Source of the DNA: Acidobacteriota bacterium
Lineage (GTDB): Bacteria; Acidobacteriota; Terriglobia; UBA7540
NCBI GenBank assembly: GCA_004298155.1
Contig: SCRD01000028.1
Location: forward strand, 62,001-126,000
Length of the DNA: 64,000 bases
Reading direction: 5' to 3'
A program made the translations under genes and the position numbers. Positions 1 through 64,000 of the stretch are shown here, piece after piece. Positions within the stretch are counted from its first letter, which is position 1. Every line of letters begins with the position of its first letter. A model generated the notes under the pieces. That model did not search any database. It had not been told where the DNA came from and worked only from the letters and a program-made list of their open reading frames with translations.

Positions 1-443
1 TGGCAAATGGGGCCATTCCTCCTTCCCTTCCATTTGTGAAGAAGGAAGGGCTTGACCTTCTACAGGCAAAATACAGCAGCCAGTCCGAGGCCGCGCAAAA
101 GATCTCTTCCGGCCTGGTCAATTACTACGCGCAGAACTATCCACAGATCTTTTCGAAGCATCGCACGGATGTTTCCATGGCAGTGAGGGGTCTGGTGGCC
201 ATCTATCAAGAGAACGTTTTCCCGCAGATGAAGGTTGACTGGGGAACCTACCCCGACAACCTCGGCCACATGAATTTCCCTGGGTGCTTTCGATGCCATG
301 GAACCCTGCACGAGGCTTCTGATACCCGGAAGATGATTCCGCAGGATTGTAGTTCCTGCCACAACCTGCTTTCCATGGGCGAAGCCAATCCGAAGATTCT
401 GACGGATCTTGGTCTGGGTGGAGGGGCGGAAGCGACTCACTGA
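1..443 (+). CDS. Multihaem cytochrome c, C-terminal part (cut by window start)
   Basis: The reading frame is open from base 3 to the stop at 441-443 and has no plausible start with a ribosome site, so this is the 3' end of a longer gene. Two c-type haem attachment motifs are visible, CFRCH at about 285-299 and CSSCH at 348-362, in a context (WGTYP...NFPGCFRCH) typical of the C-terminus of NapC/NirT-like multihaem cytochromes. Proteins of this family pass electrons from quinol to periplasmic acceptors. The next genes encode cytochrome bd, so it sits in a respiratory neighbourhood. How many haems the full protein carries cannot be seen from here. The GTG at 36 is internal, since the frame continues upstream of it. 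Confidence 0.85.
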   Translation, partial: ANGAIPPSLPFVKKEGLDLLQAKYSSQSEAAQKISSGLVNYYAQNYPQIFSKHRTDVSMAVRGLVAIYQENVFPQMKVDWGTYPDNLGHMNFPGCFRCHGTLHEASDTRKMIPQDCSSCHNLLSMGEANPKILTDLGLGGGAEATH

Positions 444-639
444 ATTGCGGTTCCGCATTGACGGGCTGCGCGGCAGATTGCTCATGGCGGCCGCTGGTGG
501 TATTCTGCTGGCAAGCTGGCAAAATTACTGAACCGTGGGTCCCGCCTGCCGGCAGGGTTCCGCTCGTTCCCGGAAGCAAGGTGTTTTTCCTGCACCGGCG
601 TGCGATGGAAAAGCGGTCCGCATCCGCTCGAGGGGGTCT

Positions 640-1974
640 ATGAACGAAGCTGTTTTTGCCCACCGCATTCAGTTTGCATTCACGGTGATGTTCCACTACC
701 TTTTTCCGATTCTCACTATGGGGCTCGGGTTTTTTATCGCTCTTTTTTCAACCCTGAGCCTCATTACAAAGAACAAACGGTATGCCGAAGCGGCCAGCTT
801 CTGGGCCAGGATTTTCGCCGTCAATTTCGCCCTGGGAGTTGTAACTGGAATTCCGCTGGAATTTGAGTTCGGCACCAACTGGAGCCGGTTCTCAAGTTTC
901 GGTGGTGGCGTTTTTGGGCAGACGCTTCCGCTCGAGGGCGTCTACGCTTTCTTTCTAGAGTCAGGTTTTCTGGGAATGTTTCTGGCGGGCGAGAAGCGTG
1001 TTGGCCGGACGTTGCACTGGATATCAGGCCTTGGCGTTGCCGGCGGCTCTCTGCTTTCGGGATATTTCATTGTCGCTACCAACGCCTGGATGCAACATCC
1101 CGTTGGCTATGTGATGGACCCTATGGGCCGTGTTCAATTGAAGTCCTTCTGGGCTGTCCTGTTGAATCCCTACGCGATCTGGCAATACGCTCACACCATC
1201 AACGGGGCGCTGCTGACAGCGGCGTTCGTCATTGGCGGTATCGGCGCTTTCTATCTTCTTTCGGATCGCCACAGGGAATTCGGGATGCTGTCGGTGAAGA
1301 CGGCGGTCGTGGCCGGCGTGATTCTCTCAATCACGCAATTGTTCCCCACAGGAGACTTGAACGGCGCCAGCGTCGTCCGGTATCAACCAACAAAACTTGC
1401 AGCGATGGAGGGCCTTTTTGATACGGTACAGGGCGCCCCGCTGGCGATCATTGGCATGCCGGACACGCAAACCGGCAAACTGATTGACCCCATCTACGTC
1501 CCGCAATTTCTCAGCTTTCTGGCGTACGGTAATTTCCAGGCCACTGTTGATGGACTGAACAGCTATGCGCGAGAGCTCTGGCCGCCTGTCGAGCTAACAT
1601 ATTATTGCTATCACATCATGGTGGGACTGGGAACCATCTTCATCGCCCAGATGCTGATCGGCCTCTTTCTGCTTTGGAGGCGTAAGCTTTACTCAAGCCG
1701 ATGGTTCCTGTGGATGCTGATGCTCACCATCCCATTTCCGTTCATCGCCAATGAGGCAGGGTGGACGGTCGCTGAAGTGGGCCGCCAGCCCTGGCTTGTG
1801 TATGGACTGATGAAGACGGCGGCAGGAACCTCTGCCAACGTCGCCGCCGGTGAAACCATCTTTACCACAATGGGCTTTGCCGGCATTTATGCCACCCTGA
1901 GCATTCTTTTTCTATTTTTGGTGGCCCGAATCATTCATCGCGGACCACAGGAAGGCGCCCCTGTGCATGCCTGA
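640..1974 (+). CDS. cydA: Cytochrome bd ubiquinol oxidase subunit I
   Basis: CydA is the membrane haem subunit of cytochrome bd, a quinol:O2 oxidoreductase with high oxygen affinity that does not pump protons. The start is ATG 640, which follows a GAGGGGG ribosome site; the 35 codons upstream are not conserved-looking. The 444-residue product keeps His19, Glu99, Glu107 and His185, which line up with the haem b595 ligand, the proton-channel glutamates and a haem b558 ligand (His186) of the E. coli protein. The quinol loop after LFPTGDLNG is short, so this is the short-loop or CIO-like type rather than the long-loop E. coli type (522 residues). cydB follows 96 bases later in the same direction, so the two are probably co-transcribed. 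Confidence 0.95.
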   Translation: MNEAVFAHRIQFAFTVMFHYLFPILTMGLGFFIALFSTLSLITKNKRYAEAASFWARIFAVNFALGVVTGIPLEFEFGTNWSRFSSFGGGVFGQTLPLEGVYAFFLESGFLGMFLAGEKRVGRTLHWISGLGVAGGSLLSGYFIVATNAWMQHPVGYVMDPMGRVQLKSFWAVLLNPYAIWQYAHTINGALLTAAFVIGGIGAFYLLSDRHREFGMLSVKTAVVAGVILSITQLFPTGDLNGASVVRYQPTKLAAMEGLFDTVQGAPLAIIGMPDTQTGKLIDPIYVPQFLSFLAYGNFQATVDGLNSYARELWPPVELTYYCYHIMVGLGTIFIAQMLIGLFLLWRRKLYSSRWFLWMLMLTIPFPFIANEAGWTVAEVGRQPWLVYGLMKTAAGTSANVAAGETIFTTMGFAGIYATLSILFLFLVARIIHRGPQEGAPVHA

Positions 1975-2070
1975 TGTCCTGGCAGACTGACCGGAAGGGT
2001 AAATTCGCAAACGCAGGCCGCCTGGTCGTAAAGCCGGGCCAGAAATGATTCCTGCTGATGGAGGATCCGT

Positions 2071-3087
2071 GTGATAAATGTAATCTGGTTTTTTGTGCTA
2101 GGAGCGATGTTGACCGCGTATACCGTCCTGGACGGATACGATCTGGGCGTCGGATCGTTATCTCTCTGGATTGCCAGGAATGATGAGGAGCGCAGGATGG
2201 CGCTCAATTCGATCGGGCCTGTCTGGAACGGCAATGAGGTCTGGCTGGTGGCCGCCGGAGGCATGCTTGTGGTGTCGTTCCCTCGCGTTTACGCCGTGGC
2301 CTTCAGCGGTTTCTATCTGGCCTTCATGCTGGTGCTCTGGCTCCTGGTTCTGCGCGGCGTTTCCATCGAGCTCAGGAGCCAGATCGGGAATCCTCTATGG
2401 CGGGAATTGTGGGATGCCGGCTTCTGGGTGGGCAGCGTGCTGCTGGCACTGCTGCTGGGCGTCGCACTTGGGAACATTGTGCGTGGTTTGCCGATCGGTA
2501 TTGACGGGTACTTCAAGGGAACTTTCGCACAGATGCTGAATCCCTATGCGTTGCTCACAGGCATTCTGACCGTGGTGGTCCTTGCCTGGCATGGAACGAA
2601 TTATCTTCGGGTCAAAACGGAAGGGGCGCTGTTTGCGCGGGCCGTCAGGTGGTCACACAGGCTTTGGTGGATCGCATTGGTGATGGTGGTTGTGGTCACG
2701 ATAGCCACGTTCATGGTGCTTTCCGGCACTCCCCGTACTTTCCACGTTTATCCGGCGGCGTGGGCTGTTCCGTTGCTCATTCTGGCCGGCCTGGTGTGGG
2801 GTGTTTTATCCCGCGGAGCGGAACGCAGCACATCCGCTTTCCGCTCGTCCGCGCTTCTCATCGTTGCGTTGATGCTGACTGCTGCACTGACGATATTTCC
2901 GGATCTGCTTCCCTCAACTGTAAATCCGCAGTATAGCCTGAACATCTACAACTCCGCCTCCTCGCCGCATGCTCTCCGGGTGTCGCTGATCGCCAATGTT
3001 TTTGGCATGATTGCTGTGATTGTATACAGTACTTACGTTCACCGGGTGTTTCACGGAAAGGTGCGCCTGGGGGAAGGCCACTACTAA
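2071..3087 (+). CDS. cydB: Cytochrome bd ubiquinol oxidase subunit II
   Basis: CydB is the second integral membrane subunit of the bd-type terminal oxidase and stabilises the haem-carrying CydA. The 338-residue product begins at GTG 2071, preceded by GGAGGA at about 2060. The N-terminal segment contains the family signature LDGYDLGVG and the WNGNEVWL motif, followed by about eight or nine hydrophobic helices and a tail rich in charged residues. It follows cydA in the usual order. No CydX-like short ORF or cydCD exporter genes were seen after it. The next gene is convergent and starts its 3' end only 32 bases away, with no clear intrinsic terminator between them. Confidence 0.95.
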   Translation: MINVIWFFVLGAMLTAYTVLDGYDLGVGSLSLWIARNDEERRMALNSIGPVWNGNEVWLVAAGGMLVVSFPRVYAVAFSGFYLAFMLVLWLLVLRGVSIELRSQIGNPLWRELWDAGFWVGSVLLALLLGVALGNIVRGLPIGIDGYFKGTFAQMLNPYALLTGILTVVVLAWHGTNYLRVKTEGALFARAVRWSHRLWWIALVMVVVVTIATFMVLSGTPRTFHVYPAAWAVPLLILAGLVWGVLSRGAERSTSAFRSSALLIVALMLTAALTIFPDLLPSTVNPQYSLNIYNSASSPHALRVSLIANVFGMIAVIVYSTYVHRVFHGKVRLGEGHY

Positions 3088-3119
3088 AGTTGCCGCAGGT
3101 TGGGCGAAGAGAGATTTTG

Positions 3120-3596
3120 TTACTGCGGCCTGACGTTCCTGGACGGCAGGCAGTTGATGCAGGAGAGTTGGTCCAGAGTTGACGTCACCCGATCGCTCAG
3201 CAACTGGACAACCCAGAAGGCGGCGTCCGGGTGATGGCTGAGGAAGCGAAGAAAGTCCTGGCACCTGACAAAGCCCGTCTGGCAGGTGGTGGCCGCCACG
3301 GCCGTTTCCTCGTAATATTTGCCCGAAAGCGCCGCGCTCAACCCCAGGATATCTCCCGGCAGCGCCGTCCCGATAGCCATCGGCCGGCCGTGCGCGTCAG
3401 TTACGGAGAGATCCACGCGGCCCGTGTAGAGAACATAGATGCCAAGTGGCGACTGACCTTCCAGAAAGAACTCGAAGCCCCTGGGGTATACCCTCGGCGC
3501 TTGAATGGCTTTTAACGCCGTAAGGGCAACGGGCGGACCAGGCTTTCTGAGTTTGCCCATAGGGAGCCCCGTTGCGGGCTCGGAAGTTTCTTTCAT
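3120..3596 (-). CDS. Cyclic-nucleotide-binding-domain protein lacking a DNA-binding domain
   Basis: The start chosen is ATG 3594-3596, preceded by GAGGGA; a longer frame to 3662 has no ribosome site. The 158-residue product has a cupin-like CNB domain (EGQSPLGIY, GRVDLS, PGDILGLSA) and the beginning of a dimerisation helix (VVQLLSDRV), then ends with CINCLPSRNVRPQ. The winged helix-turn-helix that normally follows is absent, and cydB leaves no room for it. The sequence is clearly paralogous to the full-length regulator at 4609-5325 (EGQSPQGVF, GRVKLS). Residues that bind cAMP in CRP are not conserved. It could be a ligand-sensing or heterodimer partner rather than a DNA binder. A GTGA-N6-TCAC palindrome lies 59 bases upstream of the start. 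Confidence 0.75.
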   Translation of the reverse strand: MKETSEPATGLPMGKLRKPGPPVALTALKAIQAPRVYPRGFEFFLEGQSPLGIYVLYTGRVDLSVTDAHGRPMAIGTALPGDILGLSAALSGKYYEETAVAATTCQTGFVRCQDFLRFLSHHPDAAFWVVQLLSDRVTSTLDQLSCINCLPSRNVRPQ

Positions 3597-3648
3597 GGCG
3601 CTTCCCTCATGCTGAGATGAGTCTACCCGGCCGGGTGACTGGCGGACA

Positions 3649-3662
3649 GTGACCGCAGTCAC
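3649..3662. promoter_or_regulatory. CRP-type palindrome GTGA-N6-TCAC upstream of the CNB-domain gene
   Basis: The sequence GTGACCGCAGTCAC is a GTGA-N6-TCAC element centred 59 bases upstream of the ATG at 3596 on the minus strand. It is a plausible operator for the Crp/Fnr-type regulator encoded at 4609-5325, whose recognition helix resembles that of CRP. Binding is inferred from sequence only. Confidence 0.55.
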
Positions 3663-3773
3663 CCACTGCAGTGCCGATATTCACAAGCACTTGTGACCCA
3701 GTATCGCGGGAGTTCTATGAACGAACGGCCGCGGAAGGGCGTTTTTGTGGAATTTAATCTTCCCTGTGGATTC

Positions 3774-3965
3774 TTAGCCTGTAACAGGCAGAGGATAGAA
3801 GGAGTACACCAGGAGCAACTCAGGCAGATTTCCCCTTGTAGCATTCAGGATTCCCCTGACCGATGGCCCAACGTGCCCCGCTACCTCCTCGGTTGCGAAA
3901 CCCAATAAGGTGGAGAGTGGGATCAGGGCAAGGGCCATTGCGGCAAACACGCAATTGATGAAACT
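3774..3965 (-). pseudogene. Remnant of a Ca2+/H+ (cation/proton) antiporter
   Basis: Reading the minus strand from about 3965 to a TAA at 3774-3776 gives a 63-codon stretch with segments such as FAAMALALIPLSTLLG, ATEEVAGHVGPSV and GILNATRGNLPELLLVYSF. These match the first half of the CaCA/Cax antiporter motif (Ile/Leu-Pro-Leu-Ala-x-x-Ile/Leu-Gly, ATE, GP, G-L-L-N-A-T-x-G-N-x-x-E-L). No start codon, no N-terminal helix and no downstream continuation could be found in any frame. I therefore read it as a decayed fragment, not a working gene. Similarity is judged by eye. A sequencing frameshift is possible but would not restore a full-length protein. Confidence 0.55.
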
Positions 3966-4523
3966 CCCGGGACCTGAAGCAGAGCGAAGGTGGAAGCCAG
4001 GATCCTGTTGATGCTCGCCATCGAAGTAGCAGGAATTGCCAGATTTGTTTCAACAAAGACTGTCCAGGCAAAAGTCACTCCGGATGCGGAAACCTGCATT
4101 GCCTGTGGATTGGGCAAGGTTTCAATATAACCATGTGACAATGGCCATCGGGCATTCCAGTCCGCGATACTTTCCGCCGGCGCGGATGCGGGGTGTCCGA
4201 CCAGATTTCGAGAAATCGGTTCTCAGAGTACCCCTGTGACCCCACGGGCCTGACAATGATCTTCGAAAAGAAAACCAGATGTTAACAGTCGACTCCTTCG
4301 ATCATAATTTGTGGCGGCAGTGTTAAGAAGCATAAGGGGAGTCCTGAGGCGAATGACCTGGCGAGAAAAACTTCGAAGCTGGCGTCAGACCGCGCGTGGG
4401 GTTTACCCAGAAAGAGGTAAACCCGGGAATCGAACGGCGCGTGTGGGGCAAATCGTCGGCCGCTGGGGCGGATTCCCGGGCGGTATGTTAGATACAGTTT
4501 AAATAGTGAATTTGATCCAGGCA
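3966..4523. other. Gene-free stretch with one strong inverted repeat
   Basis: No convincing coding region was found here on either strand. The clearest structure is a perfect 9-bp inverted repeat, GGGTTTACC at 4399-4407 and GGTAAACCC at 4416-4424, with an 8-base loop. No T-run follows on either side, so it is not a standard terminator. On the minus strand there are weak sigma-70-like hexamers near 4489-4505, just downstream of two CRP-type palindromes, so a leftward non-coding transcript is possible. Confidence 0.4.
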
Positions 4524-4537
4524 GTGACCTGCATCAC
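4524..4537. promoter_or_regulatory. CRP-type palindrome GTGA-N6-TCAC, first of a pair
   Basis: GTGACCTGCATCAC matches GTGA-N6-TCAC and is followed by A, as in the CRP consensus. Its centre lies 22 bases, two helical turns, from the centre of the second site at 4546-4559. The Crp/Fnr gene ends at 4609 and reads toward these sites, so they are not in its promoter. Confidence 0.5.
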
Positions 4538-4545
4538 AGCTGATT

Positions 4546-4559
4546 GTGATGTACATCAC
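4546..4559. promoter_or_regulatory. CRP-type perfect palindrome, second of a pair
   Basis: GTGATGTACATCAC is a perfect 14-bp palindrome and fits GTGA-N6-TCAC. With the site at 4524-4537 it forms a tandem pair on the same face of the helix. The only downstream direction free of genes is leftward, through 4500 to 3966. Confidence 0.55.
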
Positions 4560-4608
4560 CTATTTTGCCACTGTCCCTCTCCAGCCCGTACCTACCGTCG
4601 AGAATGAA

Positions 4609-5325
4609 CTAGCCGCCCAGGAAGGCCTCGAGCGCAGCTTTGTTCTGGATCACAAGAGTTGACCCCTTCAGTTCTGCCAGGCGTTTGGACTTGAATTCGC
4701 CCAGGGTGCGGGTCACGGTTTCACGAGAAGTCCCGATAATCTGTCCGATTTCCTCATGAGTCAACGTCAGCTTGACCCGAATCCCCTGCTTGGACTGCTG
4801 GCCTTTGGCTGACCATTCCAGCAGGAAGCGGGCCAGCTTCTCCGGAGCCGATTGTGACAAGCCCAGCGAGCGGACCTGCTCGCAAGCCGTCTGATAACTT
4901 CCGCTCAGTTGCTGCGCAGCATGGACGGAGGCGTCTCCGTGGTCGCGGAGCAGGCGCAGGAAGTCATCCCTCTTTATAAAGTTGACCTGGCATGGTTCAA
5001 GGGTTTCTGCGGTGGCCTGAAAAGCCGTGTCCGAAACCGTTGCGTGCAGTCCCAGGATTTCTCCAGGCTTGACAATCCGCAGAATCAAAGTTTTGCCTTC
5101 GCTGGAAGTCATGGAGAGCTTCACACGGCCCTTGCAAAGCAGAAAGACTCCTTGGGGCGATTGCCCTTCGACAAACAGCACTGCGCCAGCGGGGTAGGCC
5201 GTCGTATACTTGATGGCCTCGAATGCTTTCAGTCCCGCAGGAGAAAGATCACAAAAGAACCCGTCGGCCTTATTCGAACAAGTCTGGCAGTCTTCCACGA
5301 GCTCTAATCCGTATGGAGATCGCAT
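4609..5325 (-). CDS. Crp/Fnr-family transcriptional regulator with FNR-like cysteines
   Basis: The start is ATG 5323-5325, 5 bases after a strong GGAGG that overlaps the end of the STAS gene. The 238-residue protein has a CNB-type sensor domain (about 30-150), a dimer helix and a C-terminal winged helix (about 165-238). Cys13, Cys16 and Cys25 lie ahead of the sensor domain, and Cys112 aligns with FNR Cys122, so a redox-sensitive Fe-S cluster is plausible. The cAMP contacts of CRP are missing (GLHA in place of GELG). The recognition helix SRETVTR keeps the Arg, Glu and Arg that CRP uses to read TGTGA, whereas FNR has Val, Glu and Ser there. It should therefore bind GTGA-N6-TCAC sites, six of which occur in this window. 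Nearby cyd and nar genes fit an oxygen-responsive role. Confidence 0.9.
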   Translation of the reverse strand: MRSPYGLELVEDCQTCSNKADGFFCDLSPAGLKAFEAIKYTTAYPAGAVLFVEGQSPQGVFLLCKGRVKLSMTSSEGKTLILRIVKPGEILGLHATVSDTAFQATAETLEPCQVNFIKRDDFLRLLRDHGDASVHAAQQLSGSYQTACEQVRSLGLSQSAPEKLARFLLEWSAKGQQSKQGIRVKLTLTHEEIGQIIGTSRETVTRTLGEFKSKRLAELKGSTLVIQNKAALEAFLGG

Positions 5326-5326
5326 T

Positions 5327-5623
5327 TCAACCTCCGTTCTTTCCGGCACGTACCCCTGCACGGTTGATTTCATCAATCACATACTTCGTCATTAGACGAG
5401 TTCCCTCAAGACAAACCCCTTTTTCTACCATGCGGGACAGAAGCCTTTTACCTTCAGAGTCGATGTAGGTAACCCCCGATAGGTCAATTAAGACATTTCC
5501 AGAGGAGTGGGGCAAGTGTTCTACCCAACTTCGTTCAAGCTCATCCACCCACGGTCCGGAAAGCTTGCCCTCGAGCTTCACATTTATGCTTCCCGGCGTG
5601 TCGCTATAGGTTATCTTTAGCAT
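5327..5623 (-). CDS. STAS-domain protein (anti-sigma-factor-antagonist-like)
   Basis: This 98-residue protein consists of a single STAS domain. The core strand and helix are visible as VLIDLSGVTYIDSEGKRLL; in SpoIIAA-type antagonists the serine of the D-S pair is the residue phosphorylated by an anti-sigma kinase. It ends one base before the ATG of the Crp/Fnr regulator, whose ribosome site lies inside its last codons, so the two are translationally coupled and form one operon. No kinase or sigma factor gene is adjacent. Possible roles are partner switching or a small sensor that modulates the regulator; the sequence does not decide between them. The start ATG at 5621-5623 has only a weak ribosome site. 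Confidence 0.8.
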   Translation of the reverse strand: MLKITYSDTPGSINVKLEGKLSGPWVDELERSWVEHLPHSSGNVLIDLSGVTYIDSEGKRLLSRMVEKGVCLEGTRLMTKYVIDEINRAGVRAGKNGG

Positions 5624-5702
5624 ATTTCACCGTTCCTGGTACAAGGACAGACTCAAAGGGACATAACTGCTCCAGGTACGCATTCCTCCTGAAGGCTCGA
5701 GC

Positions 5703-5736
5703 CCGCGATTAGTGGGGCGCCGCCCCTCGATCGCGG
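5703..5736. repeat. Intergenic nested stem-loop between two minus-strand genes
   Basis: CCGCGAT at 5703-5709 pairs with ATCGCGG at 5730-5736, and inside it GGGGC (5714-5718) pairs with GCCCC (5722-5726). It lies between the receiver-like gene (ends 5800) and the STAS gene (starts 5623), both on the minus strand. No T-run follows, so it may be an mRNA processing or stabilising structure rather than a terminator. Confidence 0.5.
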
Positions 5737-5799
5737 CTGCGGCCTGAAGTCGCTCCTCCGGTTTGCCAATCCCGGTACTGGTCAAAAAAGCCTCCCGAT

Positions 5800-6216
5800 T
5801 CAAGCCACCGGCGGAGCCGTCAGGTCCTGCTTTACGCTGATCAGTTCTTTATAGATCGCAGACCGAAGAATTCGCGCAAGGTCGGAAGTCAGAAACGGGG
5901 GCGTTATAAAGTCGAAAGCCCCTCTTCCGAGCACATCCAGGTAAAGCTTCACGTCAACCAATCGGGAAACCACGATGACCGGCAAATAGTTCTTCGATTC
6001 CTGCGCCAGCTCCAATACCTTGTCCCATCTGCCGTCCTGCAGGTTCGTCCCTGTGAAAACCATGTCGATTGTGCCGTGTTTCCTCAGAAGCAAGGAAGCT
6101 TCCTTGCAATTTCGCGCTTGAACAATTCTTACGTTGAGAGACTTCAGAGCCCGAGTCAGATGGTTGAAAGTCTCATCCTGCGCGTGGACCAGCAGTGCAT
6201 TGATCTGCTCCGCCAT
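5800..6216 (-). CDS. Degenerate response-regulator receiver protein
   Basis: The 138-residue product has the length and alternating pattern of a stand-alone receiver domain: NALLVHAQDE at the first strand, IDMVFTGTNLQDG at the third and GAFDFITPPF at the fifth. The residue that would be phosphorylated (Asp in DxxxxD) is Gly56, and the conserved Lys of the K-P motif is replaced by Thr-Pro-Pro. It is therefore unlikely to be a conventional phospho-acceptor and may work by protein contact only. Start ATG 6214-6216 follows GGGGAAG. It lies between the sigma-54 activator upstream and the STAS-Crp/Fnr pair downstream, all on the same strand, which suggests a shared signalling role. Confidence 0.75.
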   Translation of the reverse strand: MAEQINALLVHAQDETFNHLTRALKSLNVRIVQARNCKEASLLLRKHGTIDMVFTGTNLQDGRWDKVLELAQESKNYLPVIVVSRLVDVKLYLDVLGRGAFDFITPPFLTSDLARILRSAIYKELISVKQDLTAPPVA

Positions 6217-6430
6217 GGTGTCTTCCCCGATCTTTCACCTTTCGCCCGGCTCTCTGGCCGAGCAGACTGGAAGCCCTGCAGATAGAGAAGAGCACTCTTC
6301 GCTCCAAACACTCGAGGCTTTGGTCTCTTATTTGTACTGTAGATACAATGACTTAGAAGCTTGGTTTGGATGATGAACGTTGGGTCGAGTGAAGAACTGT
6401 GACGCTAAGCTACCAGGTGACGATATTTCG
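6217..6430. other. Intergenic region upstream of the receiver-like gene
   Basis: This holds an inverted repeat TTGTA (6332-6336) and TACAA (6344-6348) with a 7-base spacer, and a second one, TGACGA (6418-6423) with TCGTCA (6428-6433), that overlaps the stop codon of the sigma-54 activator gene. Either could be an operator; neither matches a regulator that I can name. Confidence 0.3.
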
Positions 6431-8788
6431 TCATGAAGAAGAATTCTTGTTGATTTCCCCGCGCGTAATCCCCAGCTTCCTCATCTTGGAATTAAGTGTT
6501 GTTCGCTTTAGCCCCAGGAGGGCTGCTGCGCCATTGGGGCCACTGATAATCCCCCGTGACTGTCTCAACATCCGAAGGATGTGTTCGCGCTCAGCGTCTT
6601 CTAGAGTTCCAGCGGTTTCTCCATCACCCTTTTCACCCTCGATCGGCGCCAGTTCTGCCAATGGAACGCGTAGAACCGGTCCCGGAGACAAGATGACTGC
6701 CCGCTCTATAATATTCTCAAGTTCGCGAACATTGCCCGGCCAGTGCCACCGGACAAGGGCCTCCATTGCTTCCGGGGGAATGATCTCAATGCGCCGGTGC
6801 ATTCTATCTGCGTGTTTCTGCGCAAAGTACCGGACCAGAATGGGGATATCCTCGGCGCGCTCCCTCAAGGGGGGCACCGTGATGGGGAAAACTCTGAGGC
6901 GGTAATAAAGGTCGCTTCGAAACTGCCGGTCGGCGACCATCCGGGCCAGGTCACGATTGGTTGCCGCCAGCAGCCGAACGTCCACTGGAATCGTCCGCGT
7001 GCTGCCCAGCCGCTCAAACTCTTTTTCCTGGAGCGCCCGCAGAAGTTTGGGCTGAAGTTCAAGCGGGATATCTCCGACTTCATCGAGAAAGAGAGTTCCC
7101 TCGTGGGCAAGTTCCAGTCGGCCGATTTTTTGCGAGATGGCCCCGGTGAAGGCCCCCTTCTCATGGCCGAAGAGCTCGCTCTCCAGCAGGCCCGTGGGGA
7201 TTGCAGCGCAGTTGAGCTTGACGAAGGTGCGATCGCGCCGCGGGCTTAGATCGTGAATAGCCCGAGCAATCAACTCCTTTCCCGTCCCGGTCTCGCCTAG
7301 AATCAAGACGGTGGCGTTAGTGGGACCGACAGATTCCACCTGCTTCAGGATTCGCTTGAGGACTGGGCTTTCTCCGATGATCTCCTCAAAGTGATATTCG
7401 GTCCTGATTTCTTCTTCCAGATAAAGTTTTTCTTCGGCCAGCCGCTCTTTCAGCTCCGCCACCTTGCGATAAGTCATCGCGTTATCCAGAGCAATGGCAA
7501 CGTGGCCTGCCACCTGTTGAAGCAGGTCTACTTGTTGCGTTCCAAACGCGCCTTTCAGCCGGCTGACAAGGTTCAGCGTCCCGAGCACGCGGTCCTGCGT
7601 AATGAGCGGCAGGAAGCAGGCCGACTTCACGCCTCCAGCCGCCAGGCGGTCAGCAGCTCTCGATCTGGCAGCGCCGCTTTCAAGATCATTGAGGACCAGC
7701 GGCTGGCGGGAATTCATCGCGCATCCCGCCAGGGCCTCCTGGGCAGGTGAAAGCATCTCTTTTCCCAGCGCGGATTCTTTGTCGGGATGTTCCAGGGAAA
7801 GGAGCCGGAGATCCTTGCTATCAGGCCCATAGAGAGCCAGCGATGCGTATTCGTGCGGCATGATCCGGCGAAGCGTTGCCGAGATCGCAGTGAAAAGTTC
7901 CCGCACATCCAGGTTGGATAGCAGGACCATGCTGATTTCCAGCAGAAGCGCTTCTTCTGCTTTTTTCCGTTGCGTAATGTCGGTAGAGATGCCCGCCACG
8001 GCGTAAGGCCTCCCCTGGGGATCGTACAGCGGGACCTTGATCGAAATGTAGGTGTGTATGCTGCCCGTGTGCGTAACAACTTCTTCGAATTCCAGCGGGG
8101 CCGCTGCCTCCAGAACCTTATGGTCATTGGCGCGCAGGGTATCCGCCATCTCTTTGGGGAAGAGATCGTAATCGGTCTTGCCTTTTGCCTGGCCCTTCGG
8201 GATGTTGTAGAGCTCCTCGAAGCGGCGGTTGACGCGGAGGTATCGGCTTTCGAGGTCCTTGACAAAGATGACGGTGGTGGAGTTGTCCAGAATACTCTGG
8301 AGCTGTTCTTCGCTTGTGCGTAGTGCGTCCTCAGCCTGCTTACGCCGTGTGATGTCACGAACTACGCTTAGCACGATCGTGCCCTTACGGGTTTCAATCG
8401 GGCTCAACATGATTTCGACAGGAAATTCACGTCCGTCTTTGTGTTTCGCAAGCAGTTCCAGCCCGCTGCCCATGGTTCTCAGGTGGGGCCCAGCCTGATA
8501 ATCGCTGCGGTAGCGCTCATGTGCTTTGCGGAACCTGTCCGTGACGAGGATCTCAATGGGCTGGCCCAGCAATTCAGAACGAGAATATCCAAACATCTTT
8601 TCGGTCTGGGCGTTTACCCGCGTAATCAGGCCTTTCGAGTCCACAACCAGGACGCTGTCGGGTGACGCCTCAAAAAATTGCTCGAACAGGGCTGGTGTTT
8701 CTTCCTGTCCGTTTCCTGCTCCTTCTGCAGGAGTCTGATCGTTTTGTGACCGAAGAGTTTCCTGATTGGGTGCGTCACTTGAAGCCAC
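6431..8788 (-). CDS. Sigma-54-dependent activator with PAS-PAS-GAF sensor region
   Basis: This is an enhancer-binding protein that would activate RNA polymerase carrying sigma-54. In order it has two PAS domains (about residues 30-150 and 165-280), a GAF domain (about 290-440), the AAA+ module and a Fis-type helix-turn-helix at the C-terminus. Walker A (GETGTGKE), the sigma-54 contact loop GAFTGA and Walker B ([10 protein letters not shown]) are intact. There is no receiver domain, so it senses directly through PAS/GAF, as FhlA-type proteins do. I place the start at GTG 8786-8788, preceded by GAGG; the frame extends to 8926, but those 46 codons look non-coding. Its targets are unknown; no clear sigma-54 promoter was found nearby. 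Confidence 0.9.
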
Positions 8789-9594
8789 AGCTACCTCGTG
8801 CCCAAGAGCCCGTTGGAACTTGCGGCCGTGCCAGGTGTACCTGCCTTCTCGCCGGTGAGTTCCTGGCAATTCAAATGGTTGCGGCCTGGGCGCAAAGAAA
8901 CTTTTGAATACGAACGAAGCATGCACCCTGGCGCCATAGACGCAGCAAGGGGAAGTCGGGTTTCATTAAAAAGATTATTCAGCACAAGGGATTGGCGGGC
9001 TTGCTTCACCCATCCGGCAGGCGTGTTTTCCACAACTGTCGTCGCCCACTCCAATCCCTGAAAAGAGCTGCAGAAAGAGTCGTCGGGAAAGTCAAGCCCG
9101 GCGTTCAACCGAAGAGGGCGCGCTAATTGCTGCAAATGATTATACGTGCGCCTGTGCATTGAGCACGGACCCCCGTTTTCTCGAAGCCTCAGGTTAAACG
9201 CTGCCTTCCCAGCCATGCCCCTGCACAAGACCCTTGGCAGGATACCTATGTTTTTACCATATCATTGCCGCCTGCTGGCCATCAAGGATTGGGTATGAGG
9301 GAGTGGACGAGCACGATCGTCCCCGGGGGACTCGGGCCGGAGAGTAACTCGGGAGGGTGGGAGCGAAACGGCCGCGTTAAGTCGCTGGCCTTGCGGAGCT
9401 CTGCGCCTGCTGCCGCTTCCTGGCTCCGCTTATTTGTAGCTTCGTTTTCGCTTGCGTCCACCCTCCTCCTAACTGCAGGGTCGCTCTTTCACTCCCTTTT
9501 TTCGGTGACGGCGGTCACAAGGTTTGGTGATTCGAACCGCCGGCCGCAACTGCCGATGAAGGCTGATTGCTTTGCATTCAGGAGTACCGCCGTT
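8789..9594. other. Long gene-free stretch with one CRP-type palindrome
   Basis: No ORF in this stretch shows a recognisable protein family or a good ribosome site. The one element that stands out is the GTGA-N6-TCAC palindrome at 9505-9518. The stretch may hold a small RNA or the promoter region of the sigma-54 activator gene. Confidence 0.4.
9505..9518. promoter_or_regulatory. CRP-type palindrome GTGA-N6-TCAC in a gene-free stretch
   Basis: GTGACGGCGGTCAC, followed by A, fits the same motif as the other five sites. No gene starts nearby: the small membrane gene ends toward it at 9595, and the sigma-54 activator begins more than 700 bases to the left. Confidence 0.45.
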
Positions 9595-9873
9595 TCAACG
9601 CCGGATGCCCCGAGACCCAGCAGGAATAATTCGGCTCAGCCATTCACCGGCGCGTATCTTTGCTGCGTCAAGCCGTCTGCAGAGTGAAGGAAACCGGCCG
9701 CGCAATTTCTGGAGGAGTCTGCGAGCCCATGCATATTCAAAGGAGAGGATCGTAATTCCAATCAGGAGGAACAGCAGGCCTTGAAGGAAGGGCAGGAAAA
9801 GGCCGAGTGCGCCAAGGGCAATGAAGCTCCACCCGGCAGCGAGGCTCAGCCATCGCCTGAATCTTCTCGTCAT
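9595..9873 (-). CDS. Small PGPGW-type membrane protein
   Basis: Start ATG 9871-9873 follows GGAGC. The 92-residue product has a basic N-terminus (MTRRFRRW), two hydrophobic helices separated by a turn (GALGLFLPFLQGLLFLLIG) and a long basic cytoplasmic tail. The GALGL-x-LPFLQG pattern resembles the putative transmembrane family PGPGW, whose function is unknown. It reads in the same direction as the regulatory genes to its left but is separated from them by a long gap. A longer frame to 9972 exists but lacks a ribosome site. Identification rests on motif and topology only. Confidence 0.65.
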   Translation of the reverse strand: MTRRFRRWLSLAAGWSFIALGALGLFLPFLQGLLFLLIGITILSFEYAWARRLLQKLRGRFPSLCRRLDAAKIRAGEWLSRIIPAGSRGIRR

Positions 9874-10042
9874 AATGTTAAAAGCTCCAGCAGCGCACCG
9901 TTGAGAACAGCCGTTTCCCCTTTCACTCAGGGCAAGCCGTCCCCGCAGAGAAGTCCAGAAAACCCTTTGCATCGCTGTTCACACGTTTTCGCCTGAGAAG
10001 AGCTCAAATCTGACTGCTGAGCCTCCATGGCCGTAAAGCTGG

Positions 10043-10315
10043 TCAGGAAGCCTTCTTGGTTTCGCCCACAAAACTGTTGTAAAGCAGGGCCATGACCGCC
10101 CCTCCGATTCCACCATCCACCAGCCCATATATTGCTCCAACCAGCACATCCAGAAAGTGCCGCGTATTGTGGAAGCCCGGGTAGATCGAGCTAGCCAGTC
10201 CGAGAAACGCAGTTCCATAGGAAGGCGCTGCAAGGTTGATGAGCCCTACCAGAAGAATACACAATGCCCACAGGATTCCGATTGTCAGGCCTACACCTTT
10301 TACTGATAGCTGCAT
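10043..10315 (-). CDS. Small two- or three-helix membrane protein
   Basis: The 90-residue product starts at ATG 10313-10315 after a strong GAGGAGG. It has an N-terminal helix (GLTIGILWALCILLVGLINL), a short polar stretch with SIYPGFHNTRH, and a glycine-rich second hydrophobic segment (VLVGAIYGLVDGGIGGAVMALLY). I recall similar hypothetical proteins from acidobacterial genomes, often near stress genes, but no function is known. It lies just downstream of the universal stress protein gene on the same strand, 58 bases away, and may share its transcript. Confidence 0.7.
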   Translation of the reverse strand: MQLSVKGVGLTIGILWALCILLVGLINLAAPSYGTAFLGLASSIYPGFHNTRHFLDVLVGAIYGLVDGGIGGAVMALLYNSFVGETKKAS

Positions 10316-10373
10316 AGCCAGTCCTCCTCAGTTATTTTTGGATAATCCGAGACCTTGCGCGCCTATCATCTCA

Positions 10374-10925
10374 CTAATGGCCGCCCCGTTCCATCTGTGG
10401 GGCCGGGCGGAATTTTCTGCTCTTGGCGGTTTCAGTTTTTTTCTTCGGAAGGCTTTCTTTCGTCTCTTCTCCGCTCACCACAACAGGCTCGGCTTTTGGC
10501 TTGCGTGCCGGCACTTGAACCAGCACTCTGCAGGGCGCGTGGTGAATCACGTGCTGCACGGTGGATCCGAGCACCGTTTCGATCAGGCCATGATCGTGAT
10601 GATATCCAATGATCAGGAGTTCAATTCCCTCATCGATTGCCTCGCCCACGATGGCTTCACCGGCGCTGCGCGCCTTCAGCAGTTTGGTCGTGATGTGCAT
10701 GGAGAAATTATTGGAAGCGATCTGCCGCGCCAGTGAAAGCACCTGTTCGCCGGGCTTTTCAAAAATGGGGTCTATAACATCAATGGGCAAACCCGGGGGC
10801 ACCTCGATCACGTGCAATGCAAGGAGGCTTGTCCCTGCCAGGCTCGCCAACTGGCAAGCCAGTTCGGTCAGGGTTCCTGCAGTGTCGGTGTCTCGCAGCG
10901 CTACCATCACTTTTGGCTTTTCCAT
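10374..10925 (-). CDS. Universal stress protein with C-terminal extension
   Basis: Start ATG 10923-10925 follows AGAAAGGAG. The first about 145 residues form one Usp domain: KPKVMVALRDTD at the first strand, LLALHVIEVP, ELLIIGYHHDHG and LGSTVQHVIHHAPCRVLV. The nucleotide-binding signature G-x2-G-x9-GS is only partly kept (HHDHG in place of HGRSG). The last about 38 residues are a lysine- and glutamate-rich tail that is not part of the Usp fold. It is transcribed away from the two-domain Usp gene at 11274, and a perfect CRP-type palindrome lies between them. Usp proteins commonly respond to oxygen or nutrient stress. Confidence 0.88.
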   Translation of the reverse strand: MEKPKVMVALRDTDTAGTLTELACQLASLAGTSLLALHVIEVPPGLPIDVIDPIFEKPGEQVLSLARQIASNNFSMHITTKLLKARSAGEAIVGEAIDEGIELLIIGYHHDHGLIETVLGSTVQHVIHHAPCRVLVQVPARKPKAEPVVVSGEETKESLPKKKTETAKSRKFRPAPQMERGGH

Positions 10926-11085
10926 GGTTTTCTCCTTTCTTCGCTTCAGGGGGAGACGCACACTAACAAGCGTCTGGAAACCTGCAAGCGGACCAGTTTC
11001 TCACACGGGCCCTGCCCGCCTTGACATCTTTCATCGCCGGCCTGGTTTCTCCTTTTTGATTCTCCACCCGAGCCCGCAATCGGGC

Positions 11086-11101
11086 TGTGAGCACGGTCAC
11101 A
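11086..11101. promoter_or_regulatory. Perfect CRP-consensus palindrome between two divergent usp genes
   Basis: TGTGAGCACGGTCACA matches TGTGA-N6-TCACA exactly. It sits near the middle of the 348-base divergent region, about 168 bases from the left start (10925) and 180 bases from the right start (11274), so one regulator dimer could serve both genes. Confidence 0.65.
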
Positions 11102-11273
11102 ACCGGGAGTAATGAGGGTCACGGTGTCCTGGCCTTTGCTCTGGTAAAGTGAATTTCGCTGGGAGGGACAGTCGCGATGGGTGCGGGCTAGCTTCTGGGC
11201 AGGAGAGGCGAACCCGCCAGGCCCAATGAAATTGGGACTCGCTCCTCCCAGCAGTCGTTAGAAGGAGCCGGTG

Positions 11274-12158
11274 ATGCTCAGAATCGAAAAGATCCTCTGC
11301 CCCATCGATTTTTCTGAGTACTCGCACAAGGCTTTTGAATATGCGCATTCCCTGGCGCAGCACTACGGTGCAAAACTGCTTTTGCAGCATGTTGTCCAGC
11401 CCCTGGCTTCCACATATCCCTACTACGCTTTTCCGGACGTCCTCAACGAAGTTGCCTTGAACCTTGAGAGCAGTGCTGATCAGAAACTTTCTGAGTTGGT
11501 TTCAGATCAACAGAGGGATGGATTGGAGATCCAGCGCTTCGTCCACAAGGGCACAGTGCCGGACTGCATCCTGGCATTCGCGGGGAGTCAGGGGGCGGAC
11601 CTTATCGTAATGGGGACCCACGGGCGTCAGGGGTTTGACCATTTCACCATGGGATCGGTAACGGAGAAGGTCTTGAGAAAAGCCCACTGCCCAGTGCTGG
11701 TGGTCCGAAAGCCCGCACACGATTTCGTCCATCCGGGGGATGTAACAGAGCCGGTCCAGCTGAAGAAACTGCTGTTTAGCACGGATTTTTCTGAATACTC
11801 GAGCCGTGCGCTTACGTACGCCCTGTCGCTGGCCATGGAATACAACGCGGAGCTTACCCTGCTCCATGTTCTTGAGGACGTGCCTGCCACAGACGGTCTG
11901 CAAGAGAGCGTTGCCGAAGTCACGAAAAGGCTCGAGGAACTGGCGCCGTCGGAAGCCGCCGACTGGTGCAGCGTCCGCACGGCCGTCCGCATTGGCAGTC
12001 CCTACCAGCAGGTCCTTCAGGTTGCCATCGAGACTGAGGCGGACCTTGTGGTGATGGGAGTTCGGGGCCGCAATGCAGTGGACCTCGCGTTGTTCGGCTC
12101 CACCACGCATCGCGTGATTCAACTGGGGGCGTGTCCCGTCCTGGCCGTGCACATCTGA
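11274..12158 (+). CDS. Two-domain universal stress protein
   Basis: The 294-residue protein is two Usp domains in tandem (about 1-145 and 155-294). Each begins with the [11 protein letters not shown] pattern, and each carries the nucleotide-binding signature: GTHGRQG...GSVTEKV in the first and GVRGRNA...GSTTHRV in the second. ATG 11274 is preferred over the GTG directly before it because it is spaced 6 bases from AAGGAG. The acyl-CoA synthetase/acetyltransferase gene follows 131 bases later. The gene is divergent from the single-domain usp gene and shares a CRP-type site with it. Role: cytoplasmic stress response; the ligand is unknown. Confidence 0.92.
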
Positions 12159-12289
12159 GAAGGAATTTTGTCTGTGAAGCAGCGAGTTTTGCAAGCGCGG
12201 CGAGGGTTCGTGACGCTCAACTTTTTGAACTGCACCGCCGCAAGCACTTGAATTATGCCGGCAAGAGCGTTCAGAATAGAAAGGTCATT

Positions 12290-15064
12290 ATGGCAAACGT
12301 AATGAAACCCCCCGCAAAGCCAACCTTCGAACGCGCGCACGATATCTACCGCCAGATGCACCACCCGCTGGATGTTTTTTTCTCCCCCGAGAGCGTTGCT
12401 GTCATCGGCGCGACTGAAGCCTCGGGCAGCGTAGGGCGCACGCTCTTGTGGAACCTGATCAGCAGCCCATTTGGGGGCATTGTATATCCTGTAAATCCCA
12501 AGAGAAGCCATGTGCTCGGCATCAGGGCCTATCCCAGCATCGGCGCCCTGCCTGAGCCTGTGGACCTGGCGGTGATTATTACTCCGGCCCAGACGGTGCC
12601 GGGCCTTGTCGGTGAGTGCGTGGACGCAGGCGTCAAGGGCATCATCGTTATTTCTGCCGGCTTCAAGGAGAGCGGACCTGAAGGTGTGCAGCGCGAAGCG
12701 GAGATTATGAGGCATCTTCGACGCGGGAAGACCCGGTTGATTGGTCCAAACTGTCTCGGCGTGATGAGCCCACTGACGGGCATCAACGCCTCTTTCGCAC
12801 GTGCTTCCGCCCAGCCAGGCAACGTGGCTTTCATCAGCCAGAGCGGCGCGCTCTGCACGGCCGTGCTGGACTGGAGCCTGCGAGAGCACGTTGGCTTCAG
12901 CGCTTTCCTCTCCATCGGCTCCATGCTTGACGTGGGATGGGGCGACCTGATCGACCATCTCGGTGATGATCCGAATACCCACAGCATTATTCTTTATATG
13001 GAATCAATCGGTAATCCGAGGGCTTTCCTTTCCGCCGCCCGCGAGGTGGGCCTTTCAAAACCCATCATTGTGATCAAGGCCGGTCGCACGGAAGCGGCGG
13101 CGCGCGCTGCCGCGTCACACACCGGGGCTCTGGCCGGCAGCGACGAAGTTCTGGAGGCTGCATTCCGGCGTTCCGGAGTTCTGCGCGTCTCGAGCATCGC
13201 CGACCTTTTCTCGATGGCGGAAGTCCTGGCCAAGCAGCCGCGCCCGAAGGGCCCGCGCCTTGCCATCCTGACCAATGCTGGAGGGCCCGGCGTGCTGGCC
13301 ACGGACGCACTCTCTCTTCACGGCGGCGAGCTTGCCACGCTCTCTGATAGCACCATCGAATCCCTGAACGCCATCCTTCCGCCCCACTGGAGCCACAACA
13401 ACCCTGTGGATGTACTGGGAGACGCGGACCCGGACCGGTACGCGAAATCGGTCGAGATTGTTGCGGCGGACGCCGGCAGTGATGGGTTGCTGGTCATCCT
13501 GACTCCCCAGGCTATGACGGACCCCACCGAAACCGCCGAAAAGCTGACACGCTTTTCAAAGCTGAAAGGCAAACCGATCCTGGCAAGCTGGATGGGCGGA
13601 ACCGAGATTCTGGCTGGCCAGGAGATTCTGAACCGGGCCAATATTCCGACGTTTCTCTATCCCGACGCCGCGGTCCGCACGTTCCAGTACATGTGGCAAT
13701 ACAGTTATAACCTGCGCGGCCTTTATGAGACGCCCATGCTGGTTTCAAGCAGCGAAGAAAATGGCATCCGTCGCGATGATGCCAAGGCCATCATTCAGGA
13801 GGTCCAGAAGTCCGGCCGGACGCTATTGAACGAGTTTGAATCGAAGCGGTTGCTGGCGGCTTATGGCATTCCGACGGTCCCCACTTTTGCAGCGACGTCG
13901 GAAGACGAAGCGGTGGAGCTGGCGCACAAGACAGGCTATCCCGCTGTGTTGAAGCTGCTTTCTGAAACGATTACTCACAAGACCGACGTGGGCGGGGTCC
14001 AACTCCGCCTTTGCGATGAAGATTCTGTGCGGCGTGCCTATCGCGCCATCGAGTCCTCCGTGTTGGAGAAAACAGGCCCCGGAAATTTTGGCGGTGTTTC
14101 CGTCCAACCTATGATTGAGTTTAAGGGTTTCGAAATCATTCTGGGCAGTACATTCGATCCCCAGTTCGGGTCTGTACTGCTGTTTGGGTCGGGCGGACAG
14201 CTGGTGGAGGTATACAAGGACCGCTCACTGGCGCTGCCGCCGCTCAACACCACACTGGCCCGGCGCATGATGGAGCAGACGCGTATCTGGGCGGCGCTCA
14301 AAGGCGTGCGCGGGCAGAAAGCCGTGGACCTCGCAGCACTCGAACGCCTGATGGTGAGATTCAGCCAACTGGTGGTCGAGCAACGACGCATCCGCGAGAT
14401 TGACATTAATCCGCTTTTAGCTTCCTCGAATGGATTGATTGCCCTCGACGCGCGCATCGTCCTGCATGGCAGCGACGTCAGCGAGGAACAATTGCCCAAG
14501 CTCGCCATCCGTCCCTACCCGTCACAGTATAGCTATCGGTGGACGCTGAAGGACGGCACGCCCGTGGTTATCCGCCCTATTCGCCCGGAGGACGAGCCGT
14601 TGATGGTGAGCTTCCATCACACCCTCTCCGAGCGCAGCGTCTACATGCGCTATTTCCACCTGCTCTCACTCAGCCGCCGCATTGAGCATGACCGCCTCAC
14701 ACGCATCTGCTTTATCGATTATGACCGCGAGATGGCCCTGGTGGCCGAATACACCGATCCCGCAAGCGGCGAAAAGCAGATTCTTGGAGTCGGGCGGCTC
14801 AGCAAGCTGCATGAATCGGGCGGGGCAGAAGCCGCCATCGTCATCAGCGACCAATTCCAGCGCAAAGGCCTGGGCACCGAACTTCTCAACCGACTGCTGC
14901 AGGTGGCCCGCGACGAAAAGCTGGATTTTGTGGCGGCAGAAATTCTGCGCGAAAACCCCGAAATGCGCCGCATGGTGGAAAAAGTCGGCTTCACCCTGGA
15001 AGGCGCCGAGGAATCGACCGTGCGCGCCGTCTACAACTTGAAAAACGCTGTCCCCGCCGCTTGA
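12290..15064 (+). CDS. ADP-forming acyl-CoA synthetase fused to GNAT acetyltransferase (Pat-like)
   Basis: The 924-residue protein has the order of bacterial protein acetyltransferases such as Pat/YfiQ. It has a CoA-binding Rossmann domain ([14 protein letters not shown]), ligase domains ([22 protein letters not shown]), an ATP-grasp domain ([17 protein letters not shown]) and a GNAT domain in the last about 150 residues ([14 protein letters not shown]). The SHTGALAG motif keeps the histidine that is phosphorylated in ADP-forming acetyl-CoA synthetases, so synthetase activity is possible; in enterobacterial Pat that half is inactive. Start ATG 12290 follows GAAAGG; the 53 codons upstream look non-coding. 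Adjacent stress genes and a Crp-type regulator suggest control of metabolism by lysine acetylation, but this is inference. Confidence 0.92.
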
Positions 15065-15258
15065 TTTCCATCCTTAGTGTTGCACTTGTCCCGCAGCCTT
15101 GAACGTATGCATCGTGTCCACCTGCGAAAGACATGTGGCCGGTGCAGGCGGGCCTGTAGCAGCCGCGTATGGCCGAAGGCCCGGGCACGCCACCCCGGAC
15201 AAACATTTTGCCGCCCGTTGACGCGCTGGTGACATATTCCAAAGGCTGGCCGCGTAGC

Positions 15259-17523
15259 ATGTTTGACAGCTTGGACAAGACCTCGCACTCACCGGCTGCC
15301 CAGGAAGGACCCTCTGAAAGACAACCGCCCGGAAATGAAGCGGCGGAGGTCCACCCGGAACACCCAGGGACGAGCATGTTTCGGTGGGCCGAATCTGCGA
15401 TTCTGCTGCTTCTCATCGGTCTGTTTTTTTGGCTCGGTTTCCGGCCCGCGTGGAGGACCCTCAACACCGATTTTCCCAATTACTACCTGGCCGCGCGCCT
15501 TTATCGACAGGGCCTTCCTCTGGATCGGGTTTACGACTGGACCTGGTTTGCCCGGCAGAAAAATCATGCCGGAATTGAGATCGCGATCGCAGGCTTTCCC
15601 TTATTGACGCTGCTCTCAATGCTGCCGGTTGAGCCGCTTGCCTCGTTGCCGCCGCTTGCCGCCAAGCGGTTGTGGCTGATCGCCAATCTGGTCCTGTTAG
15701 GTTTGGTTATTCTTCTCCTGAACCAGATGTCGAAGCTCGGGTTGCGACGGATCATGCTCCTCACCTTTCTTGCGTTAGACCCGCTTTCGACTAACTTCCT
15801 CTATGGCCAGATGCACCTTCTCGTGCTCTTTCTGCTGACGGTGGCCGCCTGGGCTTACTTCAGGGGCCTGTCTGCAACTTCTGGAGTTGCACTAGCGGCG
15901 GCTTCGGCCCTCAAGATCTATCCTGCTTTGTTTCTGTTCTATTTCATTCGGAAGAAGCAGTGGCGCGCTGCGCTCGGATTAGTGGCGGCCTCCATCCTTC
16001 TTGCAGGGCTTTCCCTGGCGCTCTTCGGGTGGCCCGCCAACCGGACATACTTATTCGAGATTCTGCCCCGATCGCTATCAGGGACTTCATTAGACCCATA
16101 CTCCGTAAGGTGGAACTCATTAATTGCACTGCTTCGCCGGCTGTTCATCGCTGAGCCAGACCTTAATCCGCACCCTCTGATTCATTATCCGCCGGCTTTC
16201 GCTCTCCTGCAGCCGTTCTGCCAGGCGATGCTTTTTGTCCCCTTTCTCTGGCTTATTGATACGCGCAGGAGGGATTCGGGACGTGAAATGTTGGAATGGG
16301 GGAGCTATGTTGCCCTGCTTCTGGTTCTTTCGACGGCGCCGGCTCCTTATCACTACTGTGCGTTGATGCTTTCGGCAACGCTTATTGTGGATTACCTGAC
16401 TCGCCTGAAGGAGATGCGCGCCGTGGTTGCATGGGTTGCCCTGTATACGCTTGTGTGTCTTCCGATTTACCGCTGGATACCTTCGTCTCCCTCGGGGTGG
16501 CAGACTTTTCTCAGCTTTCCACGGCTTTACGCGGAGCTTGCGCTATGGATTTTCCTGATGCGGGAGCTCAACCGGGCCAATGACATGCCTCTTACCCAGC
16601 GGCTGCGGACCCGCGAGGCTGCAGCCTTTGGGTTCATCTTAATCTTGTTGTATGGCGCGGGAGCAGCGGGCAATTTTCGAAGCTTACGCGGCCAGTTCCA
16701 GGACTATGCCAACCGATTAGTCACGCCCCGTGATAGTTACATGGTGACAGAGCCCGCTGAAGGCAGCGGCGGGATCTGGTTTGTGAGGATGGCGGGGACT
16801 GGTTTCGGGCTGACGTTCCTGCAGCGTGGAACCGCGCAGAACTTCAGTTTTGCTTCGGACGCCTTTCATCCGGCATGGTCGCCCGCTGCGCGGCAACTTT
16901 GGGTGGAACTCTCAGGCCCAAAGTCGCGAATCGTGCGAATAGATTGGCAAGACAATCAAGACCACCGCGCTGTTCCGGTCACTATGGTCGAGAACGCGAT
17001 TATGCCCGCGGTTTCCGCCGACGGGCGATGGCTTGCATTTATCAGGGAAGAGAAAGGCCGAGGAGGCCTTTGGGTGGCGAGTCTGAATGGAAAAAGTCAG
17101 CCGGCGGACCCTCTGGCTGCGCGTGAAATTGCCGGACCTCATGATGACGTCCAGGACGTGTCATTTGGGCCGGATAACAAGGTCTTATACTCGGCGCGGC
17201 CCTGCGGAACACTTCAAATTTTCAGCGCCGATCCCATGTCGCTTCAGGCCAGACCCATATTGAGGGGTTCCTCGGCTCCATCGCGGTTTCCGGCCGCGTC
17301 GCCGGATGGGAAATGGTTCGCTTACAGCCGTGAAGAAGGCGGGTCGTGGCATCTCATGCTGGTGGATCTGAAAACGAGTGTCGAGATACCGTTGACTTAC
17401 GGATATTGCAACTCCACCGATCCGACCTGGACTGGAGATTCGAAAGCGATCATCTACGCCACCGATTGCGGGCGCGGACTGGGACTAACAGCGCTTGCGC
17501 GGGTTGCAGTCCGTCAGCGCTGA
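15259..17523 (+). CDS. GT87-type membrane glycosyltransferase fused to a beta-propeller (PD40) domain
   Basis: The N-terminal about 460 residues form a polytopic membrane glycosyltransferase of the DUF2029/GT87 type. The sequence TDFPNYYLAARLYRQG has the acidic residue of the first periplasmic loop, and about ten helices follow, with the YPALFLFYF segment. The C-terminal about 280 residues are soluble and contain repeated PD40/TolB propeller signatures (AFHPAWSPAARQLWVEL, MPAVSADGRWLAFIREEK, RFPAASPDGKWFAYSREE, DPTWTGDSKAIIYAT). A membrane sugar transferase joined to a propeller is unusual. The start is uncertain: ATG 15259 was chosen, ATG 15376 is possible, and the frame is open back to 15169. 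It would use a polyprenyl-phosphate sugar, which is inferred from the family. Confidence 0.82.
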   Translation: MFDSLDKTSHSPAAQEGPSERQPPGNEAAEVHPEHPGTSMFRWAESAILLLLIGLFFWLGFRPAWRTLNTDFPNYYLAARLYRQGLPLDRVYDWTWFARQKNHAGIEIAIAGFPLLTLLSMLPVEPLASLPPLAAKRLWLIANLVLLGLVILLLNQMSKLGLRRIMLLTFLALDPLSTNFLYGQMHLLVLFLLTVAAWAYFRGLSATSGVALAAASALKIYPALFLFYFIRKKQWRAALGLVAASILLAGLSLALFGWPANRTYLFEILPRSLSGTSLDPYSVRWNSLIALLRRLFIAEPDLNPHPLIHYPPAFALLQPFCQAMLFVPFLWLIDTRRRDSGREMLEWGSYVALLLVLSTAPAPYHYCALMLSATLIVDYLTRLKEMRAVVAWVALYTLVCLPIYRWIPSSPSGWQTFLSFPRLYAELALWIFLMRELNRANDMPLTQRLRTREAAAFGFILILLYGAGAAGNFRSLRGQFQDYANRLVTPRDSYMVTEPAEGSGGIWFVRMAGTGFGLTFLQRGTAQNFSFASDAFHPAWSPAARQLWVELSGPKSRIVRIDWQDNQDHRAVPVTMVENAIMPAVSADGRWLAFIREEKGRGGLWVASLNGKSQPADPLAAREIAGPHDDVQDVSFGPDNKVLYSARPCGTLQIFSADPMSLQARPILRGSSAPSRFPAASPDGKWFAYSREEGGSWHLMLVDLKTSVEIPLTYGYCNSTDPTWTGDSKAIIYATDCGRGLGLTALARVAVRQR

Positions 17524-17714
17524 CGGGCATCGAGCGCCAAAGGTGGATCGTCAACCTGCACGGACCACAGCAGTTCGAGCTGGCTCACGTTCGCGGGCGC
17601 CAAGCTTGTCTCATCGCGCGCCCGGCCCGAGCGCTGTGGATCATGACCGAAGGTCGGCCAGTCGCCTGCCATCAGCCGAGCTGTAACCGGTAGGAAGAGA
17701 GCAAGCAGGCCGCC
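17514..17714 (-). pseudogene. N-terminal remnant of a PQQ-dependent dehydrogenase-like protein
   Basis: The minus strand encodes a short hydrophobic segment (LLALFLPVTARL) followed by AGDWPTFGHDPQRSG, ETSLAPANVSQLELLW and SVQVDDPP, then stops at 17514-17516. DWPTFGHDxxRSG followed by LTPxNVxxLxLLW is the hallmark start of PQQ-binding beta-propeller dehydrogenases, which normally run 550 residues or more. Here it ends after about 65 residues, just inside the 3' end of the convergent glycosyltransferase gene. No start codon with a ribosome site is visible. I read it as a truncated relic, perhaps left by a deletion that joined the two genes tail to tail. Confidence 0.6.
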
Positions 17715-17811
17715 GGCACCCCCAGTGGCAACTTGTTTAGCCGCCCCTTCAGACGCCGCGCCTTCAGCACCGGTTTCTTCATGCTTGAGAGTTTTCCCCT
17801 TCTCGGCGGGG

Positions 17812-18300
17812 TCAGAGCCTCCACCAATCGATGTGGTGTGATTGGTAGTTCCAGAAAAGGTGGAAGGAATCGCAATCGCCGTCCGCAAGATTCAGGCCCA
17901 TGACTTTGCTGGAACGCCTGAATCCCGAAATTTTGCCCACCTCATCAGATGGACCATAATCAAGAGACTCAAGCTTGAGTTGCGCTGGGAGTCGGCAGAG
18001 GCTGCCTTGGTCCTGTCCTACTCCAAACTCTAAGATGTCGACTTGGCCCTTCGGTTCCAAGGGTGAATAAACAACCCCAACGAAAACCCTGTTTTTACCT
18101 TCCTGACCCAACAACGCATAGTCGATCTTGTCATCGGGATTGAAATTGCCTCTCAGCAGGCTCGCGCCACCCCAAATCACGTTAGGCGCCTTCTTGTGAA
18201 GGAGCTGGAGGACACGCTCTTGCTCGCCTGAGTGTTCTTTAGGTCGATAGCCGCCCAGCAAGACAAACAGGAACATGGATATCGCCAAGTAAGGTTTCAT
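17812..18300 (-). CDS. Secreted hypothetical protein
   Basis: ATG 18298-18300 follows GGGGGAAGG. The 162-residue product begins with a signal-like segment (MKPYLAISMFLFVLLGG). The mature part contains LLRGNFNPDDKIDYALLG, which resembles an FG-GAP/VCBS-like calcium-binding strand (D-x-D-x-x-x-D), followed by VFVGVVYS and LEFGVGQDQ. It ends with a tryptophan-rich tail (HIDWWRL). I recall similar hypothetical proteins from acidobacteria but no known function. It is on the same strand as the enolase-superfamily gene that ends 23 bases away from it at 18323; this gene is downstream of that one and could be in its operon. Confidence 0.65.
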   Translation of the reverse strand: MKPYLAISMFLFVLLGGYRPKEHSGEQERVLQLLHKKAPNVIWGGASLLRGNFNPDDKIDYALLGQEGKNRVFVGVVYSPLEPKGQVDILEFGVGQDQGSLCRLPAQLKLESLDYGPSDEVGKISGFRRSSKVMGLNLADGDCDSFHLFWNYQSHHIDWWRL

Positions 18301-18322
18301 GCTACCTTCCCCCTGTTTCGCC

Positions 18323-19654
18323 TCATTGATTGATCACGGCTCCATCGTATCGTCGGATGATGCCCCAGCCGCCGTTGAGATGATCAGGTCCGTCGCGGAA
18401 GGGATGCCTGGCCGCGAGCTGCTCGTCGATTTCGATTCCCCAGCCCGGCGCGTCGCTGGCATAAAGATAGCCGTCCTTAAAAGTAGCGCAGCCCCTGAAG
18501 ATTTCGGCCTCCAAGCCAGTGATGATGCCGCCCTCCTGGATGCCGAAGTTGGTGCTGACAAGATCGAGGTGCAACTGCGCCGTGTGGCCCACGGGTGAAA
18601 CGTCTCCCGGCCCGTGCCACGCGGTTTTCACTCCGTACATTTCGCCCAGGATGGCGATCTTCCGTGCCGGGGTGAGCCCTCCGGCCTGGGACAGGTGCAC
18701 GCGGATATAATCGATCAGCCGGCCCTCAATCAACGGCTTCCACTCATGCGGGCTGTTGAACAGCTCGCCCATGGCCAGCGAGGTGGTGCACTGCTGCCGG
18801 ATCTGCCGGAAGTAGTCAATCTGTTCAGGTGAGAGCACATCCTCGAGATAGAACAGCCGGATGGGCTCCAGCTCTTTCGCAAACTGGACGGCCTGGTGCG
18901 GGCTCACGCGCTCATGGACGTCGTGGATAAGCTCGATTTCTTCACCCAGTTGCTTGCGGCATTCTTCCAGCACCTTCAGCGTCAGACGCATGTAGGGCCC
19001 GGGCTCCCATACTGGTCCAGAATGCAGGCCGCGCATGGGTGGGCCGCTCGACGGGCCATAGGACGACATGCCGGGCACGCCTACCATCACCTTGACTACT
19101 TTGAAGCCTTGCGCCATCAGCCCGCGCACACGATCAACAGCCTGGGAAGGTTCCGTGCCTCCGGTGGTCCCGTACACCAGGGCAGCTTCGCGCGCCTTGC
19201 CTCCCAGCAACTGGTAGACGGGCATGTTGGCCTGCCGGCCCTTGATGTCCCACAGCGCCTGGTCAACGCCGCTGATGGCATTATTCAACACGGGACCGTT
19301 TCGCCAGTAGGAGCTGTTGTAGCAGGCCTGCCAGGTGTCTTCAATGCGGTCACAGGGCTTGCCCAGGAGAAGTGGTTTCAGATATTTCTCCACCGCGGGC
19401 ACCACCAGATCGGCGCGCTGCGTAAAGGTGGCGCAGCCGTAGCCGTAGAGGCCATCCTGGTTGGTGATAATCTTTACCACCACCAGGCGCACGCCGGCCG
19501 GCTGAGTGGTGATCACCTGAATGTCTTTGATGATGGGCGTTGGCAGGCCGCGAGTTGCGCGCGCCTCCGCCTCTTTTGCCGCCACCGGCTGCGCCGAAAG
19601 CGCAGCGCTCACGGCTCCTGCCACGCCTAGCTTGAAATATTCACGTCTGTCCAT
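18323..19654 (-). CDS. Tat-exported enolase-superfamily protein, mannonate dehydratase/RspA-like
   Basis: ATG 19652-19654 follows AAAGGAG; the long upstream frame is not coding. The 443-residue product has an N-terminal signal with the DRREYFK Tat-like motif and a hydrophobic stretch ending in AQPVAA. The body has the hallmark residues of ManD-type enolases: DVHER, EDVLSPEQ, GELF and WHGPGDVSP, which carry the metal ligands Asp, Glu and Glu and the catalytic histidines. The family dehydrates sugar acids such as D-mannonate, but many members have low or no activity and unknown substrates. Export by Tat is unusual for this normally cytoplasmic family. A second enolase-superfamily gene with a Tat signal lies at 25914. 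Confidence 0.88.
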   Translation of the reverse strand: MDRREYFKLGVAGAVSAALSAQPVAAKEAEARATRGLPTPIIKDIQVITTQPAGVRLVVVKIITNQDGLYGYGCATFTQRADLVVPAVEKYLKPLLLGKPCDRIEDTWQACYNSSYWRNGPVLNNAISGVDQALWDIKGRQANMPVYQLLGGKAREAALVYGTTGGTEPSQAVDRVRGLMAQGFKVVKVMVGVPGMSSYGPSSGPPMRGLHSGPVWEPGPYMRLTLKVLEECRKQLGEEIELIHDVHERVSPHQAVQFAKELEPIRLFYLEDVLSPEQIDYFRQIRQQCTTSLAMGELFNSPHEWKPLIEGRLIDYIRVHLSQAGGLTPARKIAILGEMYGVKTAWHGPGDVSPVGHTAQLHLDLVSTNFGIQEGGIITGLEAEIFRGCATFKDGYLYASDAPGWGIEIDEQLAARHPFRDGPDHLNGGWGIIRRYDGAVINQ

Positions 19655-20305
19655 CAGAGGCTCCTTTAATGCAGATTTATTCCTGCCGTCGTCCAGGTGT
19701 AAAGGCCCATGGCCAAAGAATGGCGCCGAGGCTGCCGGTAATCGGCACGTGAGCACGGCTGCGATTGCGAGATATCGGAACGGTCCCTGTCGAACTCGAA
19801 TTGGGCAGGCCCATGATCCGGAAGCGCCGGCAGGAAGTGTCGTGCGCGGACCGCCAGGCCCGTGGACATCCCTACTTTCCTGATGAAGACCGCGATGGAC
19901 GCTATCAAAGCTCACCACGCGTGTCAAGCAGGTAAAAGCCGAAGGCTTCCGCCACTCCGGCTTTTGCAGAGCACAGAAACATCACCACGCAACTTAAGAA
20001 TGAGAATTGACAAATTGCGGGCCTGGCAGTACTTTCCCACAAAACTCGGAACCTATCTATAATTAGACCTGCTGGGCAACCTGGCGCCGGTCGAAGGTAG
20101 CTGGCCGTGCCGGAGGGCGCAGCATGATTGTCCGGGAAATGGGTTGCGGAGCAGTCATAAACCTGCCAACTGCGAGGCTCCCACTATTGTTTTTGTTCCG
20201 ATCTCTTGTCTGATGCCCGAGCGAAAGACTTTCCGTCAGGAAGACGGCGAGGCTGCAGCTTCCCTCGTCCTATACAACTGAGCGCGGCGGGCCCTCCAGG
20301 GATTC
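19655..20305. other. Intergenic region between the enolase-like gene and the TauE permease gene
   Basis: This holds the 5' regions of two divergent genes. A TTGACA hexamer occurs at 20007-20012 and a TATAAT hexamer at 20058-20063, but they are not spaced as one promoter. I see no terminator, repeat or coding region here. Confidence 0.35.
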
Positions 20306-21136
20306 ATGGTCTCATTTGAACTTTTATTCCCGGTTTCTGTTCTGGCAGGTTTCATAGGCGCGATGGGTGGCATGGGAGGCGGGATCATTCTCATTCCCGC
20401 GCTCACCTTCTTTGGCGTTGACATCAAGCACGCCATCGCCATCAGCATCCTTTCCGTGATTGCGACCTCCAGCGGATCAGCCTCGGCATACGTGCGCGAC
20501 CACATCACCAATCTCAAGGTGGGGATGTTTCTTGAAATGTTCACCATCGCTGGCGCGATCGCGGGGGCCCGCATCACGCTCGCATCGTCGCCGCGGCCCC
20601 TCTTCGTTATTTTTGGATTGGTGTTGCTGGCATCGTGGGTCGCGTTGCTGATGGGCAAGCAACTCTCCCGGCAAAAACCGGAGCAGCAGGACGTGTTTAC
20701 CCGCTGGCTTGAACTGGAAGGCAGTTACCCGGACTTCGTTACCGGAAAAACCGTCGAGTACAAAGCCCGGCGCGCGTACCTGGGCGCTCCCTTGATGTTC
20801 GGGGCAGGAATCGTGTCCGGTTTGCTCGGAATCGGGGCTGGCGCGGTGAAGGTCCTTATCCATGACCTGGTGATGGGCCTTCCACCCAAGGTTTCTACGA
20901 CTACCAGCAATCTGATTATCGGTGTCACGGCGCTCGCCGGAACCAGCGTGTATCTGGCCGCCGGGCTTATTAATCCAGGGCTGGCCGTACCGGTCATTCT
21001 AGGAGTGGTTGCAGGGGCGTTCGCTGGCACGCGAGTCCTGGTTCGCCTGACCAACAGGTCCGTGCAGCTTTTCTTCCTGGTGATTTTGCTGGTTCTTGCG
21101 GTTGAGATGATAGCCAGGGGCGTGCGGGGTATCTAA
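20306..21136 (+). CDS. TauE/SafE-family sulfite or organosulfonate exporter
   Basis: The 276-residue polytopic protein has about eight transmembrane helices and the duplicated TauE/SafE signature: GFIGAMGGMGGGIILIPAL in the first half and GIVSGLLGIGAGAVKVLIHDL in the second. Proteins of this family move sulfite, sulfoacetate or related anions across the inner membrane; the substrate here is not known. ATG 20306 follows AGGGA. The DUF1634 gene starts 2 bases after its stop, a pairing often seen for this family, so the two form an operon. No sulfur metabolism genes are adjacent. Confidence 0.88.
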   Translation: MVSFELLFPVSVLAGFIGAMGGMGGGIILIPALTFFGVDIKHAIAISILSVIATSSGSASAYVRDHITNLKVGMFLEMFTIAGAIAGARITLASSPRPLFVIFGLVLLASWVALLMGKQLSRQKPEQQDVFTRWLELEGSYPDFVTGKTVEYKARRAYLGAPLMFGAGIVSGLLGIGAGAVKVLIHDLVMGLPPKVSTTTSNLIIGVTALAGTSVYLAAGLINPGLAVPVILGVVAGAFAGTRVLVRLTNRSVQLFFLVILLVLAVEMIARGVRGI

Positions 21137-21138
21137 AG

Positions 21139-21549
21139 ATGGGCACACCAGAATCTTCCACCAGAACCGGGTCCCTGCGGGAAGCGCGGCAGTTTGAGAT
21201 GGATACCCTGGTGGGCGTTATCCTCCAGGACGGCGTTCTGCTCAGCCTGGGTCTGATCATCACCGGGCTCTTCTGGAGGTGGCACCGCACCGGCGGCGTG
21301 GCGTTGGACTATCAGATTGCCGGCACGAACCTGTTCGAATTTGTAACAGGAGAAATTCGCCTCGCCGTTCACGGCACCGTCCGGCCCCGCCTGCTGGTCA
21401 ACCTGGGCATCGCCGTCCTGATGCTCACGCCCTTCATTCGCGTAGCGGCGTCAGTGGTTTACTTCATGGGCGTCCTCAGAAACTGGAAGTACACCTTCTT
21501 CACCGCTGTCGTCCTCATCGTTCTCACTTACAGCCTCTTCCTGCGTTAG
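21139..21549 (+). CDS. DUF1634-domain membrane protein
   Basis: The 136-residue product contains three hydrophobic helices: VLLSLGLIITGLFW, LLVNLGIAVLMLTPFIRV and FTAVVLIVLTYSLFL. This layout and the LTPFIRV motif fit DUF1634, a family that is typically encoded next to TauE/SafE permeases. The gene begins two bases after the permease stop codon and is certainly co-transcribed with it. It may be an accessory subunit of the exporter, which is known only from gene neighbourhood. It converges with serA, with 47 bases between the two stops. Confidence 0.85.
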   Translation: MGTPESSTRTGSLREARQFEMDTLVGVILQDGVLLSLGLIITGLFWRWHRTGGVALDYQIAGTNLFEFVTGEIRLAVHGTVRPRLLVNLGIAVLMLTPFIRVAASVVYFMGVLRNWKYTFFTAVVLIVLTYSLFLR

Positions 21550-21596
21550 CAGATGGGTTGATATGCCACGGGCAGTCCGCATCCCGCAAATTCCTG

Positions 21597-22790
21597 CTAA
21601 TAAATCGCCCTGGACCGGATGGTGTGCGGTATGCTTTCAAGCGCGCTGATCAGGCCCGGGTCCCACTCCTGGTTGATGTCGAGCAGGGCATAGCCGATTT
21701 CGCGCTTGGTATCCAGCACCTGGCGTTCCACATTGATTCCCCGGTCTCCGATCACCTTGTTGATGGCCAGCAGCATGCCAGGCTGGTTGCGGTGGATATG
21801 TACCAGGCGGTGGTTCTCCGGCGCGCGTTCAAGCCGACAGTGCGGGAAGTTGACACTGAGGACGGTGTCACCAGCCTCGACGTAGCGATGGAGCCGCACT
21901 GAAACCAGGTGCGCGATGTGAAGCTGGGCTTCCTCCGTGCTTCCGCCGATGTGCGGCGTGAGGATCACGTTGGGAAGGTTCTGCAGCGAGTCGGAAAAAG
22001 CGCCACCCTTGGCCTTCGGCTCATTCGGGAATACGTCGATGGCCGCGCCTTTCAGCTTTCCGCTGCGCAGGTTTTCTGCCAGCGCCTCGTGGTCTACCAC
22101 AAAGCCCCGGCTCAGGTTCAGAAAATATGCCCCATCTTTCATCAGCCGGAACTCTTCCGCGCCGAAGAACCCGCGGTTGTGCGGACGGCCGTCAACGTGG
22201 AGGGTTACAAAGTCCGATTTCTCGAGCAGCTCTTCAAAACTCACCTTTTTGGCGTTTCCGCGCGCCAGCACCTCCGTGACATCGTTGAAGATCACTTTCA
22301 TCCCGATCGACTGGGCCAGGTCTGAAAGTTGCGAGCCGATTTTGCCGTAGCCCACAATGCCCACCGTCAGGCCACGCACCTCGTGGCAGCCTGCGGCGCT
22401 CTTCTGCCATGATCCCTGGTGCAGGGCCACACTGCCTTCGAAGACGCGCCGGGCCAGCATGACGATCTCGCCCAGAACCAGTTCGGCCACGGAGCGCGTG
22501 TTGCTGTGCGGATCATTGAAGACCGCGATGCCGCGGTCTGAGCAGGCGGACAGATCAATCTGGTCGGTGCCGATGCAGAACGCGCCCACCACCAGCAGCC
22601 TGGGTGCGGCGTCCAGCACGCGCGCCGTGACCTTCGTCTTCGAGCGGATTCCCAGCACCCCCACATCTTTGACTTCTTTGATGAGCGTTGACTCATCCAG
22701 ACTGCCTTGCAGCGTTTTCACCTCGTAGCCGTCTCGAATGAATGGAGCGGCGGCGGCTTCATGAATGCTTTCGAGAAATAGTGCTTTCAT
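21597..22790 (-). CDS. serA: D-3-phosphoglycerate dehydrogenase, ACT-domain type
   Basis: This enzyme catalyses the first step of serine synthesis, oxidising 3-phosphoglycerate to 3-phosphohydroxypyruvate with NAD. The 397-residue product closely follows the E. coli SerA layout: substrate domain, Rossmann motif (GIVGYGKIGSQ), catalytic residues in NLSRGFVVD, DVFPNEP and TPHIGGSTEEAQ, and a C-terminal ACT domain (VHIHRNQPGMLLAINKVI) that binds serine for feedback control. The start ATG 22788-22790 has no strong ribosome site. A 14-bp perfect palindrome 51 bases upstream may be an operator. serB and serC are not nearby. Confidence 0.92.
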   Translation of the reverse strand: MKALFLESIHEAAAAPFIRDGYEVKTLQGSLDESTLIKEVKDVGVLGIRSKTKVTARVLDAAPRLLVVGAFCIGTDQIDLSACSDRGIAVFNDPHSNTRSVAELVLGEIVMLARRVFEGSVALHQGSWQKSAAGCHEVRGLTVGIVGYGKIGSQLSDLAQSIGMKVIFNDVTEVLARGNAKKVSFEELLEKSDFVTLHVDGRPHNRGFFGAEEFRLMKDGAYFLNLSRGFVVDHEALAENLRSGKLKGAAIDVFPNEPKAKGGAFSDSLQNLPNVILTPHIGGSTEEAQLHIAHLVSVRLHRYVEAGDTVLSVNFPHCRLERAPENHRLVHIHRNQPGMLLAINKVIGDRGINVERQVLDTKREIGYALLDINQEWDPGLISALESIPHTIRSRAIY

Positions 22791-22840
22791 CTTAGGGTTC
22801 TCATCCTCGCTTTCGGGCCGGCCACGAATGGCCTCGCACT

Positions 22841-22854
22841 CTTATGATCATAAG
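22841..22854. promoter_or_regulatory. 14-bp perfect palindrome upstream of serA
   Basis: CTTATGATCATAAG reads the same on both strands and lies 51 bases from the serA start, a typical operator position. It does not fit the GTGA-N6-TCAC motif, so a different regulator is implied. Confidence 0.5.
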
Positions 22855-23084
22855 GCTGATGCGAAACTTACTATTGTAGTGCCTGCGCCCGCACGAAGCG
22901 AGCCGTTCCGGAAGCGGCGGTCCGCACACGGAATTTTCCATGATTTTCTGTTATTAGATTGGAAGGGTTCTGGCAGGTAAAGCGGGGAACTGCAGTGTTC
23001 AAAGTCAGATTGAAAGTGATGCGAGGCCGCGCCTCGGATCGATCTTTCCTGCCACTGGGATGGCTTAGGACAACGGCTGCCGCC

Positions 23085-23258
23085 TCAATAATCCCCTCGT
23101 TTCCATTCTGAGCGCGTCACAGACCGGCGCTCAGGGCTGCGGAAAACGGCCATCTGGCGCGATTGCCTCCCGCGGCGTGGGTCCCTCTCGCGAAACGCTT
23201 GAAAATAGACGAAAAACAGGATACTGAGAGCTACCAGAAACTGCAGGATCAATGTCAT
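23085..23258 (-). CDS. Possible small membrane protein
   Basis: ATG 23256-23258 is preceded by a strong GGGGAGGGGGG ribosome site. The 57-residue product would have one N-terminal transmembrane helix (MTLILQFLVALSILFFVYF) and a strongly basic tail rich in Arg and Ser. There is no recognisable family. It stands alone between serA and a receiver-like gene. The ribosome site and topology support it, but the length is short and no conservation could be checked. Confidence 0.4.
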   Translation of the reverse strand: MTLILQFLVALSILFFVYFQAFRERDPRRGRQSRQMAVFRSPERRSVTRSEWKRGDY

Positions 23259-23580
23259 TTTGGCCCCCCTCCCCACGGGTGTGCTAACCTGAAATGACAA
23301 TCTCATCCTAATCCCCGGCCCTGAAACTTACAATTCAACTTTAGTTCCAAAGGCACTGGTACAGGGGTTTCGGGGCTATGACCGGCATTGCCGGCAAGTC
23401 TTGAAAAGCCTGGAGGTTAGTTGATCCCTCGCGGCGAACGAAGAAGTCTGATTTGATTGGATCTGAGATGTTCAGGGCAGGATTCCAGCCGGGCTTCTCG
23501 AATGTGATATGAGACAGTGCCGATGGAGCGCGCAATAGCGCCCGTGCAGGACCTTTTGCGTTCTTATTTTGCCGCGGACG
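23259..23580. other. Gene-free stretch
   Basis: I see no gene, terminator or clear operator in this stretch, apart from a short inverted repeat CCGGC (23382-23386) with GCCGG (23390-23394). Confidence 0.35.
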
Positions 23581-24051
23581 TCAAATCTCGTTCGGAGAGG
23601 GCGAATGGCCGAAGAGAGATCGAACAATTCTTGCCAGCCCGAACAAAAAGCCCTCGGTGGAATGGCGATGATGGATGTATCGCTCGACTAATTCGAACGT
23701 CTTTTGATCATGGACCTCGGCGTTGATTACAAGCACTTTTCCCACCATGCTCGGCCAGACCTCTCCAATGCCGTAACCTCTGCTGGCAGGCCTTTCTTGT
23801 GAACACCTCAGGTCAAGGATGGCGGTGTCAAACGACCTGCGGTCAACCGTTGATAAGTCAATCCTTGTGCTTGGGGCCGCCGCGCGCCGGCTGTCCAGTT
23901 TCTTTACCAGAGTCAGAAGGTTCTCGATGGATGGTTCGTCTGCAACAATCAGGACTTTCCGGTTGGCTGACTTGTTTGCTATAAAAACCCTGCAGGAAGT
24001 ACGTTCACTTGCAGAATTATGGACTGCCTTGAGACCTTTCTCTAAATTCAC
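23581..24051 (-). CDS. Receiver-like protein, partly degenerate
   Basis: The GTG start at 24049-24051 follows a good GGGGAGG. The 156-residue product has an atypical N-terminus, then a receiver-like core: RKVLIVADEP (the acidic pair), IENLLTLVKKL and FDTAILDLRCS, in which Asp80 sits at the phospho-acceptor position. The third part (KVLVINAEVHDQKTFELVERYI) lacks the usual Thr and Lys-Pro, so phosphotransfer is doubtful. The basic C-terminus ends FLFGLARIVRSLFG. It is unlike the other degenerate receiver at 5800 in keeping Asp80. No histidine kinase is adjacent. Confidence 0.6.
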   Translation of the reverse strand: MNLEKGLKAVHNSASERTSCRVFIANKSANRKVLIVADEPSIENLLTLVKKLDSRRAAAPSTRIDLSTVDRRSFDTAILDLRCSQERPASRGYGIGEVWPSMVGKVLVINAEVHDQKTFELVERYIHHRHSTEGFLFGLARIVRSLFGHSPSPNEI

Positions 24052-24585
24052 GCCTAAAACCTCCCCTTTCCAAGCCCGTAACCCCCGAGGTGAAGGTTAT
24101 ATGGCCTGAAAAGTCCCCCTTTCGCTTGCATCCTGATAGCATGACAGGCAGGACAGGAAAACCGAAGATGGGAATAAACCGCAACTTCCTCTCCTGCCAT
24201 GGCCGTTAGCTGCTACGCGATTGATAAAAAGCAACTTACAATATTACCAGCGTCAGCACAATCTGCAAAAGCGTCTTCCCTTGGCGTGCCACAGCCAGAT
24301 TACACTACGGCTCAATACACTGCCATGCTACCCCTTCGACAAAAAGTAGCCAATGTTACTTTAGTACTACCCCCATGGTTCGGCTGGATTCCATGTCAGT
24401 CCAGACTTTCCGAATGGCGCTTTAAAATCTTTGGTTTCCGGCAGTGTCCCCCGTAAGGCGTGCGGTGCAAGCCTGCCCACATTCTCATTCACAAGCCCGT
24501 AGTATACTGAGCGCGGCGTTTTATCCAGTAAAACGAATTGGCCGGACAAGTCGGCATAAGTCGGGTACGGCCCCAGGAGGAGGTT
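24052..24585. other. Gene-free stretch upstream of the transhydrogenase gene
   Basis: Both flanking genes point away from this region, so it must hold two promoters, but I could not pick out convincing hexamers, repeats or coding capacity. Confidence 0.35.
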
Positions 24586-25863
24586 ATGGAACGCGAATAT
24601 GCGTTTGAGATGGTGACATCTGGCATCCGCTTCGGAGCCGGGGTCACGCGCGAACTTGGCGCAGAATTGTCAGACCTGGGCAAACGGCACGTTCTGGTCT
24701 TCACGGACCCAAACCTGCGTAAGCTGCCGCCGGTGGCCACGGTGCTTGAGTCGCTCAGCGCGGACAAAATCCGTTTTTCAGTTTTTGACCGGGTGCGCAT
24801 CGAGCCCACCGACGAATCGTTTAAGCAAGCCATTGCTGCGGCGCAGAGCGATGACTTTGATGCGTTTGTGGCAGTGGGTGGCGGCTCAACCATGGACACT
24901 GCCAAGGCCGCCAACCTTTATTCGTGCTATCCGGCTGACTTTCTGGAGTATGTTAACCCGCCGATCGGCAGAGGCCAGCCCGTCCCCGGACCCCTCAAGC
25001 CGCTGATTGCAATCCCAACCACTGCGGGCACCGGCAGCGAGACCACAGGAGTGGCTATCTGCGACCTGGAGTCGCTCCATGCCAAGACGGGAATTGCGCA
25101 CCGCCGGCTCAAGCCCACCATCGGCCTTGTAGATCCCGAGAATACGCGCACCCTGCCTCCCGAGGTGGCAGCCTCTTCGGGGCTTGACGTGCTATCGCAC
25201 GCCATCGAATCTTTCACGGCACTGCCTTACCTCGAACGCCCGCGGCCTGAGCGGCCGATTATGCGTCCGGCGTACCAGGGCTCGAACCCCATCAGCGACG
25301 TCTGGAGTCTGGAGGCGCTGAGGCTCACGGCAGCCTGCCTGAAGCGCGCTGTGGCTGATCCGGGCGATGACGAGGCCCGGGCATCCATGCTGCTGGCCTC
25401 GTCGTACGCCGGTATCGGATTCGGAAACGCCGGTGTTCACCTCCCGCACGGCATGTCGTACCCGGTGTCGGGGCTGGTGAGGAATTTTCGGCCTCGAGGC
25501 TACGACGTTGACCATCCCCTCGCGCCACACGGGATCTCGGTGATCCTGAACGCGCCGGCGGTCTACCGCTTCACCGCGCAAGCGTGCCCGGAGCGGCACT
25601 TGAAAGCAGCGGAAATACTCGGCGCAAAAGTCGCTGGAGCGAAGCTGGAAGATGCGGGCAGGATCCTCGCCGACCAGGTGGTCAAATTCATGCACGACCT
25701 CAAGGTTCCCAACGGTCTGCGCGAACTTGGCTACGGGACCAGCGACATTCCGGCCCTTGTTGAAGGCACGCTACCGCAGCATCGCGTCACCAAACTCTCC
25801 CCGCGGCCCGCGTCAGCCGACGACCTGGCCGAACTTTTCTCCAACGCCATGACCGCGTGGTAG
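24586..25863 (+). CDS. Iron-dependent alcohol dehydrogenase, hydroxyacid-oxoacid transhydrogenase type
   Basis: ATG 24586 follows AGGAGGAGG. The 425-residue protein is a type-III (iron) alcohol dehydrogenase: NAD-binding GGGSTMDTAKAAN, the segment TTAGTGSETT, and metal ligands in GLDVLSHAIES, HLPHGMSYPV and APHGISV. The N-terminal pattern MVTSGIRFGAGVTRELG and the long HLPHGMSYPVSG insert resemble human ADHFE1, which transfers hydride from 4-hydroxybutyrate to 2-oxoglutarate without free NAD turnover. The in vivo substrate is unproven. It is followed by the enolase-superfamily gene 50 bases downstream, perhaps one operon for a hydroxy- or sugar-acid pathway. Confidence 0.88.
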   Translation: MEREYAFEMVTSGIRFGAGVTRELGAELSDLGKRHVLVFTDPNLRKLPPVATVLESLSADKIRFSVFDRVRIEPTDESFKQAIAAAQSDDFDAFVAVGGGSTMDTAKAANLYSCYPADFLEYVNPPIGRGQPVPGPLKPLIAIPTTAGTGSETTGVAICDLESLHAKTGIAHRRLKPTIGLVDPENTRTLPPEVAASSGLDVLSHAIESFTALPYLERPRPERPIMRPAYQGSNPISDVWSLEALRLTAACLKRAVADPGDDEARASMLLASSYAGIGFGNAGVHLPHGMSYPVSGLVRNFRPRGYDVDHPLAPHGISVILNAPAVYRFTAQACPERHLKAAEILGAKVAGAKLEDAGRILADQVVKFMHDLKVPNGLRELGYGTSDIPALVEGTLPQHRVTKLSPRPASADDLAELFSNAMTAW

Positions 25864-25913
25864 GGACGCGCGCAATTGCTATTCAGAGCGGCTTCCGAAT
25901 AAAGGAGGGGAAA

Positions 25914-27203
25914 ATGACAGACAACTCCACGACACGGAGAAAATTTCTGGGGCAGGCGGGCGTGGGATCGCTGGCTGCGGTGGGAATGGGCGCCCTTTCG
26001 CCATCGACAATGGAAGCTCGAGGCCGCACCGAGTCAATGAAGATCATCAGGATTGAGGCCGTGACTTTCAGAAGAGACCTCCACATCGGAGGCGGCTCCG
26101 GCAGCCGCGACGATGGGGCCGAGTTCATGTGGGTCAGGCTTCACACCGACAAGGGCATTACCGGGACGGGAGAGACCTATCCGTGGAATAACGGCCAGGT
26201 TGGAGCGCTCGAGGATTATTCAAGGGAACTCAAACTGATCGGGCGTGACCCGCGCGACATCGAGGGGGTCTGGCGCGATTTTTATTTTCAGATGGCGATG
26301 CGAAACGCCGGGGGAGCGGATATGCGGCTCCTCAGCGCGCTCAACATGGCCCAACTGGATATTCTGGGCCAGGCTGCCGGCCTGCCTCTTTACCGTGTCC
26401 TGGGCGGAAAAACGCGCGAGCGCGTGCGCGTCTACAACACAACCACCGACTACTGGGCAATCAATAACATGAAGATGGGCCCGGACACGATGAAAATTGT
26501 CCGCTTTCTTCTGGACCGTGGAATCACTGCCATGAAGATCTATCCCTTTCGTGCGCCAGAAAAATATCTGTCCAATCACGCCCTCGAGCAGGGAATGAAA
26601 TGGATTCGCGACATCCATGACGGAGTGGGCAACCGGATGGACATCTGCGTGGACTGCTGGGGGAATTTCGACTTGCCAAGTGCGGCGCGGATCGCAAAGG
26701 CCCTGGAGCCTTACAACATTATGTACCTTGAGGACGTAATGGTGAACACCAACGCTGACACGTACGCTGCGCTTGCCGCCAAAACGAGCGTGCCGCTGAA
26801 CATGAGCGAGACACTAGCCACCCGATATGAGTACCGGCGCTTCTTTGAGCGCAAAGCGTGCTCGGTGGCGATGTATGACCTCTGCTGGTGCGGTGGCCCG
26901 ACGGAAGCAAAGAAGATCGCCGATATGGCTGATGCCTATTCCATTCCCACTTCACCGCACACGTGCGGCGGCCCGCTGCTTTTTATCTGCGCAGCGCACG
27001 TTTCAACCGCCGTTCCTAATTTTCTGATTATGGAGAGCAACTATTGGAAATGGGCCCACCAGTATCCCTACTTTGTGAATAACGTGCCCACACCAGTCGA
27101 TGGTCACGTCAGGGCCCCGGAAACCCCGGGGATCGGCGCCGAAATCAAACCAGAGCTGTTCAAAAACGGTGACGCAATCGTCAAGACTGTAGCAAGTGTC
27201 TGA
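25914..27203 (+). CDS. Tat-exported enolase-superfamily protein, mandelate racemase type
   Basis: ATG 25914 follows AAAGGAGGGG. The first about 35 residues are a Tat signal (TTRRKFLGQAG then a hydrophobic core). The body of the 429-residue protein shows the mandelate racemase/muconate lactonising layout: an N-terminal capping domain, then barrel ligands in DICVDCWG, YLEDVM and NMSETL, and a catalytic histidine in SPHTCGG. The substrate is probably an acid sugar or related alpha-hydroxy acid, but substrate specificity cannot be read from sequence. It is probably translated with the transhydrogenase gene upstream. Together with the Tat-signal enolase at 18323 it suggests extracytoplasmic sugar-acid handling. 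Confidence 0.88.
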   Translation: MTDNSTTRRKFLGQAGVGSLAAVGMGALSPSTMEARGRTESMKIIRIEAVTFRRDLHIGGGSGSRDDGAEFMWVRLHTDKGITGTGETYPWNNGQVGALEDYSRELKLIGRDPRDIEGVWRDFYFQMAMRNAGGADMRLLSALNMAQLDILGQAAGLPLYRVLGGKTRERVRVYNTTTDYWAINNMKMGPDTMKIVRFLLDRGITAMKIYPFRAPEKYLSNHALEQGMKWIRDIHDGVGNRMDICVDCWGNFDLPSAARIAKALEPYNIMYLEDVMVNTNADTYAALAAKTSVPLNMSETLATRYEYRRFFERKACSVAMYDLCWCGGPTEAKKIADMADAYSIPTSPHTCGGPLLFICAAHVSTAVPNFLIMESNYWKWAHQYPYFVNNVPTPVDGHVRAPETPGIGAEIKPELFKNGDAIVKTVASV

Positions 27204-27256
27204 AGTGTGACATTAGGCATATCATTCTTTGCTGCCTGAAAATGGTACGGGATAAT

Positions 27257-27757
27257 CTACCGGCTGCGGACTTCTTCGAGCGCCTGGTCGAAAGTGACAA
27301 CACGGCCACCATGCTGCTGGCGGTAGAGTTCGGCATCATCCTTTGACGCGAAGGCGACCAGGGCGGGCAGGCAGCGATCGTAGACGCGCATCTCAACTCC
27401 CTGGCCGGGCATGCGATGGATAGCAGGGTCGTGGCGTGTGCAATACTGCACGTCGCCGCCCGTGTCGTAAAATGCCGAACGCGCGGGAATCGGGCGACCG
27501 CTGTTGAAGTCAGTAGCAAATTCTTTACGCGCTTCTCCCGGGTTGTTGATGATGTGGTGCATAGCACAGGCGGGGCAGCAGGCGAAAATAGTACCGTGGG
27601 CGGTCTCGATCCTGAACCCGGTCTGGTTGGAGATCGTGCGGCCGCAAATCTGGCACTCGGACGGCTGTTTTGGCGTTGTGGTACGGTGAATGACGAAACC
27701 TGCGACGATGGCAAGCGCCACAATTAAGACAGTAATTGAGAGCTGTTTCCCTCTCAT
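27257..27757 (-). CDS. NosL-like membrane-anchored copper-binding protein
   Basis: The 166-residue product has an uncleaved N-terminal helix (LSITVLIVALAIVAGFVI), then a metal-binding region with CQIC (Cys35, Cys38) and CCPACAMHH (Cys60, 61 and 64, with Met and His). The C-terminus has the NosL pattern FASKDDAELYRQQHGGRVVTFDQAL. NosL-type proteins deliver Cu(I) to periplasmic enzymes such as nitrous oxide reductase, but NosZ is not in the window, so a role in copper handling with the nearby CusABC efflux system is more likely here. Its stop lies 54 bases from the stop of the convergent enolase gene. Confidence 0.78.
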   Translation of the reverse strand: MRGKQLSITVLIVALAIVAGFVIHRTTTPKQPSECQICGRTISNQTGFRIETAHGTIFACCPACAMHHIINNPGEARKEFATDFNSGRPIPARSAFYDTGGDVQYCTRHDPAIHRMPGQGVEMRVYDRCLPALVAFASKDDAELYRQQHGGRVVTFDQALEEVRSR

Positions 27758-28140
27758 GACTTTCTCCTAGGATTGTCTTTTATTGTACCACTCGGGAGAT
27801 TCGCCACTGAACAACCAGCCGGAGACGAAGAGTCATTGCTTCACAATTGATCGAATAATGTCTGTATCATGTGGATTACAGGGACGTTCCTCATGTCACC
27901 TGGTCGTCGGCGGTCTGCCATGCACGAAGCCATCCCCACCTTGGTTGATAGCCTTTAAGGGCCATGGACAGAACTGGCACAAGTAGCGACAAGAGGGTGT
28001 TTGGAGATGGTCAAGCCGCCCGTCTCCTTCACTTCAGCTCCGTGGCTTGGTGAGAACGAGGCCGACGGAATTGCCTCGCCGGTAGCATTGCTGCTCGTTC
28101 ATCATTTCAATTTCGTTAAGGTGTATCCTTACCGAGCGCG
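27758..28140. other. Gene-free stretch between the NosL-like and helical secreted protein genes
   Basis: I see no convincing gene here. It separates two minus-strand metal-related genes and presumably carries the NosL promoter. No palindromes stand out. Confidence 0.35.
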
Positions 28141-28551
28141 TCAACGGTTCTTTTCCGTGGATTCTTTTGACAAATTTTCGTGAATCGCCGCAAGAGCTTC
28201 CGCTTCTTTGGCCTGCGTTGTATATAGGCGCGCCCAGTTCTCGCAATGGTGGGCTGCCAAGCTTGGCGCCCCCGGATGCTTGGAGGCGTTGAGTTGAGGA
28301 TAGGCAGCCGCCATTTCCTGGTGTTCTTTAGCTTGTTGAAGCAGGCGTTGCACCTGCTGACGATAGTAAGTTGATAGTTGCTCGTGGTCTGAAGGCGTTT
28401 CGGCATGGGCGATAAGCCAAACGAGTTGTTTCTGTGTCAATTTGACATGTTTTGCTTTTACGTTTTGCGCCCCGGCGGCACTCAGAAAAGAAAGAAAAAG
28501 CGCTACCAATGTCATGGCCGAGCTTAACCTAAAAGCTGCATTCGTCTTCAT
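28141..28551 (-). CDS. Secreted helical hypothetical protein of the metal-resistance block
   Basis: ATG 28549-28551 follows GAGGAGGG. The 136-residue product starts with a signal peptide (ending near SAAGAQ) and is otherwise alpha-helical, rich in Gln, His, Lys and Ala, with HLxHxx-like His spacing (HVKLTQKQL; AKEHQEMAAAYPQLN; HHCENWARLY). The helical His-rich nature and position downstream of cusA resemble small periplasmic metal-binding proteins, though no known family is recognised. It is separated from cusA by 162 bases and reads in the same direction. Confidence 0.65.
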   Translation of the reverse strand: MKTNAAFRLSSAMTLVALFLSFLSAAGAQNVKAKHVKLTQKQLVWLIAHAETPSDHEQLSTYYRQQVQRLLQQAKEHQEMAAAYPQLNASKHPGAPSLAAHHCENWARLYTTQAKEAEALAAIHENLSKESTEKNR

Positions 28552-28713
28552 CGAATTGCCCTCCTCTTCATCACGTTGTTCTCCTAATTACCAACCCGGT
28601 TGAGTAGCCTCCTGTGTTTTTACCCTGGCCACTCGATTCCTTTAGCTCTTCGTTCTTTCGGAACACAGATCCCATTTCCATCCGGCGTCTGCCGTAGGTG
28701 GACGAAAAAAGTA

Positions 28714-31700
28714 TCATTCCTCCTCGCTTGCATCCTGAGAACGCCGCAGCGTGCCGCGACGGAGGGCGCGTTCTTTCATCATGGCGAAGAACACCGGAAC
28801 GAGAATCAGTACGTGAATGGTTGACGTCACCATGCCGCCAACGATTGGCGCAGCGATAGGCTTCATAACGTCTGACCCTACGCCGGATTCCCACAGAATT
28901 GGTATCAGGCTGGCCAGTACCACGCTGACGGTCATGAGCTTGGGTCGCAGGCGCATGACTGCACCTTCAATCGCGGCGGCTTCGATGCCCTCGTGCACAA
29001 CCGGCGCAGCTGAGGTGAGGCGCTTGTCGAGCGCTTCGTGCAGATAGACGACCATCACCACGCCGGTTTCAATCGCAATACCAAACAGCGCGATGTATCC
29101 CACCCAGACCGCGACGCTGAACTCGTAGCCGAGTAGCCGTTGCAGAATCAGGCCTCCGGTCAAGGCGTAGAACGTTGGGAGGATCAGGATAACGGCTTCA
29201 GTGACAGAACCGAAGATCATGTAGAGCAACAGGAAAATGACGAAGAACACAATGGGGAGGATCAGTTCAAGCCGCTTCTTGGCGCGGACCTCAAACTCGT
29301 ATTCACCGGACCAGCGGTAGGAAGTGCCCTGGGGCAGATGCAATTTTTCGCGAAGGGCAGCATCCGCCTTTTGAACAAAGCCGCCGTAGTCGCTGGTATT
29401 CAAGTCCACATAGACGTAACCGGTCAATTCCGCGTCTTCATCGCGAATGGTTGCCGGGCCGCGCGAGTAGGAGATGTTCGCTACTTCATTCACGGGAACC
29501 TGTGCGCCCGTAGGCGTGGCGAGGAGCACTCGTCCGAGCATGTCCAGATTGTCGCGGAAGTCGCGACTGTAGCGGACGTTTATCGGATAACGTTCGCGTC
29601 CTTGAACGTTGACTGCAATATTCTCACCCCCAATTCCGGACGTCACGGCGCGCTGCACATCTGCCACCGTCAGGCCGTAACGCGCCGCCTGCGCGCGATT
29701 TACCTGAATGTTCACGTAGAAGCCCTGCGAGACGCGTTCCGCGAACACTGAACGCACTCCATCGAGGCCCGAGAGCAGGTTCTCGACTCGTTCGCCGGCC
29801 TGCTGAATGTCTGCAACAGTTGGCCCCTGTATTTTCAGGCCGACAGGGGTTTTTATTCCGGTGAGTTCCATGTCCAACCGGTTTTGGATCGGCATCGTCC
29901 AGGTGTTGGTGAGGCCTGGAAATTGCAGCCTGACGTCCATTTCCTGGACCAGTTTCGAGTAGGTCATGCCCACAGGCCACTCCGACCGTGGTTTCAGGAC
30001 GATAGTGGTGTCAAACATGGAGAGCGGCGCATTGTCCGTTGCGCTGTCAGACCGGCCTACAGCCCCCATGACGGTTTCAACTTCAGGGAAGGACCTGATG
30101 ATCCGGTCCTGCTCCTGCATCAGGTTGGAGGCCTGCGTAATTGAAATGCCTGGGTATGCCGTCGGCATGTACAAAGTGTCGCCTTCGTAAAACGGCGGCA
30201 TAAACTGGCTACCCATGTGAAACGCCAGAGGAATCGTCAGCGCAAAGAAAAGAAGGTTGGCCAATAGAGTGATGGCACGGTGGCGCAGGCACCAGCGCAG
30301 GATAGGAAGGTAAATGGCTTGGGTGAAGCGCGAAATGGGGTTGGCCGATTCAGGCCTTAAACGTCCGCGAATAAAGACCAGCATCAGCACAGGGACAAGA
30401 GTGATTGCGAGGACCGACGAAAAGCCAATAGCCAGAGTTTTGGTCCAGGCAAGCGGACGGAACATCCGGCCTTCCTGGGCTTCCAGCAGAAAGACGGGAA
30501 GGAACGAAACGACAATGATGATGAGCGAAAAGAAGATGGGAGGTCCAACCTGCTTGGCGGCCCCCATCAGGGCCATTCGCCGCTCGTGGCCACTAATGAC
30601 GGGAGGCTCGCTTATCGCGGTACCCGGACTTCCCGTTTCGTTCATGACTGGCCCCTGAAGGTTGCTATGCCCCGGGTTGTCATTTGACACGCGCGCTGCA
30701 ATCTCCTGCTGGCGTTCCGAGAGGACACGATAGCCGTTCTCCACCATTACAATTGCTGCGTCAACCAGGACTCCGATGGCTAGCGCCAGCCCGCCCAGCG
30801 ACATGATGTTGGCCGTCACGTGGAAGTAGTACATTGGAATAAACGATGCAATGACGGCAATGGGCAAAGTCACGATAGGGATGAGGGCAGAGCGAAAGTG
30901 GAAGAGAAAAATGATGATGACGAGGCTGACGATGATGGCTTCTTCCAGAAGGTCACGCTGCAACGTGCCGATGGACTCCTGGATCAGCTCAGAGCGGTCG
31001 TATGCGGGAACAATTTCTACGCCGGCAGGGAGAGAAGACTTGATCTCTGAGATTTTCTGCTTGATTCCGCTGATTACATTCAGGGCGTTCTGCCCAAAAC
31101 GCATCACCACAATACCGCCCACGGTTTCCCCATCCCCGTTCCAGTCAACGGCCCCCTCGCGAATGTCTGGCCCAAAGGAGACTGTTCCCAGGTCCTTCAC
31201 CATCACGGGGACGCCGTTGTGTGTCGCCACGGGAATGTTGGCGAGGTCATCCAGAGACTTGAAATATCCGAGACCGCGCACCATGTACTCCGCGCCGCCA
31301 AGCTCGAGGAGGCGCCCGCCCACTTCGTTGGAACTCTGGCGAACACGCTCGATAACAGTTGATAGGGGAATGTTAAGCGCCTGGAGCTTGTCCGGATCAA
31401 GCCTGACCTGGTATTGGCGCACATATCCGCCGATTGTCGCCACTTCCGCGACGCCGGGAACAGTCTCAAGCTGGTAGCGGATATGCCAGTCCTGCAGGCT
31501 GCGGAGGTCGGCCAGATTCTGCCTGTGGCTGTGGTCAACCAGAACGTATTCGTAAACCCAGCCGGCGCCCGTGGCATCAGGCCCCAGAACCGGATTGACT
31601 CCCGCTGGCAGTTTGCCCTGCAGTTGCTGGAGGTATTCCAGCACTCGAGAGCGCGCCCAGTAGAGGTCCGTGCCGTCCTGAAAGATGACGTAAACGTAGG

Positions 31701-31971
31701 AATCACCGAACATCGTTTCAGCACGGACATTTTTCACTCGCGGCGCGGCAAGCATGGTGGTGACGATGGGATAAGTGACCTGGTCCTCGATGATGTTCGG
31801 CGGCTGGCCTGCCCAGCTGGTGTGGATGATCACCTGAACATCGGAAATGTCGGGAAGCGCATCCAGCGGAATACTCTTCATCGACCAGATCCCGGCCAGG
31901 ACCAGCAGGAACACGCCGGTGAAAACCAGGAAGCGGTTGCGGGCGCACCAGTCTATCAAGCGGGCTATCAC
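28714..31971 (-). CDS. cusA: CusA-type heavy-metal RND efflux transporter
   Basis: The 1085-residue inner-membrane pump closely follows CusA: GDSYVYVIFQDGTD, LGPDATGAGWVYEY, LADLRSLQDW and the ATDNAPLSMFDT region, whose methionine matches a CusA substrate-path residue. It uses the proton gradient to export Cu(I)/Ag(I) from periplasm or cytoplasm through the adaptor and outer membrane channel. The start is GTG 31969-31971, 1 base after the cusB stop, so the two are coupled. An insertion of about 30 residues (NDNPGHSNLQGP region) precedes the second half of the transmembrane domain. Metal specificity (monovalent) is inferred by similarity only. Confidence 0.95.
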   Translation of the reverse strand: MIARLIDWCARNRFLVFTGVFLLVLAGIWSMKSIPLDALPDISDVQVIIHTSWAGQPPNIIEDQVTYPIVTTMLAAPRVKNVRAETMFGDSYVYVIFQDGTDLYWARSRVLEYLQQLQGKLPAGVNPVLGPDATGAGWVYEYVLVDHSHRQNLADLRSLQDWHIRYQLETVPGVAEVATIGGYVRQYQVRLDPDKLQALNIPLSTVIERVRQSSNEVGGRLLELGGAEYMVRGLGYFKSLDDLANIPVATHNGVPVMVKDLGTVSFGPDIREGAVDWNGDGETVGGIVVMRFGQNALNVISGIKQKISEIKSSLPAGVEIVPAYDRSELIQESIGTLQRDLLEEAIIVSLVIIIFLFHFRSALIPIVTLPIAVIASFIPMYYFHVTANIMSLGGLALAIGVLVDAAIVMVENGYRVLSERQQEIAARVSNDNPGHSNLQGPVMNETGSPGTAISEPPVISGHERRMALMGAAKQVGPPIFFSLIIIVVSFLPVFLLEAQEGRMFRPLAWTKTLAIGFSSVLAITLVPVLMLVFIRGRLRPESANPISRFTQAIYLPILRWCLRHRAITLLANLLFFALTIPLAFHMGSQFMPPFYEGDTLYMPTAYPGISITQASNLMQEQDRIIRSFPEVETVMGAVGRSDSATDNAPLSMFDTTIVLKPRSEWPVGMTYSKLVQEMDVRLQFPGLTNTWTMPIQNRLDMELTGIKTPVGLKIQGPTVADIQQAGERVENLLSGLDGVRSVFAERVSQGFYVNIQVNRAQAARYGLTVADVQRAVTSGIGGENIAVNVQGRERYPINVRYSRDFRDNLDMLGRVLLATPTGAQVPVNEVANISYSRGPATIRDEDAELTGYVYVDLNTSDYGGFVQKADAALREKLHLPQGTSYRWSGEYEFEVRAKKRLELILPIVFFVIFLLLYMIFGSVTEAVILILPTFYALTGGLILQRLLGYEFSVAVWVGYIALFGIAIETGVVMVVYLHEALDKRLTSAAPVVHEGIEAAAIEGAVMRLRPKLMTVSVVLASLIPILWESGVGSDVMKPIAAPIVGGMVTSTIHVLILVPVFFAMMKERALRRGTLRRSQDASEEE

Positions 31972-31972
31972 G

Positions 31973-33544
31973 TTACATTCCCCCTTCCGCGTTAACGCTC
32001 ATTTGCTTTGTGGCGACGGTCTGCCCGTTCTTCTGAGCTGTGATCGTCACCTGCCACGTTCCTCCGCCCTGGAGCTGGCCGCTGCCCTCGTAGAAACCGC
32101 CTTCCTGGTCGTTCAGCGTGAACACGCTCTGCATTGCTGCCATTCCCATTGTCGGCATGGCTGGCATAAAGAACAGGACTTTCACCTGGGCGCCGGTGAT
32201 CGGTTTCCCGTCGGCGCCGGTCAGCTTGACCCGAATGGTGACTGAGCCCTTCCGCGGCGGCGAGGGCGAGGTGGTGAATTCCACATTTGCCTGACGGACA
32301 TTCCCCATGCTCATTGACGCTGCAGCGCCCGCGCCAGGCGGTGGCGGCACGAAAGAGCCGAGCGCTGCCTGGAGCTGGCTCTCGGAATCGAGCAGAAAAT
32401 TTGCGGAGGTTACGATTTTCTCGCCCTGCTTCAATCCCTGGAGCACGCTGTAATAGTCGCCTGCCCGAAACCCCAGCGTCACCTCACGCGGCTCGAGATA
32501 TCCGCCGCCATGATCGATAAAGACGACGTTGCGTGTGCCGGTGTGAAAGACCCCTGACACGGGAATCGCAAGCTTTCGTCCTATCGGGATCTTCAAGATG
32601 ACGTTAACGAACATGCCCGGCGTAAGCTTCAGGCCCGGGTTCTGGAAAACCAGCCGCACCTTGGTAGTTCGTGTATCCATGTTGACCTGGGGGTAAACGA
32701 AATCAACTCTGCCGTAGAACGTTCGGCCGGGATAGGCATCCGAGGTCACGGTGGCGGGCTGACCACGACGAATCTGGCTAATGTCGCTCTGGAATACTTC
32801 AGCATTGACCCAGACGGTGGAAAGGTCGGCGATGGTGTAAAGCCGCGTGGCCGGCTCAACATAGAGGTTCGGAAGGGCGTTGCGCTCGGTGATGTAGCCG
32901 GAGACGGGCGAATCGATTTCAAGATTGTGCTGGACTTCGCCTGTCCTTTCAAGGTGCTCAATCTCGCGCGATGGAATACTCCATTGCTGCAAGCGCACGC
33001 GCGCGGCGGTGAGCAGCGAATCGGCGCCGGAGGCGACGCCCGGCACGGTGCTTTGCGCCAGCAGGCCACTGTTCTTCCTGGCCAGTAAATATTCCTGCTC
33101 CGTCGTCACCAGTTCCGGGCTGTAAACGGTGAAGAGCGGCTGACCCTTTCGGACGTATTGATAGGTGGCATCCGCATACACTTTGGTGATCCAGCCGGAG
33201 AACCGCGTCTGCACGTACGCCTGGAGGCGTTCGTCCACCGCTGCGTTGCCCACTGCCCGGATTTCGTTTGTGAGTTCCCTCCATTTAACCTCACCGCTGG
33301 TGACGCCGATGCTTTGCAGCCGCTGAGGCGAGAGTTGGAGCGGCGCAAGGGCTGCGGCAGCAGTCGCAGGACTGCTTTCAGCCGCGGAGGATTCTCCGGT
33401 AGGAGGGGCAGGCATGATCGTTTCTTTCAATTCGGCAGCCCGGCGTTCCTGCGCAACATAGCGCCAGCCGAAGAAAGCCGCAGCAGCGGCAAGCACTATG
33501 CTCAGCCCGAGTGTGATCTGGAATGCTTTGCGATAGTCCTTCAT
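31973..33544 (-). CDS. cusB: CusB-type RND periplasmic adaptor with C-terminal extra domain
   Basis: ATG 33542-33544 follows GAGAGAGG. The 523-residue product has an N-terminal anchor, an alpha-hairpin region, a beta-barrel (LYTIADLSTVWVNAEVF, RRGQPATV, GMFVNVILKIP) and a membrane-proximal domain. After GSFVPPPPG it carries an extra C-terminal domain of about 110 residues rich in Met (FFMPAMPTMGMAAMQ) and in beta strands, resembling FixH/YtkA-like domains. Adaptors of the Cus family hand Cu/Ag between the chaperone and CusA. The Met-rich tail may do the job of the separate CusF chaperone, which is absent here. Its gene overlaps neither neighbour: cusC ends 30 bases upstream. Confidence 0.92.
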   Translation of the reverse strand: MKDYRKAFQITLGLSIVLAAAAAFFGWRYVAQERRAAELKETIMPAPPTGESSAAESSPATAAAALAPLQLSPQRLQSIGVTSGEVKWRELTNEIRAVGNAAVDERLQAYVQTRFSGWITKVYADATYQYVRKGQPLFTVYSPELVTTEQEYLLARKNSGLLAQSTVPGVASGADSLLTAARVRLQQWSIPSREIEHLERTGEVQHNLEIDSPVSGYITERNALPNLYVEPATRLYTIADLSTVWVNAEVFQSDISQIRRGQPATVTSDAYPGRTFYGRVDFVYPQVNMDTRTTKVRLVFQNPGLKLTPGMFVNVILKIPIGRKLAIPVSGVFHTGTRNVVFIDHGGGYLEPREVTLGFRAGDYYSVLQGLKQGEKIVTSANFLLDSESQLQAALGSFVPPPPGAGAAASMSMGNVRQANVEFTTSPSPPRKGSVTIRVKLTGADGKPITGAQVKVLFFMPAMPTMGMAAMQSVFTLNDQEGGFYEGSGQLQGGGTWQVTITAQKNGQTVATKQMSVNAEGGM

Positions 33545-33574
33545 GGTGAATTCCTCTCTCCCGGATGGCATTCC

Positions 33575-34936
33575 TCACGGAATTTGGACTCCGGTCAGTT
33601 GTTCGAGCCGGGCCAGGGCGCTTTCGTGTTCGGCCAGCGTGCGCCAGTACTCAATGTCAAGGTTGAGTACGTCGAGGAATGAACTTAGTAACGTCTCGAA
33701 GTCCTGCTGGGCTGATTGATAGGCGGCAAGTCCCGCATCAAACGTAGCCGTTGCCTGTGGAATCAGCCCCTCGCGGTAGATTTTGAGAACTTTGGAGTCC
33801 GAGTCGGCCACCAGGTACTGGTCGCGCACTTCGAAATAGGCCTGCTGGACCTGCGCTTCGTAGGCCCGGCGGGAGCTGTTCAATTGTTCAGCGGCTTCGG
33901 CCACTTCCGGCCGCTGCCGCCGGTTGCGAAAAATCGGAAGAGTTACGCCGAAGCTGATCATGTAGCGCTCGGGAAAAACAGCGGCTGTGTGCTGGTACAA
34001 GTACTGAACGCTGAAGTCAGGATAAAAGTCTTTGCGGGCTAACTCGACCTGCAGGCTGCGGTCCTGCATCATCTCATGCTGAGCGCCGACTTCCGAATTG
34101 CCTGTACGGACAGCTGCCAGCAGGTCATCGGAACTGTAGGGCAGAGCGGTTTCAGTGAGTTTCTCCGTGATGATGTCAGCTGAATCCTGCGGCCGGTTCA
34201 GAAGCTGTTTCAGTTGCGCCTGGAGGGTTTGCATTTGCTGGAAGTATTGCGTGGCATCCCGCAAGAGTTTTGTCTGCTGCAGTTGGGCCTTGAGCACGTC
34301 CTGCTGGTTGCCCTGGCCTGTCCGGTAGCGAGCTTCAGCGATCTTTTCGACCTGGGCCAGAAGTTTTTCGTTCTTTTCCAGGATCGAAAGCGTCTGTCGA
34401 ACGTAGTCGAGGCGGAAATAAGCGGTTTTGACTTGTTCAATAACGGAACGCCTGACCGTGTCAGACTGCATGAGGAGCGTGTCCGCTTTGCGGCGGGCAA
34501 TTTCACCGCGCAAACGAAGTTTTCCAGGATAGGGAATGCTTTGTGAAACACCAAACCCAAGGTATGTCATTTCGACCGAATGGAAGCCGTCGAAGGGAAG
34601 AGGTGTCCCCGCAGACATATGCTCAACCATCAATTCGGGGTCAGGCAGCGTCGATACCTGGGAAGGCACCTGCGTAGCTGCCTGCCACCCCCGTCTTGCT
34701 GCCAGGATTTGCGGATTATTCATTTCCGCTTCTTTGACCAGTTGCGACAAAGGCGTGGCGGCTTTGGCGGGCTGCGCCTGATCCGGCGGTTCCACGCCCT
34801 GCACGGCCCTTACCGGGATTGGGATCAGGCACGAGATGGCAGCGAACATAACGGCGGCATATAGAGTGATGATGCTGCAGGAACCCGAAACTGATTGTTG
34901 CTGACGGCCTATTCTGCGCGGCTGAAGAATGCTCAC
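33575..34936 (-). CDS. cusC: CusC-type outer membrane efflux channel (TolC family)
   Basis: The 453-residue product begins at GTG 34934-34936, whose GTGA overlaps the stop of the upstream gene; the ribosome site AAAGGAGG is strong. It has a signal peptide followed by two OEP domains with the helical hairpin pattern (AEARYRTGQGNQQDVLKAQ and EGLIPQATATFDAGLAAYQ), typical of TolC-family channels. It forms the outer membrane exit for the CusAB pump. Gene order cusC-cusB-cusA, reading right to left, is the usual operon order. Confidence 0.92.
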   Translation of the reverse strand: MSILQPRRIGRQQQSVSGSCSIITLYAAVMFAAISCLIPIPVRAVQGVEPPDQAQPAKAATPLSQLVKEAEMNNPQILAARRGWQAATQVPSQVSTLPDPELMVEHMSAGTPLPFDGFHSVEMTYLGFGVSQSIPYPGKLRLRGEIARRKADTLLMQSDTVRRSVIEQVKTAYFRLDYVRQTLSILEKNEKLLAQVEKIAEARYRTGQGNQQDVLKAQLQQTKLLRDATQYFQQMQTLQAQLKQLLNRPQDSADIITEKLTETALPYSSDDLLAAVRTGNSEVGAQHEMMQDRSLQVELARKDFYPDFSVQYLYQHTAAVFPERYMISFGVTLPIFRNRRQRPEVAEAAEQLNSSRRAYEAQVQQAYFEVRDQYLVADSDSKVLKIYREGLIPQATATFDAGLAAYQSAQQDFETLLSSFLDVLNLDIEYWRTLAEHESALARLEQLTGVQIP

Positions 34937-35667
34937 TGCCGCCTCCTTTCGGTATACGCAAGCCCTTTCAGATCACGGTCGTAGACGGCATCCCACAGTC
35001 GGTCGAACAGCTTGCGTGACATGGGTTCCTTCAGTTCAAACTCATACGTTTCTCGGTATCCCCGGACTCGGAAATGGTAGGGATCGGGATTGGCGATCGT
35101 CTCGATGTCAGACCAACGCCAGCTCCGACCGTCGCGCCCGCCGGCCGTCAAGTAATCGATTCCTCCGTTGCGGAAGTGGAGCATCCCGTTGGTCCCGCCG
35201 CCAATTGTGCGATGGCGTGCGGGCAGAGACGCCAAGTTTGGGGCTCCGGGATCGGGCCGGCCGTTCTCCACTGGCTTTTGAACCCGATGGGCAAAGGCAT
35301 CGGCTACCGCAGGGGGCACGGGGTTTGTGAGGCCAAAGTGGAATTCGCGATCGCCGGAAAGGTGCCAACCCCGGTTCTGGTAAGTTTCGAGGTCAAGTCG
35401 ATTCACCGTAAGCCGGAAGCTCTGAATCTCGGTATACGACCAGTGCAGCGGGGAACCCTTATTAGGGTGAAACTCAACACCTCGATCATTGATCTCGAGA
35501 ATCCCGGAAGTCTTGGTAATCAAGTGGCGCAGTCGGGCAGGCGATTGCCATATCGCGGCTGATGCAGAATCCGACTGAGCTTGCGGTGCTGGACATGCGG
35601 CAAAGGGCGCCCGGGGAATAAACCAAAGTAACAGAGAGAACGAAGTGATATAGAAGAATCCTCGCAT
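34933..35667 (-). CDS. Secreted protein with two repeated PH-like domains, first in the cus operon
   Basis: ATG 35665-35667 follows GGAGG. The 244-residue product has a signal peptide (FSLLLWFIPRAPFA) and two copies of a beta-rich unit. The first is SGILEINDRGVEFH...WSYTEIQSFRLT...GDREFHFGL, the second is NGMLHFRNGGIDYL...WRWSDIETIAN...YRETYEFEL. The shared G-x-L...W-x-x-x-x-I...F-x-F/E-L pattern recalls bacterial PH domains. Its stop overlaps the start of cusC by 4 bases, so it is part of the same operon. It has no known family and its job in metal efflux is unknown. Confidence 0.7.
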   Translation of the reverse strand: MRGFFYITSFSLLLWFIPRAPFAACPAPQAQSDSASAAIWQSPARLRHLITKTSGILEINDRGVEFHPNKGSPLHWSYTEIQSFRLTVNRLDLETYQNRGWHLSGDREFHFGLTNPVPPAVADAFAHRVQKPVENGRPDPGAPNLASLPARHRTIGGGTNGMLHFRNGGIDYLTAGGRDGRSWRWSDIETIANPDPYHFRVRGYRETYEFELKEPMSRKLFDRLWDAVYDRDLKGLAYTERRRQ

Positions 35668-35747
35668 GATGGACCTCCAGAAAAAGCTGGCTGTCGTGAA
35701 ATAGAGAAATGGATAACGTGAAGGATTTCACGCTACGGCGGCGGGTG

Positions 35748-36101
35748 CTAAATCAGAAAGGAATGATGGAGCGTGTAAAGATCATAGGGCGGTGAATAGC
35801 AATGAATCTTGAAGGGGGTGTGCGCTGCTCCCACGGCATTAAGCACTGCATTCGAATGCGGAAGCATGGCCAGGACCGCGTATCCCACAGCCGGAGCCGT
35901 GACCTCAGATGCCTGTTGAAGGTGATTGGCTGGCCCGGGAAGTCCTGGCGTGCAGCAGGTCCGCATTTGGTTTGCCGGGGCGCAGGGCATCGAGGCGCAA
36001 CAATTCATCGAAGAGTGACCCGCCATGAGCGGGCCAATGCAACCTCCCACGCTTGCAAAAAGCAGCGCGCACAGCAGCAGGATGGGCCTGGCCTTCCTCA
36101 T
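35748..36101 (-). CDS. Small secreted Cys/Met-rich protein upstream of the cus operon
   Basis: The frame is open to 36140; ATG 36099-36101 is preferred because it directly precedes a signal-peptide core (ILLLCALLFASVGGCIG). Neither start has a clear ribosome site. The 117-residue product has a cysteine- and methionine-rich patch (SSMNCCASMPCAPANQMRTCC) followed by a hydrophobic segment and a His/Tyr-rich end (CYSPPYDLYTLHHSFL). The CC/CxxC pattern suggests soft-metal binding, which fits the operon downstream. It is not a recognisable family. The same strand and an 80-base gap suggest co-regulation with the cus genes. Confidence 0.6.
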   Translation of the reverse strand: MRKARPILLLCALLFASVGGCIGPLMAGHSSMNCCASMPCAPANQMRTCCTPGLPGPANHLQQASEVTAPAVGYAVLAMLPHSNAVLNAVGAAHTPFKIHCYSPPYDLYTLHHSFLI

Positions 36102-36233
36102 ACGAACGGATATTAGCACAACTCTTGCCCCGTCGCGCATGATTCACGTCACAATTTGAAAGCTTTTTCCAAGCGAGGAAATTTCTTCCCGCGCAGATGG
36201 AACTCAGCTTTTACGGTTGAAATCCCGCCGATC

Positions 36234-37148
36234 CTAAAGGAGCAGAAAAAATATCGGAGTGAATAATGCCACATCCAGCAGCACCCGGAATTGATCGAGA
36301 GATATTGTTTTCTCCTTAAAGCGGATTAGAGTAAAGGCCAGGGCGCTGAACAACTCAGCCGCCAGAATTTGCCAATGCATGCGCCCCAATCCGGAAGCCA
36401 TCAGAACAAGAGGAATGGTGCCGACGGCAAAAGCAAGCGGCAGAAAATGCCGTCCCATCCAGGCGGTCCACGGGTGGGGTGAGCCGAACCGGCGCCTGCG
36501 CAAGCGGCTCCATTCTCCGTATTCAATAGCTGTGCAGTTCATCCAGCACAAAGCGGCAAACACCGCGCAATTCGCGACGAGCATTGCGCTGCTCTCCGTC
36601 ATCTTCTCCCAAACCGGGAAGCACGTGCCGAGCGCGAACAGAACACCCACCAGCAATTCCTTGGGCAGCCACTGACGCCGCGGAGATACCAGATGCACCA
36701 CGAGCAGGTAAACGCCGATGGCAAAAAGGAGGACGACACCGTCCCCGAAGATCCTTACGTCCAACTGCGTTAATGACATCCATGCAGCCAGCACCGACCC
36801 GGCACACAGCGGGATCAGAAATGCCCATAGGTTCCGCCGGTAAAAGATATGCCGGGTGGCTTCAGCGCCCCGGGCGGGGGCTTTCAAGGCATCCAGCACC
36901 CGGTCCGCCACGTAAATCAGCCACACCACGAGCGCCAGAAGAATGGTGACGCTTACGCTAAGTCGCACATGGAATGAGCGTGCAAAAAGCAATTGCCACA
37001 GGGCTGCGACAGCGGGCGCGTCCAGGCTTAGCACTGTCAGCCATAGCAGAGGTGTCGAACCATCGGCCCGCGGCGGACTGACTTCAGCCTGGACCCCAGA
37101 CCGTGGGTCTTTTGAATCTCGTATGTTATCTGGAGGAATTTGATTCAT
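36234..37148 (-). CDS. Polytopic membrane protein, UbiA-like features
   Basis: The 304-residue product has a polar N-terminus and about eight hydrophobic helices. Near the first helices it has VWLIYVADRVLDALKAP, which recalls the first aspartate-rich motif of UbiA prenyltransferases, but the second aspartate motif is not visible: the matching region reads MNCTAIEYGEWSR. It could be a diverged or non-catalytic prenyltransferase-like protein. The start ATG 37146-37148 has no clear ribosome site. It is divergent from the SelW-like gene; no neighbour gives a pathway. Confidence 0.65.
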   Translation of the reverse strand: MNQIPPDNIRDSKDPRSGVQAEVSPPRADGSTPLLWLTVLSLDAPAVAALWQLLFARSFHVRLSVSVTILLALVVWLIYVADRVLDALKAPARGAEATRHIFYRRNLWAFLIPLCAGSVLAAWMSLTQLDVRIFGDGVVLLFAIGVYLLVVHLVSPRRQWLPKELLVGVLFALGTCFPVWEKMTESSAMLVANCAVFAALCWMNCTAIEYGEWSRLRRRRFGSPHPWTAWMGRHFLPLAFAVGTIPLVLMASGLGRMHWQILAAELFSALAFTLIRFKEKTISLDQFRVLLDVALFTPIFFLLL

Positions 37149-37285
37149 CGGTGATTGCTATGAATGCGAAGCATATCACACCAACAAGCCTGTACGAGGG
37201 TTGGCGCGAGCGGGACTGGCTTACGTGTTACTGGCCTGGGGCCGATCTGCCGCGAGGAACGGTCCACTGGCACTACGCCCTGAAT

Positions 37286-37314
37286 TTGCCATTCCTTCCG
37301 GCGGGGGATATATT
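37286..37314 (+). promoter_or_regulatory. Sigma-70-type promoter for a probably leaderless SelW-like mRNA
   Basis: TTGCCA at 37286-37291 and TATATT at 37309-37314, separated by 17 bases, each match the consensus at five of six positions. Transcription would start around 37321, only a few bases before the ATG at 37325. Confidence 0.55.
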
Positions 37315-37324
37315 CCAACCTATA

Positions 37325-37612
37325 ATGGTTCACAGCCCCAGAATTGAGATCAAATACTGCACGCAATGCCGGTGGCTGCTGCGGGCGGCCTGGATGGTGC
37401 AGGAACTATTGACTACGTTTCAGGACGAAATCGGTGAAGCGGTGCTCGTGCCCGGTATGGGAGGCGTGTTTGAAGTACGCATCAGCGATGAAATGATCTG
37501 GTCGCGCGAGGAGCAGGGCCGTTTTCCGGACATCAAGGAGCTTAAGCAGCTTGTGCGTGACCACATTGCGCCAGCGAAGGACCTGGGGCACTCAGAGAAC
37601 AGAAGGCAATAG
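37325..37612 (+). CDS. Rdx-family protein (SelT/SelW/SelH-like thioredoxin fold)
   Basis: ATG 37325 gives a 95-residue protein, the usual length of SelW-type proteins. The N-terminal strand IEIKYCTQCRW carries a CxxC redox motif at the position that is Cys-x-x-Sec in animal SelW. It is followed by a helix (AAWMVQELLTTF) and the VPGMGGVFEVRI strand typical of the family. The function is probably a small thiol oxidoreductase. No ribosome site precedes the ATG. A strong promoter ends just upstream, so translation may be leaderless. The frame is open far upstream (to 37103) but that part overlaps the divergent gene and looks non-coding. Confidence 0.8.
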   Translation: MVHSPRIEIKYCTQCRWLLRAAWMVQELLTTFQDEIGEAVLVPGMGGVFEVRISDEMIWSREEQGRFPDIKELKQLVRDHIAPAKDLGHSENRRQ

Positions 37613-37705
37613 ACAGAGGGCAAAAGGCAGCAAACAGTAAACTGTCGGTGCACCCTTTCCAGCAGGAGTTCATCACAGTGATTATATCAACGGAGGGATG
37701 GATCC

Positions 37706-38401
37706 ATGAAAATCGGCATTATTGGCGCAGGACAGATTGGCGGTACGCTCACGCGGCGGCTGACGCAGCTTGGGCACCAGGTTTCCGTGGCCAACTCGCG
37801 TGGGCCTGAATCCCTTGTCTCACTGGCCAAAGAAACCGGCGCGAAGGCGGTGACGGCGGCTGAAGCCGCTCGCGCAGGAGAAGTTGTGATTGTGACAATA
37901 CCGCTGGCAAAGGTCCGGGATTTACCCAAAGACCTTTTTGTTGGCGTTCCCGAAAATGTCGTTGTGGTAGATACGGGCAACTATTATCCGCGGCAGCGCG
38001 ACGGGCGAATTGAGGAAATCGAAGCCGGGACCCTTGAAAGCCGTTGGGTGGAGAAGCAGTTGGGGCGGCCCGTGGTGAAGGCGTTTAACAACATATATGC
38101 CAGACACCTGATGGAAAACGGCAAGCCTGCCGGCTCGCCCGGGCGCATTGCATTGCCTGTCGCAGGCGATGACGAACATGCCAAGCAAGTCATCATCAGG
38201 TTGCTGGACCAACTTGGATTTGACGGCGTCGATGCGGGAGGCCTGGATGAATCATGGCGGCAACAGCCCGCTACTCCCGTGTACGCCACTGACTTTGATG
38301 TCGAGGGCGTGCGGCGGGCGCTGGCCCAGGCCGCTCCTGAAAGAAAGCCTGAATGGCGGGCAACTGCGAACAGCCCCGGGAACTTTAACCATCCGGCGTA
38401 A
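37706..38401 (+). CDS. NAD(P)-dependent oxidoreductase of the F420-reductase-like type
   Basis: ATG 37706 follows GGAGGG. The 231-residue product opens with a Rossmann motif (IGIIGAGQIGG), followed by VSVANSRGP, an NADP-favouring strand end, and the sequence VVKAFNNIYARHL, which recalls the KAFNT motif of NADPH:F420 oxidoreductases and related small dehydrogenases. Similar enzymes in bacteria without F420 have unknown substrates. It is read in the same direction as the following PfpI-type and galE genes but with gaps of 110 bases or more, so it is probably its own unit. Confidence 0.85.
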   Translation: MKIGIIGAGQIGGTLTRRLTQLGHQVSVANSRGPESLVSLAKETGAKAVTAAEAARAGEVVIVTIPLAKVRDLPKDLFVGVPENVVVVDTGNYYPRQRDGRIEEIEAGTLESRWVEKQLGRPVVKAFNNIYARHLMENGKPAGSPGRIALPVAGDDEHAKQVIIRLLDQLGFDGVDAGGLDESWRQQPATPVYATDFDVEGVRRALAQAAPERKPEWRATANSPGNFNHPA

Positions 38402-38512
38402 GCGCGGATAATCTCGTGAGGAACCTATTTCACAGGAAGCAGGGCCCTGGCCTGGGCTCGAGGCGGCGAGCAGGAAAGTATCCTCGGGAGAATTCAAAGG
38501 AGGAACACCGGC

Positions 38513-39109
38513 ATGGCAGGCAAGAAGATCCTGATGCTTGTAGGCGACTACGTCGAAGATTATGAAGTAATGGTACCTTTCCAGGCCCTGCAAATGGTGG
38601 GGCATAATGTTGATGCTGTCTGCCCTGGAAAGAAGGCTGGCGAGACGGTGCGCACGGCCATCCATGATTTTGAGGGCGACCAGACCTATAGCGAGAAACG
38701 CGGCCACAACTTCCAGGTCAATGCCAGCTTCGAGGGCGTAAAGGCTGGCTTGTATGACGCGCTGGTGATTCCCGGTGGCCGCGCGCCGGAGTATCTGCGG
38801 ATGAACGAGAGAGTGTTGGAAATCGTCCGCCACTTCTTCGAGGCGGGCAAGCCGGTGGCTGCATTGTGCCATGGAGCTCAATTGCTGGTGGCGGCGGGCG
38901 TGGTGAATGGAAGGTCAATTAGCTCCTATCCCGCTGTGGGGCCTGAAGTCACCATAGCTGGGGGAAAGTACGTTGACCTCGCGATGACGGAAGCGCACGT
39001 GGATGGCAACCTTGTGACGGGGCCAGCCTGGCCTGCGCATCCTGCCTGGCTTGCCAAATTCCTGCAGGTGCTTGAGAAGAGCGAACGAGAAAAAACCGCG
39101 AAGGCTTGA
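38513..39109 (+). CDS. DJ-1/PfpI-family protein
   Basis: ATG 38513 follows AAAGGAGG. The 198-residue product has the class I glutamine amidotransferase-like fold of the PfpI type: [14 protein letters not shown] at the N-terminus (with the conserved acidic residue), [12 protein letters not shown], and the nucleophile elbow [10 protein letters not shown] with Cys. Members have been assigned as proteases, glyoxalases or deglycases; the actual activity cannot be decided. It stands between an NADPH-dependent reductase and galE. Confidence 0.88.
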
Positions 39110-39268
39110 ACGGAATTTCGAACGGCCTGCTGATTGCCCGCCGCGGCTTGGTGGTGTGTGCGAATGCAGGAACATTCAAGTTAATCACTCAGCGTGCGTC
39201 AGGATAACGTGCAGAATCTAGGGTGAAATTCAAGCTCAGTCCATCCACCACGAGGAGGCCAGCGGACG

Positions 39269-40243
39269 ATGCGAGTGCTTGTTACGGGCGGCGCAGGTTA
39301 CATTGGAAGTCAGACAGCCAAGGCCCTTGCCAAGTCAGGACACGAAGTTGTAGTCCTGGATAACCTCGCGACCGGACACCGCGAGACGGTGAAGTGGGGG
39401 CCGTTTGTCGAAGGCGACCTGGGCGACAAAGATCTTTTGACAAAGATTTTCAAGGAGCGCCGCATCGAGGCCGTCCTTCACTTTGCCGCCAGCCTGCTGG
39501 TGGGTGAGTCGGTGAAGAATCCCCAGAAGTATTTCTGGAACAATGTGGTCAACACTCTCCATTTGCTTGACGTGATGAAAGCCTTTAGAGTGAAACGTAT
39601 TGTCTTCTCATCTTCTGCCGCCGTCTACGGAAATCCAGAAAAGCTGCCCATCCCCGAAGATCATTCCAAGGCGCCCGTGAACCCTTACGGCGAGTCCAAG
39701 CTCTGCATGGAACGGGCAATCCACTGGTATGGAATTGCCTATGGGCTTCGCGGGGTGGCGCTGCGATACTTCAATGCCGCTGGCGCCGATCTTGAAGGCG
39801 AACTGGGCGAGGAGCACGATCCGGAATCGCACCTGATTCCGCTGGTCGTGAAGGCAGCGTTGGGTTACAGGACGGACGTCGAGATCTACGGTACGGACTA
39901 TCCGACACCGGACGGTACGGCGATCCGTGATTATATCCATGTAGTGGACTTGGCGGACGCGCACGTGCGGGCGCTGGAATATCTGGCAGACGGGGGCGAA
40001 AGCATGGAGCTTAACCTCGGTACGGGAGAGGGCCACTCCGTGCGTGAGGTTGTGACCGAAGTGGGAAAGCTTTGTGACGGGCGAGTCCCTTCCAAAGATG
40101 CGCCTCGCCGGACCGGAGACCCTGCAGTGCTGGTGGCTGATCCTTCCAGGGCCCGGAAGGTGCTTCACTGGTATCCCAGGTATTCAGAACTGGGTACCAT
40201 CATCCAGAGCGCCTGGAAGTGGAATTCATCGAAAGGCCGATGA
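39269..40243 (+). CDS. galE: UDP-glucose 4-epimerase
   Basis: This enzyme interconverts UDP-glucose and UDP-galactose with bound NAD. The 324-residue product shows the extended SDR hallmarks: GGAGYIGS for NAD, SSAAVYG with the active-site serine, and YGESK with the catalytic tyrosine and lysine. The sequence YGTDYPTPDGTAIRDYIHV is the typical GalE substrate segment. ATG 39269 follows a GAGGAGG slightly further upstream. It probably supplies sugar nucleotides for surface polysaccharide, with the CpsB-like phosphatase gene nearby. Confidence 0.95.
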   Translation: MRVLVTGGAGYIGSQTAKALAKSGHEVVVLDNLATGHRETVKWGPFVEGDLGDKDLLTKIFKERRIEAVLHFAASLLVGESVKNPQKYFWNNVVNTLHLLDVMKAFRVKRIVFSSSAAVYGNPEKLPIPEDHSKAPVNPYGESKLCMERAIHWYGIAYGLRGVALRYFNAAGADLEGELGEEHDPESHLIPLVVKAALGYRTDVEIYGTDYPTPDGTAIRDYIHVVDLADAHVRALEYLADGGESMELNLGTGEGHSVREVVTEVGKLCDGRVPSKDAPRRTGDPAVLVADPSRARKVLHWYPRYSELGTIIQSAWKWNSSKGR

Positions 40244-40388
40244 GGTACAATATCCGCACTCATCTGCCTGTCATAACCCAGACAATGGCAAATTTCAAAA
40301 CGCCTGGCGTCGGATTGTCCTGGCAAAGGGTATGTGTTAACGTGCGGCCAGGGGCAAGAATTTGGCCCACAATATGGAGAAAGTTACT

Positions 40389-41261
40389 ATGGCAAGTGTC
40401 TTGGTAACGGGGACCAGCACAGGTATCGGCTTGGCGACGGCCCTCGAGCTTGGCAGATCCGGTCACACCGTTTATGCCACTATGCGCAACCCCGGTCGCG
40501 CACCGCAATTAGGAGAGACGGCGTCCAGGGAGAACCTGCCGGTCAAGGTCATGGTGATGGATGTTGATTCGGACACGTCCGTTGCGGACACTGTGAAAAG
40601 GATTCACAGGGAAGGCGGGCAAATCGACGTTCTGGTAAATAATGCGGGCATCGGAACCTTCGGGGCCGTCGAGGAGCTTCCACTAAACTCCTTCCGAGCC
40701 ATTATGGAAACCAATTACTTTGGAGCGTTGCGCTGCATCCAGGCAGTCCTGCCGGCGATGCGCGAAAGAAAAAACGGCTGCGTCATCAATGTGAGTTCTG
40801 TGGCAGGCCGGGTCGCAAACTCACCTCTCTCCGCATACGCTGCTTCAAAGTGGGCGCTTGAAGCACTGAGCGAGGCGCTGGCTCAGGAGGTGAGGCCGTT
40901 CAACATTCGTGTCGCCATTGTCGAACCCGGCATCATTGACACGCCATTGGCAAGGCGTGCCGTGGCGAGATTAGATGACACAAGGTATCGGCAGGTGCGT
41001 CGCTATGGAGGATTGTTCCGCGCGTCATTTGAAAGCGAAACTTCCCGTCCTCCGGGCTTGGTGGGAAAAGCGATCCGTCACATTATCGAAAGCGGAACCT
41101 TGAAATTGCGGCATCCCGTGGGCCCGAATTCGGCAGAGTATATCGCATGGCGAAAGGCAAAGACGGATGAAGAAATGATTGAATGGGGCGCACTTGACGA
41201 TGATGCCTGGTTTGACCGCGTGCAGCAGGAGTTCGGCCTGAACGCCCGTCCCAAGGAATGA
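40389..41261 (+). CDS. Short-chain dehydrogenase/reductase
   Basis: ATG 40389 follows GGAGAAAG. The 290-residue classical SDR has the cofactor motif TGTSTGIG, the NNAGIG motif, catalytic serine in NVSSVAG and YAASK with the tyrosine and lysine. The C-terminal extension after residue 200 is longer than in the 250-residue classical type, similar to oxidoreductases of the retinol dehydrogenase-like group. Substrate unknown. It is transcribed as a single gene, downstream of galE by 145 bases. Confidence 0.9.
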   Translation: MASVLVTGTSTGIGLATALELGRSGHTVYATMRNPGRAPQLGETASRENLPVKVMVMDVDSDTSVADTVKRIHREGGQIDVLVNNAGIGTFGAVEELPLNSFRAIMETNYFGALRCIQAVLPAMRERKNGCVINVSSVAGRVANSPLSAYAASKWALEALSEALAQEVRPFNIRVAIVEPGIIDTPLARRAVARLDDTRYRQVRRYGGLFRASFESETSRPPGLVGKAIRHIIESGTLKLRHPVGPNSAEYIAWRKAKTDEEMIEWGALDDDAWFDRVQQEFGLNARPKE

Positions 41262-41565
41262 TCGCCATTAAAGGCCTTCCTGAAAGCCGGCGACCCCAAA
41301 AGCATCGATAGTTTTTCTCTTCGAATTCAGTCAGAATGTTCTGCCCGGCGTCGGGAATTTTTTCTCCAGGTTTGCAACCATTCTGACAACGCATTCATCC
41401 AAAAGAGTAATTCAACTCTGTGACTACCTGGGGAAGTGGTTGCACTTGGTTTGTAAGAGCGGCCACTTCCTCCTTCCATTTACAGAATTCTTTCCAATGC
41501 GAAGTTGTAATCACGCAATATTTCCTGCTGCAGGCGGCTGACTTGCTTGATCCTGCACGGAAAAT
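41262..41565. other. Convergent intergenic stretch
   Basis: I see no gene here, and no hairpin followed by T residues. The two flanking genes converge on this stretch. Confidence 0.35.
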
Positions 41566-41832
41566 TCATCCATCGCTCTTCGCAATGAATCGAACCGCTA
41601 CCTTCGACCCGCCCCCAAATTTTCGCGTAAGCCAGTCTTCAAGGTCCCGCTTGAGAAATTGCAGGTCAACTCTGAACCCGGCCTCCATCAGTCCATCGGT
41701 GATGGGCAGCAAATCGTCAAACGCGCTCTTCCCGGTAAAGTTTCTCATGCAAAAGCTGTCCAGCCAGACAACCGGACATTCCCGAGGCGCTCCGGGTGCA
41801 AGGACCTCGACATGGATTTTTCTGGCAAACAT
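41566..41832 (-). CDS. Small hypothetical protein
   Basis: ATG 41830-41832 is preceded by AAGGCGG. The 88-residue product begins MFARKIHVEVLAPGAP, with a regular alternation of strands and helices (VVWLDSFCMRNF, LMEAGFRVDLQFLKRDLEDWL), so it could be a small alpha/beta fold. No family is recognised. It lies between the SDR gene and the CpsB-like phosphatase gene. It is kept as a likely gene because of the ribosome site and balanced composition, but conservation was not checked. Confidence 0.45.
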   Translation of the reverse strand: MFARKIHVEVLAPGAPRECPVVWLDSFCMRNFTGKSAFDDLLPITDGLMEAGFRVDLQFLKRDLEDWLTRKFGGGSKVAVRFIAKSDG

Positions 41833-41977
41833 GGAAGCCGCCTTATCTTTGCACAATTATTCCTTGACCGTGAAGATTCCGGACCGGAGGCCGGTTCTCT
41901 CTGCATGAGAGGTGGCAAAGTTTGCCCAGGCCGGCCAGAATCACAATACCAAACATAAGGTCTGACCTGATTTATTG

Positions 41978-42757
41978 TTACCGGTGGAAAATAAAAAACC
42001 AGCTTTTTTTTCGGGTGGGTTCTTTCGGACTCACAGGTTGTGCTTGCGCAGGCAGCGATACTCCGTTAATCACCGCCGCAGGATTTTTCTCGAGGAGTAT
42101 GTCGGCGACGCTTCTGCCAAGCGCGGAGGCAACCTTCTTGTAGCAGGTAGATAGAAGAGGTGGCCGATGAATCAGGTCGTGTGCATCTGAGGCAAAAAAA
42201 TGAATGAGGTTCCGCTCGAGCCACTCTTCTGACAGCCTCTGGGCATTTGGTCCAAAGGCGCCAAGGTAAGACATGGCTGTAATCTGGACCAGGCACCCTC
42301 GCACCGCCCACCGATAAAGCAATTCCGGTTTGCGCTGGATGACCGGGTTGCGCTCCGGATGAGTGAGGATTGGAGTGAAGCCTGCCACCTCGATCTCATA
42401 GAAGACATTGTCCATCTGGTCCGGAATAAAGTGATCAGCAAATTCCACCAGCAGATAACGCGTGTGGTTGATGGAGAAATCAGATCCGTTTTCCGCCAGT
42501 TTGCGGAGATTGTCATATGAGAGGTGGAAATCGCACCCCAAAAGCAGCTTTGGAGAGTCTCCCACGGCGGCCTGGAGCTCTTTTAATCTGGCGCGATTAG
42601 CCTGCGCATCGAAAGTGTACCTGTAATTGCAATGTGGGGTGGCGACTAGGTGGGTGGTTCCGTCCTTTGCCGCCATTTGGCACATGGCCAATGCTATATC
42701 AAATGTCTTCGCCCCATCGTCCGTATCCGGCAGCGGATGGCAATGGATGTCGATCAT
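41978..42757 (-). CDS. CpsB/CapC-type PHP-family tyrosine-protein phosphatase
   Basis: The 259-residue product is a metal-dependent phosphatase of the PHP family that acts on tyrosine kinases of capsule and exopolysaccharide assembly (CpsB, YwqE). The start MIDIHCHPLPDTDDGA carries the first metal motif; HLVATPHCNYRYTF, PILTHPERNP and FASDAHDLIHRPP carry the rest. No matching tyrosine kinase or export genes are adjacent, so its partner is elsewhere. The start ATG 42755-42757 has no strong ribosome site. It is divergent from the mla operon and the RNA candidate. Confidence 0.88.
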   Translation of the reverse strand: MIDIHCHPLPDTDDGAKTFDIALAMCQMAAKDGTTHLVATPHCNYRYTFDAQANRARLKELQAAVGDSPKLLLGCDFHLSYDNLRKLAENGSDFSINHTRYLLVEFADHFIPDQMDNVFYEIEVAGFTPILTHPERNPVIQRKPELLYRWAVRGCLVQITAMSYLGAFGPNAQRLSEEWLERNLIHFFASDAHDLIHRPPLLSTCYKKVASALGRSVADILLEKNPAAVINGVSLPAQAQPVSPKEPTRKKSWFFIFHR

Positions 42758-43139
42758 CGCGATATCTTTCCGGTAACAGACATTGACGATGCATCTACCA
42801 AGAGTTTGCCCCTGACCTGTTGTAGATTTGCCTCTTCACATTTGGAATTCTCACTTTACCGCATTATCGGGCATGAGGGTCAAGTTCATCGCCCGGATAA
42901 GGTCAGAATTTAGGGGAAGGATGCCATAAGAATGCATTACAAGAAAAACTATTTAAAAACGAACCTAAAGGATGTCATCCATATCCACAATTTGGTATTT
43001 TTAATGTTGCGAATCCCAAATACAATATTTTGATCTCGTGGTGAGATTGGTGTGTCAGATAACAGTTACCAGCAGGTATCAGAGCTATCAGATTACAAAT
43101 AAGTAGTTTACGTAAATTCCAAGATTCGTGGATACTTTG
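42758..43139. other. AT-rich gene-free stretch upstream of the RNA candidate
   Basis: This stretch is noticeably AT-richer than its surroundings and contains no convincing coding region. It probably holds the promoter of the cpsB-like gene (leftward) and of the RNA candidate (rightward). An imperfect inverted repeat around 42992-43034 (TTGGTATTT and AAATACAA) is visible. Confidence 0.35.
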
Positions 43140-43281
43140 GATAACTTTGGCCATTCTCGTGCCATAGCACGTGCAGAGCTCGCCCTGGTCTACCTCCTTC
43201 GAGGCACCTCAGGAGCAAGCTCGGAGATTAGACCCAAGACCCGACGCTTAGGGGGAAACGAAAAGTTTCCCCCTTTTTTTT
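43140..43281 (+). ncRNA. Candidate small RNA or mla-operon leader ending in an intrinsic terminator
   Basis: An intrinsic terminator at 43251-43281 faces rightward, but no gene precedes it: the nearest upstream gene reads the other way. A weak promoter (TTTACG at 43107 and GATACT at 43131, 18 bases apart) would start a transcript near 43143. The roughly 140 bases between have paired segments GGTCTA (43187-43192) with TAGACC (43229-43234), enclosing a small hairpin CCTC-CTTC-GAGG (43193-43204). It could be a free small RNA or an attenuating leader of the mla operon, which starts about 180 bases after the terminator. No known RNA family was recognised. Confidence 0.5.
43251..43281 (+). terminator. 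Strong intrinsic terminator
   Basis: GGGGGAAAC (43251-43259), loop GAAAA, GTTTCCCCC (43265-43273) and eight T residues (43274-43281) make a textbook rho-independent terminator in the rightward direction. Confidence 0.85.
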
Positions 43282-43459
43282 CGGTCAAAGACTCCCGTTA
43301 CTCCAGGATATTCACCAAGGTTGCGCTAATGCGGAAACCGCAATCCCATAGGCGGTGACGACCACAACCTCGGTGTTGAAAATTGGCACCAGCCTGAAAT
43401 TCTTCTCAACGGATTGCCGAAAGGTTATGGTTCGATTAGGATGTAACTTTCTGAGGCCA

Positions 43460-44239
43460 ATGGCTGAAATATCAATCGACGGTTTTTTGAAGCGAAAGAT
43501 CCAGGCCGTACAGGACTTTACGTTTCTTTTTGCCAACTCGGTTGCAGATCTCTTCAGTTCGCCCCGATACATTGTCGATACGATCGTCCAGATGGATGTG
43601 ATCGGCGTTGGGTCGCTTCCCATTGTCCTGCTGACCGGCTTTTTTACGGGCGGAGTTCTGGCTCTGCAGACTTATCGTACCTTGAGTACTTTTGGCGAAG
43701 TCTCGATTCTGGGCCAGGTTGTTTCCCTTTCCGTGGTCCGGGAACTGGGGCCTGTCCTGACGGCCCTGATGGTAACGGGGCGCAACAGTTCCGGCATCGC
43801 ATCGGAGATCGGTTCCATGCTTGTCAGTGAGCAGGTTGACGCCATGCGAGCATTGGGAACTGACCCCGTGCGCAAACTGGTGACTCCTCGCCTGTTTGCC
43901 ACAGTGATCACCCTGCCACTTCTTACCATCCTCGCTGATTTCTTCGGAATGCTCGGCGGGTATTTCGTGAGCTTTTACACTGTGCACTTGACCTCAGTCG
44001 AATATTGGACCTACGCCTATCAGGCGCTTACTCTCGAGGATGTTGCGCAGGGGCTTTTAAAGCCATTTTTGTTCGGCTTTATAGTGGCGCTGGTGGGATG
44101 CTACTTTGGGCTTACTACGCGTGGCGGCACCGAAGGCGTGGGCCGCTCTACGACACAGGCCGTCGTCGTGGCCTCAGTGTTGATTCTTGTGGTCGATTTT
44201 TTTGTGACGAAATTCCTGATCGCAATCCACTTCTTTTGA
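43460..44239 (+). CDS. mlaE: MlaE-type lipid ABC transporter permease
   Basis: The 259-residue (from ATG 43460) membrane protein belongs to the MlaE/YrbE permease family. Family hallmarks are present: GVGSLPIVLLTGFFTGGVLALQ, the amphipathic REL-G-P-V-L-T-A-L-M region, and EIGSMLVSEQVDAMRALGTDP. It forms the inner membrane core of a phospholipid transporter with the ATPase and MCE protein encoded downstream, and acts in retrograde or anterograde lipid traffic to keep the outer membrane asymmetric. The start is uncertain: ATG 43427 after GAAAGG is also possible, and a GTG at 43355 is in frame. Confidence 0.9.
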   Translation: MAEISIDGFLKRKIQAVQDFTFLFANSVADLFSSPRYIVDTIVQMDVIGVGSLPIVLLTGFFTGGVLALQTYRTLSTFGEVSILGQVVSLSVVRELGPVLTALMVTGRNSSGIASEIGSMLVSEQVDAMRALGTDPVRKLVTPRLFATVITLPLLTILADFFGMLGGYFVSFYTVHLTSVEYWTYAYQALTLEDVAQGLLKPFLFGFIVALVGCYFGLTTRGGTEGVGRSTTQAVVVASVLILVVDFFVTKFLIAIHFF

Positions 44240-44349
44240 CCGCATTCGGAGGTTGCCAGGCCCCATGCGGCGATTTTCGGTCACGAAGGAAACGGTTCTC
44301 CGTGCCGAGTCTGTTTGTTGCGCTCAACAACGTCTCGCTAGCACATAGC

Positions 44350-45156
44350 ATGAATTTGCCGCCTGCCATCGATTTCCAGAACGTGTGGCTTTTCTTTGAC
44401 GAGAAGCCGGCGCTGTCGAACGTCTCCTTTAATGTAGCACGAGGTGAAACGTTGATTCTGATGGGAGCTACAGGGTCCGGCAAATCCGTAATTCTAAAGC
44501 TTGCCCTCGGCCTTTTGAAGGCGGATGAAGGACAGGTTATCGTGGAAGGCCGTGACCTTGGCCCAGTCCACGAAAAAGGAATGCGTGACATCCGCCAGCG
44601 CATGGGCATCGTGTTCCAGGAGGGTGCCCTGTTTGATTCCCTTTCCGTCTACGAAAATGTCGCGTACCGGCTGCGCGAAGCGGGGATGCGAAACGAAGAC
44701 GCAATTGAACACAAAGCACGGGAAGTTCTGAGTTTCGTTGAGCTTGAGGGCGCAATTGACAAGATGCCAGCCGAATTGTCCGGGGGCATGAAGCGTCGCG
44801 TTTCCATCGCGCGGGCGATTATCAATGATCCCCCCATCATGCTCTATGATTCCCCCACTGGGGGCCTCGACCCTGTCACTGCACAAACGATCAACATCCT
44901 CATTCTCAAACTTCAGGAAGTCCAGGGAGTGAGCTCTATCGTGGTTACGCACAGGCTTCAGGACGCGTTCTGGCTGACGAGATTTGCATACTCCAAAGAT
45001 ACTGGCGGGCTGGTCCCGGTCAGCGGAAACGGGACGAGGGTGCCGACCATCGCCTCGCGATTCCTGGTGCTTCGGGAAGGGTCGGTCTATTTTCACGGTA
45101 CGCTAAACGAAGCCGTTCCTACTCGGGATCCATACCTTCAGCACTTTCTTCGGTAG
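44350..45156 (+). CDS. mlaF: MlaF-type lipid ABC transporter ATPase
   Basis: The 268-residue ATPase has Walker A (GATGSGKS), signature (LSGGMKRR), Walker B (IMLYDSPTGGLD) and the switch histidine (VVTHRL). In Walker B the usual catalytic glutamate after the aspartate is a serine, giving YDSPT in place of xDEPT. This is unusual for a transporter ATPase and could slow hydrolysis. ATG 44350 is preferred by homology to the first strand (AIDFQNVWLFF), although GTG 44302 has a better ribosome site (AAGGAA). Its frame is open upstream to 44005 inside mlaE, but that is not coding. It lies between mlaE and mlaD in one operon. Confidence 0.9.
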   Translation: MNLPPAIDFQNVWLFFDEKPALSNVSFNVARGETLILMGATGSGKSVILKLALGLLKADEGQVIVEGRDLGPVHEKGMRDIRQRMGIVFQEGALFDSLSVYENVAYRLREAGMRNEDAIEHKAREVLSFVELEGAIDKMPAELSGGMKRRVSIARAIINDPPIMLYDSPTGGLDPVTAQTINILILKLQEVQGVSSIVVTHRLQDAFWLTRFAYSKDTGGLVPVSGNGTRVPTIASRFLVLREGSVYFHGTLNEAVPTRDPYLQHFLR

Positions 45157-45223
45157 GTCCGCTGGAAGCTGTCGGCTGGACTGTGATAGAAGTTCTCGAG
45201 AGTGAATCTGGAAGGGAGGAATT

Positions 45224-46300
45224 ATGCCTCAGCGTAAACAACTCACCTGGACGCAGCTTCGCGTCGGAGTTCTTATTATTTCCGGCCTGATCGCCTTTGC
45301 CGTTGGCGTATTTTTCATCAGCGGCGAGGGGGGGTTTCTGACCCGCCATTACGAGCTAAAGACATTCTTTTCAGGTGCGGAAAGTTTGCGCAATGGCGCG
45401 CAAGTTAGGCTGGCGGGGATTGTGGTGGGCAATGTTAACGGGATCAACCTTTCACCGTATACGGAGCCCAGCCGGGCCGTTCAAATCAACATGAAGGTTA
45501 CGCAAAAGTACCAGGACCAGATTCGAACGGACTCCGTGGCGACCATTGAAACCGCCGGGCTGCTGGGAGAGGCCTATGTGGATATCAGCCGGGGGGGGGC
45601 GGACAGTCAACCGATCCCCAATGGCGGCACGGTCCAGAGCCACGAACAAGCTGACATGAAGCAGATTGTTCAGAACGCCAACGACGTGGTCTCCAACCTT
45701 CGGGTCCTCAGCAGCACGCTGAATGACATCACTAAACAGATCCAGCACGGTCAGGGTTCCATAGGAAGGCTCATCTACGAGGAGAATTTCTACAACAACC
45801 TGAACAAGACCGCCAATGAAGCTCAGAAGCTTATGACGCAGATTCAAGCGGGGCACGGAACGCTTGGAAAGTTTCTTGCAGACGAAACCTTTTACGACCA
45901 GACCGTGGCGGCGCTAGATAAAGTTAATAAGGTACTGGATGACGTACAGCATGGCAAAGGCAGCGCCGCTAAGTTCATCAACGATCCTTCCATTTACAAT
46001 AATCTGGATCAGGCTACCAGGCGAGCGAATGCACTGATGTCCAGCATCAATGAGAGCCAGGGTACGCTCGGGAAACTGATCAAAGACCCGAGCCTCTATA
46101 ACAATCTAAATGAAACTGTGCGGCACGTAGATGTGATCGCAGATCGGATTGACCGCGGCGAGGGAACGCTGGGCAGGCTTTCGACCGATCCCGCCATGTA
46201 TAGCAATCTTCTCTCCGCCTCCCAGTCGCTCAGACAATTCCTCACGGAATTTCGGACTAACCCCAGGAAGTACCTGACCCTGAAGGTGCATCTCTTCTGA
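45224..46300 (+). CDS. mlaD: MlaD-type MCE-domain protein with five 34-residue repeats
   Basis: The 358-residue protein has an N-terminal anchor (GVLIISGLIAFAVGVFFI), an MCE domain (about 40-125: FSGAESLRNGAQVRLAGIVVG, ETAGLLGEAYVDI), and a helical C-terminal region. That region contains five near-identical units starting at residues 176, 210, 244, 278 and 312, exactly 34 residues apart, with the pattern G-x-G-T/S-L/I-G-K-L/F followed by D-P-S-x-Y-N-N-L. MCE proteins form hexameric rings that carry lipids across the periplasm. The repeats probably form an extended coiled or helical tube. It completes the mlaEFD operon; the start ATG follows GGGAGG. Confidence 0.92.
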   Translation: MPQRKQLTWTQLRVGVLIISGLIAFAVGVFFISGEGGFLTRHYELKTFFSGAESLRNGAQVRLAGIVVGNVNGINLSPYTEPSRAVQINMKVTQKYQDQIRTDSVATIETAGLLGEAYVDISRGGADSQPIPNGGTVQSHEQADMKQIVQNANDVVSNLRVLSSTLNDITKQIQHGQGSIGRLIYEENFYNNLNKTANEAQKLMTQIQAGHGTLGKFLADETFYDQTVAALDKVNKVLDDVQHGKGSAAKFINDPSIYNNLDQATRRANALMSSINESQGTLGKLIKDPSLYNNLNETVRHVDVIADRIDRGEGTLGRLSTDPAMYSNLLSASQSLRQFLTEFRTNPRKYLTLKVHLF

Positions 46301-46502
46301 CTCGTAGAGAGTGCGTCGCTGGCGGCTTTTCTGACGCTGGTTTCCTCAACCGGTTCTGAGGTAACATATCGGCAGTCAGCCTTTGGATTGCGGCCGAAAG
46401 GGCCATGGATCGGAAGTAATGAAATTCCAAAAGGCCAAGCCGGGTTCGGGCCACCGGGGTGAAACTTCGGTCAAGAAGGAAGCACGAAACAGAATTGCAC
46501 TG

Positions 46503-47165
46503 ATGGAAGTCCAAAAGGCAGCGAGTTTGCTGCTTAGCTGCATGTTGGCTGCTTTTTGGGCGCCGAAGGCATACGCGGCAGAAAGTAAAAGGGCTCAGGT
46601 AGAGATCCTGATTGCCCGCGACGAAGTGAGCGACCCTTATTTCCACCATTCCGTCGTAGTCATGTTGCCGGAATCAGAATCTCAACTGACGGTGGGACTT
46701 ATCATCAACAAGCCCACCCGCGTAACGGTGGGCAAATTGTTTCCCGACAGCCCGGAGCTCAAGAATCAGACGGACCATGCCTACTTTGGCGGGCCGGTGG
46801 AAATCCGCACGCCCAGCGTTGTTTTTCGTTCGCAGAAGGCCCTCGACAATGCCGTTCGGCTGTCTGGGAATGTTTATCTGACCTTCGATCCCGACCTGAT
46901 TTCGAGTGTTTTTCAAAGCGCGAAGCCAGGCTCCGGACTGCGTCTGTTTTTGGGCCGTGCGCAGTGGGCCCCTGGCCAGCTCGAAAATGAAATCCGGATG
47001 GGAGGTTGGTACAAAATTGAGGCGGATGGGGACCTGGTCTTCAGCGCTGATCCCGATGACCTGTGGCCCAGGCTGCACGCTCGTGCCGCACCCAGCAAGT
47101 ACATCCGATACCGGCTGCCCTCAGGCGGTTCTTACCGCTCCACGCGGAAAGTCTTGGTGATGTGA
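46503..47165 (+). CDS. YqgE/AlgH-family protein with a signal peptide
   Basis: The C-terminal about 185 residues match the UPF0301 (YqgE/AlgH) fold: ILIARDEVSDPYFHHSVVVML, VGLIINKPT and YFGGPVE. Family members are usually cytoplasmic, about 185-190 residues, with no known function. Here an N-terminal segment ASLLLSCMLAAFWAPKAYAAES looks like a cleaved signal, so the protein may be exported. The start is uncertain: ATG 46503 gives 220 residues, ATG 46419 is possible with a GGAAG ribosome site and would put a long basic region before the signal. It follows mlaD by about 200 bases. Confidence 0.75.
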   Translation: MEVQKAASLLLSCMLAAFWAPKAYAAESKRAQVEILIARDEVSDPYFHHSVVVMLPESESQLTVGLIINKPTRVTVGKLFPDSPELKNQTDHAYFGGPVEIRTPSVVFRSQKALDNAVRLSGNVYLTFDPDLISSVFQSAKPGSGLRLFLGRAQWAPGQLENEIRMGGWYKIEADGDLVFSADPDDLWPRLHARAAPSKYIRYRLPSGGSYRSTRKVLVM

Positions 47166-47325
47166 AGTGGCGAGGGATACATCTACGATGCCTTGGCCGA
47201 CTCTAAGACGGTTACGGTCGGAGCCTTTCATTCTTCCTTCTTCCGCCTGCTTCGCCTGGATTTCCAAATCGAGCCAAACTCTGTCACAGCTCCAGCGCCC
47301 CCTGCGATAGAATTAATAATCTTTT

Positions 47326-48243
47326 ATGGCTGAAGATACTCAGATGTTTCCAACTCAAGGGCAGATGCCTGGCTCATTCGCCGCGCAGATGTGGCGGAAG
47401 CTCAAGATCACCCTTGAAATGATCAAGGTGGAGCACTCGGTGTTTGCCCTGCCGTTTGCCCTCACCGGCGCCATGCTGGCCGCCCAGGGATGGCCAAGCT
47501 GGCGACAGGTTTTCTGGATTATCGTGGCCATGGTGGGCGCGCGCAGTGCGGCAATGGCCTTCAATCGAATTGCCGATCGTGAATTTGACGCTAAAAACCC
47601 CCGCACTGAAAAACGTGCACTGCCTGCAGGGCACCTGACCCTGCGTTTTGCGGCGGGGTTTACGGCGGTATCGGCAGCATTGCTGGTGCTGGCCGCTTGG
47701 CAACTGAACCCTCTGGCTTTCAGGCTCTCGCCGGTGGCTCTGGCGTTACTGCTGCTCTATTCCTACACTAAGCGGTTTACGCTGCTATCTCATGTAGTGC
47801 TCGGGATGTGCCTGGGACTTTCGCCTGTTGCAGCCTGGATTGCGCTGCGCGGGGATGTCAGTTGGGCCATCGTCATTCTGGGCGTGGCCGTCACACTGTG
47901 GGTTGCGGGATTTGACATCATCTATGCCTGCCAGGACGTGGAGTTCGATCACACCACGGACCTGCACTCGATTCCGAAAAAGTTCGGCGTTGGCGCAGCG
48001 CTTTACGCCTCTGCGGCCCTCCACGCGCTGATGCTCGCCTTGCTGGTGGTTGTGGCTCGGATGTCTGGCCTCGGCTGGATTGCGCTCGGCGGCCTTGTCC
48101 CAGTGGCCGCGCTACTATCTTACGAGCACTTGCTGGTGAAGCCTACAGACCTCTCCCGCGTGAACGCTGCCTTCTTTACTATCAATGGTTACATCAGCGT
48201 TCTGTTTTTCCTCACTTGGGCTGCGTCTATTCTGGTCCGCTGA
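47326..48243 (+). CDS. mqnP: UbiA-family polyprenyltransferase, probably menaquinone-pathway (MqnP)
   Basis: The 305-residue polytopic enzyme has both aspartate-rich motifs of the UbiA family, NRIADREFDAKNPRTEKRALP and YACQDVEFDHTTDLHSIPK. These bind the prenyl diphosphate through magnesium. It would attach the prenyl chain to a naphthoate or hydroxybenzoate precursor. mqnE (aminofutalosine synthase), 766 bases downstream, points to menaquinone synthesis by the futalosine route, so MqnP is the most likely assignment. I cannot exclude UbiA itself. ATG 47326 has no ribosome site that I would trust. Confidence 0.82.
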   Translation: MAEDTQMFPTQGQMPGSFAAQMWRKLKITLEMIKVEHSVFALPFALTGAMLAAQGWPSWRQVFWIIVAMVGARSAAMAFNRIADREFDAKNPRTEKRALPAGHLTLRFAAGFTAVSAALLVLAAWQLNPLAFRLSPVALALLLLYSYTKRFTLLSHVVLGMCLGLSPVAAWIALRGDVSWAIVILGVAVTLWVAGFDIIYACQDVEFDHTTDLHSIPKKFGVGAALYASAALHALMLALLVVVARMSGLGWIALGGLVPVAALLSYEHLLVKPTDLSRVNAAFFTINGYISVLFFLTWAASILVR

Positions 48244-48296
48244 ACGCAGACCGCCATTTCGAAGAATCCGCAGAACAGCCTAAATATGTTTAATGA

Positions 48297-48563
48297 TTAT
48301 TGCGTGCGGTAGGGTGTGGCCATTTCACGGAAGACCAGCGAATCGAAAATCGCCAGGACGTGTTTACGGTAGGTGAGGACGCGCTCGACCATCGGTTTTG
48401 TGGTGGGATCGCGGTGCGCCTGGCGCTTCCAGCGTTCCAGCACGTGCGGCGGCACATCGATATCCGCCCTTAGTTTCTGAAGAGGCTGCCCGCGCAGAAA
48501 CAGGCCATAGAAAAAGGCAGCTTCCTGCCGAGGCTCCGCGAATCTGACATCTTCTTGTTGCAT
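48297..48563 (-). CDS. Small helical protein of unknown function
   Basis: ATG 48561-48563 (a GTG directly before it is also possible) follows GAGAGG. The 88-residue product is mostly helical, with LQKLRADIDVPPHVLERWKRQA, which resembles the spacing of a helix-turn-helix, and a C-terminal helix (VLTYRKHVLAIFDSLVFREM). It lies antisense between mqnP and mqnE. The ribosome site and balanced composition support a real gene; no family is recognised. A DNA-binding role is only a guess. Confidence 0.55.
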   Translation of the reverse strand: MQQEDVRFAEPRQEAAFFYGLFLRGQPLQKLRADIDVPPHVLERWKRQAHRDPTTKPMVERVLTYRKHVLAIFDSLVFREMATPYRTQ

Positions 48564-49008
48564 CACGTTTAAGCGCCTCTCGGAATTCCGGATGAAAATT
48601 CCTCATGGCACATCCATTAACTCAATCGGCCTTATCAATACGCGAAATCTCATCTTAACCCCATTGTCAAGGCCAGAGCCGGATTTCCGATAGACGGTCA
48701 CTTCCGGCAGGTCCTAATTCCGACCGCATAACTAACACAATGTTTGTCTAACATCAGATTAGAACAGATTTTAGGTGTTTCACTTGTCACGCTCCCCCTT
48801 TTTCCCATCAAAGAGATTTACGTTCCTGCTGTTGTCCGCGGTTTTAATAATACATCGCTTTTATGGTGCCCACTGGCGCCTTGGACCGCCTTTTACACCC
48901 TTGAAGAACTGCGACCCACGTCTCGCTGCCTGATTGCATCTTGGGGCATGGAGACGTAGAATAGACAATTCGGCAGCAAACTGCCGAACCTTAGACAACG
49001 GACTTCAT
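48564..49008. other. Gene-free stretch upstream of mqnE
   Basis: This holds an inverted repeat TCTAA (48747-48751) and TTAGA (48759-48763) but no clear gene. It probably carries the mqnE promoter. Confidence 0.3.
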
Positions 49009-50139
49009 GTGTTAAACCTGCGCCTGGAAGACGCCAATCTGGAGCTCATCGCTGACAAGATCCTTGCTGGCGACCGCCTGGACCTTGATGACGGCATAGC
49101 GCTTTATAATTCAAACGATCTGCTTGCCATCGGATACCTAGCGCATTACGTTCGTGAAAAGCTGCACGGCAATCGCACCTACTACAACGTCAATCGCCAC
49201 ATCAATCCCACCAACGTGTGCGTTGCCAGTTGCAAATTGTGCGCCTTCGGCCGCAAGCCTGACGTGCCAGGCGCTTACACGATGGCGCTGGAAGAAGCGT
49301 TCCGTACGGCTGGCGAGAACTGGACTGAGGCGGTCACGGAGTTTCACATTGTGGGGGGGCTGCATCCCGATCTTCCGTTCCAGTATTACGTGGATCTCCT
49401 CAATGGATTGAAGGAACGCTTCCCGTCCGTCCATCTGAAGGCCTTCACGGCAGTTGAAATCGCGTACTACGCGCACATCACACGGATGACGGTGAAGGAA
49501 ATCCTGGAGCGGCTTGCGGAGGCCGGGCTGGGATCGCTTCCAGGTGGCGGGGCGGAAATCTTTGCTCCTGCCGTCAGGCGAGTCATTTGCGACCACAAGA
49601 TCGGGGCGCACATGTGGCTGAAAGTGCACCGGACCGCGCACGAACTGGGCCTGCATTCTACCGCGACCATGCTTTACGGCCATATCGAGAGTTCGGAAGA
49701 CCGTGCAGACCATTTGGTTCAACTCCGCAATCTGCAGGACGAGACTCGGGGGTTCCAAACGTTTATCCCGCTGGCCTTCCACCCTGCTAACACGGAACTC
49801 GGCAAATTAGTGGAATGGGATGAGACTTCCGGTTTCATGGATTTAAAGAACATCGCCATTTCACGGCTGATGCTCGACAACTTCCCGCATATCAAAGCGT
49901 ACTGGATCATGATGTCACCCCGCGTCGCCCAGATTGCCCTGCGCTTTGGCGCTGACGACCTCGACGGAACGGTGGCCGAGGAAAAGATTTATCATGATGC
50001 CGGAGCTAAGACGCCCCAGGTGATGACCCGCCAGCAAATCGTCCGCCTCATCAAAGAAGCCGGCTTTGAGCCTTTTGAGCGCGATACCCTCTATCGGCCT
50101 GTCGTGCGGACGGAAACCAGCGTCAGTGTGCAAGTTTAG
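49009..50139 (+). CDS. mqnE: Aminofutalosine synthase (radical SAM), menaquinone pathway
   Basis: MqnE uses a [4Fe-4S] cluster and S-adenosylmethionine to convert 3-[(1-carboxyvinyl)oxy]benzoate to aminofutalosine. The 376-residue product has the radical SAM motif CVASCKLCAF (Cys-x3-Cys-x2-Cys) near residue 73, and the substrate-side motifs EFHIVGGLHPDLPF and LPGGGAEIF. The start is taken at GTG 49009 because LRLEDANLELIADKI... corresponds to the typical N-terminus; earlier starts at 48934 (TTG) are possible. With the UbiA-type enzyme gene it indicates menaquinone made by the futalosine route, which fits the cytochrome bd and nitrate reductase genes. Confidence 0.92.
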   Translation: MLNLRLEDANLELIADKILAGDRLDLDDGIALYNSNDLLAIGYLAHYVREKLHGNRTYYNVNRHINPTNVCVASCKLCAFGRKPDVPGAYTMALEEAFRTAGENWTEAVTEFHIVGGLHPDLPFQYYVDLLNGLKERFPSVHLKAFTAVEIAYYAHITRMTVKEILERLAEAGLGSLPGGGAEIFAPAVRRVICDHKIGAHMWLKVHRTAHELGLHSTATMLYGHIESSEDRADHLVQLRNLQDETRGFQTFIPLAFHPANTELGKLVEWDETSGFMDLKNIAISRLMLDNFPHIKAYWIMMSPRVAQIALRFGADDLDGTVAEEKIYHDAGAKTPQVMTRQQIVRLIKEAGFEPFERDTLYRPVVRTETSVSVQV

Positions 50140-50173
50140 GCTCGCAATACTTCCGCCGGGCATCCACTGGCTG

Positions 50174-51550
50174 TTATTCAGACGGCTTGCACTGGAAACG
50201 CCGTGCGACCTCATAACTCAGCAAGGCAAATACCGGGAGATACTCCAGGATCTGCATGAGCGGCGAGTTTGAGAAAGGGCCGCCGGCTGCGTATGCGATC
50301 ACGGGCGAATATCCCAAAACGCAGGTAACGGTCAGCAACAGAAGGCCAGGGCTGGGACAAAAGCAGAGGAAGGGGACTATCCAGGTGAAATACCAGGGAA
50401 ATGCGTTAGAAGATAAAAATAGCAGCCCGGCGAGGATGATGAGCACGGAGCGGAAAATGTCTATCCTGGCTTTTAAGACGAAAGAAATAAGCAGCAAAAG
50501 GATTACTCCGGCCACAAACTGCGCCTGACGGGGAGAGTTCCCGACGGCTAGAAACAGTCTATATAGACTATCATTTCCTTCCCATTCGATAGCGAAGTCC
50601 GAAAGACCGCGAAACAAATGACTCCCGGCACCGAGAAAGGGTAGATAACCCAGCGTAAGCACGCAGATGAAGGCCCCGGCGAATGACCAGCGAGAGCGCT
50701 TGAGAAAGGCGGGAAGCAGGAAGACCGCGAAGAGTTTGGACAGGGCTGAAAGGGCTAGAAACCCGATTGACATGAGGCCCCGACCGCCTATAATTAGAAG
50801 GGTGGTTGCCCCGAATAAGGTCACAATAGCCAGAGAGTCATTATGTCCTGACAGGGAGAAAGAACTCAGGACCGTCGGATTCCAGGCATAGATTAGCACG
50901 TGTTGAAGCGGGCGACCTGTTGCGGACAGGGTAATCAGCAGAAGGACGACGGTTGCAAGGTCAAGTGCGGTGAATAATCGCTTATATCCTGCAATCGTGT
51001 GGATCCGGGAAAAGACCAACTCGCTGATGGGTGGATAAAGGGTGGGAGTGGTCATTCCGGTTTCTATGAGATGTCGAGGATCCTGGGCCCAGTTGAGTCC
51101 GTGCATAGCAGGGTAAACAACGTAGGGATTCAGGTGCGCGCGTACAACGCGCCCTTCCCACTGGTAACGATAAACATCTTCCGAGAGCGTAGGGCTCAAC
51201 GGTAAGAAAAAGAGGCGAAAGATAACCGTAGCGCCGAGAATCACGAAGAGGGCTGAAGGAAAGTTCCTGTACCTGAGGACAATGTAAACACTCAAGAGGT
51301 ACAAGGCACCGGCCAGAAGCATCAGCGCAATGAATTCTGGCACATGCTGTTGCAGCGGCTGGCGGCGAGCAATGGAGTGAAAAATGGCTCCTAGCGCCAA
51401 AGCGATAGCGAGTAGGCTGAAAGTCACCACATAATGCGGCGCGGGTGCCGAATTTTTAATTTTGCGCTGACTCGAGTTTGCGTTCTGTGCGGCAGAACTC
51501 AGAGGCCGGACGCCGCTTGCGTCGGTTGAGGCCTGACTCCGAGGTTTCAT
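50174..51550 (-). CDS. GT-C membrane glycosyltransferase (polyprenyl-phosphate sugar type)
   Basis: The 458-residue product has an unusually polar N-terminus of about 38 residues, then about eleven hydrophobic helices. SEDVYRYQWEGRVVRAHLNPY, near residue 123, carries the acidic residues expected in the first extracytoplasmic loop of GT-C enzymes such as bacterial mannosyltransferases. TLYPPISELVF follows and is also typical. It would transfer a sugar from a polyprenyl phosphate donor outside the cell. Its ATG at 51548-51550 overlaps by 2 bases the ATG of the divergent GT2 gene. The ribosome site AGGAG is 11 bases upstream, inside the neighbour's coding region. Confidence 0.8.
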   Translation of the reverse strand: MKPRSQASTDASGVRPLSSAAQNANSSQRKIKNSAPAPHYVVTFSLLAIALALGAIFHSIARRQPLQQHVPEFIALMLLAGALYLLSVYIVLRYRNFPSALFVILGATVIFRLFFLPLSPTLSEDVYRYQWEGRVVRAHLNPYVVYPAMHGLNWAQDPRHLIETGMTTPTLYPPISELVFSRIHTIAGYKRLFTALDLATVVLLLITLSATGRPLQHVLIYAWNPTVLSSFSLSGHNDSLAIVTLFGATTLLIIGGRGLMSIGFLALSALSKLFAVFLLPAFLKRSRWSFAGAFICVLTLGYLPFLGAGSHLFRGLSDFAIEWEGNDSLYRLFLAVGNSPRQAQFVAGVILLLLISFVLKARIDIFRSVLIILAGLLFLSSNAFPWYFTWIVPFLCFCPSPGLLLLTVTCVLGYSPVIAYAAGGPFSNSPLMQILEYLPVFALLSYEVARRFQCKPSE

Positions 51551-53186
51551 GACTCATACACTCCTGGGTTTTCTGCTAGTTCCAGCAAACCCGGTTGCAC
51601 ATTACGTCTATCTGCTGTTCCATCGCGACCCCTTTCGGGGCATCTATCAGCCCAACGTGTTTGACCTCTCGATCGAGATCCCTTATTTTCTGGTTCTCAC
51701 AGTGCTTTCGGTTTACGGTGTTCACCGCTATTGTCTCACTTATTACTATTTGAAGAACCGCAGGAAGAAGCCCCTGCCCCTGAAGCAATTTGAAAAGCTG
51801 CCTCGGGTCACGGTGCAGTTGCCCGTCTATAACGAGCAGTACGTTGTGGAGCGGCTTATAGAAGCCGCCGTCAATCTGGATTATCCTCTGGATCTGCTGG
51901 AAATACAGGTCCTCGACGATTCCACTGATGACACACGGCTGCTGTGTGCGCAGCTTGTTGAGCAATATGCTGCCGCCGGTTACCCTATTAAATACCTCCA
52001 TCGTGAAAACCGCCTCGGCTTCAAGGCGGGCGCGCTGGAGGAGGGCCTGAAGAAAGCTACGGGCGAGATGGTTGCCGTTTTTGACGCCGATTTCGTCCCT
52101 CCTCCGTCCATCCTCCAGCAGATGGTCCACTATTTTACTGATCCGAATGTGGGAATGGTGCAGGGCCGATGGACTTGGATCAACCGGGATTACTCCCCCC
52201 TGACGGAGGTGGAAGCCATCATGTTGGATGGCCACTTCGTGGTCGAGCACGGCGGCAGGAGCTCGTCGGGACGCTTTTTCAATTTTAACGGGACGGCCGG
52301 AATGTGGCGCTGCTCGGCGATTGAAGATGCGGGCGGGTGGGCGCATGATACGCTGACCGAAGATACGGACCTGAGCTATCGCGCCCAACTGAGAGGATGG
52401 AAGTTTATTTACGATCCTGAAATCGTGTGCCCCTCGGAACTCCCTGTCGAAATGAACAGCTTCAAGACCCAGCAGGCGAGGTGGGCCAAAGGCCTGATCC
52501 AGGTTGGCAAGAAAATACTCCCAATTGTATGGCGCAGCGGTCAGCCTCTATATATCAAGATGGAAGCCACCTTTCACCTGACGGCCAACATCGCGTATCC
52601 ACTGATGATTCTGTTTTCACTGATCCTCCTGCCGGCTATGATTGTGCGTTTTTATCAGGGCTGGTTCCAGATGATGTATCTTGACCTTCCACTTTTCATC
52701 CTTTCGACGTGCACGGTGTCGGGTTTCTACGTCGTTTCCCAGCGTGCGCTCTATCCCGCCGGATGGATACGCAGGCTCTTCTACCTTCCCTTCCTGATGG
52801 CCATCGGGATCGGATTGGCTGTGACTAATGGCAAGGCGGTCATTGAAGCGCTTTTTGGGGTCGAATCCAGTTTCGTGCGCACGCCCAAGTACCGGGTCGA
52901 ACGGAACGAGGAAGGATGGGAGTGCAAGAAATATGTGCGGCGGCGCACGGGCTGGATCCCCGCTGCCGAGTTGCTGCTGGCGGGCTACTTCCTCTGTGCT
53001 ACGGCCTATTCTTTTTCAGTTCAGAATTACCTCACCATACCTTTCCTGATGCTGTTCCTCGTAGGTTACGCATATATGGGGACGATGTCGTTGCTGCAGA
53101 TCCCGCTCAGGCGCCTGTGGTTCAGTCTTCCTGCTTTTATTCGGGTCCGTGCCCGGGATATATCGCCAGCTCCTTTGGAGGGTTGA
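51549..53186 (+). CDS. GT2 membrane glycosyltransferase, cellulose-synthase-like (mannan type)
   Basis: The 545-residue protein is a processive GT2 enzyme. It carries the catalytic set D,D,D,QxxRW: DDSTDD, FDADF, TEDTD and QQARW. There is one helix before the catalytic domain and about four helices after it. CslA-like enzymes polymerise glucose or mannose from sugar nucleotides and export the chain. ATG 51549 follows GAGG. It is divergent from the GT-C gene, with overlapping start codons. galE and the CpsB-type phosphatase lie within 12 kb. Product specificity is unproven. Confidence 0.9.
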   Translation: MTHTLLGFLLVPANPVAHYVYLLFHRDPFRGIYQPNVFDLSIEIPYFLVLTVLSVYGVHRYCLTYYYLKNRRKKPLPLKQFEKLPRVTVQLPVYNEQYVVERLIEAAVNLDYPLDLLEIQVLDDSTDDTRLLCAQLVEQYAAAGYPIKYLHRENRLGFKAGALEEGLKKATGEMVAVFDADFVPPPSILQQMVHYFTDPNVGMVQGRWTWINRDYSPLTEVEAIMLDGHFVVEHGGRSSSGRFFNFNGTAGMWRCSAIEDAGGWAHDTLTEDTDLSYRAQLRGWKFIYDPEIVCPSELPVEMNSFKTQQARWAKGLIQVGKKILPIVWRSGQPLYIKMEATFHLTANIAYPLMILFSLILLPAMIVRFYQGWFQMMYLDLPLFILSTCTVSGFYVVSQRALYPAGWIRRLFYLPFLMAIGIGLAVTNGKAVIEALFGVESSFVRTPKYRVERNEEGWECKKYVRRRTGWIPAAELLLAGYFLCATAYSFSVQNYLTIPFLMLFLVGYAYMGTMSLLQIPLRRLWFSLPAFIRVRARDISPAPLEG

Positions 53187-53556
53187 TAGGAGCGGGCAGT
53201 CTGTTTTCCTCTAATATTTCTTCATCTGCAGGCTTTCTCTTATGGGGTTTCCATATTTTCCGGCGCACACAGGCGCGCAGACCCTTCAAGCGATGATGAA
53301 GGGCATCCGTCTGAGTTATTTCTGTTGTAGGACCGTCAAAATAGACATAACAATCCGAAGTTGCATTGCATCATATGGTTCATAGTATTAAGCTGTGTCG
53401 TAACCCGTTAACCATGGTTGACATGGCTCGAAATCCCTGTGGTGGGCGCTCTAGACCGAATCTTGTGACGGCCAGTTCTAGATTCCAGTCTGCCTGTGCG
53501 CGGTTGCGAAGGGTTGGCTACGCAACTCCTGAATTGCAGACTTGGAAACGTCCCTC
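53187..53556. other. Gene-free stretch downstream of the GT2 gene
   Basis: I find no convincing gene, hairpin or repeat in this stretch. Confidence 0.35.
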
Positions 53557-53778
53557 TCAGTGCCTGTGGCGGTGAGTGAGGGAAGCCAGAAGCTCGATCA
53601 GGCCGTAGAACACCACGCAAAACCACAGGTCAACAAACAGTCCGATGTCGGCACGGTAGGGTCGATGTTGCGCTGCTGGGGGAAGGTGAGGCTCAATAAT
53701 AGAGTAAACGAGATTGCCCAGCACGATAGCAATCAGGTATTTTGTCCACTGCCTTGTTCTAGACGTAAGAGAATCCAT
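53557..53778 (-). CDS. Small two-helix membrane protein
   Basis: The 73-residue product starts at ATG 53776-53778. It has two hydrophobic helices, YLIAIVLGNLVYSII and LFVDLWFCVVFYGLIELLA, linked by EPHLPPAAQHRPYRADIG and ending in a His/Arg-rich tail. I recall similar small membrane proteins from acidobacteria with the same EPHLPP motif, of unknown role. No ribosome site is obvious. Its 5' region faces recG. Confidence 0.6.
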   Translation of the reverse strand: MDSLTSRTRQWTKYLIAIVLGNLVYSIIEPHLPPAAQHRPYRADIGLFVDLWFCVVFYGLIELLASLTHRHRH

Positions 53779-54045
53779 ATGAAGGGTCGAACGCTACAGT
53801 AGCCACTCGAAAACTGAAACGTTCTTTTTCGATAAAGAGCGCCAGTGTAGCACTCCCAACCCCAGGAGGGAACAGCCTCTAAATACCAGCTGTATAAGAA
53901 TCCGTGGCCTGAGGTGAAGTGCGCCCGCAACGCGGGAAGGTCCGGGCAATGGTAATCCAGTTGGAATCGACTGTTTGGATTTTGCGCTCCTCATGCAGCC
54001 GCGCAAGTTATTCTTCCCTCGTTGTAAGATAAGCATCGGATTGCC

Positions 54046-56184
54046 ATGTCGAGCCCTCAACTCAAGCTGACGTCTGAGGTCAAATACCTGAAGGGCGTGG
54101 GACCCGCACGGGCCGAGTTGCTCGCCGCGCGTGGGATTCGCACTGTTGAGGACCTTCTGTATTACACGCCGTTTCGATATGAAGACCGGACCCGCATGAC
54201 CGCAGTGGCCGACCTGGTTCCTGGACAGACTGCCACAATTCTGGTTAAAGTGCTCACCTGCGGCCTGACGCGCACGCGCAGAGGAAAGTACATCTACGAT
54301 CTCGCCGCCATCGACGCCAGCGGCGCGCCGCATCCTCGAATGATCCGATGCATTTGGTTTAATGCGGGGTATCTGGAACGAAGCAAAACCTTTCGCACGG
54401 GTCAACAGGTGTTTTTTTACGGCAAGGCTGAGCCCGACTTCTACGGTACCAACAATCTACAGATCGTCCAGCCACAGTATGAGACCATCCCCGACACCGA
54501 AGGCACCGATGGCGAATCTCTGGAAGTGGGGCGGATGGTGCCTATCTACGAATCGGTAGGCCAGCTTGGGCCACGCGTCCTGCGGCGGCTGATTCGAACG
54601 GCTCTGGAATCGGTAGGTGGCCAGTTTTCAGAACTCCTGCCCGCATCTGTCCGGAAGAAGAACGGCCTCGCCGGCCGCGCTTCAGCTTTCCACCAGACCC
54701 ATTTCCCCGACGGCGAGTACGCTTTTGATGAGCTGGCGCGATTTCGAACACCGCCCCAGATCCGGTTGATCTTTGAAGAACTGTTCAACGTTAGTGCCGG
54801 GCTTGCCCTGAAACATCGAAAGGCTAAATCGGTTCCGGGCATCCAGTTCCATGTCACGGAGGGACTACGGCGCGACATCAAGAAGATTCTTCCTTTTCAT
54901 CCCACGTCGGCCCAAAAAGGGGTCCTGAAGGAAATCGTTGATGACATGTGTTCGCCACGGCCGATGAACCGGCTGCTGCAAGGCGATGTGGGCTCCGGCA
55001 AGACGATTGTAGCAGTCCAGGCCGCCCTGTTGGCCTTGTCAAATGGCTACCAGGTGGCCCTGATGGCTCCTACGGAGATTCTGGCCACCCAGCACTATCT
55101 TTCCATTCGCAAACTGCTTGAACCACTGCCGTACAATGTTGATTTGCTAACCAGCGGCAGGAACGTGCGCGCAAGAACGGAATTAAAGGATGAACTGGCG
55201 CGCGGTGAAACTCATATGGTCGTAGGGACCCACGCCCTTATTGAGAGCGACGTGGAATTTGCCAGATTAGGACTGGCGGTAGTTGATGAGCAGCACCGCT
55301 TCGGCGTTTTGCAACGTCACCAGTTGATCCGCAAAGGGCAGGCACCGGATGTCCTGGTGATGACCGCGACGCCGATCCCGCGGACCCTTGCGCTGACGCT
55401 CTACGGAGATCTGGACTTTTCCGTCATCAATGAACTTCCGCCTAATCGTTCCCCCATTGTAACGAAACTGATCGAGGAAAAGGACAGGCGCCAGGCTTTC
55501 GACTTTGTCCGCAACAATGTGCGCGCGGGCGACCAGGCCTATGTCGTCTATCCGGTGATTGAGGAATCCGCCAAGCTGGATTTGCGGCCCGCATTGAAAA
55601 TGTTTCAGCACCTTTCGGCCAATGTTTTTCCGGAATTCCAGGTAGGATTGCTCCACGGACGCCTTTCCAGCAGTGAAAAAGAAGAAGTTATGGAACGCTT
55701 CAAGAAGGGCGATATCCAGATCCTTGTCTCGACGACCGTGGTCGAAGTGGGCGTGGATGTGCCAAACGCAACCGTCATGTTGATCGAGCACGCTGAGCGG
55801 TTCGGCCTGTCGCAGCTCCATCAACTGCGCGGTCGCATCGGGCGTGGACGGAAGAAATCGTACTGCCTGCTGATTGCCGCGGAGCCGCGAACGCCTGAAG
55901 CCGACGAGCGGCTGCGGACTATGGCCGAGACCAACGATGGGTTCAAAATTTCGGAAATCGACCTCAAGCTGCGTGGGCCGGGAGAGTTTTTCGGAACACG
56001 GCAGTGGGGCATCCCCGCCTTTCGCATCGCGAACCTGCTGCGCGATCAGGATATCCTCGAATGGGCCAAGCGCGAAGCGACGGCGTTCGTCGAGCAGCCG
56101 GAATCGCGTGAAGAGTTTGAGGCATATTCTAGCTTTCTGCGGAATGATTGGTCGCGGCGTTATGGCCTGGCGGGTGTAGCCTGA
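54046..56184 (+). CDS. recG: ATP-dependent DNA helicase RecG
   Basis: RecG unwinds branched DNA and regresses stalled replication forks. The 712-residue product has the N-terminal wedge domain (about 1-250) and a superfamily-2 helicase core with Walker A GDVGSGKT, DEQH box VVDEQHRFG, motif III TATPIPRT, and QLRGRIGRG. The C-terminal TRG motif region is present. rsmD follows 67 bases downstream, a pairing often seen in bacterial genomes. The start ATG 54046 agrees with family N-termini; a ribosome site is not strong. Confidence 0.96.
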   Translation: MSSPQLKLTSEVKYLKGVGPARAELLAARGIRTVEDLLYYTPFRYEDRTRMTAVADLVPGQTATILVKVLTCGLTRTRRGKYIYDLAAIDASGAPHPRMIRCIWFNAGYLERSKTFRTGQQVFFYGKAEPDFYGTNNLQIVQPQYETIPDTEGTDGESLEVGRMVPIYESVGQLGPRVLRRLIRTALESVGGQFSELLPASVRKKNGLAGRASAFHQTHFPDGEYAFDELARFRTPPQIRLIFEELFNVSAGLALKHRKAKSVPGIQFHVTEGLRRDIKKILPFHPTSAQKGVLKEIVDDMCSPRPMNRLLQGDVGSGKTIVAVQAALLALSNGYQVALMAPTEILATQHYLSIRKLLEPLPYNVDLLTSGRNVRARTELKDELARGETHMVVGTHALIESDVEFARLGLAVVDEQHRFGVLQRHQLIRKGQAPDVLVMTATPIPRTLALTLYGDLDFSVINELPPNRSPIVTKLIEEKDRRQAFDFVRNNVRAGDQAYVVYPVIEESAKLDLRPALKMFQHLSANVFPEFQVGLLHGRLSSSEKEEVMERFKKGDIQILVSTTVVEVGVDVPNATVMLIEHAERFGLSQLHQLRGRIGRGRKKSYCLLIAAEPRTPEADERLRTMAETNDGFKISEIDLKLRGPGEFFGTRQWGIPAFRIANLLRDQDILEWAKREATAFVEQPESREEFEAYSSFLRNDWSRRYGLAGVA

Positions 56185-56251
56185 GAGCAGAACGGAAAAT
56201 GCGATCTAATGGGGAGTTGCTTCCCTGACTTTTTTCAAATCAGAGACCAGA

Positions 56252-56842
56252 ATGCGCATCATCTCAGGCCATAATCGCGGACAACGAATTCAAACTCTGA
56301 AAGGCATGCAGCTCCGGCCGACGTCGGACCAGATGCGCGAAACACTCTTCGACATAATCGGCCCGAGCATTCGAGGTTCGACGTTCCTCGACGCCTACGC
56401 AGGTTCTGGCGCGGTAGGGCTGGAAGCCCTGAGCAGGGGCGCCAAGGAAGTGGTTTTTGTAGAGCACCATCGGGCGGCGATTGACCTGATCCGCAGGAAC
56501 CTAGCGGGGTTGAAGGTGGAAGATGGCTTCTACGTGATGAATACCCGGGTCCTGACCGCCTTAGAAAGGCTCGACGAAGAAGGCGCCATTTTTGATTTTG
56601 TATTTCTCGACCCGCCTTATGGCGAAACGCGTGAGTACCACCAGGTTTTGAGGCAGCTTGGTCGTTCTCGCCTGCTCACGCCTGCTTCGTTCGTCATCGC
56701 TGAACATTCGCGCCACTATTTTCTTGAAGAAAAATACAACCGCCTCGAAAGGACGCGCACGATACGCCATGGTGATGCCGAACTGACGTTTTACCGGCTT
56801 AGTCAGGCAGGCGCCGGGGGCGTTGATAAGACGAACTCCTGA
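56252..56842 (+). CDS. rsmD: 16S rRNA (guanine(966)-N(2))-methyltransferase
   Basis: RsmD methylates G966 of 16S rRNA during ribosome assembly. The 196-residue product begins MRIISGHNRGQRI, typical of the family. The S-adenosylmethionine site FLDAYAGSGAVGLEALSRGA and the catalytic FLDPPYG motif (the DPPY box of amino-methylases) are intact. coaD, which often follows it, is absent; tRNA-Met lies 101 bases downstream. The gene is probably transcribed with recG. Confidence 0.95.
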   Translation: MRIISGHNRGQRIQTLKGMQLRPTSDQMRETLFDIIGPSIRGSTFLDAYAGSGAVGLEALSRGAKEVVFVEHHRAAIDLIRRNLAGLKVEDGFYVMNTRVLTALERLDEEGAIFDFVFLDPPYGETREYHQVLRQLGRSRLLTPASFVIAEHSRHYFLEEKYNRLERTRTIRHGDAELTFYRLSQAGAGGVDKTNS

Positions 56843-56943
56843 TGCATGAGCAAGCCAAATCGGTTTCTTGACCGCAAACTGGACTATCCCCTAAACTTGG
56901 TGGAGCGACCCAATGGTAGGACGGTTGAAGGCTTCTAGACCGT

Positions 56944-57018
56944 GGCGGGGTAGCTCAGTGGTAGAGCGAGGGTCTCATAATCCCTAGGTCGGGAGTTCGA
57001 TCCTCCCCCCCGCTACCA
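56944..57018 (+). tRNA. tRNA-Met (CAT anticodon), CCA encoded
   Basis: All four arms can be drawn. The acceptor stem pairs GGCGGGG (56944-56950) with CCCCGCT (57008-57014; one G-U pair). The D arm is GCTC/GAGC and the T arm is GGGAG/CTCCC with loop TTCGATC. The anticodon loop CTCATAA has CAT at 56976-56978; the anticodon stem has one T-T mismatch at its base. CCA is encoded at 57016-57018. A CAT anticodon can belong to elongator Met or to Ile2. The promoter may be TTGACC (56868) and TAAACT (56892), 18 bases apart. Confidence 0.92.
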
Positions 57019-57257
57019 GGCATTTCAACAAGTTGCGAATATTCGCGGCCTTCGGCTTCCTTTGAAGGTTGCGCCCATGTTGCACGTTATTATCGGTTTG
57101 TTTTATCTTGGAAATGGAAATATCGTGTAGTGCTCCGGATGGCGTCGCTTACTGCCAGCGTGACAGGAAAACGGGTTCCGCTGGACGAGCTTGTCCTTTT
57201 TGCTGCGCATAGTTTTCGGAGACGGATTGACCTGCGTGTAGAACAATTGGAAAGCTG

Positions 57258-57584
57258 ATGAAAAGCGAAAATCAAACTGCCATCGTAAGCGCCGGGCAGG
57301 GACTTGCTCCTAGCAAGCACGCATCCCGAGCAAGATTTGCCGCGGCTTTTGGCGTGGCGGCGCTCTCAGATTTCTTTTCAATCTGGGTTGACTTCGCCTT
57401 GCCGCTTCAGTGGCTGCTGGACCTCGGAACCGCAGGCCTTCTATTCTTGATTCTTGGCCGAAGGTGGGCGCTTTTGCCGGGACTGGTGGGTGAAGCGATT
57501 CCAGGAGTGGGAGTGTTCCCCGTGTGGGTTCTCGTTGTGCTGTCTATCTCCATTTACGACGAAATCAAAACACACAGGAATTGA
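57258..57584 (+). CDS. Small membrane protein
   Basis: ATG 57258 follows GGAAAG. The 108-residue product has a polar N-terminus and then three hydrophobic segments: FGVAALSDFFSIWVDFALPLQ, LLDLGTAGLLFLILG and VFPVWVLVVLSISIY. The GEAIPGVGVFP turn is characteristic of small membrane proteins in the same neighbourhood of acidobacterial genomes as I recall them. No function is known. It stands alone, converging with the 90-residue membrane protein gene. Confidence 0.65.
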   Translation: MKSENQTAIVSAGQGLAPSKHASRARFAAAFGVAALSDFFSIWVDFALPLQWLLDLGTAGLLFLILGRRWALLPGLVGEAIPGVGVFPVWVLVVLSISIYDEIKTHRN

Positions 57585-57738
57585 TAGCCAAAGCATTTCC
57601 TTTTGAGTCGAAGATTGGCGAATTCACGCGCGGAAAGACAAAGTAACAATCCTCGCCGCGAGGTTACTTGATTTAAAGGAAGGATTCTATTTACCGTGAC
57701 TGACTGAGGCTGATCGCACGAATGCGTTAGGGCCGAGT

Positions 57739-58011
57739 TCACCGATGGTGGAGAACCCATTCTCCCACATCAGCAGACGCCTCTTCGAGGATATTCAGAC
57801 TCGCATCCAGCAAGTGTAAGATTTGCCTGGTCGTCCAGACACCCACCCAAAGGAATAGTCTCTCCGAAGTACGAGCAGGGTCGTGCCAGTTGAACCGTGT
57901 CAGGTCGTGTGCTCTTCCGGTTCGCAGGGCAACAGCTACCATTCCGGCGTAAAGAACAACCACGCCTATCAAAAAGAGCTTCATCACCCCCACAAATACC
58001 ATCCAAAACAT
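57739..58011 (-). CDS. Small membrane protein, possible nar-cluster partner
   Basis: ATG 58009-58011 follows a strong GGGGAGG. The 90-residue product has one clear N-terminal helix (LFLIGVVVLYAGMVAVAL) and an amphipathic C-terminal half (LFLWVGVWTTRQILHLLDASLNILEEASADVGEWVL). There is no known family. It is divergent from the cytochrome c/nar cluster, and a CRP-type palindrome lies 62 bases upstream of its start (centre to ATG), so it may be regulated with nitrate respiration. Confidence 0.65.
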   Translation of the reverse strand: MFWMVFVGVMKLFLIGVVVLYAGMVAVALRTGRAHDLTRFNWHDPARTSERLFLWVGVWTTRQILHLLDASLNILEEASADVGEWVLHHR

Positions 58012-58444
58012 GATCTCGCCTCCCCAACTACTTATTATAATTTCTCATCCGTTTGAATTTTTGCCGTGACTTCTGTCACATGCGTTGCAGCCTCAACCGT
58101 TCTAAACTTGCTGTTTCGGCTGCACACCAATGAAAGGGCCTTTCTAATTGCCCATATGCCGGTTTAGATGATAGTGGCGCCGGTTTCGATTCAAGCCAGA
58201 TTGAAGTTGGCCCTGAACGCGAAGCAAGCGGTATGTGTCGCGTGTCACCTGTCGTGCGTCAATGATCTGGCTAAGCAGAAGTGCTAAATGCCGCCGTTGC
58301 ATTCCGATTGGCGACATCATAAAATACAAGCCTTAACGAAGATGATGTCAGATGAGGCTGGCCCAGCGGCCAAATCAAGGGAGGAGGGTCATTGCCACGA
58401 AACATCGCAATGTGATGTGTTTTTCGTGTGAGTGTGCTTCTCTC
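58012..58444. other. Divergent regulatory region upstream of the nar cluster
   Basis: This 433-base stretch separates the small membrane gene from the cytochrome c gene and contains the GTGA-N6-TCAC palindrome at 58066-58079. A strong GGGAGGAGGG ribosome-site-like run occurs at 58379-58388 but no standard start codon follows at the right distance in the cytochrome frame. No other genes are evident. Confidence 0.4.
58066..58079. promoter_or_regulatory. CRP-type palindrome GTGA-N6-TCAC upstream of the nar cluster
   Basis: GTGACTTCTGTCAC, followed by A, fits the motif. It lies 62 bases upstream of the left gene's ATG at 58011 and about 370 bases upstream of the cytochrome c start. Confidence 0.6.
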
Positions 58445-59076
58445 ATGCAAGCCAGCCTCGAATTGCAGGCGAAGCCTTTGCTTAGCTATAAGAAAGTATC
58501 CCGGTGGCCGGCCCTTGCCTTGGGCGCCGCCATTTTGTTTTTCGTCCTTCCGGCTCTCGCGAAATCCGAGGCCAAGTCTCCAGTGCCGCAGTCGGACGCT
58601 CAGGCGCAAACTCCGTTGCAGGAGGCGCTGCCTACCGGCTCCGCAGTCCGCGGCAAGGGACTTTTTGCGGGCCGAATTCATTTCCAAAACGGGGGGCCGG
58701 CGTGCGCCTCGTGCCACAGCATCGTCGGCCTTCCTTTTCCAGGCGGAGGAAAGCTTGGACCTGATCTGACCGGTGTATCCCGCAAGCTTGGCTCCCAGGG
58801 AACCCAGGTGGCCATGAGGACACTTTATTTCCCCGTCATGGACGCGGTTTATGGCCGGCAGCCATTGACTCCCGAGGAGCAGGCAGATCTCCTGGCTTTC
58901 TTTGAGCAAACCACCATGCAAACAGTGCCTGGCTGGAACACTCAGATCATCATAGTGATCGCGATCAGCGCCTTCCTGATTCTGCTTTTGGTCACCCAAT
59001 ACCTTTGGCGCGACCGCCTGAAATCCGTGCGCCGAAAGATGGTAGAACGGGCAATGCGGGAAAGAAGGTTGTACTC

Positions 59077-59080
<4 letters not shown>
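58445..59080 (+). CDS. Membrane-anchored c-type cytochrome of the nitrate reductase cluster
   Basis: The product has an N-terminal anchor or signal ([17 protein letters not shown]), one haem attachment motif (CASCH, residues 87-91), a class I cytochrome c fold ([17 protein letters not shown]), and a C-terminal transmembrane helix ([21 protein letters not shown]) with a basic tail. It resembles NarC, a cytochrome found with NarGH in some bacteria, which passes electrons to the reductase. The start is uncertain: ATG 58445 gives 211 residues; ATG 58415 and 58352 are also in frame. Its stop overlaps the narG start by GTGA, so the two are translationally coupled. Confidence 0.85.
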
Positions 59081-62691
<3,611 letters not shown>

Positions 62692-62707
62692 GGAAGGAAT
62701 CTGATCT

Positions 62708-64000
62708 ATGAATGTTCGCGCGCAAGTCTCGATGGTTTTCCATCTCGACAAATGCATCGGCTGCCACACTTGCAGCCTGGCGTGCAAGAACCTTTGGACT
62801 GACCGGCCCGGCACCGAATATATGTGGTGGAACAATGTAGAGACGAAGCCGGGAACCGGCTATCCAACTCTCTACGAAGACCAGGAGCAATACCACGGCG
62901 GATGGATTCTCGAGGATGGCAAGCTCCAGCTGAGATTGGGCAGCCGGCCGTCGGAGCTGGTGAACATTTCGTTCAACCCCCGCCTGCCGACACTGGACGA
63001 TTACTACGAGCCCTTCACATATCGCTACGAAAACCTGATCAACGCCTCGCCGGGCGACGACCAACCCGTCGCAAAACCTGTCTCCATGATTACCGGGGAT
63101 GAGATGGAAATCGAAGCCGGCCCGAACTGGGACGATGATCTGAGCGGGTCCCCGATATACGCTTCAAACGACCCCAATCTGAAGGCACTGGATGAGGAGC
63201 AGCGAAGGCAATTTCTGGAGATGCAGCAGATCGTCTTCTTCTATCTTCCGCGCATCTGCAACCATTGCCTCAACCCAAGCTGCGTAGCGGCATGTCCCAG
63301 CGGCGCCATTTATAAGCGCGGAGAAGACGGCATCGTGCTGGTGAGTCAGGAGAAATGCCAAGGCTGGCGAATGTGCGTCTCCGGATGCCCATATAAGAAG
63401 GTCTATTTCAACTGGAACTCCGGCAAGGCCGAAAAGTGCATTCTGTGTTATCCGAGGCTCGAGACCGGCCAGGCCCCTGCATGCATGCACTCCTGCGTGG
63501 GCAAGATCCGCTATCTGGGCGTTCTGCTCTATGACGCAGACTGCATCGAGGAAACCGCCTCAAAGCCCGAGCAGGAACTTGTGGAAGCACAGCGCGATCT
63601 CATCCTTGATCCCTTCGATCAGCAGGTGATCCGCGAGGCTGAGGCGAATGGAATGGATGAAAAAGTCATCGAGGCGGCCCAGAAATCTCCCGTCTATAAA
63701 TATGTCAAGCGCTGGCGATTGGCCTTGCCCCTGCACCCGGAGTGGCGCACGCTGCCGATGCTGTTTTACGTTCCCCCGATGCTCCCCGTAACGGCCTCCA
63801 TAAGCCAGCAGGGACGGTATGAGCTGGCAACGGATTTGTTCAGCTCGCTTGAGAGCGCGCGGCTGCCGATCCGTTACATGGCGAGCCTGTTCGCCGCCGG
63901 GGATGAGAACGCCGTGATCGCTGTGTACAGGAAACTACTGGCCGGGCGCACGTTCAAGCGCGCTCAGACGGTGGGTGATATTCCGATGGATAAGGCTATG
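62708..64000 (+). CDS. narH: Respiratory nitrate reductase beta subunit (cut by window end)
   Basis: ATG 62708 follows GGAAGGA. The frame is open for 431 codons to the end of the window. Cysteine clusters for four iron-sulfur centres are visible: CIGCHTCSLAC, CNHCLNPSCVAAC, CQGWRMCVSGC (where Trp replaces a cysteine, giving the 3Fe-4S centre) and CILCYPR...ACMHSC. The layout and motifs closely follow E. coli NarH, including LPLHPEWRTLPM. It transfers electrons from NarI haems to NarG. The 3' end is missing. Confidence 0.97.
   Translation, partial: MNVRAQVSMVFHLDKCIGCHTCSLACKNLWTDRPGTEYMWWNNVETKPGTGYPTLYEDQEQYHGGWILEDGKLQLRLGSRPSELVNISFNPRLPTLDDYYEPFTYRYENLINASPGDDQPVAKPVSMITGDEMEIEAGPNWDDDLSGSPIYASNDPNLKALDEEQRRQFLEMQQIVFFYLPRICNHCLNPSCVAACPSGAIYKRGEDGIVLVSQEKCQGWRMCVSGCPYKKVYFNWNSGKAEKCILCYPRLETGQAPACMHSCVGKIRYLGVLLYDADCIEETASKPEQELVEAQRDLILDPFDQQVIREAEANGMDEKVIEAAQKSPVYKYVKRWRLALPLHPEWRTLPMLFYVPPMLPVTASISQQGRYELATDLFSSLESARLPIRYMASLFAAGDENAVIAVYRKLLAGRTFKRAQTVGDIPMDKAM

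What the first reader, a model, noticed from the sequence alone, without database searches (positions are those of the whole stretch)
4609..5325. Regulator with an FNR-like sensor and a CRP-like DNA-reading helix
The protein has three N-terminal cysteines (13, 16, 25) and Cys112 aligned with FNR Cys122, while the cAMP contact residues of CRP are absent. The recognition helix SRETVTR keeps the three residues CRP uses to read TGTGA. Such a hybrid would sense oxygen but bind CRP-type sites. Cysteine spacing (x2, x8) differs from E. coli FNR (x2, x5), so the cluster type is not certain.
Basis: partly seen in the sequence, partly recalled or inferred. Interest (0 to 1): 0.65.

Follow-up and report, generated by a model that had tools for sequence, protein, structure and literature searches.

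The report
Acidobacterial oxygen-type regulator using CRP sites
This soil-bacterium gene encodes a probable oxygen or redox sensor that acts at the DNA sites normally used by the sugar-response regulator CRP; its metal-binding cysteines appear to be a different set from the classic sensor FNR, and relatives often carry a second copy that has lost its DNA-binding half.

Summary
The gene is real (minus strand, 238 aa, Crp/Fnr family, Acidobacteriota). The hybrid idea is half right and half in need of correction. DNA side, strongly supported: TGTGA-N6-TCACA sites are about 20-fold enriched upstream of orthologues, FNR boxes are at chance, and exact sites are about 5 times denser in genomes that have an orthologue. 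In its own genome they precede hemA, a radical-SAM gene, multihaem cytochromes and universal stress proteins. Sensor side: C13/C16/C25 are conserved, but the claimed fourth ligand is not. When other FNR proteins are aligned, FNR Cys122 falls on Asn115 and Cys112 on CRP's own Cys92. Cys64 instead tracks the N-terminal triad (148/150 with it, 2/42 without). Best reading: an FNR-like Fe-S (or other thiol/metal) sensor with ligands C13/C16/C25/C64. The surprise is a paralogue lacking the helix-turn-helix, encoded just downstream in about a third of loci and keeping the same tetrad: a possible sensor-only partner. In this window that twin (3120-3596) has lost the tetrad. Metal binding could not be tested. 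Fe-S Fnr proteins with CRP-like sites are known in Bacillus, so this is a new variant of a known kind.

The parts
4609..5325 (-). Crp/Fnr-family regulator (238 aa): N-terminal C13-x2-C16-x8-C25, beta-roll C64, recognition helix S200-RETVTR
5251..5289 (-). codons of the N-terminal cysteine triad C13/C16/C25
   Evidence: sequence; conserved in 79-80 of 80
5134..5136 (-). codon of Cys64, proposed fourth ligand (co-conserved with the triad)
4708..4728 (-). recognition helix SRETVTR, CRP-type
4545..4560 (.). CRP-type site TGTGATGTACATCACC, first of a tandem pair 22 bp apart just 3' of the gene
   Evidence: equivalent tandem pairs in G002 and G014
4523..4538 (.). CRP-type site AGTGACCTGCATCACA, second of the tandem pair
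3670..3685 (.). weaker CRP-type site (2 mismatches), first of a second tandem pair upstream of the twin
   Evidence: same spacing in G002 (L076 8175/8197)
3648..3663 (.). weaker CRP-type site (2 mismatches), about 60 bp before the twin's likely ATG
3120..3596 (-). sensor-only paralogue ('twin'): beta-roll plus dimer helix, no HTH, tetrad lost in this genome (ORF extends to 3662; the ATG at 3596 has a Shine-Dalgarno)
11086..11101 (.). perfect CRP-type site TGTGAGCACGGTCACA between two divergent universal stress protein genes
5327..5623 (-). STAS-domain gene directly upstream; conserved neighbour in close relatives

Best explanation
An FNR-like, cAMP-independent Crp/Fnr regulator of Acidobacteriota. 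It senses oxygen or redox state through an N-terminal Fe-S centre held by C13, C16, C25 and, probably, C64 of the beta-roll rather than C112. In the reduced/holo state the dimer binds TGTGA-N6-TCACA through R201/E202/R206. It controls its own gene or operon, the adjacent sensor-only twin, and genes for haem synthesis, multihaem cytochromes, universal stress proteins and, in relatives, pyruvate:ferredoxin oxidoreductase. Shown here: gene, conservation, motif enrichment, motif-regulator co-occurrence, nearby target genes, co-conservation of C64 with the triad. Inferred: that the tetrad binds a cluster, which signal it reads, the direction of regulation, and that this protein (not a paralogue) occupies the sites.
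For: Conservation: C13 79/80, C16 80/80, C25 80/80, C64 79/80, C112 74/80, R-E-x-x-x-R 80/80. Triad versus C64 in 192 homologues: 148/150 with, 2/42 without; C112: 96/150 versus 16/42. On a tree, triad and C64 each change 10 times, C112 27 times; in the 4 independent pairs on supported branches C64 follows the triad in about 3 and never opposes it. Sensor-only twins that have the triad keep C64 but not C112. Footprint: 41 of 79 orthologue upstreams hold a TGTGAT-N4-ATCACA match with at most 2 of 12 mismatches, 0.6 expected in shuffles; FNR-type matches are at chance. 70 TGTGA-N6-TCACA sites (at most 1 mismatch) in the 300 bp upstream, about 3/kb, versus about 0.13/kb elsewhere in the loci. Logo TGTGA[GT]GTANRTCACA. 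Exact-site density median 1.62 versus 0.30 per Mb in genomes with/without an orthologue, p 9e-9; within the family p 3e-4; control pattern equal. No Rex in the genome. Targets: hemA, radical SAM, multihaem cytochromes, Usp; PFOR, NapC/NirT, radical SAM-SPASM in relatives.
Against: No iron or cluster data. AF2 gives the N-terminal 20 residues pLDDT below 60 and no coordinates were available, so it is untested whether C64 can reach C13/C16/C25. The association of C64 with the triad is only weakly independent after correction for descent (sign test p 0.25). Paralogues without the triad can carry the same R-E-R helix and could share the sites. Three genomes of family f9 have many sites without a close orthologue. 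In this window the sites lie 3' of the gene, not directly upstream.
Confidence: 0.6

Rival explanations
1. One reading: classic FNR [4Fe-4S] ligated by C13/C16/C25/C112, with CRP-type DNA reading.
For: Pairwise alignment puts C112 on FNR C122; C112 is present in 74/80 close orthologues; P. denitrificans FnrP has ligands 14/17/25/113 (PMC4771820).
Against: With FnrN/Anr-type proteins included, C122 aligns with N115; CRP has Cys in the C112 column; C112 varies while C64 does not.
Confidence: 0.15
2. The tetrad binds zinc or acts as a thiol/disulfide switch: a redox or structural site without an Fe-S cluster, on a CRP-type DNA reader.
For: Spacing x2-x8 matches no proven FNR known to me; four co-conserved cysteines are also compatible with Zn or disulfides.
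Against: Predicted targets are haem, cytochrome, PFOR and Usp genes, as in FNR/ANR regulons; spacing variants (x5, x7) are known in Fe-S FNR proteins (PMC4771820, PMC7713065).
Confidence: 0.25
3. The TGTGA sites belong to another regulator (a true CRP, a Cys-less paralogue or Rex), and the protein's own specificity is different.
For: Paralogues in the same genome have R-E-x-x-x-R helices; family f9 has sites without a close orthologue.
Against: Rex is absent and the motif lacks Rex's A6/T11; sites concentrate upstream of this very gene; motif density follows presence of the gene, 12 and 16 versus 2 in the same genus; R180->G3 rule (PMC1274295).
Confidence: 0.1

Closest known systems
E. coli FNR / alphaproteobacterial FnrN, FnrP, FnrL
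   Same: N-terminal C-x2-C-xn-C before a Crp/Fnr beta-roll, no cAMP residues, FNR-like target genes
   Different: third cysteine x8 (FNR x5, FnrN/FnrP x7); position of FNR C122 is Asn115; a conserved C64 instead; CRP-type recognition helix and sites rather than TTGAT-N4-ATCAA
Bacillus Fnr (B. subtilis, B. cereus)
   Same: Fe-S Crp/Fnr regulator; from general knowledge it acts at TGTGA-type sites, so the combination already exists
   Different: its cluster uses three C-terminal cysteines plus an Asp (PMC3520743); here the cysteines are N-terminal
E. coli CRP, Corynebacterium GlxR
   Same: recognition residues R180/E181/R185 and TGTGA-N6-TCACA; best structural matches
   Different: cAMP contacts absent, N-terminal cysteine motif present
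Desulfovibrio HcpR
   Same: Crp/Fnr regulator of anaerobes with wTGTGAnnnnnnTCACAw (PMC1274295)
   Different: nitrosative-stress regulon (hcp); the tetrad was not looked for in it here

Membership tests
Crp/Fnr superfamily | cNMP-binding-type beta-roll plus Crp-type HTH | tested here: met
   Pfam PF00027 and PF13545 above cut-off; fold search
FNR (E. coli / FnrN type) | N-terminal cysteine triad C-x2-C-x5/7-C | tested here: inconclusive
   triad present but with x8 in 79/80
FNR (E. coli / FnrN type) | fourth ligand at the Cys122 position | tested here: not met
   Asn115 at that column in all 7 alignments with other FNRs
FNR (E. coli / FnrN type) | oxygen-labile [4Fe-4S] cluster | not testable with these tools
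   needs anaerobic protein
FNR (E. coli / FnrN type) | recognition of TTGAT-N4-ATCAA | tested here: not met
   FNR-type sites at chance upstream of orthologues; helix has R201 instead of V208
CRP (cAMP receptor protein) | cAMP contact residues | tested here: not met
   R82->F, S83->Q, T127->A, S128->C
CRP (cAMP receptor protein) | TGTGA-N6-TCACA specificity | tested here: met
   by footprint and genome co-occurrence, not by binding assay
Bacillus-type Fnr | C-terminal cysteines plus Asp ligand | tested here: not met
   no cysteine after residue 148
Rex | Rex protein present and A6/T11 in the motif (for the owner of the sites) | tested here: not met

The most novel reading that the evidence does not exclude
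A third FNR architecture (cluster on C13/C16/C25/C64) that works as a two-protein module: a full-length CRP-site regulator and a co-encoded, co-regulated sensor-only twin that carries the same metal/redox site, dimer helix and a basic tail but no HTH, and that tunes the regulator by forming DNA-binding-defective heterodimers or by competing for clusters.
Probability: 0.3. Interest if true: 0.78.

Novelty: new variant of a known kind. Interest (0 to 1): 0.55.

Why it matters
It gives a testable model for oxygen control in Acidobacteriota, abundant soil bacteria in which I found no studied FNR-type regulator. It corrects the ligand prediction, so that the first mutants would be made at C64 as well as C112. 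And it reveals a conserved Crp/Fnr sensor protein without a DNA-binding domain, which suggests naturally built heterodimeric control in a family described as homodimers.

Tried and rejected
Rex as owner of the sites: rejected (no Rex gene; motif differs). The twin as a sequencing frameshift or pseudogene: rejected; same end in many loci, no convincing HTH remnant downstream in the 12 loci checked (best tblastn E 0.04), dN/dS about 0.02-0.16 (that script crashed before testing the window's own twin for a remnant, where the cydB end leaves little room). Asn/Asp115 as fourth ligand: not conserved in twins. AF2 on the full protein gave good confidence but no coordinates, so cysteine distances could not be measured; AF2 on a single twin was useless (pLDDT 36). 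Rfam gave nothing in the region. Literature searches for an acidobacterial FNR or an HTH-less Crp/Fnr found nothing relevant in the held library, which lacks most subscription papers.

Full report
WHAT IS THERE. The finding sits at window 4609-5325 on the minus strand: a 238-residue Crp/Fnr protein (PF00027, PF13545) from a genome of Acidobacteriota. The closest named relatives are MAGs of Acidobacteria/Terriglobia, one of subdivision 13. Cysteines are at 13, 16, 25, 64, 112 and 148. The cAMP contacts of CRP are absent and the three CRP recognition residues are present. The genome has five more homologues, among them a truncated one at window 3120-3662.

SENSOR SIDE. In pairwise alignments C112 falls on FNR C122, but CRP's own Cys92 is in that column, and the alignment needs a three-residue gap in FNR. 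Adding FNR/FnrN/Anr-type proteins (L161-L164) moves FNR C122 onto query N115 in all seven MAFFT runs. Across 80 orthologues the near-invariant set is C13/C16/C25/C64, while C112 is lost in 6 and in several further class relatives that keep the tetrad. Across 192 homologues the N-terminal triad and C64 go together, 148/150 with the triad and 2/42 without. These rows are not independent. On a tree built without the C64 and C112 columns, triad and C64 each change 10 times and C112 27 times. Only four independent contrasts lie on supported branches, about three concordant and none opposed. So the link is strong in counts and modest after correction for descent. From general knowledge, FNR residue R72, aligned with C64, belongs to the same surface patch (activating region 1) as T118 and M120, close to C122. 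That makes a centre bridging the N-terminal loop and C64 plausible in geometry, but I could not confirm this in the held library and did not measure it.

DNA SIDE. A published specificity rule ties R180 to G at position 3 of the site, i.e. TGTGA (PMC1274295). R201, E202 and R206 are invariant. Upstream of the orthologues, 41 of 79 regions of 300 bp hold a TGTGAT-N4-ATCACA match with at most 2 of 12 mismatches, against 0.6 in mononucleotide shuffles; FNR-box matches are close to the shuffles. Density of TGTGA-N6-TCACA is about 3 per kb upstream and 0.13 per kb elsewhere in the same loci. The logo of 43 distinct sites is TGTGA[GT]GTANRTCACA, which does not fit Rex (no A at position 6), and Rex is absent from the genome. 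Exact sites are about five times denser in genomes with an orthologue, also inside the family, with equal control patterns. In the same genus the counts are 12 and 16 with, 2 without. In the own genome, exact sites number 12 against 2 for the control pattern. They lie before hemA, a radical-SAM gene resembling alternative haem synthesis enzymes, multihaem cytochromes and universal stress genes, one of these pairs in the window at 11086. In relatives they lie near PFOR, NapC/NirT, radical SAM-SPASM and ferredoxin genes. This is the content expected of an oxygen-responsive FNR/ANR-type regulon. The direction of control is not shown.

THE TWIN. About 27 of 80 loci carry a homologue ending just before the HTH, mostly 26-235 bp downstream on the same strand. 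Most of these keep C13/C16/C25/C64, lack C112, and end in a short basic tail. Purifying selection acts on them (dN/dS about 0.02-0.18), and no convincing HTH remnant follows in the loci tested. Many have a CRP-type site of their own in the gap. In the window and its nearest relative the twin lacks all four cysteines, sits about 0.9-1.4 kb downstream, and is preceded by a weak tandem pair of sites. Because Crp/Fnr proteins act as dimers through the helix that the twin retains, heterodimer inhibition is the obvious hypothesis. It is untested.

WHAT IS KNOWN. Two Fe-S FNR layouts are recognised: N-terminal (Gram-negative) and C-terminal (Gram-positive) (PMC12937710; PMC3520743). Third-cysteine spacing already varies (x5, x7; PMC4771820, PMC7713065). 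An Fe-S Crp/Fnr protein on CRP-like sites is therefore not new in kind. The N-terminal tetrad with C64 and the sensor-only twin appear new to me, within the limits of an open-access library.

VERDICT. New variant of a known kind. My estimates: DNA specificity about 0.9, Fe-S about 0.65, C64 as ligand about 0.65, twin as antagonist about 0.3.

Noticed in passing
window 4390-4501, minus strand: About 90 nt of non-coding DNA, 98% identical in G002 and 91% over 66 nt in G014, begins about 30-40 bp after the tandem CRP-type sites and ends at a strong hairpin; fold z-score -2.3, no Rfam match. Candidate regulator-controlled small RNA.
   Followed up: partly
window 3120-3596, minus strand: HTH-less Crp/Fnr paralogue under weaker purifying selection than the regulator (dN/dS about 0.15 versus 0.014 against G002, dS near saturation), with a C-terminal CINC not found in G002.
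   Followed up: yes
window 5327-8926, minus strand: Conserved upstream neighbours: sigma-54 activator with PAS/GAF, receiver domain, STAS domain, then the regulator; in L087 and L132 a CRP-type site heads this set opposite a Usp-like gene.
   Followed up: partly
window 535-3087, plus strand: Cytochrome bd oxidase genes cydA/cydB convergent with the twin, also in G002; no good CRP-type site upstream within the window.
   Followed up: no
orthologue upstream regions, e.g. L130 and L117: Sites come as a regular triple: two 22 bp apart (two helical turns) and a third about 49 bp further.
   Followed up: no
genomes G046, G054, G061 (family f9): 12-20 exact TGTGA-N6-TCACA sites although no close orthologue was found; another Crp/Fnr regulator probably uses them.
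   Followed up: no
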